DNA of 35,666 bases, taken from assembly GCA_005777805.1 (NCBI GenBank), contig SXLG01000191.1, forward strand, positions 1-35,666, written 5' to 3'. Positions 1 through 35,666 of the stretch are shown here, piece by piece. Each line of letters starts with the position of its first letter. The stretch's first letter is position 1. Made by a program: the position numbers and the translations under genes. The notes below the pieces were generated by a model. The model saw only the letters and a list, made by a program, of their open reading frames with translations, did no database searches and was not told the origin of the DNA. The DNA is from Pseudomonadota bacterium (GTDB lineage: Bacteria > Desulfobacterota > Binatia > UBA12015).

Positions 1-108
1 AGGCAGGTTGGCAATACGATCCTTTTCCCACTGCGTCCGCACCCGCGCCAACTGCACCTCCAGCGCCGGAATCAGCGAAACCGGCAACACCGTGCGCCGG
101 TCTTTGAG
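1..108 (-). CDS. Internal fragment of an integron-type tyrosine recombinase (IntI-like), probably foreign to this contig
   Basis: Minus-strand frame reads [36 protein letters not shown], open to the window edge; resembles the K-D-R-x-T-x-L-P segment of integron integrases. No start codon; abuts prfC-like sequence near 105-108. Confidence 0.65.
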
Positions 109-218
109 AGCAGGATCTTCGCGGTCAGCGTGGTCTTGCCCGCGTCGGGGTGCGAGATGATCGCGAACGTACGGCGCCGTGCTGACTCGCGGGCAATTCT
201 CTCGGGCGGGTTCTCCAT
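106..218 (-). CDS. prfC: Peptide chain release factor 3 N-terminus (truncated)
   Basis: [39 protein letters not shown]3-type P-loop GTPase start; homology breaks after KILL at about position 108. Confidence 0.75.
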
Positions 219-424
219 GGTCGGAGCGAGCGGCCATAGCGGACGGCCGGCGTGCGACAAGAGGGGTGGCAGAGCGGCGACAAGAGCGGCGGCGGCAGCC
301 TCCTTCCGGGGCTCGCGCGGGTTCTCGTCGAGGCCGCGAACCTCGTCGGGGCAGGCCTGGAGCGGTGGGCCCCGTTTGGGCGACCGGCGAGGTCTGCTAG
401 CTTCGGGGCCAGCGGAGAACCACC

Positions 425-1177
425 ATGTCGGGACATTCCAAGTGGAGCACCATAAAGCATAAGAAAGCCGCGAAGGATGCCAAGCGCGGCAAGCTCTTCA
501 CCAAGCTGATCCGCGAGATCACGGTCGCCGCCCGGATGGGCGGTAGTGGCGATCCCGACTTCAACCCAAGGCTGCGACTTGCGGTCGCCAGCGCACGCGC
601 GCAGAGCATGCCGGCGGACAACATCGACCGGGCGATCCGCAAGGGCATCGGCGAGGGCGTCGGCGCGATCTTCGAGGAGGCGAGCTACGAGGGCTACGGA
701 CCGGGCGGGGTTGCGATTCTCGTGAGCGTGCTCACCGACAACCGCAACCGCACGGTGGCCGAGATCCGCAACGCCTTCGGCAAGAACGGTGGACATCTCG
801 GCGAGTCGGGCTGCGTAAACTATCTGTTCAATCATCGCGGAGTGATCCTGGTCGAGCGGGACGCCGCCGACGAAGAGTGCCTGATGGAAATGGCGCTGGA
901 GGCAGGGGCTCTGGATGTCGCCGAATCCCCCGAGGGGTTCGAGATCACGACCGCCCCCGAGGCTTTGCTGGGCGTGCGCGAGGCTCTGGAGCGAGCTCTG
1001 GTGGTGATGGCGAGTGCCGAGTTGACGCACGTACCGATGACGACGATCAGCGTCCCGGCCGAGGCGGCCGGACAGCTTGCCGCGCTGATTGACCTCTTGG
1101 AGGACAACGACGACGTCCAGAGTGTCGTTTCCAATGCGGTATTTGCCGAGGAGGCCGTGCGGCGCGCGGCCTCTTAG
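425..1177 (+). CDS. yebC: YebC/PmpR family transcriptional regulator
   Basis: [32 protein letters not shown] signature and full-length 250 aa. Confidence 0.96.
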
Positions 1178-1236
1178 GACTTCTCCGGTCCGTGGCGCAG
1201 GTGAGCGACCGGGGGCCCGGTAGCGAGGGAGAGCGG

Positions 1237-1866
1237 ATGCGGGTTTTCGGGATCGATCCCGGATCGCGGCTGGTGGGCTGGGCGGTCGTCGAGGGCAGCA
1301 CGCCGACGCGCGTGGCGGTGCTGGCGAGTGGTGTCGAGCGCCTTGGCGTCGGCTCTTCGGCGGTGCGCCTGGGGCGTCTGGCCGAGCGGCTCGGGGCCCA
1401 TCTCGAGCAGTGGCAGCCCGAGGAGGTCGCGCTCGAGCGGGCCTTCGTCGGGGCCAACGTCGGCAGCGCTCTCCGGCTCGGCGAGGCGCGCGGTGTCGTG
1501 CTGGCGCTCGCCGGCCTGCGTGGACTCCGCGTCACGGACTATTCTCCGGCGACGGTAAAACTTGCGGTTGCAGGCCACGGCCGGGCCTCCAAGGACGAGG
1601 TCGCGACCGGCGTGGCGCGCCTGGTGGGGGGTATTCGCACCGGCGGCGACGAGACTGACGCGCTTGCGGTGGCGCTCTGCCATCTCGCGCACGCGGGCTT
1701 CCAGTCCCGCGTCGCGCAAGCGCTGGGCGCGCGCCCGCGCAGCACCGGACGGCGGGCGGCAACCGCCGCGGCTCCGGTGGAGGCGCGGGCAGCGACGTCA
1801 CCGCGCGCTTTGCTGGCGGCGCTGAGTCGGCAGGGTGCGCCGCGGATAAGGGTGGTGCGCCGGTGA
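1237..1866 (+). CDS. ruvC: Crossover junction endodeoxyribonuclease RuvC
   Basis: MRVFGIDPGSRLVGWAVVEG; catalytic-type acidic motifs (FGIDPG, ALERAF, DETDALAVALCH); followed by ruvA and ruvB. Start chosen at internal ATG 1237. Confidence 0.95.
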   Translation: MRVFGIDPGSRLVGWAVVEGSTPTRVAVLASGVERLGVGSSAVRLGRLAERLGAHLEQWQPEEVALERAFVGANVGSALRLGEARGVVLALAGLRGLRVTDYSPATVKLAVAGHGRASKDEVATGVARLVGGIRTGGDETDALAVALCHLAHAGFQSRVAQALGARPRSTGRRAATAAAPVEARAATSPRALLAALSRQGAPRIRVVRR

Positions 1867-1879
1867 GCGGGGCGCGACC

Positions 1880-2479
1880 GTGATCGGTGGCTTGCGTGGC
1901 CAGCTTGGGCGCAAGAAGCCGGGCGAGATCCTCGTCGACGTCGGCGGGGTGTTCTATCAGGTGCAGGTCTCGTTGCAGGCGTACGCCAGTTTGCCCGCCG
2001 AGGGCTGTGCGGTGACGCTCGACGTCGTGACCGAGGTGCGGGAAGATGCCTTCGTGCTCTTTGGCTTCCTCGATGAGCGTGAGAAGACGCTCTTTGGCTG
2101 GCTGCGCGGGGTCAGCGGCGTCGGCCCAAAACTTGCGCTTGCGGTGCTCTCGGGGATGCCGGTCGAGGAAACCCTGGCCGCGCTTGCCGGCGGAGACGCG
2201 GTACGGCTGACCACGATTCCCGGACTCGGTCGCAAGACCTCCGAGCGGCTGATCCTCGAGCTGCGCGAACGCGCCGTCAAGGGGATCGACGGCGCGCCTG
2301 CGCGTGGCGGCGCGACGGCTCCCGGTGCCGCGGTGCGCGAGCGCGACGAGGAGGTCCTCTCCGCGTTGGTCAACCTGGGCTACAAGCGCACCGAGGCCGA
2401 ACGCGCGTTGCGCTCTGTCGCGGCCGATGTGCCGCTCGAAGATGCGCTGCGCTCTGTCCTGCGGAGGTTTGCTCGATGA
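1880..2479 (+). CDS. ruvA: Holliday junction branch migration protein RuvA
   Basis: MIGGLRGQL...; [15 protein letters not shown] and [17 protein letters not shown] helix-hairpin-helix motifs. Confidence 0.96.
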
Positions 2480-3510
2480 CGGCAGATCGTCCGCGCTCAC
2501 CCGCCGAGGCCCGCGAGGACGAGGCGGGCTTCGACGCCAGCCTGCGCCCGGCACGGCTCGTCGATTACGTTGGTCAGGACGAAATTCGCAACCGCCTCGG
2601 CATCGCCATCCGTGCGGCGCGGGAGCGGGGCGAACCGCTCGACCACATCCTGCTCTGCGGGCCGCCCGGCCTTGGCAAGACCTCCCTGGCGCAGATCGTC
2701 GCGCGGGAGATGGGTGTTGCCTGCCGCCGCACGCAGGGGCCGGCGATCGAGCGCGGCGGTGATCTCGCGGCGATTCTCTCCGACCTCGACCAGGGCGATG
2801 TGCTCTTTATCGACGAAATCCATGGCCTACCGCGCAAGGTGGAGGAGGTCCTCTATCCGGCTATGGAGGACTTCGAGCTCGACCTGGTGGTCGGGCAGGG
2901 GCCGAGCGCGCGGAGCCTCCGGCTGGCCCTCAAGCCCTTCACGCTGGTGGCGGCGACGACCCGGGCCGGAATGCTGAACGCCCCACTCCGCGACCGCTTT
3001 GGTTCGACTTTCCGTCTCGAATTCTATCGGGTCGAGGATCTCGAGCGCATCATCCTGCGCTCGGCCGGCATTCTAGGTATCGCGCTGGCACCCGAGGGGG
3101 CGCGCGAGGTGGCCACCCGCTCGCGCGGCACGCCGCGGATCGCCAACCGTCATCTGAAATGGCTACGCGACTGGGCGCAGGTGCACTCGCCCGGTGAGGA
3201 AGTCGGGGTTGTGCAGGCGGCGGCTGCGCTCGAGCTGCACCAGGTCGATCCGGCCGGCCTCGAACCGATGGATCGGGCGATCCTGGCGGCGGTGCTCGAC
3301 CGATTCGGTGGTGGTCCGGTGGGTGTCGAGAGCCTGGCCGCGCTGCTCGGTGAGGAACCCGAGACCGTGGCCTCGGTCTACGAGCCCTACCTCGTGCAAT
3401 CGGGCTACCTCGAGAGAACGCCGCGCGGCCGGATGGCCACGGATCTGGCCTGGCGCCATCTGGGTCGGCAGCGCGGTCTGGACGTGGTGCGCCAGGGCCG
3501 GCTCCTGTAG
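2476..3510 (+). CDS. ruvB: Holliday junction DNA helicase RuvB
   Basis: [36 protein letters not shown] Walker [10 protein letters not shown] Walker B; 4-bp ATGA overlap with ruvA. Confidence 0.97.
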
Positions 3511-3520
3511 GAGGTTGTCG

Positions 3521-3739
3521 ATGCCTGAAATGGCGCGGCTGCTGATCGTCGCGGGTGTGGTCTGCCTGCTTCTGGGTGGCGCACTTCTGCTCTGGCAGCG
3601 CGCCGGTGGCACGGGTCTGCCTCGGCTGCCGGGCGATGTCGTGATTGAGCGCGACGGCCTGCGGGTCTGGATCCCGCTCGGCACGAGTCTGGTCGTGAGC
3701 GTTGCGTTCTCGCTCATCGGCTGGCTGCTGCGGCGATGA
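3521..3739 (+). CDS. DUF2905-like small two-helix membrane protein
   Basis: MPEMARLLIVAGVVCLLLGGALLLWQRAGGTGLPRLPGDVVIERDGLRVWIPLGTSLVVSVAFSLIGWLLRR; LPGD motif between two TM segments. Confidence 0.8.
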   Translation: MPEMARLLIVAGVVCLLLGGALLLWQRAGGTGLPRLPGDVVIERDGLRVWIPLGTSLVVSVAFSLIGWLLRR

Positions 3740-6078
3740 GTTCATCGCTCGGGCCGACGGAAGACGCGCCGCTCCAGGCGCACGGGGCGCCACCGCGTGC
3801 GCGGGTCGAAGCCACCCGTTCCACTCGTGCCCCGGAGGTGGGCCGGGGCCCGGCCCGGACGTGGCGCCGTCGCGAGGCGGTGCTGCTCGCCTTCCTGCTC
3901 ATCTTCTCGATCGGGACGTTCCTCTGGTTCACGCGGCTCGACCCCTTTGGGGAGTCGAGCACGGCGCAGAACGTCGCTCTCTTCCTGTTGATCAATATCA
4001 ACATCGTCCTTTCGCTCCTGGCACTCTTCCTCCTCGGGCAGAACCTCGTTCGGATGCTGCTCGAGCGCCGCCGCCGGGTGCTGGGTTCGCATCTGCGCGT
4101 GCGTCTGGTGGCTGCGTTCGTGGCGGTGGCGATCACGCCGGCGGTGTTGCTCTTCGTGGTGGCACGCGGCTTCGTCGATAGCTCGATGGAGTCGTGGTTC
4201 TCGGTGCGCGTCGAGGGCGCGCTGGAGTCCGCGCTCGACATGGCCGAGACCTACTACCGTGAGCAGGAGGCCCGCGGACTCGGCGATGCGCGCTTCCTTG
4301 CCGCATCGCTGGGGCTGCGCGCTCGCGTGCCCGAGGTCGAGTCCAGGATTCTCGAGCGCGAGCGGGTGCGGTTGCGGGCGAGCGCGGTCACGGTTCTCGA
4401 TGCGAGCGGCGAAGTGCTCGGGCGCGGGGTCGAGGACGGACAGCCGGTGGGCGCGGCCGATCCCCCCGCGGCGGCGCTTCTGGAAGGGGCGGGGCGGGAC
4501 GGTGGGGCGAGCACCCGCGTCAGCATTGGGGGCGCCGAATTGCTGCGGACGATCGTCCCGATCGCCGGGCCGGCCGGCACGATCCGCGGCTTCGTGGTCG
4601 TCGATCGAGTGCTGCCCGCGGCGGTAGCCCGGCGGCGCACGGAGATCGAACAAAGTCACCGTGAGTACCGGCAACTCCGACTGCTCCGGCGGCCGCTGAC
4701 CAGCAGCTACGAACTCGCTCTCTTCTTTGTCTCGGTGGCCGTCGTGGTCGGGGGCGTGTGGCTCGGGATCGTGATCGCGCGCAGTCTGGCTGATCCCGTG
4801 CAGCGTCTGGTCGAAGGCACACGCCGGGTCGGCGAGGGGCATCTCGACGAGCGCATTCACGCCTCGAGTGGCTCCGAGGAGATCTCGCTGCTGATCGACG
4901 GCTTCAACCAGATGACCGAACGCCTCGGCGAAGCACGGTCCACCCTGACCGAGCGCACGAGCGCGCTCGAGGCGATTCTCGGTAACATTGCCGGCGGTGT
5001 GATCTCGATCGACAAGCAGGCGAGGATCGAGATCGTCAATCCGGCCGCGCGTCAGTTGCTGGGCATCGACGAGGATGCGATCGGCGTGGTCTTTCGGGAC
5101 TGGCTGACGCGGCCAGAGTTCGCCGTGGTGCGCGATCTTCTCGCCGAGCTCGACCGGCGCGCCCAGGAGGGGCTGCACGACGGCCTGCCGCCGCGGCGGG
5201 TCTCGGTCACGCGCGAGGACGGTGTAGTCGAGCTCGTCGCCACGGGGGTCGTGCTGCGCGACGACGCGGGGAGTGCGATCGGTGCGCTGCTCTTCTTCGA
5301 AGACGTCACCGAGATTCTGGCGGTACAGCGCATGGAGGCGTGGCGGGAGATCGCACGGCGCATCGCTCACGAAATCAAGAACCCGCTCACGCCCATCCAG
5401 TTGAGCGCGCAGCGTTTGCGCAAGCGCTACGCCGCCGAGCTTGGCGGCAGCGTTCTTGACGAGTGCACGCACACCATCATCGAGGAGGTCGAAGTCCTCA
5501 AGAACCTGGTCGCGGAGTTCGCAACCTTTGCTCGCCTGCCCTCGGGGCCTCGCGTGCCGACCGACCTGGGCGAGCTGGTCCGTGAGGCGCTGGTGCTCTT
5601 CCGCGAGTCGAACCCGGCGGTTGAATTCGCCCTCGACGCCGGTCGTGTGCCGGCGCTGGAGCTCGATTCCGCGGGAATCCGACGGGTACTCACGAACCTG
5701 CTGGCCAACGCGGTCGATGCCATCGCGGAACGGAGTCGCTCCACCGGATCGCGCGCGCTTGCGGACGGGAGCGAGGTGGCGAACCCGGAGGCGATGGCCC
5801 CGCGGGGGCATGTGTGGCTGCGCACGGAGTACGAACCGGCCCGTGCGCTGGTCCGGCTCGAGGTGGCCGACGACGGTATCGGCCTGACGCCCGAAGCCCG
5901 CGGGCGGCTCTTCGAGCCCTACTTCTCGACCAAGGCCCAGGGCACGGGCCTCGGGCTTGCCATCGTCTCGGCGACGCTCGCCGATCACCGCGCGTTCATC
6001 CGCGTGCGCGACAACCCGCCGCAGGGCACGCGCTTCCTGATCGAGTTCCCGGTGCGCGAGGCCGACCCGGCATGTTAG
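3736..6078 (+). CDS. NtrY-like sensor histidine kinase (N-terminal TMs, HAMP, PAS, HisKA, HATPase)
   Basis: TM segments near the N-terminus, HAMP-like region, AHEIKNPLTPIQLSAQRLRKRY H-box, LLANAVDAI N-box, STKAQGTGLGLAIV G-box; 4-bp overlap with preceding ORF. Confidence 0.93.
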   Translation: MSSSLGPTEDAPLQAHGAPPRARVEATRSTRAPEVGRGPARTWRRREAVLLAFLLIFSIGTFLWFTRLDPFGESSTAQNVALFLLININIVLSLLALFLLGQNLVRMLLERRRRVLGSHLRVRLVAAFVAVAITPAVLLFVVARGFVDSSMESWFSVRVEGALESALDMAETYYREQEARGLGDARFLAASLGLRARVPEVESRILERERVRLRASAVTVLDASGEVLGRGVEDGQPVGAADPPAAALLEGAGRDGGASTRVSIGGAELLRTIVPIAGPAGTIRGFVVVDRVLPAAVARRRTEIEQSHREYRQLRLLRRPLTSSYELALFFVSVAVVVGGVWLGIVIARSLADPVQRLVEGTRRVGEGHLDERIHASSGSEEISLLIDGFNQMTERLGEARSTLTERTSALEAILGNIAGGVISIDKQARIEIVNPAARQLLGIDEDAIGVVFRDWLTRPEFAVVRDLLAELDRRAQEGLHDGLPPRRVSVTREDGVVELVATGVVLRDDAGSAIGALLFFEDVTEILAVQRMEAWREIARRIAHEIKNPLTPIQLSAQRLRKRYAAELGGSVLDECTHTIIEEVEVLKNLVAEFATFARLPSGPRVPTDLGELVREALVLFRESNPAVEFALDAGRVPALELDSAGIRRVLTNLLANAVDAIAERSRSTGSRALADGSEVANPEAMAPRGHVWLRTEYEPARALVRLEVADDGIGLTPEARGRLFEPYFSTKAQGTGLGLAIVSATLADHRAFIRVRDNPPQGTRFLIEFPVREADPAC

Positions 6079-6088
6079 GAGCGCGGGG

Positions 6089-7351
6089 ATGCCCCGCCGC
6101 GTTCTGGTCGTCGATGACGAGGAGAAGATCCGCGCCACCCTGCGCGGTGTGCTCTCCGACGAGGGTTTCGAGGTCGAGCTCGCCGAGGATGGGCGGCGCG
6201 CGCTCGAGCGGCTGGCGATCGCGCCGCCCGATCTGGTGCTGCTTGATGTCTGGCTGCCCGAGATCGACGGACTCACGTTGCTCGAGCGGCTGCGCGAGGA
6301 CCACCCTACGCTGCCCGTCATCATCATTTGTGGCCACGCCAACATCGAGGCCGCCGTACGCGCGACCCGGCTGGGCGCGGCGGACTTCATCGAGAAGCCG
6401 TTCTCGATCGATGCGCTCCTGGTCTCGATCGACCGTGCGCTGGGCCGTGAGGCCAGCGCCCGTGCTCTCGAACCCGCGCTGCCGCATCGGGTCGAGAGTG
6501 GTGCCGGGGCGGGCGTCGTCCAGCGGACGATTTCGCGTAGTGTGACCGCGGCGGGACAGGGGCTCCATACCGGGATTCGAACCGGCATCATCCTCCATCC
6601 GCTGCCGCCCGGTAGTGGCATCGTATTCCAGAGCTTGTCGTCGGAGAAGACGGTGCCGGCGCACGTCGATTTCGCTGACTCGACCGGATACGCGACGACC
6701 CTCTATCGAGGGGGGTTCGGCGCCAAGACGGTCGAACATCTGCTCGCCGCGGCGAGTGGCTTCGGAATCACGAATCTGCTGGTCAAGATGGAGACCGAGG
6801 TTCCGATCCTCGACGGCTCGGCGCTGCCATTCTGCGAGCTTTTCGCCGGGGCGGGCATCGAGGAGCAGCCGGGGGACCCGGTTGCCGCGTGTCGGATCGA
6901 TCGCCGGCACGAGATCCGTGATGGGGCCAATCAGCTCGTGGTCGAGCCGGCAGAGCACCTCATCGTCGACTACACCCTGGATTATCCCGAGCCGGTCGGC
7001 CGCCAACGCTACGTCTACGAGCACCGCGGGCCGGAGTCGTTTCGCGCCGAGATCGCGCCGGCGCGTACCTTCGGCTTCGTCCACGAGTTCCGGCAGCTCG
7101 CTTCTGTCGGTCTTGCCGCAGGCGGACGACTCGACAACTGCATCCTGATCGGTGAGGACGGCGTGATCAATGGCGAGCTGCGTTTCCCCGACGAGTTCGT
7201 GCGGCACAAGATTCTCGATCTGCTCGGGGACTTCTCTCTGCTTGGCATGCCGCTCGTCGGTCGCGTCACCGCGATCGCGACCGGCCACCGTCACAACGTC
7301 CGCATGGTGCGCGAACTTCTCGCGGATCAGGGGAGGTGCGCCGCGGGTTGA
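6089..7351 (+). CDS. lpxC: Fusion protein: NtrX-like response regulator receiver domain + UDP-3-O-acyl-N-acetylglucosamine deacetylase (LpxC)
   Basis: N-term MPRRVLVVDDEEKIRATL...LVLLDVWLPEIDGL...GHANIEAAVRATRLGAADFIEKPFSID; from about 6521 QRTISRSVTAAGQGLHTG...KTVEHLLAA...ARTFGFVHEF...FVRHKILDLLGDFSLLG...ATGHRHNVRM. One uninterrupted frame. Confidence 0.95.
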   Translation: MPRRVLVVDDEEKIRATLRGVLSDEGFEVELAEDGRRALERLAIAPPDLVLLDVWLPEIDGLTLLERLREDHPTLPVIIICGHANIEAAVRATRLGAADFIEKPFSIDALLVSIDRALGREASARALEPALPHRVESGAGAGVVQRTISRSVTAAGQGLHTGIRTGIILHPLPPGSGIVFQSLSSEKTVPAHVDFADSTGYATTLYRGGFGAKTVEHLLAAASGFGITNLLVKMETEVPILDGSALPFCELFAGAGIEEQPGDPVAACRIDRRHEIRDGANQLVVEPAEHLIVDYTLDYPEPVGRQRYVYEHRGPESFRAEIAPARTFGFVHEFRQLASVGLAAGGRLDNCILIGEDGVINGELRFPDEFVRHKILDLLGDFSLLGMPLVGRVTAIATGHRHNVRMVRELLADQGRCAAG

Positions 7352-7648
7352 CCGCCGGCCGCTGAACTCTGGATGCGCTGCGGCGCGTCAAGTTTCCGGG
7401 GCAGCGCGCAGCGGCAATTCGAGGCGAGCCCGAGCGGGCCAGCCCGGAGCGTGTCGCCGGCCTCTCGCTTGGGGAGCACGACGGCCCCCGGCCGACTTGA
7501 TGCAGTGCGGCGGTCTTTTGGGTTCCTCTCACTGCCTGGGATGAACGGCCGCGTACTCGCTTGATCGTCTCCCTGCACTCGCCCTAGGAAGGAGGCCGGC
7601 GTAATCTCGCGCCGCCTCCGCCTCGCGCGGGAAGGGAGTCCCCGAATC

Positions 7649-8236
7649 ATGCGTCTCGATCATCAGAGGTTCTGGCCGATCCTTGGGATTGCCATCTTGG
7701 CCAGCTCATCGCCGGCTCTTGCGGGTGGCGACAAGATGTCGCTCTCGTTCACCAACCATGTGACGCCCGGCACCGACGGCACGCCGTTCAAGAATTGCAC
7801 CAGCACGGGAGCCTATAAATCCTCTGGTACGCAGATCCAGATCCAGTTGAAGGGTTTGGTCGGTCTCACCGATACCGATGGCATCATCTGCACGGATGAC
7901 GACTTCATCTGTGTCACGCACACCGAAACCAACGGGGTCTTGTTCACGGGCCCGTCGACCGTGATCTTCCGCGCCGAGGTGAAGAAAGGGCAGCTCAAGG
8001 TCAAGCATGATCTATGCGCGGAGAATGCTGCGACTTGCCTGCCCATCCCGCTTTCATCGGTCGCACTTGATGCGAAGTGCTTCGGCCCCGATCCCGATTT
8101 CGACGAGACCAATGGTGGAACGCTCACCGCGCTTGGCATGACGAACCCATGCGACTTCATCGTGCCCGGGGCCAAGCTCGAGCCGTCCAGTACTGAGATC
8201 GCTCGCACCGGCACGACGAGCGGCTGCCCGGAGTAG
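7649..8236 (+). CDS. Secreted hypothetical protein
   Basis: N-terminal signal peptide MRLDHQRFWPILGIAILASSSPALAG; Cys-containing mature region; no family recognised. Confidence 0.65.
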   Translation: MRLDHQRFWPILGIAILASSSPALAGGDKMSLSFTNHVTPGTDGTPFKNCTSTGAYKSSGTQIQIQLKGLVGLTDTDGIICTDDDFICVTHTETNGVLFTGPSTVIFRAEVKKGQLKVKHDLCAENAATCLPIPLSSVALDAKCFGPDPDFDETNGGTLTALGMTNPCDFIVPGAKLEPSSTEIARTGTTSGCPE

Positions 8237-8249
8237 GCCCCAAGGCCTC

Positions 8250-8306
8250 GCTACGAGGTTGTGCCGGCCGCGCGCCCGACGCGCGCGGCTGGCGCAACCT
8301 CGTAGC
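8250..8306. terminator. Bidirectional intrinsic-terminator-like hairpin between convergent genes
   Basis: gctacgaggttgtgccggccgcgcg - cccgacg - cgcgcggctggcgcaacctcgtagc: 25-bp stem whose two mismatches are G-U wobbles, 7-nt loop. Confidence 0.75.
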
Positions 8307-8357
8307 CGAGCTTCGTCGATGGAGGCGCCCGCCGAATCCCGACTCGGCGACGGCGCC

Positions 8358-9020
8358 TCAGGGCCGAGCCAGAGCGGCAAGCACCAGGTCGAGGCGATCG
8401 TTGCCGAAGTACATATCGCTCCCGTCGACGAAAAAGGTCGGCGAGCCGAAGCCGCCACGTGCAATCAGCTCATCGGTGTTGCCCCGCAGGCGGGCCTTGC
8501 ACGCAGGCTCCTCGATCTCCCCGAGCAGGGCTTCGGGCTCGAGGCCGAGGCGCAATGCGACGCCTGCGAGAACCTCGCGCTGCGAGATGTCCTCGAGTTC
8601 GCCCCAGTAGGTCTCGAAGATGGCACGCACCCACTCGGTCAGGCGGCCGTGCCGCTCGGCGACGAAGCAGGCCCGCATGGCGCGCACGCTGTTGACCGGG
8701 AAGACCGCCGGCTGGCCGATGCGCAGGCCGCAGAAACGTGCCCAGTCGGCGAGATCCTTGACGTAGTAGCGGGCCTTGCGCGCAGCCCCGCTCGCCTCGG
8801 CAGGGCCAGCGGCGTTGCCGAGGGCGGCCGTCATGCGCGCCCGGTGCTCGTAGAGCCCCCGGTTCACGGCGTTGAACACGCCGCCGACCAGGATCGGTCG
8901 CCACGCGATGGCGCAGCCGGTCTCGGCAATCACGGCCTGCACCCGATGGAACGCGAGGTAGGTCCATGGGCTCGAGCAATCGAAGAACATTTCGAGGCGG
9001 CGCGGCGGCGGTGGACTCAT
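8358..9020 (-). CDS. 2-hydroxychromene-2-carboxylate isomerase / DsbA-family thioredoxin-fold oxidoreductase
   Basis: MSPPPPRRLEMFFDCSSPWTYLAFHRVQAVIAETGCAIAWRPILVGGVFNAVN; typical HCCA isomerase N-terminus and C-term FGSPTFFVDGSDMYFGNDRLD. Confidence 0.88.
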   Translation of the reverse strand: MSPPPPRRLEMFFDCSSPWTYLAFHRVQAVIAETGCAIAWRPILVGGVFNAVNRGLYEHRARMTAALGNAAGPAEASGAARKARYYVKDLADWARFCGLRIGQPAVFPVNSVRAMRACFVAERHGRLTEWVRAIFETYWGELEDISQREVLAGVALRLGLEPEALLGEIEEPACKARLRGNTDELIARGGFGSPTFFVDGSDMYFGNDRLDLVLAALARP

Positions 9021-9212
9021 CCGTTCGACGCTAGCACGGGTCGATCGGCCACCGGGAGCACTTGGCGGCAGCACGGCACGGTGGTGTTGATCGGCGCGCC
9101 GTAGCGGCGCCGAGATTGCGGGGCGCCGCGTGCCTCACGTCTTCGCGCCGGACGAGAGCCGAGGCACGGTCGCCCGGCACCAGGGTAGCCGGACGATCGC
9201 GCCTCGATCCGA

Positions 9213-11378
9213 TCAGTTCAGGTTCTGGTCGAAGATGTCGTCGATATAGCCCGCGTGGCCGGCGCTGCAGTTGGTGTTGTAGGTGGTCTGGAAGTCGTCC
9301 ATGCCCCTGGATGTCGCACCGGCGCCATTGCCGCAGCAGCCGCCGGCGCCGAGTCCGTTGCCCAGGAAGATCTTGTGCGTCGAACCCTCATCGACGTACC
9401 AGAGCACGTCGTCGCCATCGGTGTGGCTGTCCCAGAGGTCATGGAAGGTCTGGGCGACGTACCACTCGCGGCTGTTCTTGCTCGAGGTTTTGGCGCAGGC
9501 GTCGGTCTCCATCTCGGTGCCATAGGAGGCCGTGCAGCTTGCGTCGCCGCGGCTGCAGCCGACCCAGGCGGGCACGAAGTCGGCATAACCTTCGGTCAGG
9601 GCGAGCCCCTCCGTGTACGCCGTGCAAAAGCTATGGCTGACGCAGGCGCCGCTCGGGAAATTGTTGTTCCAGAACTCGTAATGCACCTGGTGGGCAAACT
9701 CGTGCTGCACGATATCGTTCTGGACGCCGTGGGCGGCGGTCAACCAGACGCGCCCGTCGCAGCTCGCGCAACTCCAGGGCACCCCGGAGCCGTCGCCGCA
9801 GTCATAGGTGCTGTTGGGGTAGTAGACCTTGAGCGGATCTGCCCGCAGCGGGTTCAGCTCGCCCCGCCAGTACATCTCCGACCAGAGCATGTAGCCGCCG
9901 AAGTAGAGCTCGCCCAGCCCGTTGGCATCGCCGCCGTCGGCGTCGGCATACCAGTGGCCCTCGTCGTGGCTCGTCGAAATGCCCGTTCTGTCGGGGTTCC
10001 TCCAGCGGAAGAGGTCGTCGGTGGAGGTGCGCGGTTCGAAGAAGGAGTTGTAGGCGCGGAACTGGACGCGGAGGTTCTGGCCCGAGTAGCCGGCGTGGTT
10101 GACGCTGAGCGTGTAGTGGCCGTCCCACTCCACCCACTCGCTGGCAAGTTTGGTCCAGCTGCCGCTGTCGTTCCACCACGCGACCGCGCGCCAGCCCCAG
10201 CCGGGGTGCAGCGCATGGTCGGTCCACTTGACCGAGAACTGGCCCGTGATGGTGTAGGTCGCGGCACTGGTGGTGGCGAGCCCGGCGGGTGGGTTGACGC
10301 TGGCGCCCCGTGTGATCGAGCCGCCCCCCGGCAGGCAGGCACTGGGGAAGCGGGCGCAGTCGCCGCGCGGCTCCTCGCAGACCTCGTCGCCGCTCGGGCC
10401 GGCGCTGGTGGGGTCGATGGTCCTGACGCTCGAGTGCTGGGGGTCGTGGATCAAACCGGAATCCGGGATCACGGCCTTTGGAGTTTTGTAGTCCCCGACC
10501 GCCCAGTCGAAGTCGGGATGCGAGACGATCTCGCCGGTGTCGATGCCCGTGCCTTCGGCCGGATCGAGAGCCAGGCTCGTTGGCAGATAGAGATCCTCCC
10601 AGGTCGTCCGGTTGAAGGTGCCGATATCGGGATTGGTCGTGTTGGGGGTGAGGCGGTAGAAAAGCGAGAACCACTGCCGGGCGTCGCCTCGGCGGCCCGA
10701 CGAGATACGCTTGAGGTAGGAGGCGATCAGTCCGGCCTTGGGCCGCGACGACGCTAGCAGAGCCTGGGCGAGGGAATCGGTCTGCTCCGGATCGATCGCG
10801 AAGATATCGAAGTAGGAATGGAGCGCGAGCTTGCCGTTCGCGCTGGCGGCCCCGCGCTGGATATCAAGTGCCATCTGCAGAAGCAGCGTCTGTCCGCGCC
10901 GCAGGAGGTAGACGCCCGGCAACTCGGCCTTGGTGAGTTGGCAGAGCCCCCACTGCGGATCGAGCTTGACCGCGACCGGAGTCTCCGTACCGGCCAGCAC
11001 CGCGTCCAGATTCGCGACCCGGAAGGCTTCGGGCATGAAGCTGCGCCGGTCGTCGCCCTCGAAGGCGCACACTGGAAAGACCAGGATCACGTCGACATCG
11101 GGGTCGTTGTTGCGGAAGGCGTAGTCGAGGCGGGTGTCGCCCTTGCCCTTGGTATCCGTGAGGAAGCTGAATGGGCCGCTGACGGCGGCCTTGGCGAGCG
11201 TGACCACGATGGTCCCCGGCTCGTGCGCACGGGCGGGGCGGCTGTCGCCTACGGAGAATAGCGCGAGCGCGCAGGCACCGAGGGCGGCGCGTGCGAGGGC
11301 CTCTCGTGCGGGTAGTCTCCCAGCACGGGGTCGGAGAAGACGATTCAGGGAGTGGAAACTCGACATTGGAAGCTCCAT
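9213..11378 (-). CDS. Secreted HExxH metallopeptidase-like protein
   Basis: Signal-peptide-like N-terminus (..ARAALGACALALFSVGDSRPARAHEP); VQHEFAHQVHYEF zinc-binding-like motif followed by TEGLALTEGYADF. Confidence 0.6.
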   Translation of the reverse strand: MELPMSSFHSLNRLLRPRAGRLPAREALARAALGACALALFSVGDSRPARAHEPGTIVVTLAKAAVSGPFSFLTDTKGKGDTRLDYAFRNNDPDVDVILVFPVCAFEGDDRRSFMPEAFRVANLDAVLAGTETPVAVKLDPQWGLCQLTKAELPGVYLLRRGQTLLLQMALDIQRGAASANGKLALHSYFDIFAIDPEQTDSLAQALLASSRPKAGLIASYLKRISSGRRGDARQWFSLFYRLTPNTTNPDIGTFNRTTWEDLYLPTSLALDPAEGTGIDTGEIVSHPDFDWAVGDYKTPKAVIPDSGLIHDPQHSSVRTIDPTSAGPSGDEVCEEPRGDCARFPSACLPGGGSITRGASVNPPAGLATTSAATYTITGQFSVKWTDHALHPGWGWRAVAWWNDSGSWTKLASEWVEWDGHYTLSVNHAGYSGQNLRVQFRAYNSFFEPRTSTDDLFRWRNPDRTGISTSHDEGHWYADADGGDANGLGELYFGGYMLWSEMYWRGELNPLRADPLKVYYPNSTYDCGDGSGVPWSCASCDGRVWLTAAHGVQNDIVQHEFAHQVHYEFWNNNFPSGACVSHSFCTAYTEGLALTEGYADFVPAWVGCSRGDASCTASYGTEMETDACAKTSSKNSREWYVAQTFHDLWDSHTDGDDVLWYVDEGSTHKIFLGNGLGAGGCCGNGAGATSRGMDDFQTTYNTNCSAGHAGYIDDIFDQNLN

Positions 11379-11558
11379 CTGGGGGGTTGATCAGGCGATC
11401 GATCGAGTATCAAGGTCTTCGCCGGCGTACAAGAAGTTTTGCAACGGAAGTTTTGTTCGAGGAGGGCGGGTTTGCTCCCGCGCGCGGGGTAGCGTAGCCG
11501 CCTCCAGCCGGTGGCCCGCGCCGCGGCGCGTCAGGCCGCCCGAGAGGAGAATCTGAAC

Positions 11559-12044
11559 ATGCCCACGTTCGACATCGTCTCGCAGGTCGAGACGCAGGAG
11601 GTGCAGAACGCCCTCCAGCAGGCCCGCAAGGAGATTTCCCAGCGCTACGACTTCAAGGGCTCGAAGACCGAGATCCGCGACGAGAAGAACCTCATCACGG
11701 TTCTCTCCGACAACGACTTCAAGGTGAAGGCCGTGGTCGAGGTCCTCCATGGCAAGCTGGCCAAGCGCGGCGTGAGTCTGAAGTCACTCGAGTACGGCAA
11801 GGTCGAGCCGGCCGGCGGCTCGATGGCTCGCCAGACGATCACGATCCTGCAGGGCCTCACCACCGACGATGCGCGCGAGGTCGTCAAGCTGATCAAGGAG
11901 ATGCGGCTCAAGGTGCAGGCCCAGATCCAGGACGACCAGGTGCGGGTGACGGCAAAACAGCGCGATGATCTGCAACAGGTGATCCAGGGGCTGCACGCGG
12001 TCGACTTCCGTCGCCCGCTCCAGTTCTTGAACATGCGGGATTAG
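11559..12044 (+). CDS. YajQ family nucleotide/c-di-GMP-binding protein
   Basis: MPTFDIVSQVETQEVQNALQQARKEISQRYDFKGSKTEI and C-term DLQQVIQGLHAVDFRRPLQFLNMRD. Confidence 0.94.
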   Translation: MPTFDIVSQVETQEVQNALQQARKEISQRYDFKGSKTEIRDEKNLITVLSDNDFKVKAVVEVLHGKLAKRGVSLKSLEYGKVEPAGGSMARQTITILQGLTTDDAREVVKLIKEMRLKVQAQIQDDQVRVTAKQRDDLQQVIQGLHAVDFRRPLQFLNMRD

Positions 12045-12096
12045 CTCCGGGAATTCGCGCGCTGCGGGCGCTGCGCCAAGCCTCCGGAGAGAAGTC

Positions 12097-12176
12097 GCCC
12101 CTCGGCGAAGGGGCTATGTTGGCCGCCGGACCGAGCGTCGCTCTTCGCAAGCGACGCCGAGAGTCCTTGGCGGCCA
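12097..12176. other. Structured intergenic region downstream of yajQ (two adjacent stem-loops)
   Basis: gcccct-cggcga-aggggc (12097-12114) and a compound hairpin 12120-12176: outer ggccgcc/ggcggcc, inner gcgtcgct/agcgacgc. Confidence 0.5.
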
Positions 12177-12230
12177 CGGGCATCGAGCGACTTCAACCCT
12201 GGGCGCATGAAGAGACGATGCGGCGCGGTT

Positions 12231-12313
12231 GTCGTCACGATGCGGGATTCGCGTCTGCGGGCGGCGTGGTCGCGGTCGGGCGTCCGGGTGGGGTTCGTCG
12301 TCACGATGCGGGA
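12231..12313. repeat. Short direct repeat gtcgtcacgatgcggga, two perfect copies 66 bp apart
   Basis: Copies at 12231-12247 and 12297-12313. Confidence 0.6.
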
Positions 12314-12442
12314 CCCCTCTTGCCGCGGAGCTTTCCCGCCGTGCCGGGGTGAGCCTGGGCCGGTCCGCGCACGAGCGAGCGTGCGTGGCATCGGGCCCTG
12401 ACATTTGAGGAACCGGTGGCGAGCGTGACAGAAGGAGAAGAT

Positions 12443-13585
12443 ATGTCGCCTGCATCCCCTGGGTCTCTAGCGCCGCGGCGCGCGTTCATTGGCGCGCTGC
12501 TCATTCTTCTTCCGGCCTGCGGCAATGTCGACAGCGCCGGGCAGGTCGCCTGGAATCCCCTCCTTCCCGGTCCGTGGCCGGTGGGTGTGACTCGTATCGT
12601 CTTGGTGGACCCGGTGCGGGATCGCCCCCTCCTGACCGAGATCTGGTACCCGGCGGCAGCCGAGGTGCGGGGCCAGCCTGCATCTCCCCTCACGGATTTT
12701 GTCGATCCGGCAGTGGCTGGATTGCTCGCGCAATCGACGGTTCCGCTGGTGGCCGTGCGCGACGCGGCGTTCTCGTCCGACGGCCCTTTCCCGCTGATCG
12801 CTTTCTCGCATGGCAACGGCGGCGTCCGCTTTCAGAACACCTTTCAGGTCGAGCGCCTGGCCTCGCATGGTTTTGTTGTCGCCGCTCCCGATCACACGGG
12901 AAACACCCTCTTCGATCTTGGGGCTGACCCACAGTCGGCGCAGAACCGCCCGCTCGACATCTCGTTTCTCTTTGACGCGATGACCGCGGCCACGGCCGTG
13001 CCCGGAGGTGCCTTCGCGGGGTGGATCGACGCGCGCATCCCCTTCGGCGTGACCGGCCACTCGTTCGGCTCCTTCACGAGCCTCGCGGTGGCGAGTGTCG
13101 ATCGGCGCGTGGGCGCTGCCGTGCCGATGGCCGCGCCCGGCCCGGTCTCGCCCGCATACTCGGCGCCGACGCTCTTGATGCTGGCGGGCGAGGACAAGAC
13201 GATCGGCGAGAGCCTGAATCAGGGGATTCGCGAGGTCTACCGCGTGTTGCCAGGACCGCGTTTTCTGGTCGAGATCCCCGATGCCGGCCACTACAGCTTC
13301 ACGATTGCGTGTCTGACCGGGACCGGTCTCGGCGACGACGACGGCTGTGGCGAGGGGAGTCGTTTCGGCACGGGCGAGCCCTTTGGCTTTACTCCCGCAG
13401 AGCAGGTCTGGGCGGTGACGAACGCATACTCCGTGGCCCTCTTCGGCCGCTACCTGAAGGGCATCGAGTCCTACGACGAGGCCCTCGCGACCGACCTCTA
13501 TCCGGAGATCGCGCGGCTCACCTCCGATCCGCGCCCGGAGCTCAGCCTGCTGGCACCTCCCGGACGTGCGTTGTCGTCCCACTGA
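12443..13585 (+). CDS. Alpha/beta hydrolase (dienelactone hydrolase / PAF-acetylhydrolase-like), putative lipoprotein
   Basis: Signal with possible lipobox LLILLPACGN; LIAFSHGNGG; FGVTGHSFGSFTSLAVA nucleophile elbow; IPDAGHYSF His region. Confidence 0.8.
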   Translation: MSPASPGSLAPRRAFIGALLILLPACGNVDSAGQVAWNPLLPGPWPVGVTRIVLVDPVRDRPLLTEIWYPAAAEVRGQPASPLTDFVDPAVAGLLAQSTVPLVAVRDAAFSSDGPFPLIAFSHGNGGVRFQNTFQVERLASHGFVVAAPDHTGNTLFDLGADPQSAQNRPLDISFLFDAMTAATAVPGGAFAGWIDARIPFGVTGHSFGSFTSLAVASVDRRVGAAVPMAAPGPVSPAYSAPTLLMLAGEDKTIGESLNQGIREVYRVLPGPRFLVEIPDAGHYSFTIACLTGTGLGDDDGCGEGSRFGTGEPFGFTPAEQVWAVTNAYSVALFGRYLKGIESYDEALATDLYPEIARLTSDPRPELSLLAPPGRALSSH

Positions 13586-13698
13586 GAGGGGCAGGTCGCG
13601 CGCGATTGGCCCGCGCACGGCAGGCGTGCGGCCAAGTGCGCAGGAGGGATGCAGGTCGCGCGTCTGCGGCCTGGGCTTCGTCGGTGCGGGATGGTCGC

Positions 13699-14277
13699 TC
13701 AGTCCAGCGCGCGGCGTGGGCCGACGGCGGCATTCGCGTGGAACTGCACGCGCGTCAAACGATAGAGCACATGCGGGCCGAGCGGGCTCCCGCTCGGCAG
13801 GGCCGGGTGAACGAAGTCACTGGCGAGATCGCGCTCGAGACCGATCGCGCGCATCACGCGCTGCGAGCGCTCGTTGGTGGTGGCGGTGAACGAGAGCACC
13901 TCGGCCAGCCCGAGGCCTGCCGGCGGGTCGGCGAATGCGCACGCGAGTACGGCACGCGAAGCCTCGCTGGCGTAGCCCTGCCCCCACCACGCCGAGCGGA
14001 GTCGCCAGCCGATTTCGAGACCCGCGCGAAAACCCGGAATCGACAGGCCGGTGAAGCCGATGCATTCGCCGGCGCGATCCACGCACCAGAGACCGAAGCC
14101 ATGCTCGACGAACTGGGCCTCGATGTGGTCGAGGAGGGCATCGGACTGCGCGGGAGCGAGTGGCGGGCCGAGCATCGCCATGACCTCGGGATCGGCGTTC
14201 ATCTGGCGAAAGGCCGGCCGGTCGTCCGGACGCCACCGCCGCAGCAGGAGCCGCCGCGTGGCGAGCTGTGTGTTCAT
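13699..14277 (-). CDS. GNAT family N-acetyltransferase (RimJ/RimL-like)
   Basis: MNTQLATRRLLLRRWRPDDRPAFRQMNADPEVM...IGFTGLSIPGF...LEIGWRLRSAWWGQGYASEASRAVLACAF. Confidence 0.9.
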   Translation of the reverse strand: MNTQLATRRLLLRRWRPDDRPAFRQMNADPEVMAMLGPPLAPAQSDALLDHIEAQFVEHGFGLWCVDRAGECIGFTGLSIPGFRAGLEIGWRLRSAWWGQGYASEASRAVLACAFADPPAGLGLAEVLSFTATTNERSQRVMRAIGLERDLASDFVHPALPSGSPLGPHVLYRLTRVQFHANAAVGPRRALD

Positions 14278-14711
14278 CGTGGCGCAAGGTCCGGCGTGTG
14301 CGGATCTGCGGGGGAGAGCTCCGCGGCCTCGGTCTGGGCGGGTGAATCCAGGTGGAGCGCGAGCCAGACGGTCGGCTGGTCGGGATCGGTCCATTCGACG
14401 CGATGGCGGGCATGGCTCGGGATCAGGAGATGGTCGCCCGGCCCAAGCTCCATGGGCGGTGCGCCCTCGAAGCGCAGCCGTGCCGCGCCCGTGAGGAGCA
14501 GGACCCATTCCTCACCCGCCTGGTCGTACCAGAATCCATGGGGCGAAGCGTGGCCGAGCGAGACGATGCGCTCGACCCGCAGGCCCGGCCGGCCGAGCAG
14601 GGGCTCGCAGAGCTCCTGCGGCAGAGCCGCCGGGAGTTTCGCGAGCAGGTTGCCGTCTGGATGGACTCGGAAGCAGTCCGTAGCGAGGGCTTTGGGTGAC
14701 TTGCTCGGCAT
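14274..14711 (-). CDS. Cupin-domain protein
   Basis: GFWYDQAGEEWVLLLTGAARLRFEG...MELGPGDHLLIPSHARHRVEWT cupin motifs; 4-bp overlap with the GNAT gene. Confidence 0.85.
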   Translation of the reverse strand: MPSKSPKALATDCFRVHPDGNLLAKLPAALPQELCEPLLGRPGLRVERIVSLGHASPHGFWYDQAGEEWVLLLTGAARLRFEGAPPMELGPGDHLLIPSHARHRVEWTDPDQPTVWLALHLDSPAQTEAAELSPADPHTPDLAPR

Positions 14712-14913
14712 GGCGCGTCGATACCGCAGGCGGCCACGCACGGCGACCCGGTCTTGCCCGGACAGGTGGGGAGGCTGGGAGAGGCCCTATCCACGAGGGG
14801 AGACCTCAGCGATCCTTCGGTCGGACGTATCTTGACCCGACGCTACGTCTCGGGCCGTGCCATGCATCGAGCCGTCGTGGCAGGTTCGCGATCGGCCGCG
14901 TCTCTGGCCACTT

Positions 14914-15531
14914 CTACCGCCGCGCTCGCCGGAAGTCCCAGGGCGCGACGGGGTTGGGGTCGGCCCAGAGTCCCCGGTGGGACTCGCGAGCCTCGCGCTC
15001 GAGCGCGCCTAGACTCGTATCGCTCGAATATTTCCAATACCACCACGCGAGCCCCTCGCGGAGAAGCGTCCGGTTGATGCTGACGCCGCCCTGCAGCAAC
15101 ACCTCGCCCAGCGTGCGGCCGTAGCGGTCACGGCCGCTCACGTGCACCGTCACCACGCGTCCAAAGACCATACCTGACGTGGCTTGCCGGGCGCGGTTGC
15201 CGAATGCCTGGTGTTTCTCAGGGCAGTCGATGCCGTCGAGTCGGACGCGCACTTCGCGACCCTCGAGGAGCACCTTGACCGTGTCGCCGTCGGTCACGCC
15301 GACCACCTTGCCGGTGAAGCTGCCCGAGGCGGGGCCCGCGGCGCCTTGGCGCCGAGACGACTGCGCCCGCGACGCCCGGCTGGCGCCACTCGAGGCGTGG
15401 CAGTGATAGCCGCCCCGCTTGCGGTCGTGGTGGCAACCGCTCGCATCGAGACCGCCGCCGTGCCCCAGACCTCTGACGGGCAGGGCCGCGACCAGCGTCA
15501 TGCATCCGAGGAGCCAGGCGAGTGTCTTCAT
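14914..15531 (-). CDS. Secreted thermonuclease (SNase-like) with N-terminal YHYH-type segment
   Basis: Signal peptide; GGGLDASGCHHDRKRGGYHCH; GVTDGDTVKVLLEGREVRVRLDGIDCPEK...RDRYGRTLGEVLL...LLREGLAWWYWKY. Confidence 0.88.
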   Translation of the reverse strand: MKTLAWLLGCMTLVAALPVRGLGHGGGLDASGCHHDRKRGGYHCHASSGASRASRAQSSRRQGAAGPASGSFTGKVVGVTDGDTVKVLLEGREVRVRLDGIDCPEKHQAFGNRARQATSGMVFGRVVTVHVSGRDRYGRTLGEVLLQGGVSINRTLLREGLAWWYWKYSSDTSLGALEREARESHRGLWADPNPVAPWDFRRARR

Positions 15532-15756
15532 GGGAGGAGGGGCGAGCGAAGCTCGCAGCGGGAGCCGTCGGCTTCGTCCACGGCCACGTCCTGATTTTGC
15601 GAGAGATTCCCAGGCGCAGTCAAGCGATCTGTGACCGGACAGCCGTAGTCGGCCTGGACGACCAGATATCAGTGGATTTCAAGAATAAGAACAGCCCGTA
15701 GAGGCCAGCCCTCACCAATCAACTGGGCCGAAGAACCCAGGCAGGTCAGCCACGGC

Positions 15757-16701
15757 TCACCCCAGCGAGGGAGCGGCTGGCGTGCCACGCAGGTTCCACG
15801 GTCGGGCCGGATCGGCACGCCGGGGCAGCAGCTTGAGCAGAAGGGACAGGCCCGGTGGCGCCGTGGGGCCGGGCTTCAGGTCGAAGCGCAGGTTGAGGAG
15901 CGAGCGCTCGAGGGGCTCGCGCAGCAGGACGTCACCCGAGAGTGTGGCCGCGAGCTGGTGGCCGTCGGCCTCGAGCGAGGTCACCTGAAGCCGCATCCCG
16001 TGCAGCTCGGCCGAGACCTCGATCTTGTCAAAGCTCAGATCGGGCAGGCGTAGGCCCCTGGCAACCAGGCCCGCGAGCGAGAGATTGTGCAGGGCGAGTA
16101 CGAGCGTGCCTTCGCCCCCGGTGCGCGGTCGCGCCGGGTCACCGGCAATATCAAGCGCAAGATCGAGCTGGCCCGAGATGCGGCCAGGGGGGGGCAGGAG
16201 GGCGGTGGTCGCGCGTGCGAGATCGATCCCCTCCAGCACGAGGTGGACTGCGCTGGTGCCGTCGCTGCGTGCGAGCGTGCCATCGATCGTGCCGCCCGCG
16301 ACGTCGGCATCGATGTCCATCATTGTATTAGTCAAGCCGAGTGCGCCGAGGAGGGGGGTCGAGACGGTTACGCGGTCGAGCTCCAGTAGCCGTCGCGGAT
16401 CGTCGCTGCTGGCGACCACCACCTCGTCGAGACGGTAGCCCAGCGGGGGGCGCGGTCGGGCGGTAGCGAAACTCAGCGAGACCGGCTGATCGCGGGTCAG
16501 CTCGGAGAGGGCCCGTTCGACGATGCGCTCGTGCGGCAGTGCCCAGACGAAGGCGACCGCCAGGACCGCGAGAAAGAAAGCGCTGTAGCCCGCGATGACT
16601 CGCGCCCGAGTTTGCGATGTCTCGCCACTGCCGGCAGTCCCGCCTGTCCGCCGCGCCCCTGCAGCGCGTCTGGTCCAGATTTGTCTGATGGCCATGTTCA
16701 A
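15757..16701 (-). CDS. gspN: Type II secretion system protein GspN
   Basis: TM followed by GspN-like fold (LDLALDIAGDPARP...GEGTLVLALHNLSL...WNLRGTPAAPSL); follows gspM with a 4-bp overlap. Confidence 0.8.
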   Translation of the reverse strand: MNMAIRQIWTRRAAGARRTGGTAGSGETSQTRARVIAGYSAFFLAVLAVAFVWALPHERIVERALSELTRDQPVSLSFATARPRPPLGYRLDEVVVASSDDPRRLLELDRVTVSTPLLGALGLTNTMMDIDADVAGGTIDGTLARSDGTSAVHLVLEGIDLARATTALLPPPGRISGQLDLALDIAGDPARPRTGGEGTLVLALHNLSLAGLVARGLRLPDLSFDKIEVSAELHGMRLQVTSLEADGHQLAATLSGDVLLREPLERSLLNLRFDLKPGPTAPPGLSLLLKLLPRRADPARPWNLRGTPAAPSLG

Positions 16702-17288
16702 TTCGACGCGGGCGCCAGCCGGCTGACCACCAGCGTGACGTCGAGCACGCCCGGATCCTTGTACTGCCGCTTGAGCGTGAGCCGCGCGACGTGCACCGGC
16801 TCCTCTCCCAGCTCGAGGGCGTGCAGCAGACGCACCACGCGATCCATCGAGATCCCTTCGAGGCGGAGATCGACTGTCTCCTCTTCGAAACGATCGTCGA
16901 CCTTGCGATGAGCGGGGTTCATCGCCGTGACGCGCTCGCGCCCGACGATCGGCACGGCAACATCTTCTAGGCGGGCGAAGAGCGAGGTCTCCGAACGGGC
17001 AGCGCGGCCCTCCAGCGCTTCGACCTCGCGGCGCAGCACGTCGTGGCGGCGCACCAGGTCACCGATTTCGGCGGCGTCGCGGCGGGCGCGCTCGACGTCG
17101 GCCACGACGCGGGTCTGGCGCGCGGCGAGCGGTTCCCACAGGCCGAGCCAGACGATGAGCAGCCCGGCCACGGCGGCGGCGGCCGCGAGCAGCAGGCGCT
17201 CGCGCGGGGCGAGACCCTCGAAGCGCGTCGTGGCCTGCGCGCGCGCGCCCGCGCTGAACGCCCGCAGTCGCTCCGCCACCGCGTTCAT
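16698..17288 (-). CDS. gspM: Type II secretion system protein GspM
   Basis: Single TM (LLLAAAAAVAGLLIVWLGLWEPL) plus coiled coil, between gspL and gspN. Confidence 0.8.
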   Translation of the reverse strand: MNAVAERLRAFSAGARAQATTRFEGLAPRERLLLAAAAAVAGLLIVWLGLWEPLAARQTRVVADVERARRDAAEIGDLVRRHDVLRREVEALEGRAARSETSLFARLEDVAVPIVGRERVTAMNPAHRKVDDRFEEETVDLRLEGISMDRVVRLLHALELGEEPVHVARLTLKRQYKDPGVLDVTLVVSRLAPASN

Positions 17289-18652
17289 CTTGCCCCCGCC
17301 CCGAGCGGAATCGTCGCCCGGAACTCGACTCGGCCATCGAGCGAAGTCTTGACGTCGCGTACCTCGGGCGTAGCCTGGCCCGAGATCCCCTCGAAGGCGC
17401 GCTTGGCGACGTCCACCGCCTCGTAGGTGTCGGTGCGGCCATGCAGGCGCACGCTCGCCTCGTCGATCGTGACGTCATCGATCTGCAGCGGCGCTCCCAC
17501 CGGCACGGCGTTGCCGAGCGCGGCCAGCACGTCCAGCATCGCGCGCTCGCCCGAACCGGCGAGCCGATCGCGCCGGCCGGCGAGCGATTCGACTGCGGCC
17601 CGTAGCCGGCGTACCTCGGTGCCGGGAGCGGCGTTGGGCAGGACGCTGGAGGTGGCTCCGGCGATCTCGCGGCGCAGGCGAGTCAGCTCGGCGCTGCGCG
17701 TGGTCTCGGTCGCGACCAGAGCGATCAGGGCGGCGATTGCCGCGGCAGAGGCGAAGGCGGCGGTGCGCAGCACCTGGCGGCGCGCCTCCTCGCTGGGGGC
17801 GTGGTAGGCGAAGTCCCCGCTGCGGAAGTTCGTGCCCGTGCCGCGCGGCTCGAGCGCATGCAGGGCGAGGGCTGCGGCGCAGAGATCGTCCGGGCCGAGC
17901 GTCGCGGCCCAGGCCGGCGTCAAGTTCGCAAGCGGCTGCGCGCGCGCTCCGATGGCTGCGGTGATCTCGCCCGTCGGCGGGCCGATCGTCGCCAGCGAGG
18001 GCGGTTCGGCCTCCCTTTCGAGACCGTTGGCGAGGGTCAAGACGGCCCAGCGGCGTGCTTCCTCGCTGTCGTCGGGCACGAGATACGCGCCGGCCAGCAC
18101 GCCGGAGCAGAAGAGCAGCACTCCGCCATCCGGACCGCTCGCGACCACAAAGTTCGTTCCCTGTGCCGGTGGCGAGAGGAGGCCCGCCAGCGCCAGCAGC
18201 CCGACATCGACCACTGCGGGATCCAGTCGGGCACGGCCCAGCAGGTCGAGGTGAGCACTCAGCGCATCGCGGCGCGCGAAGGCCGCGAGCACGCGACTCG
18301 CGCCCGCAGCACTATCGCGGGCCAGTACCGAGAACGTGACCACGCCGTCTTCGAGACCACAGGGCAGGGCGTCCTCGAGTTCGAAGGGCACCACCGAGGT
18401 GAGGCGGGCCTGGTCGGTGAAGGGCAGCTCAAAGATTCTATGGGTGACGACCGCTCCGCTCAGGGTCGAGGCGACGCTCTCGGGCTCGGCCCCGGTTAGC
18501 CGCCGGGCGATCGTGTCGAGCCAGTCGGCGAGTGCCGGGTCGGCCGGTGCCGGCCCGCGCTCGCTCCCGAGGACGCGCACGTCGCGTCCGGCGCGCTCGA
18601 GCGCGACCACGCGCACCACGGGCCCGCGCAGGTCGATCCCCAATCCTCGCAT
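17285..18652 (-). CDS. gspL: Type II secretion system protein GspL (PilM-like actin fold)
   Basis: MRGLGIDLRGPVVRVVALERAGRDVRVLGS...VPFELEDALP...; overlaps gspM start; start chosen at ATG 18652. Confidence 0.83.
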   Translation of the reverse strand: MRGLGIDLRGPVVRVVALERAGRDVRVLGSERGPAPADPALADWLDTIARRLTGAEPESVASTLSGAVVTHRIFELPFTDQARLTSVVPFELEDALPCGLEDGVVTFSVLARDSAAGASRVLAAFARRDALSAHLDLLGRARLDPAVVDVGLLALAGLLSPPAQGTNFVVASGPDGGVLLFCSGVLAGAYLVPDDSEEARRWAVLTLANGLEREAEPPSLATIGPPTGEITAAIGARAQPLANLTPAWAATLGPDDLCAAALALHALEPRGTGTNFRSGDFAYHAPSEEARRQVLRTAAFASAAAIAALIALVATETTRSAELTRLRREIAGATSSVLPNAAPGTEVRRLRAAVESLAGRRDRLAGSGERAMLDVLAALGNAVPVGAPLQIDDVTIDEASVRLHGRTDTYEAVDVAKRAFEGISGQATPEVRDVKTSLDGRVEFRATIPLGAGAR

Positions 18653-18842
18653 CCCCTCGACCCTAGCGGGTGGGGGCGTGGAGCGAAAACGGGGTGGTGC
18701 CCACAGGGGCTCCCTCGGCGGGTCTCTCTGGTTCCGAGGGCCTGGAGAGTTCTCTCTCCGGCGAAACCGCGACCTTCCCACCTCATTCGCGCTGAACCAG
18801 AGGGGCTCCGGCGGGTCGTACCCCCGAGCGCAGGTCGCGTTG

Positions 18843-18874
18843 CGATCCTCGCGCGACAAGGCTCGCGAGGATCG
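18843..18874. terminator. Hairpin between phosphoesterase gene and gspL
   Basis: cgatcctcgcg / cgcgaggatcg perfect 11-bp stem, 10-nt loop, about 20 bp downstream of the phosphoesterase stop; no clear U-tract. Confidence 0.4.
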
Positions 18875-18892
18875 GGTTGTCGAGGTTCCGGT

Positions 18893-21097
18893 CTAGTAAC
18901 CAAACTGGTTCGCGCACTCGTAATGACCGTCTCGGGTCTCGAACCCCTCTTTTCGGATCGCTCGATTGCGGTTTGCAGGGACGAGGCCGTGCGATCCGGC
19001 CGGCACTGTGGCGCTGAGGTAGGCGGCAATGTCGTTGTCCGGCGTCTTCGTGACGGGGCCGGTGAAGGTTCCGAGCATCGGCATGGGGGTGCCGGTGCTG
19101 CCGTCGTAGATACTTCCGTCGCAGTAGAGCAAGATCGGTCTCGTGTCGGCGGGCTGATCGAAGTCGAACATGGAGAGGAGCGAGCCCGATCTGTCTTCGG
19201 TCGAGTATGGATTCATGGGGGTGTCGCCGAGGCCCCAATTATACTTGATGAACTTGACGAGTGAAGCCTGGTCGGTGTGCGTGCTGTCTACGAAATTGCG
19301 CTTTGCGTAGGGCGCGACCAGCACGAAGGAGAGTCGCGGGCCCGGGCCGATCATGGTTGCTCCGTTGTAGGACTGTTCTGGTGGGAGCATGACGGGGTCG
19401 TACGTGCCGTCGGAATCATCCTGCGTGATCACGACGGCCGTGTCTCCGCGCTGATAGACACGCGAGGTCTGGATGAGGTTCATCACATTGACGAGCCACA
19501 GTTGTTCGTCCGCCGCCCCTGAAAAGTCGCCGTGCCCAGATTGGTGCCCCTTTGGCTTGAGGAAGGACACGGCCGGCAGCATGTCATCCTGAAGCGCTTC
19601 GACGAACTCGCGCAGGTCATACTGATGGTTCGCCGGACCTGCGTGGCCGACCTCGCCCGGAACTGGCGGGTGGTGATGCGGGTTGGCAGTCGTTTTCGAA
19701 TACTGAAAGGGCTCTGTTCCCGCCGAGTATTCCGACGCAGATACTCCGAACTGACTCAGCCCAAACCCATCACAGTTGGGCAAGCCGGCCCCGCCGCGGA
19801 AGCCGGCGTTGAACCATCCCCAACTCACGCGCCCGGCGTTCAGGAGGTCTCCAACGTTGGCCGCGTCGACGATCACGCGGAGAGTCGCGGGGCTCTGGCC
19901 CGGCTTGTCCCCCAACCCTGGCTCCGCACAATCGTCGAGGGCAGGCAGAAGATTTTCGGCCATGAAGTACTGACCGGCGGTGTTTCGCGTAACCAGACCT
20001 TCGGCGAGTGCTCTGGCGAGTTCCCCGTCCGTGGAGCGCGGGGTGGAGAGGGGGCCGGTCGTCCCGAAGGTAAGGTACAGATGCCCGAGCGTGGACGGAC
20101 CATACGTGAGTTGGTGGAAGGCGTCGCTGAGCGTCCCGGTCTGCGCGTAGCGCCAGAGGGCCTGAACAGCATTGCCGTCCCAATATCCCATCACATCGCC
20201 AAATCGCGCCGTGTAGTAGCTGCGACCTTGGGGGTCATAGCCGCCGCTCGGCTCGAAGTCCGTACCCGCCAGCATGTCTGTCCCCTGCATCAATTCGAGG
20301 TCAGGGGAGACAGACCTGTCAGATCCGGGATCCCCGGCGCCGTTGCTCACGTTGCGGCGGTCGTTCGGCGGGCCGAGGCACGCCCAGCCGAAGCGCGTGC
20401 GGTAGTAGGGCGAATCCGTCTGCGCGAGGTGCTCGCGGAGGACGAGATGATTTTCGACGATGCTGCCGCCGTAGCCGCCCCCGCCGTAGCGAACAAAGTG
20501 ATCGGCCTGCATGTCGCCAGGCACGTCGTGCATTCCCCCGCTCCAGATCCCGTAGGACCAGAGCTCCGAATCGTATTCATGGCTGTTGTAGCAAATGAAT
20601 GTGCCCGCATTGAGCCGATAAGGGTTGATGGCGTTGGCGTTGTTCGTCAGCAACGAAGTGAACGCAGGCCTTGGCGTCGTCGGCGAGAACTCCGGGAGTG
20701 GCTGACCTTCGGCGTCGACGGGAAGGCCGCTGGCGTCAAGCCTGAGATAGTTTTGCGGCGCCTTGTTCCCGACCTTGCCGTAAAACCGCGGGCTCGCTTC
20801 ATCTGCGGGATTCGCTGCGTAGGGGTACGTCGCGAAGATCCGCGTAAACGCCTCGTTCTCGTCGACCACTACGATTAGATGCTTGATCCGTGTGGCTGTC
20901 GCTAGATCCTCGGCGCGCGGTGTCGGGATGCCCGTGCAGCCGGGCCCCACGGCGAGGGTCGCCGTGACGATCGCGGCGAGGACGACAGGCACGGCCGCCT
21001 TGACGCTCGCGCGTCGCTGCTCGGGAAGCTGCGCGAGTGGGCCGCCTCGCGGCCGAGGGCGCCGCTGATGGATCGACCCGCTCGAACTCTCCGGCAT
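18893..21097 (-). CDS. Secreted phosphoesterase family protein (phospholipase C / acid phosphatase superfamily-like)
   Basis: Signal peptide; IKHLIVVVDENEAFTRIFATYP near N-terminus; LPAVSFLKPKGHQSGHGDFS; TAVVITQDDSDGTYDPV; GPGPRLSFVLVAPYAKRNFVDSTHTDQASLVKFIKYNWGL. Confidence 0.85.
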   Translation of the reverse strand: MPESSSGSIHQRRPRPRGGPLAQLPEQRRASVKAAVPVVLAAIVTATLAVGPGCTGIPTPRAEDLATATRIKHLIVVVDENEAFTRIFATYPYAANPADEASPRFYGKVGNKAPQNYLRLDASGLPVDAEGQPLPEFSPTTPRPAFTSLLTNNANAINPYRLNAGTFICYNSHEYDSELWSYGIWSGGMHDVPGDMQADHFVRYGGGGYGGSIVENHLVLREHLAQTDSPYYRTRFGWACLGPPNDRRNVSNGAGDPGSDRSVSPDLELMQGTDMLAGTDFEPSGGYDPQGRSYYTARFGDVMGYWDGNAVQALWRYAQTGTLSDAFHQLTYGPSTLGHLYLTFGTTGPLSTPRSTDGELARALAEGLVTRNTAGQYFMAENLLPALDDCAEPGLGDKPGQSPATLRVIVDAANVGDLLNAGRVSWGWFNAGFRGGAGLPNCDGFGLSQFGVSASEYSAGTEPFQYSKTTANPHHHPPVPGEVGHAGPANHQYDLREFVEALQDDMLPAVSFLKPKGHQSGHGDFSGAADEQLWLVNVMNLIQTSRVYQRGDTAVVITQDDSDGTYDPVMLPPEQSYNGATMIGPGPRLSFVLVAPYAKRNFVDSTHTDQASLVKFIKYNWGLGDTPMNPYSTEDRSGSLLSMFDFDQPADTRPILLYCDGSIYDGSTGTPMPMLGTFTGPVTKTPDNDIAAYLSATVPAGSHGLVPANRNRAIRKEGFETRDGHYECANQFGY

Positions 21098-21165
21098 GAC
21101 CTCCCTATAACGCGTGGCTCGGGGGGTGCACCGAAGTACCCGATGCCATCGAGGTCAGCCCTGGG

Positions 21166-21215
21166 GCAGGGGCGCCGGCGCGCGGGAGAACAACATCCCG
21201 CCCAACGCCGGCGCG
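21166..21215. terminator. Nested hairpin between S8 peptidase and phosphoesterase genes
   Basis: gcgccggcg ... cgccggcgc stem enclosing cggga/tcccg inner pairing. Confidence 0.45.
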
Positions 21216-21242
21216 GCCCTGCGACAACCGAGGCCCCCCGCA

Positions 21243-24200
21243 TTACGGCAGTGGCGCCACCGCCGTGACGCTCGATGGGACACACACCATCTCGGTCGTG
21301 GCCGAATCGACTTGCGTCGGGGCGGTAAACAGGTTTCCCGGCGCGGTAAAGACCTGTGTGCCGGTGCTGAGCGTACGCGCAACATGCGTCAACTGCTTTG
21401 GCGCCAACGTGTGCCCTGCCGGAAGGGTCAGGAGCCCGGAGGCCGTCGCGCTCTTCACTTTTGTTGCGGCCTTCGCCGGGTAGCAGACGTACGAGTCCGT
21501 CATCGACGGCGTCGAGTCCGCGATGATGGCACTCGTCGCACGACCTCCCTCGACGGGACTCGTGCTGACCGGATTGCACAGCTCGATGGGCGCCCTCAGA
21601 TCGTAGAGACACGTCCCCTCCACCGCCGTTCCCTGGAAACTGATGCCGCCCAGCTCGTCAAAGGCGCAGTCGTCGAACTGGTCGAGGAAGAAGCCTTGCA
21701 GGTCGGCGCGGAACTTCGTCTTCCCTGATCCAGGTGCGGTTTCGGGGGTCTGGTCGCTGATCGCCCCCTTTAGTGGCTTGACCTTGTAGCACTTGAAGTG
21801 AGTCTTGTCGGTAACCGGCGGAGTGGCCGCTACGGCCTCATCCTGCCCGGCCGGCACCAGCAGGGCAGTGACCATTGACGATTCCAGCGCCAGAGTGCCG
21901 AACTGATTGTCGACATCCCAGCGCCGCGGCACGTGCTTTACCGCCGCCGGAAACGTCCCGTTCACGGCGGGAGCGACACCCTGCGTACTTTCCTTGGTCT
22001 GGTAGCGGACGTAGTGCAGCGTCGGATCGGTTGGGCCCGGCTCGGTGTTCTTTGTGGCCGGGTTGAGCAAGCTCTTGACCGTCCTCACCAGGTAGTTCTC
22101 CGGATCATCCGCATCGGCGTCGTCCAGTCGGGTATCGTTCAGCATGATGTTCCAATTGGCTGGAAGTTGATTCGGGGTGAGGATGGCCGACGCCTTGGCC
22201 TTGAAGCCGACGTAGTGGTCACTGCTGGCGTCAGTGACGGTTTCCGACAAGGTCCAGGCGCCGCTTCCCGACACCCGCTTGACGAACAGGTAGGCGGCTC
22301 CGTCGCCATCCGGTTCTGCAGTGAATCCTTCACTCACGCCATGGCCGGCGTTGGTGCTCGACGCCAGGATCACCGGGTTGCCTTTGCTGTCCGGCGTGGC
22401 GCTGTAGAGGTACAGGTCGAAGTCCGCGCCGGGGTCCATGCTCAGCGTCAAGGTCACCGCCGACCCGGCTTCCACTGCAACCTTCCTGCCCCAGGCGCGG
22501 CGATCGAAACGGCCGCCGGCGCTGGAGTCGTTCAAGGCGCCGCCGCTGTACGCCAGCGACGCGGCCTCGACTGCGGCGTCGGGATTGATGATGCCATAGC
22601 CTTCGAAACGGTCCTTGGGCGTCGCGGCGCGACCTACGGTGGGATCGAATAGGGCTGCGCCTTCACGGTCGGCGTTCGTCTCGGTTGCCGACGCACACAA
22701 CAGCATCTTGACGAGGAGAGAGTGGGTATTGGCGTTGAAGTCCCAGACGAGGCCGGCCTGCTGCAGGGCGTCGATGACCAGCGCTGCCGCACCTGCGGCG
22801 AACGGTGTGGCCATGGATGTCCCCTTGGCGGTGTAATAGTCGTCTGCGGCGCCATCCGCCAAATTTGTAGTCCTGCCGTCGGCATCGTTGCTGTCTGCCG
22901 AGAGGATGTACGAATGGAGGCTCGATCCGCCGGGGGCCAGAACATCAGGCTTATGGTCTTCATCAGATCCGGGCGACAGGAATCCGCTATTGGTGTAATT
23001 GGTCAGCTCGTTGATGTCGTTGGTTGCGCCGACAGTGAGCACTTTTGCGGCGCGTGCCGGATCGTCGATCAGATTGGCATCGGCGGTGCCGGCGCCGTCA
23101 TTGCCTGCCGCAGCGGCGACGACGATGCCATTGTCGACCATGGTGTTGGCCTTGGCGCGCAGCATCGCGCTGGTGCCTGGGTTGCCGACGATGCCGAGGC
23201 TCAGGTTGGCCACCTTGATGTTATGCGCGACTCGCTGCGCGACCATGTCGTCCAGGGCCTCTTCGATGTCCAGGCTGGAGCCACTTCCGTCATTGCCAAA
23301 GACCTTGGCGCCTGCCCAACGCGTCGCCGGTGCGACTCCACGAAACGCGTTGAAGCCATCGCCCAAACCTGGGTAGTTGGTGACGCTGTTCACGACGCGG
23401 TAGTTGGTGATTGATATGTCGACGTTCTGCAGCAACCCGGCACCGTAGTGGAAGCCTGCGGCAGGCGTGAAGCTCGACGTCCTGGCGAGCGGGGAAGAGC
23501 CGATCGACCCACCGAGGGAACCGTAGCTCATGCCGCCGTCGCCGGCGACGATGGTGTGCAGAGTCGTCGAGCCGCCCCCCAGCCAGGTTGCAGTGCTGGT
23601 GAAGTCCAAAGGAACCGACGGCAGGTGAATGGGGTTGGGGGCGAGCGAACCAGCTCCAAACGAGATCAGGTCTCCTCCCTCGGTGTAGGGCAGTGTGCCG
23701 GGACCGGGGCCAAAGGCGGCACCTGTCCCCAGGGCGATCCCCGCGACGTGGGTCCCGTGCTGGTTGATGTCCAACGGCGAGGGCTCGGCGTCGGTTGTGT
23801 AGTCCGTCCAGAACTCCTGCCGTCCTGCCAGGTCAGCATGCGACTCGTCCACCCCGGAATCGATGATGGCTATTGTAATATTGTCGTCGCCGTCAATGCC
23901 TGCGGGATTGTCTGCAAAGCCCGCGCTCCAGACCGGACGCACGCGGCCCGTTTGCGTGGCCTCGTCAAGCGTTGGCTGCGCCGGTTGATCCGCCCCGATG
24001 AGCAACAGCGGCGCCCCCATCGCTGCCGGAAGGGTCTCGACGTCCTGGCGAGGCATGCGACCTGTCCAGCCGTAGCTGACCGCCTGGAAGACGTGGTCGA
24101 TTTCCCCACCGAGCGAGAGAAATTCGTCGATTTGCTGCTGGCTGATCTGCGTCGAGAACACCAGTTCGATGCGAACGGGTTCCGCGAGCTGCTGCTGTAG

Positions 24201-24494
24201 ATCGCCCCGGCGACGGGGACCGATAGCCTGGCCGAGTTCGGCGCGGATTCGCGCTACGCCAGCATCGATCTTGTCGTCGATCTTGTTGCCGTTCGCATCA
24301 AGGGCAGCGGTCTGCGGAAGCTGCGGCCTCACCGCGGGCTCGGGAGGCACCGACCACACAGGCTGTGCCTGGGAGAGCGTTGGCGAGACGAACACCATCG
24401 TCAAGACTAGGGAGCAGGCCCTCATGAAGCCACCAAGCCGGGTTACGATCATCTCGAGGGGGCCGGGCGTTCTATGTGTGTCAGGTGTGTTCAT
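21243..24494 (-). CDS. Secreted S8 family serine peptidase (subtilisin-like) with pre-peptidase-type and Cys-containing C-terminal domains
   Basis: IAIIDSGVDESHADL (Asp), NQHGTHVAGIALG (His), KGTSMATPFAAGAAAL (Ser); signal peptide likely from internal ATG at 24425 (MRACSLVLTMVFVSPTLSQAQ). Confidence 0.93.
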   Translation of the reverse strand: MNTPDTHRTPGPLEMIVTRLGGFMRACSLVLTMVFVSPTLSQAQPVWSVPPEPAVRPQLPQTAALDANGNKIDDKIDAGVARIRAELGQAIGPRRRGDLQQQLAEPVRIELVFSTQISQQQIDEFLSLGGEIDHVFQAVSYGWTGRMPRQDVETLPAAMGAPLLLIGADQPAQPTLDEATQTGRVRPVWSAGFADNPAGIDGDDNITIAIIDSGVDESHADLAGRQEFWTDYTTDAEPSPLDINQHGTHVAGIALGTGAAFGPGPGTLPYTEGGDLISFGAGSLAPNPIHLPSVPLDFTSTATWLGGGSTTLHTIVAGDGGMSYGSLGGSIGSSPLARTSSFTPAAGFHYGAGLLQNVDISITNYRVVNSVTNYPGLGDGFNAFRGVAPATRWAGAKVFGNDGSGSSLDIEEALDDMVAQRVAHNIKVANLSLGIVGNPGTSAMLRAKANTMVDNGIVVAAAAGNDGAGTADANLIDDPARAAKVLTVGATNDINELTNYTNSGFLSPGSDEDHKPDVLAPGGSSLHSYILSADSNDADGRTTNLADGAADDYYTAKGTSMATPFAAGAAALVIDALQQAGLVWDFNANTHSLLVKMLLCASATETNADREGAALFDPTVGRAATPKDRFEGYGIINPDAAVEAASLAYSGGALNDSSAGGRFDRRAWGRKVAVEAGSAVTLTLSMDPGADFDLYLYSATPDSKGNPVILASSTNAGHGVSEGFTAEPDGDGAAYLFVKRVSGSGAWTLSETVTDASSDHYVGFKAKASAILTPNQLPANWNIMLNDTRLDDADADDPENYLVRTVKSLLNPATKNTEPGPTDPTLHYVRYQTKESTQGVAPAVNGTFPAAVKHVPRRWDVDNQFGTLALESSMVTALLVPAGQDEAVAATPPVTDKTHFKCYKVKPLKGAISDQTPETAPGSGKTKFRADLQGFFLDQFDDCAFDELGGISFQGTAVEGTCLYDLRAPIELCNPVSTSPVEGGRATSAIIADSTPSMTDSYVCYPAKAATKVKSATASGLLTLPAGHTLAPKQLTHVARTLSTGTQVFTAPGNLFTAPTQVDSATTEMVCVPSSVTAVAPLP

Positions 24495-24698
24495 GACGTC
24501 GTCCTTTGTTCATGCCCCTGGAGGGCGGTTGCGCGAAGGTCGCCTGGTGATTTGGACATTCGCAGGATACAGTATCTCGGTGCGGAGCCTTGGCGGGCAA
24601 TAGGGGAGTGTGGCAACCCTCGGTTGTCGCACAGCTCAGGCTGTCAGGTTCTCCCGGTACCCTGCTGAGGTGAACCTCATTCCCCGGACCAGGGGGCC

Positions 24699-25790
24699 TC
24701 AGCCCGCAGGCGAAGCGAACGCCGGCACGCTGCGCCACGAGAGCCGTCGCACCGACTTGCCGCGGCGCTCGACCACCACCTCGACGGCCTGCGTGACGTC
24801 GCCGCGTGCGCCCGAGGCGACGATGCGGAAGACGTTGCTGCGCAGCCCGAGGGGCAGGCGCTTCTGCTCACAGCCGGGCACGTCGTCGTTGGGCCAGCCC
24901 TCGAGCGGGGCCTGGTCGTCGTCGCCGATGCGGCAGCCCGCGGCGCGCAGTACGGCGGGTGGTGCGGTGTTGGCGTTGATCGGGAGCCGGCCCGCGATAC
25001 CGAACGCGGTCACGAAAGGTCTGAGGCGTGCCACGATCTGGGGCGTGAAGCCCTCGATGGCGAGCAATTCGTCGAGGCTCGCCATCGGGCGACCCGGCGG
25101 GGTACAGGGCACCCCGAGATCGGCGCAGCGCGCGTCAGCCGAGATCGCACCCGTCTCGGGGTCGGGTGGCGCGATCCACGCGGCCACCTGCGCCACCAAA
25201 CCTGGATCGACGTCGAGTTCGTCGAACAGGACTTCGAGCGCTTCGCGATGCTTCGAATCGCCGGCCCGGTTGAGATCGAGCTTGCCGGCCTCGTCCTCGA
25301 TCTGGAAGCCGATCGTGCCGCTGCCGATCGGGATGCCGGCCCAGGGCCGGGCCCACAAGCCACTGATTGTCGTGAATTGAGGATTCTGCTCGGCGTCGGC
25401 GATCAGCACGGCTTCGGCGCCGTGGGCGGCCGAGCGCGCCAGCAAGCGGGCCGCGACGGCGTTGGACGAGCGGCGCGCCAGGTGGCGGTGCACGCCAACG
25501 AAATCGGCGGACTCGAGCACGATCAACGTCAGCAGCGTAAGTGCCAGGAGGGCCGCGAGCAGCGCCACGCCACGCTCGGGGTTGGGCTGCTCGCGGGCGG
25601 GACCGGCCAAGCGGACGCCGGCCCCGTCGCGCGCCACGCCGCGCTCGGGGTTGGGCTGCTCGCTGGCGGGAACGGCCACGTGGACGACGACGCTGTCGCG
25701 AATCACGCCGCGTTCGGGGTGGCGCCAGCCGCTGAGTGGGGTCTCGTGCGAGGGCACGGCGGAACGTCCGTCTGTGGCGGGGGTACTCAT
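24699..25790 (-). CDS. gspK: Type II secretion system minor pseudopilin GspK
   Basis: ERGVALLAALLALTLLTLIVLESADFVG N-terminal TM; saposin/helix-hairpin-like IEGFTPQIVARLRPFVTAFG; start overlaps gspJ stop (ATGA). Confidence 0.9.
   Translation of the reverse strand: MSTPATDGRSAVPSHETPLSGWRHPERGVIRDSVVVHVAVPASEQPNPERGVARDGAGVRLAGPAREQPNPERGVALLAALLALTLLTLIVLESADFVGVHRHLARRSSNAVAARLLARSAAHGAEAVLIADAEQNPQFTTISGLWARPWAGIPIGSGTIGFQIEDEAGKLDLNRAGDSKHREALEVLFDELDVDPGLVAQVAAWIAPPDPETGAISADARCADLGVPCTPPGRPMASLDELLAIEGFTPQIVARLRPFVTAFGIAGRLPINANTAPPAVLRAAGCRIGDDDQAPLEGWPNDDVPGCEQKRLPLGLRSNVFRIVASGARGDVTQAVEVVVERRGKSVRRLSWRSVPAFASPAG
25566..25745 (-). repeat. Three tandem 69-bp (23-aa) units in the gspK leader, each encoding PERGV
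   Basis: RHPERGVIRDSVVVHVAVPASEQPN / PERGVARDGAGVRLAGPAREQPN / PERGVALLAALL; DNA ctcggggttgggctgctcg at 25576 and 25645 (offset 69). Confidence 0.9.
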
Positions 25791-26557
25791 CGCATCCCCA
25801 GCGGCACCGTGACGACCAGACCGAGGCCTTCGGGCTCGGTCTCTGCGATCGCGGGTTCGAGCAAGATTTCGAGACCGACCGCGGCCGGCAGAAGCGGCCC
25901 GCTGCTGGCACCGCCACCTGTGCCGCCGGTGGCGGGTGCTGGCGTGCCGGCGACCCACTCCGGCAGCCACGCGCTCTCGGTCCCGGTTCGTACCTGCGCC
26001 CGGAAGCCCACCACCCCACGCAGCACCACCAGCGTCGCGGGCTGTGCCCCCGGGCTGGCGAGCGAAGGCAGTTGATCCTTGACGAGAAGGCTGCGGCGCG
26101 GTGCTGCGGGGTCGGGCTCGAGCCGGTAGCGCACCACGTCCACCGGATCGCGGGCGGCGGTGGGCCGCAGGCGACGGGCCCCGCGGGTCGCGAAGCGCAA
26201 CTCGCTCGCCGGCCGGTCGAGGCTCGCGTCGGCGAGCGTGAAGGCGGCGTTGTCGGCGGCGGTGGGGACGGCGTTCTCCAGTTCTTCGCCGATGCGTTCG
26301 AGCGTCAGTCGGGCCGCGGTCGAGTGGTCCAGCACGGCTTCGGCGCGATCGCGAGTGGCGATCGTGCGCGCGAACGGGCCGACCGTTGCACCGAAGACGA
26401 TCGCCACGATCGCCATCGCGACCAGAATCTCCAACAGGGTGAAGCCGGCGTTCCCGCTGCCCCGCCGTGCCGGCTTCCTGCAGAGTTCGAGCGGATCGAG
26501 CCTCCGGGTGAACCCGGCGCTCGCATCGCCCCGCCGCGCCACGGCGTCATGCCGCAT
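25787..26557 (-). CDS. gspJ: Type II secretion system pseudopilin GspJ
   Basis: NAGFTLLEILVAMAIVAIVFGATVGPF prepilin motif; ends overlapping gspK start. Start uncertain (26557 or 26569). Confidence 0.9.
   Translation of the reverse strand: MRHDAVARRGDASAGFTRRLDPLELCRKPARRGSGNAGFTLLEILVAMAIVAIVFGATVGPFARTIATRDRAEAVLDHSTAARLTLERIGEELENAVPTAADNAAFTLADASLDRPASELRFATRGARRLRPTAARDPVDVVRYRLEPDPAAPRRSLLVKDQLPSLASPGAQPATLVVLRGVVGFRAQVRTGTESAWLPEWVAGTPAPATGGTGGGASSGPLLPAAVGLEILLEPAIAETEPEGLGLVVTVPLGMR
26437..26545 (-). repeat. Two-copy 69-bp tandem repeat in gspJ leader
   Basis: gggtgaagccggcgttcccgctgccccgccgtgcc (26437) vs gggtgaacccggcgctcgcatcgccccgccgcgcc (26506); protein ARRGDASAGFT / ARRGSGNAGFT. 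Confidence 0.75.
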
Positions 26558-27050
26558 CGGCGGCTCCACGCACGACGAGCTCGAGTTCGACCATCGCCGA
26601 AGCGTCGTGCGGCGGCAGCACGCGCACGCTCACGACCAAGGCCCCGGGGATCGGTGTCGGCGCGACGCTGCGCTGCCACAGCCAGCCCGGATAGCGTCCG
26701 GGGTGTGTCGTCTCGAAGTCGCCGGATTCCTCGCCCGGCACGGCCACGCCCGCAAGCTCTGTTTCGGCCAGCAGCGAGCGCGCCAGGAGCAACGCCTCGC
26801 CGTGGGCGCGTTCGGTCGCCGCGATTTCGAGGTTGCGTGCGTGCAGGCCGAGCAGTGCCGTGAACCCGATCGCCAGCACGGCGAGCGCGACCATCACTTC
26901 GAGCAGCGAGAAGCCGCTCTGCCGGGTGGGCGCGGCTCGGGGCGGCCCCGTCGGCAACCCGCGCGCGCAGTCCGCCATCCGTCGAGACGGGGTTCCCGTG
27001 CAGCTTGGAGAGAGTGCCCGCAGGCAACGGGGGCGCGCGTGGTCTGCCAT
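26547..27050 (-). CDS. gspI: Type II secretion system pseudopilin GspI
   Basis: RQSGFSLLEVMVALAVLAIGFTALLGLHARN; 1-bp overlap with gspH stop if started at 27050; alternative start ATG 26978. Confidence 0.9.
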   Translation of the reverse strand: MADHARPRCLRALSPSCTGTPSRRMADCARGLPTGPPRAAPTRQSGFSLLEVMVALAVLAIGFTALLGLHARNLEIAATERAHGEALLLARSLLAETELAGVAVPGEESGDFETTHPGRYPGWLWQRSVAPTPIPGALVVSVRVLPPHDASAMVELELVVRGAADAA

Positions 27051-27076
27051 CAGCCGAGACCGAGTTCCCCGAGCAG
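26953..27076 (-). repeat. About 72-bp imperfect direct repeat across gspI leader and gspH 3' end
   Basis: ggcaacccgcgcgcgcagtccgccatccgtcgagacggggttcccgtgcag (26953) vs ggcaacgggggcgcgcgtggtctgccatcagccgagaccgagttccccgagcag (27023); leader protein MADHAR / MADCAR. Confidence 0.65.
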
Positions 27077-27769
27077 GTCTGCCGCCGGGCCCTCGACCAC
27101 ACTTGGGCGAGTCGTCGCGGGCTCGACCACGATGGTCAGGGCACGGCCGTCCGCGGCGCGCAACTCGATAGCGCTAGGCGAGGCGAAGCCGTCGGGGGCG
27201 AAGAGGGTCGCGAGCCGCCCGTCCGAGAGACGCTCGAGGTCCGGGCCGAAGGCGTTGAGCCTCAGGCCCGAGGGTAGATGCACCGGAGCGTGCAGCGGAT
27301 CCTCGCCGGGCAGGAAGCTCGCTCCTTCGGGCGTCGGGACCAGAATTTCGACCGCGTAGCTCGCGTGCGCGGGATCGAGCACGAGTCGCATCCACGTGCC
27401 GTGGAGCGCGCTCTCCTCGCGCACGAGCAGGATGCGCGACGAGAGCCGCCGCGCCGCGGTATCGAGCCCGACCCCGCCCACGACGCCGAGCCGCGGCAGC
27501 ACGAGCGCGCTCAGCAGCCCGATCAGCGCGAGCACCAGCGCCAGCTCGAGCAACGTGAAGCCGCGCGGCGTGCCGCTCCGAGTCGCGTCTGGCTCGCAGC
27601 GACAGCGCGCCGATCCCGGCGCGTGTCCCCGGCGGAGCGGCTTCTCGCTGCGCGAAGGGATGATCGCGCCCGACGCCAGCACCGCAGGCTGCCGCGTCGG
27701 CCAAGCGCAGATCCGCGCCGGGTACGGATACGGCGCCAGCGCCGGAGGCCGACTCTGGCGCCGGGGCAC
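27050..27769 (-). CDS. gspH: Type II secretion system pseudopilin GspH
   Basis: PRGFTLLELALVLALIGLLSALVLPRLG prepilin motif; start codon uncertain because of a very long pre-motif segment. Confidence 0.85.
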   Translation of the reverse strand: MPRRQSRPPALAPYPYPARICAWPTRQPAVLASGAIIPSRSEKPLRRGHAPGSARCRCEPDATRSGTPRGFTLLELALVLALIGLLSALVLPRLGVVGGVGLDTAARRLSSRILLVREESALHGTWMRLVLDPAHASYAVEILVPTPEGASFLPGEDPLHAPVHLPSGLRLNAFGPDLERLSDGRLATLFAPDGFASPSAIELRAADGRALTIVVEPATTRPSVVEGPAADLLGELGLG

Positions 27770-27816
27770 AGGTGATCTCGCGGGCCGCGCCGGGGACCGG
27801 GGTGAGGTGAGGCGCC

Positions 27817-28320
27817 TCAGCCGAGATCCCGCGAGTTGATGTCGGCGGCGGGCCCGGTGCCGCCTTCGGCGCCGTCGGCGCCGAGCGAGATCACCACGTA
27901 ACGCGAGCCGTCACTCTCAAAAATATATGCCTGATCCCAGGGATCGGCCGGCACCTTCTCGAGGTAGCCCTCCGGGTTCCAGCGCCGTGGCAGAGGCGCA
28001 CTCGTCGGCGGCAGCACCAGGGCCTCGAGGCCTTGCTCGGTGGTCGGGAAGAAGCCGTTGTCGAGCTTGTAGAGCGCCAGCGCCTGTTGCACGGCCTTGA
28101 TGTCGGCGGCGGCCTTGGTCTGGCGCGCCTCGTCGGTGCGGCCGAGGATGCGCGGCGCCACCAGCGTGATCAAGAGCCCGAGGATGAAGACCACGACCAT
28201 GATCTCGATCAAGGTGAAGCCCTGCTGGTTCTGGCGCCGCTCGGCCCGGGGCCGCGGGGTCCTGCGTGCCGGCCGATGCCCGGCGCGAATCCGGTCCGAG
28301 AGCGAGGTTCCGACGTTCAT
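27817..28320 (-). CDS. gspG: Type II secretion system major pseudopilin GspG
   Basis: QQGFTLIEIMVVVFILGLLITLVAPRILG...ALALYKLDNGFFPTTEQGLEALV...ADPWDQAYIF. Confidence 0.96.
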   Translation of the reverse strand: MNVGTSLSDRIRAGHRPARRTPRPRAERRQNQQGFTLIEIMVVVFILGLLITLVAPRILGRTDEARQTKAAADIKAVQQALALYKLDNGFFPTTEQGLEALVLPPTSAPLPRRWNPEGYLEKVPADPWDQAYIFESDGSRYVVISLGADGAEGGTGPAADINSRDLG

Positions 28321-28411
28321 GCCGGTGATGCTACCCGACTCGCGCCCCGATCTCGAAGCCCTCCGCAGCGAGGGCCGGGCAGGGCGCGACGGCCCCGGCC
28401 CCGCGACCGGC

Positions 28412-29647
28412 TTATCGCACGAGCGCGTTGATCTCGAAGATGGGCAGCAGGATCGCGAGCACGATGAAGAGCACGACCGCGCCCATCGCGAGGATCAGTA
28501 CCGGTTCGAGGACGGCGGTGAGCGTCGCCAGCGCGCCTTCGACCTCGCCGTCGTAGGCGGCCGAAACCCGCTCGAGCATCGCTTCGAGGTCGCCGGCGCG
28601 CTCGCCGACTCGCACCATGTGCACCAGCATGGGCGGGAAGAGGCCAAGCTCGCGCAGCGTCGGCGCCAGCGCGTGGCCCTCGCGCACCGCCGTGGCGGCG
28701 GCGCGTACGGCCTGGGCCATCGCGCCGTTGCCCGAGACGTCGCCGGCGATGGGCAGGGCGTCGAGCAGGGGCAGGCCGCCCGCGAGCAGCGTCGAGAGCG
28801 TGCGCGCGAAGCGTGCCACGGCGATGCGCGTGAAGAGCGGGCCGACGACGGGCGCGCGCAAGAATGCCCGGTCGAGCGCGAGCCGCACCGGGGGACGGCG
28901 CAGGGCCACGACGGCGCCGGTCAGCGCGGCCGCGAGCAGGAAGAGGAGCATGCCGAGGTTATCGAGCAAAAAGTTAGAGAGGCCGAGCAGGAGGCGGGTC
29001 GGCAGGGGCAGCGCCTGCTGCTGGTCGGCGAAGATGCGCGTCACCTTCGGCACCACGAACGCCAGGAGGAAACTCACGATCGTCAGCGAGGCGATCAGCA
29101 TCAGCACCGGGTAGGCCAGGGCGTTGCGGGTCTTGACGGCGAGCTGGGATTGGGTCTCGGTCCAGCTCGCCAGCCGTGCCAGCACGGCGTCGAGGGCACC
29201 GGCCGCCTCGCCGGCGCGAACCATGCTCGAGTAAAGCGCTGGAAATGACCCACGCTGTCGGGCCAGAGCGTCGGCCAGGGCACTGCCGCCGACCACGTCC
29301 TCGCGCACGGCTTGCAGGACGCGGCGCACGGCCGGCCGCTCGGCCTGCTCGGCGAGCGCGTCGAGGGCCTCGACTGCGGGCACGCCGGCGGCGAGCAGGG
29401 TGGCGAGTTGGCGCGACACGCCGGCGAGTTCGGGCGGCCGCAGGCGAGCTTCGCGCCGGCCGAAGAGCCCGCCGGTCGCGGCGCCGGCGCCCGCCGCAGT
29501 CGATGTCGACCGGTCCTCGCGCACGACGGTCGGGAAGATGCCGTCGCGCTTGAGTCGCGCCCGCGCGGCGCGTGGTCCCTCGGCCTCGAGGCTGCCCTTG
29601 ACGCGCCGGCCGGCGGCGCTCAGGCCCTGCCAGGCGTACACCGGCAT
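28412..29647 (-). CDS. gspF: Type II secretion system inner membrane protein GspF
   Basis: MPVYAWQGLSAAGRRVKGSLEAEGPRAARARLKRDGIFPT; LATLLAAGVPAVEALDAL; three TM segments. Confidence 0.96.
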   Translation of the reverse strand: MPVYAWQGLSAAGRRVKGSLEAEGPRAARARLKRDGIFPTVVREDRSTSTAAGAGAATGGLFGRREARLRPPELAGVSRQLATLLAAGVPAVEALDALAEQAERPAVRRVLQAVREDVVGGSALADALARQRGSFPALYSSMVRAGEAAGALDAVLARLASWTETQSQLAVKTRNALAYPVLMLIASLTIVSFLLAFVVPKVTRIFADQQQALPLPTRLLLGLSNFLLDNLGMLLFLLAAALTGAVVALRRPPVRLALDRAFLRAPVVGPLFTRIAVARFARTLSTLLAGGLPLLDALPIAGDVSGNGAMAQAVRAAATAVREGHALAPTLRELGLFPPMLVHMVRVGERAGDLEAMLERVSAAYDGEVEGALATLTAVLEPVLILAMGAVVLFIVLAILLPIFEINALVR

Positions 29648-29846
29648 CAGCGCGGCCCAGCCCGCCGGCATCCCGGTCCGCAGTCGCTACGGCCGGCGCG
29701 GGTCTCCAGTCCCCGCATGTCGCGCGACCGACGGTCGTCGCTCAAATTGTGGGCACCTTGGGGCGATCCTCCGGCCTCGTTGCCGGGGATGGCACGCGAG
29801 CGAAGGGCGCCGTCGAGCGCCGAGGCGGCCGCGCGACTGCGCCGCC

Positions 29847-31427
29847 TCACGCGACTTCCTCCTGGGTAACGCGCAGGACTTCCTCGACGGTCGTTTCGCC
29901 GCGCGCGATCTTGGCCGCACCGTCCTGGCGCAGGAGGCGCATGCCGTGCCCGCTTGCCAGCCGGCGAATCGCCGCGCTGTCGCTGCGGGCCATCACCAGA
30001 CTGCGCACCTCGTCGTCGATCTGCAAAATTTCGTGGATACCGGTGCGACCGCGGTAGCCGGTCTGGCGACAGCCCGCACAACCCGCGCCGGCACGGAAGA
30101 CCGGCGTCCCCGCAACGAGCCCGAGTTCGGCCGCCTCGCGCGCGCTGGCCTCGGTCGGAACGCGGCAGTCCGGACAGACGCGCCGCACGAGCCGCTGGGC
30201 CACCACGCCGAGCAGCGCCGAGGAAACCAGGAAGGGCTCGATCCCCATGTCCACCAAGCGGGTGATCGCACCGAAGGAGTCGTTGGTGTGGAGGGTCGAG
30301 AACACGAGGTGGCCGGTCAGTGCTGCCTGGATGGCGATCTCGGCGGTCTCGCCATCGCGGATCTCGCCGCCCATCACGACGTCGGGGTCCTGGCGGAGAA
30401 TCGAACGCAGGCCACTGGCAAAGGTCAACTCAATCTTCGGATTGACCTGGATCTGGCCGACGCCGTGGAGCTGGACCTCGATCGGATCCTCGATGGTGAT
30501 GATGTTGCGGCTCGAGGAATTGAGCTGCGAGAGTGCGGCGTAGAGCGTCGTGGTCGTGCCGCTACCGGTCGGCCCCGTCACCAGAACGATGCCGTGCGCG
30601 CGCCCGAGCAACCGCCCGATTTCGTCGAGGTGGTCGCCGGCGAGCCCGAGGTCCTCGAGACGGAGCAGGGCGCCGCTGCGATCGAGCAGGCGCAGCACGA
30701 GTCGCTCGCCGAACTGGGTCGGTACGGTCGAGACGCGCACGTCGATGTCGCGGCCCGCGGCGCGAAAGCGGAAGCGTCCGTCCTGGGGCCGGCGTTTCTC
30801 GGCGATGTCGAGCCCGGCCAGAACCTTGACGCGCGCGACGATGGTCGGGTGGAAGCGCCGTGGTGGCCGGATGACGTCGTAGAGGATGCCGTCGATGCGG
30901 AAGCGCACGATCACTTCGCGCTCGAAGGCCTCGACGTGGATATCGGACGCCCGATCCTTGACGGCCTGGGAGAGCAGTGAGTTGACCAGCCGGATGATCG
31001 GCGCCTCGTCGTCGGCGTCGAGCAGGTCGCGCGGCTCCTCGAGTTCGTGCGCGACGCTCTCGAGGCCGCCGCCCTCGATATCGCCCATCACCGCCTCGGC
31101 CGATCCCTGGACGCGGTCGTAGGCCGCGTTGAGGCCTTCGAGCACCGCGGCCTGTGGGGCGATCACTGCGGTGATGGGCCGGTCGTAGAGGGCGCGCAGG
31201 TCGGCGACGACGTGCAAGGCCAGCGGATCGGCGAGCGCCACCACCACGTGCCCGCTGGTCGGGTCTTCGCGGAGCGGCAGGCAGGCGTTGCGGCGTGCGT
31301 AAGCGATCGGCAACCGCCCGAGCAGGGTGGCATCGACCTGGTCGGCGGCGATGTGCTCGACCACGGCGAGCCCGAAGCGGCGGGCTAATTCGGCAGGTGA
31401 CGACGCAGCCGCGGCATGTGCCATCAC
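29847..31427 (-). CDS. gspE: Type II secretion system ATPase GspE (with non-canonical Walker A)
   Basis: EDPIEVQLHGVGQIQVNPK Asp box, DPDVVMGGEIRD Walker B, STLHTNDSFGAITRL His box, CPDC...CAGC tetracysteine; Walker A reads GPTGSGTTTTLYAAL. Confidence 0.95.
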   Translation of the reverse strand: MMAHAAAASSPAELARRFGLAVVEHIAADQVDATLLGRLPIAYARRNACLPLREDPTSGHVVVALADPLALHVVADLRALYDRPITAVIAPQAAVLEGLNAAYDRVQGSAEAVMGDIEGGGLESVAHELEEPRDLLDADDEAPIIRLVNSLLSQAVKDRASDIHVEAFEREVIVRFRIDGILYDVIRPPRRFHPTIVARVKVLAGLDIAEKRRPQDGRFRFRAAGRDIDVRVSTVPTQFGERLVLRLLDRSGALLRLEDLGLAGDHLDEIGRLLGRAHGIVLVTGPTGSGTTTTLYAALSQLNSSSRNIITIEDPIEVQLHGVGQIQVNPKIELTFASGLRSILRQDPDVVMGGEIRDGETAEIAIQAALTGHLVFSTLHTNDSFGAITRLVDMGIEPFLVSSALLGVVAQRLVRRVCPDCRVPTEASAREAAELGLVAGTPVFRAGAGCAGCRQTGYRGRTGIHEILQIDDEVRSLVMARSDSAAIRRLASGHGMRLLRQDGAAKIARGETTVEEVLRVTQEEVA

Positions 31428-33829
31428 CGTGCTCCGAGATCGAGCGCCGGCAGCAGCACGCCGCCCACGGTGGCGGGCTCGTCGCGCAGCCGCGGCGGCG
31501 GCGTGAGCTTGCCGAGCGTGCCGCTGAAGCCCCAGCGCTTGGCCCGCATCGCCTCGCGGAAGTGCCGGCGTTGCTCGTCGCTCACGATCATGAGGTCGCG
31601 CGCGTCGTTCACGATGCGCGGCGTGAGCAGGATGATCAGGTTCACCTTCTCCTTCTTCTTCGATTCGAAGCTGAACAGGAAGCCAAGGCCCGGTACATCC
31701 ATGAGCCAGGGCACGCCGCTCTCGGCGCTGGTCAGTCGGTCCGAGATCAGGCCGCCGATCGCGATGGTCTCGCCGTCATTGACGACCACCGTGGTGGTGG
31801 CCGAGCGCACGGTGGTGGTCGGGCCGAGTTGCAGCAACTGCGTCTCGCTTGTCTCGACCAGTGCCGAGACCTCCTCGAAGAGGAAGAGCCGCACCTGATC
31901 GCCCTCGGTGATCTGCGGCGTGAGCCGCAGCGTGATGCCGACGTCGCGCCGATCGACCTGGCTGAAGGTGTTGGCGAGGTTGGTCTCGTTGGTCGAGCGG
32001 CTGGTGACGAAGGGCACGTTCTGGCCGACGACGATCTCGGCTTCCTCGTTGTCGGTGGTGAGGATGTTGGGCGCCGAGAGGACGTTGATGTCGCTGTCGG
32101 CTTCGAGCGCTTCCACCAGTGCAATGCCGGCAGGGATCTCGGTGCCGTCGGCGAGCTTGATCGTCTGCTTGCTGATCGCCGCACCGAGCGCGCCCGTGAT
32201 GCTCGAGAGGCCCGAGACGTCGCCGGTCGCGATGGCGTTGGTCAGCGTGCCGAGGTTCTTGAAGTTGCTGCGCCCGAGCAGGATCGCGTCGCCGGCTTGC
32301 GCTCCGCCCTGCAACTCGACGCCGAGCTCGCGCGCCTTGGACATCGTGATCTCGAAGAGGATCGCCTCGACGAGCACCTGCTTGCGCGGCACGTCAAGCT
32401 CTCGCACCACCTCCTCGACCAGCGCGAAATCTTGCGGTGCGGCGCTGATCACCAGCGAGTTGGTCGCCGGGTCGGCCGTGACGCGGACCTCGCTCTCGAA
32501 CTCGACCGCGCCCGAGCCGCCGGCGCTGAGGCCGCCCGCGCCGCCCATCCCGCCGGCGAGGCCGGCCGCCGCGTTGGCCGGTCGCCGTCCGCCCATCCCG
32601 CCCATGCCGCCGGCTGCGGCATTCGAGAGGACGCTGCGCCCGAAGCTCTGCCCCATATCGTTGCGGCCCGAGCCGAAGCGGCCGCCGCCCTCGGTTACCG
32701 AGCGACCGGGCAGCGCCTGGCGCAGGGGCGTGTTGACCGCGATGCCGAGCAGGTCGGCCAGCACCTGCACCAGCTCGACCGCGTCGGCGTAGCGCAGTCG
32801 CATCACCTGGATACGGCCGGTGCCGCGCGGCATCGGGATGTCGAGGCGGTCGATCAGGTTGCGCACCTCGCGAATCTCGAACGGGCTGCCGATCACGACG
32901 AGCGAGTTCGAGCGCAGCTCGGGCACGATGCGCAGCTTGCCGGCCGGGGTCTTCGAGCTGGCGGCCTGCGTGCCCGTCGCCACCGTGGTGGTGCGCCCGC
33001 GCAGCCCGGCTGCGTCGTCCTGGGCCGTGGCTTCCTCGAGAATCTTGGCGATGTCGGCGGCGAACGCGTGCCGCAGGGGCACCACCGCCACCGTGCGTTC
33101 CTGTCCGGGGACGTCGATGTCCTGGAGGATCACCATCAGCCGTTCGATGTTGGCGCCGCTATCGACCACGATCAGCGAGTTGGTCGGGCCGTAAGCGCTG
33201 ACCAGACCGTCGCGGGAGACCAGCGGCTGCAGGAGGTCGGCGACGGCGTTGGCATCGACGTGAGTGAGGGGCACGAGGCGCGTGACGAAAATGTCGCTGC
33301 CGGCGTCCTCGCCGGCGCGGCTCGGCAGACTCGATTGGCGCGCGTCCTTGAGCGGCACGATCTTCGTCACCGGGCCGGTGTCGACCACCGTGAAACCCTT
33401 CACCTGCAGGACCGACTCGAAGACCCGCTCGGCCTCGGCGACGGTGATCTCGCTCGGCGAGACGATCGAGACCCGGCCCTTGACCTGCTCGTCGAGCACG
33501 AAGTTGCGGCCGGTGATCTCGCTGATGAACTTGACCAGCGTCGGGATCTCGACATTCTGGAAGTCCATCCGCACCAGCGCGTCGTGCGCCAGCGGGACGG
33601 GGACCTCGGCTGGGGCGGCTGCTGTGGGTGCAGGGGCCGCGGTCTGGGCTCGGGCGGGCAGGGGAGGGGCGCTCATCGCCACGACGAGTCCGAGCAGCAC
33701 GCAGCGTCCGACTGCCGTGACGGCAGGGCAGCCGCGGCGGTTCACGCCCGCGCCCGCATCACGGTAGCGACCCTCATGCTTGCGCGCGGGCGCCAGCGCG
33801 CTCTGTCCAGCCCAGATTCGTGCCCCCAT
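31424..33829 (-). CDS. gspD: Type II secretion system secretin GspD
   Basis: N-domain repeats (FQNVEIPTLVKFISEITGRNFVLDEQVKGRVSIVSP; VPLTHVDANAVADLLQPL) and secretin core (VPFVTSRSTNETNLANTFSQVDRRDVGITLRLTPQI). True start probably internal. Confidence 0.96.
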   Translation of the reverse strand: MGARIWAGQSALAPARKHEGRYRDAGAGVNRRGCPAVTAVGRCVLLGLVVAMSAPPLPARAQTAAPAPTAAAPAEVPVPLAHDALVRMDFQNVEIPTLVKFISEITGRNFVLDEQVKGRVSIVSPSEITVAEAERVFESVLQVKGFTVVDTGPVTKIVPLKDARQSSLPSRAGEDAGSDIFVTRLVPLTHVDANAVADLLQPLVSRDGLVSAYGPTNSLIVVDSGANIERLMVILQDIDVPGQERTVAVVPLRHAFAADIAKILEEATAQDDAAGLRGRTTTVATGTQAASSKTPAGKLRIVPELRSNSLVVIGSPFEIREVRNLIDRLDIPMPRGTGRIQVMRLRYADAVELVQVLADLLGIAVNTPLRQALPGRSVTEGGGRFGSGRNDMGQSFGRSVLSNAAAGGMGGMGGRRPANAAAGLAGGMGGAGGLSAGGSGAVEFESEVRVTADPATNSLVISAAPQDFALVEEVVRELDVPRKQVLVEAILFEITMSKARELGVELQGGAQAGDAILLGRSNFKNLGTLTNAIATGDVSGLSSITGALGAAISKQTIKLADGTEIPAGIALVEALEADSDINVLSAPNILTTDNEEAEIVVGQNVPFVTSRSTNETNLANTFSQVDRRDVGITLRLTPQITEGDQVRLFLFEEVSALVETSETQLLQLGPTTTVRSATTTVVVNDGETIAIGGLISDRLTSAESGVPWLMDVPGLGFLFSFESKKKEKVNLIILLTPRIVNDARDLMIVSDEQRRHFREAMRAKRWGFSGTLGKLTPPPRLRDEPATVGGVLLPALDLGAR

Positions 33830-33856
33830 TCCGTCCCCCTCGCAGCCTAGCCTGCC

Positions 33857-34777
33857 TCAGCGGATCTCGTAGCGGAGCGTCCGTGGGCGCCCGCCCCGCA
33901 GCACGTCCACCGTCAGCACTGATTCGTCCTGCAATTCCTGAAAGAGGCCCATAGCACGAGCCGGGTCGTCGAGGCCGATCCCGTTGACCCGTTGCACGAC
34001 GTCGTTGTTGGAGAGCCCGAGCTTGTCGAAGAGGCTGCCGCGGCGGATCGCGAACACCCGGAAGCCGTTGGTCGCGCCTTCCTCGAGATTGGGCACCGCC
34101 CGCATCTGGGTCAGCAGCGAGGAGAGGTTGGTCAGCTGCTTGTCGACCTCGCCGCGCGAGAGCTGGAAGCGGTCTTCTCCGACCCGCCGGACGTCGGCGT
34201 CGGCGCCGGGGAGCGTGCTCGTCAGGCCACTTGCGGCGGACCAGCCCGTGGCGGCGACGCTGCCCGCCTCGATCGCGAGGTCCGGCGGCACGGTGAGCAA
34301 CTCGTCCTGCCCGTCGCGGCGCAGCACGACGCGCCGCCAGCCGATCTCGGCCACGGTCGCGCCGTCGAGGATGTCGCCGAGGCGCACCACGCGCTGCTCG
34401 CGCGAACTGCGGAGTTCAATCACGGCAAAGCTCTGCGCGTCGCGTCCGCCTGTCCCGAGCAGACGAAGGTCGGCCGGTGCGGCCGCGAGCGGTCCGCCGG
34501 CCGCGACCTCCGGGATATCGGGCTGGGCCGGGGGCACGGCGAAGAGATCGCGCCGCGCCAGTTCGAGATAGGTCGCGAGCGGCCGCTGCCGGCGCGCGCT
34601 GATCTGGGTCGCCGGAGGCGGGCCGTCTTCGAATGCGCTGCCGTCGAGCGAGCTCGCGACCAGCGCGGTCGCGGCTTGCGCTGTGAACCATGCGGCCAGC
34701 GCAAGCAACGCCAAGCGGGCGGCGACCCAGGTCGGGCGACGAATCCGGGCGAGCACTTGAGGTCCGAGGTATTCCAC
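33857..34777 (-). CDS. gspC: Type II secretion system protein GspC (PDZ)
   Basis: N-terminal TM, HR-domain LLGTGG...AVIELRSSREQRVVRLGD, PDZ-like NGFRVFAIRRGSLFDKLGLSNNDVVQRVNGIGL. Confidence 0.92.
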   Translation of the reverse strand: MEYLGPQVLARIRRPTWVAARLALLALAAWFTAQAATALVASSLDGSAFEDGPPPATQISARRQRPLATYLELARRDLFAVPPAQPDIPEVAAGGPLAAAPADLRLLGTGGRDAQSFAVIELRSSREQRVVRLGDILDGATVAEIGWRRVVLRRDGQDELLTVPPDLAIEAGSVAATGWSAASGLTSTLPGADADVRRVGEDRFQLSRGEVDKQLTNLSSLLTQMRAVPNLEEGATNGFRVFAIRRGSLFDKLGLSNNDVVQRVNGIGLDDPARAMGLFQELQDESVLTVDVLRGGRPRTLRYEIR

Positions 34778-34845
34778 ACGCTCCGGGGCCGCAACTGGTG
34801 CGCGGGATGGCCTTTTGTGGCCTTCTGTTACAGAACGCGGCCACC

Positions 34846-35527
34846 GTGAGTGCCGACGATCTCAGCGCCAACCGGCGGGCCAAGCTCGAGGCCATCCGTG
34901 CCCGTCGGATCGCCTATCCCAACGGCTTCTCGCCACGCGACGCGGTGGCGGACCTGCTCGCGCGCTTCGGCGGCACGGATGCGGCCCAGCTCGAGACGCT
35001 TGCCGCGCGGGCGCAGATCGGTGGTCGCGTCGTTGCCAAGCGGGCTTTCGGCAAGGCGCTCTTCATCGTGGTGCGCGACGGCGGTGGCGAGATCCAGGGC
35101 TACCTCCGCCAGGACCGCCTCGGCGACGCGGCCTACGACGAGGCGCGGACGCTCGACCTCGGCGATCTCGTCGGCCTCGACGGCGTCATGATGCGCACCC
35201 GCACCGGCGAGCTCTCGATCAACGCCGATGGCTACCGGCTGGTGGCGAAGTGTCTCCACCCACTGCCCGAAAAATGGCACGGGCTCACCGACATCGAGAC
35301 CCGCTACCGCCAGCGTTACGTCGATCTGATCGCCAACCCCGAGGTGCGCGACTTGATCCGGGCGCGCGCTCGGATCGTGCAGGGCGTGCGCTCGTTTCTG
35401 GTCGAGCGCGGCTACGTCGAGGTCGAGACGCCGATTCTCCAGGCGATCGCCGGCGGCGCCGCAGCAAGGCCGTTCCGCACGCACCACAACGCGCTCGACC
35501 GGGCGCTCCAACTGCGCATCGCGCCCG
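34846..35527 (+). CDS. lysS: Lysyl-tRNA synthetase (class II), C-terminally truncated at a probable chimeric junction
   Basis: LSANRRAKLEAIRARRIAYPNGFSPRDAVADL...YRQRYVDLIANPEVRDLIRARARIVQGVRSFLVERGYVEVETPILQAIAGGAAARPFRTHHNALDRALQLRIAP, then homology stops. GTG start proposed; ATG 34807 alternative. Confidence 0.92.
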
Positions 35528-35537
35528 CAAACTTATT

Positions 35538-35666
35538 ATGATAATAGTTATAAGCATTCTTGCATTCCTTTTCACCATTCTTGGCGGTTTATTTGCATTA
35601 AAATTCAAAGATAAACTTCATCTAATACTCGGTTTTAGCGCTGGGGCGGTTATCGGTGTTGCTTTC
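35538..35666 (+). CDS. N-terminus of a ZIP-family metal transporter-like protein, AT-rich, probably foreign to this contig
   Basis: MIIVISILAFLFTILGGLFALKFKDKLHLILGFSAGAVIGVAF in a 43-codon open frame to the window edge; codon usage and base composition abruptly AT-rich. Confidence 0.6.
   Translation, partial: MIIVISILAFLFTILGGLFALKFKDKLHLILGFSAGAVIGVAF

Follow-up and report, generated by a model that had tools for sequence, protein, structure and literature searches.

A two-component receiver domain joined to LpxC, the enzyme of the committed step of lipid A synthesis, raises the question of how such a protein arose and whether a kinase could act on the enzyme itself. The gene in question lies directly behind an ntrY-like kinase gene in the window, the whole 35,666-nucleotide stretch of DNA analysed here. 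The first-pass annotation had read from it a receiver and a complete LpxC in one ORF, with the AAA+ and Fis/HTH domains typical of NtrX missing and LpxC in their place.

Architecture of the fusion gene and its locus

425-1177, + strand: yebC (TACO1/YebC family), opening the conserved cluster upstream (Pfam PF01709/PF20772)
1192-1866, + strand: ruvC (Pfam PF02075, conserved order)
1880-2479, + strand: ruvA (Pfam RuvA_N/RuvA_C, conserved order)
2476-3510, + strand: ruvB (NF000868 and TIGR00635 above cut-off, conserved order)
3530-3739, + strand: small DUF2905 membrane protein, overlapping the start of ntrY (Pfam PF11146)
3736-6078, + strand: NtrY-like membrane sensor histidine kinase, 780 aa (Pfam)
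6077-6081, + strand: AGGAG, likely ribosome-binding site, 7 nt before the ATG of the fusion (sequence)
6089-7351, + strand: receiver-LpxC fusion P0001, 420 aa (ORF and Pfam)
6101-6430, + strand: NtrX-type receiver, residues 5-114 (Pfam, likeness to solved structures, conservation)
6113-6118, 6245-6247 and 6395-6397: receiver residues D9/D10, phospho-acceptor D53 and K103
6443-6517, + strand: linker, residues 119-143 (variable; low model confidence)
6521-7321, + strand: LpxC catalytic domain, residues 145-411 (Pfam, invariant residues, solved LpxC fold)
7322-7348, + strand: short C-terminal end, 17 aa after TGHRHN, without room for the usual tail

The architecture was borne out on both points. 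The frame is open over all 420 codons, with no internal stop, and Pfam recognised Response_reg at residues 5-114 (E 2.6e-31) and LpxC at residues 145-411 (E 4.6e-81; profile positions 1-267 of 268); neither an AAA+ domain of the sigma54 type nor a Fis-type HTH was found by Pfam in the window fusion. The protein scored 272.7 bits against PF03331 (cut-off 27) and 232 bits against TIGR00325, the lpxC model (curated cut-off 187). Among the response-regulator models of NCBIfam the top one for the receiver was NF051870 (NtrX), against which the fusion scored 131 bits, below the 600-bit cut-off of that model. In a fold search the closest solved receivers were 4d6x, deposited as a Fis-family regulatory protein, and 5m7n, a full-length regulator deposited as a nitrogen assimilation regulatory protein, both of which we take to be Brucella NtrX; the second part of the fusion matched solved LpxC. 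Its residues E216/H217, H373/K374, D377 and H400 correspond to E78/H79, H238/K239, D242 and H265 of characterised LpxC. At the level of sequence and fold, these results strongly support the view that the receiver half is of the NtrX type and that LpxC stands in place of the AAA+ and HTH domains.

The NtrY-like kinase reported 10 bp upstream was likewise confirmed, by coordinates and by Pfam: NtrY_N, HAMP, PAS, HisKA and HATPase_c were all found above cut-off, and no other NtrY_N protein is present in the genome. The start codon of the fusion follows the end of the kinase ORF by 10 bp, and in the sequence ttAGGAGcgcggggATG an AGGAG overlapping the ntrY stop codon is the likely ribosome-binding site. 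The HisKA phospho-acceptor lies within RRIAHEIKNP, and this H-box is kept in nearly all orthologues of the class. Judged by its position, the adjacent NtrY is strongly supported as the cognate kinase of the fused receiver. A scan for sigma-70 promoters found none. Elsewhere in the window, on the minus strand, lie type II secretion genes for a GspF-like protein and a GspD-like secretin (28412-29671 and 31424-33829) and a gene for a 721-aa protein with the metalloprotease-like motif HEFAHQVHYEF and no Pfam match (9213-11378).

Distribution and conservation of the fusion

Related genomes speak against a stop or frameshift between the two domains. Of 58 genomes belonging to the window's class, 54 encode the full-length fusion in a single open frame, one gave a partial match and three gave none. 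In the window genome, a metagenome-assembled genome (MAG) that is 70% complete, the fusion is the only LpxC. A second, ordinary LpxC was looked for there and none was found; the class genomes covered by the family search, including near-100% complete ones, also hold one LpxC each. LpxB, a later enzyme of lipid A synthesis, was detected in 40 of 41 class genomes. Being the sole LpxC in a genome of a group that has LpxB, the window protein probably deacetylates UDP-3-O-acyl-GlcNAc, although this evidence is indirect.

In all 20 larger class loci with upstream DNA, ntrY immediately precedes the fusion, and the two frames often overlap or nearly touch; most of these loci keep the order yebC-ruvC-ruvA-ruvB-ntrY-rr/lpxC. 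Of 43 class genomes, 39 encode exactly one NtrY_N protein and four encode none. The NF051870 cut-off was not reached by any protein of 41 class genomes, whereas one of the control genomes has a protein above it. A canonical NtrX elsewhere in the class genomes was thus rejected as a candidate, the many weaker matches being NtrC-family paralogues. With at most one NtrY and no true NtrX in the class genomes sampled, this NtrY lacks its ordinary NtrX partner, and its neighbour is an enzyme. The architecture and its association with an adjacent NtrY, for which the annotation had proposed a search, therefore recur, and as far as gene sequences can tell the receiver-LpxC protein is an old and conserved family that is the rule in the class.

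The fusion is not restricted to this class. Of 120 genomes of the acidobacterial class to which record L005 and the Thermoanaerobaculia records belong, about 40 carry a full-length fusion, and such fusions were also found in many families of the same phylum. A fusion that is an accessory, second LpxC was found in 9 of 128 genomes of the Nitrospirota group and in other records, among them Desulfopila sp. IMCC35006 (L009), and a receiver-AAA+-LpxC protein of about 700 aa in 17 of 18 genomes of the order of the Desulfomonile record L012. In many of these other lineages ntrY is not adjacent to the fusion. The receiver-LpxC proteins of L008, L009, L011 and L217-L225 are second LpxCs on a long branch of their own with no ntrY nearby, and an ordinary LpxC was found as well in the genomes of L008, L009 and L011. 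In two acidobacterial genomes (G442 and G443, loci L174 and L175) an extra, partial LpxC-like protein covering profile positions 1-182 accompanies the fusion.

Residue conservation was analysed in 117 distinct fusions. The LpxC residues E216, H217, H373, K374, D377 and H400 were invariant in all 117, and the receiver residues D9, D10, D53 and K103 were kept in all except two: L249, a broken copy from a MAG, and a copy truncated at a contig end. In a 60-sequence alignment mean pairwise identity was similar in the receiver (51%) and in LpxC (54%) and far lower in the linker (11%). At the switch position of the receiver, usually Ser or Thr, the window protein has Cys81 (6329-6331). Cys occurs there in 8 of 39 class sequences, and all other fusions have Ser or Thr. 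Cys81 could weaken the receiver switch, or may make it slow or redox-sensitive. In L249 (765-2075, minus strand) the first half of the receiver, with the acid pair, is missing, and Thr stands at the position of D53; this copy stems from a broken MAG contig or else is a natural variant blind to phosphorylation. In L231 (7400-8100, minus strand) the receiver of a receiver-AAA+-LpxC gene is in frame and interrupted by one stop codon. Since the rest is intact, the stop is either a mistake of assembly or a lesion of very recent date.

Relation of the fusion to NtrX

In a tree of 107 LpxC domains, the 47 fused and the 60 standalone sequences were split by a branch with support 100. In a receiver tree, built on few columns and with weak internal support, the fused receivers formed one group with NtrX receivers encoded beside standalone lpxC genes, and for each fused receiver the closest unfused one was an NtrX from such a position. 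The gene order lpxC-ntrY-ntrX itself was found at four of 57 long standalone loci (L013, L017, L027 and L039) and at L016.

Relatives of the window protein retain more of NtrX. Members of the L226-L234 set consist of receiver, AAA+ domain and a decayed Fis-type HTH followed by LpxC, and one of them, L232, aligns to positions 4-452 of the 452-position NtrX profile. In L012 and its order the HTH is gone and receiver, AAA+ and LpxC are left. The GAFTGA loop of the AAA+ domain, which contacts sigma54, is missing in all 22 AAA+-bearing fusions, and the acid pair of Walker B is mostly lost. The simplest reading of these sequences is that a whole ntrX fused with a nearby lpxC, DNA binding being lost and the AAA+ domain later. 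The LpxC tree (three changes) gives no direction of change by itself; a piecewise gain of NtrX domains in the right order would be far less likely. The series NtrX-LpxC, receiver-AAA+-LpxC and receiver-LpxC in relatives thus indicates that what had been a transcription factor turned into a putative regulatory module of LpxC.

Proposed control of LpxC and alternative readings

We consider it likely that the sole LpxC of this organism is under direct two-component control via NtrY and the fused receiver. The membrane kinase would sense an envelope-related state, autophosphorylate and hand the phosphate to Asp53 of the receiver covalently joined to LpxC. The receiver would pack on the LpxC domain, its phosphorylation would alter activity, accessibility or turnover of LpxC, and lipid A synthesis would be set without a transcription step. 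Since the kinase, the receiver chemistry and the enzyme are intact and encoded as a coupled pair, NtrY is the likeliest input and LpxC the likeliest output. Phosphotransfer, and an effect of it on LpxC, would be the most likely course of events, judging from the kept phospho-chemistry and catalytic residues and from the NtrYX system of alphaproteobacteria. In Rhodobacter and Caulobacter NtrYX lowers lpxC transcription, and Rhodobacter that has lost ntrYX holds about nine times as much lpxC transcript and about twice as much LPS (PMC7240162, PMC12444477). Because NtrYX lowers lpxC expression there, restraint is slightly favoured over activation as the sign of control. By this analogy signalling of the NtrYX kind is directed at LpxC in two distant groups, through gene expression in the alphaproteobacteria and apparently through physical attachment here.

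The structure prediction that the annotation had suggested for the fusion was confident over both domains (pLDDT 91, pTM 0.90; linker pLDDT 57). A pTM of 0.90 is too high for freely moving domains, so the model predicts a fixed packing of the receiver on the LpxC domain, although pTM signals docking only indirectly. When the PDB was searched with this two-domain model, only single LpxC structures were among the best matches listed. For a receiver-AAA+-LpxC protein the model reached a pTM of 0.47, too low to read the domain arrangement. At eleven positions of LpxC the fused proteins share a near-invariant residue that is uncommon in the standalone ones; G166, K233 and T398 among them are invariant in fused LpxC, and K233 is replaced by an acidic residue in most other LpxCs. 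Y299 and P300 too are invariant, or almost, in the fused proteins alone. These positions are candidate receiver contacts, and shared ancestry alone could explain them.

The two kinds of LpxC also differ at the C-terminus. The median number of residues after the TGHxxN motif is 12-18 in fused LpxCs (17 in the window protein) versus about 40 in standalone ones, and the absent part is the long tail that carries the FtsH degron in E. coli LpxC. The loss, a single evolutionary event that coincides with one clade, is consistent with receiver-based control having taken over from the degron, and may have nothing to do with regulation. The LapB zinc ribbon (PF18073) proved unspecific as a marker, since B. 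subtilis and other control genomes matched it too.

The missing tail also bears on the possibility that phosphorylation of the receiver acts on turnover only, hiding the protein from FtsH or Lon or exposing it to them and so replacing the C-terminal degron. All fused LpxCs lack the long tail, E. coli LpxC has a C-terminal degron and is controlled by proteolysis, and Lon degrades some degron-free LpxCs (PMC12444477). We nevertheless regard this as unlikely, if the most serious of the alternatives, because no degradation signal was identified in the fusion and because the correlation with tail loss rests on one event in one clade.

More doubtful is a role of the receiver as a recruitment domain that anchors LpxC to the complex of the membrane kinase or to another partner, phosphorylation shifting location and not catalysis. 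Such tethering would bring LpxC close to the pathway of its lipid substrate. Pfam marks the adjacent kinase as a membrane protein, a LapB homologue of Neisseria puts LpxC at the membrane (PMC12444477), and the variable linker is tether-like. However, the two domains take up a definite arrangement in the model (pTM 0.90), fusions are kept in many genomes without a nearby ntrY, and a fully conserved phosphorylation site asks for more than a static tether.

Fusion to a whole NtrX offers an obvious accidental route to a receiver that is a mere phosphate sink or NtrX leftover without effect on LpxC, the fusion only tying expression together. This we hold to be very improbable: the AAA+ and HTH domains decayed and vanished, yet the catalytic residues of the receiver were all kept across several phyla, the receiver is as conserved as the essential enzyme, and it persists even where no ntrY is nearby. 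An assembly or frameshift artefact, which a window from a MAG of 70% completeness might suggest, can practically be dismissed, a chimera being rejected by the same open-frame type in 54 of 58 class genomes and by independent named records of other lineages.

Direct control of LpxC by the fused receiver is thus the reading we prefer. With confidence a little better than even, we extend it to the proposal that the ntrX-lpxC fusion converted NtrYX to a direct LpxC switch that would replace degron-based proteolysis in the class and in several other lineages.

Response regulators with enzyme outputs are known, among them the CheB methylesterase, PleD-type cyclases and EAL or HD-GYP phosphodiesterases. 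In these, as in the fusion, a receiver governs a fused enzyme without transcription, but their outputs are signalling enzymes, whereas here the output is an essential biosynthetic enzyme. Control by FtsH, LapB and YejM in Enterobacteria is also post-translational and acts at the same control point, LpxC. It acts through membrane proteins and the C-terminal tail to bring about proteolysis, whereas the fusion carries a phosphorelay domain in the enzyme and lacks the tail. In the bifunctional LpxC-FabZ proteins (NF009667) LpxC is likewise joined to another domain; FabZ, however, is a pathway enzyme at the C-terminus and the receiver a regulatory domain at the N-terminus. The fusion shares with LpxC itself (TIGR00325, PF03331) the complete catalytic domain, the active-site residues and the solved fold, and differs in its N-terminal receiver, its short C-terminus and its own sequence clade. 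With the known NtrYX system, which controls envelope genes (PMC7240162; PMC12444477), it shares the NtrY-like kinase and the NtrX-type receiver. NtrX acts on DNA through AAA+ and Fis-type HTH domains, whereas the fusion lacks both and has LpxC as output. Enzyme-output response regulators, control of LpxC and LpxC-FabZ fusions are thus already known, and what is unusual is an essential biosynthetic enzyme as the output. No description of a receiver-LpxC or NtrX-LpxC protein was found in the literature covered, which leaves out most subscription journals; the architecture may well already figure in domain databases.

Lipopolysaccharide synthesis is controlled mainly at LpxC, which is also an antibiotic target, yet how LpxC is regulated is poorly known beyond Enterobacteria. 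With the regulator welded to the enzyme, two proteins would suffice to test the kinase and its effect in vitro. The fusion adds weight to the so far slender connection between NtrYX and the cell envelope, and the NtrX-LpxC series would be a preserved record of a transcription factor turning into a direct enzyme switch.
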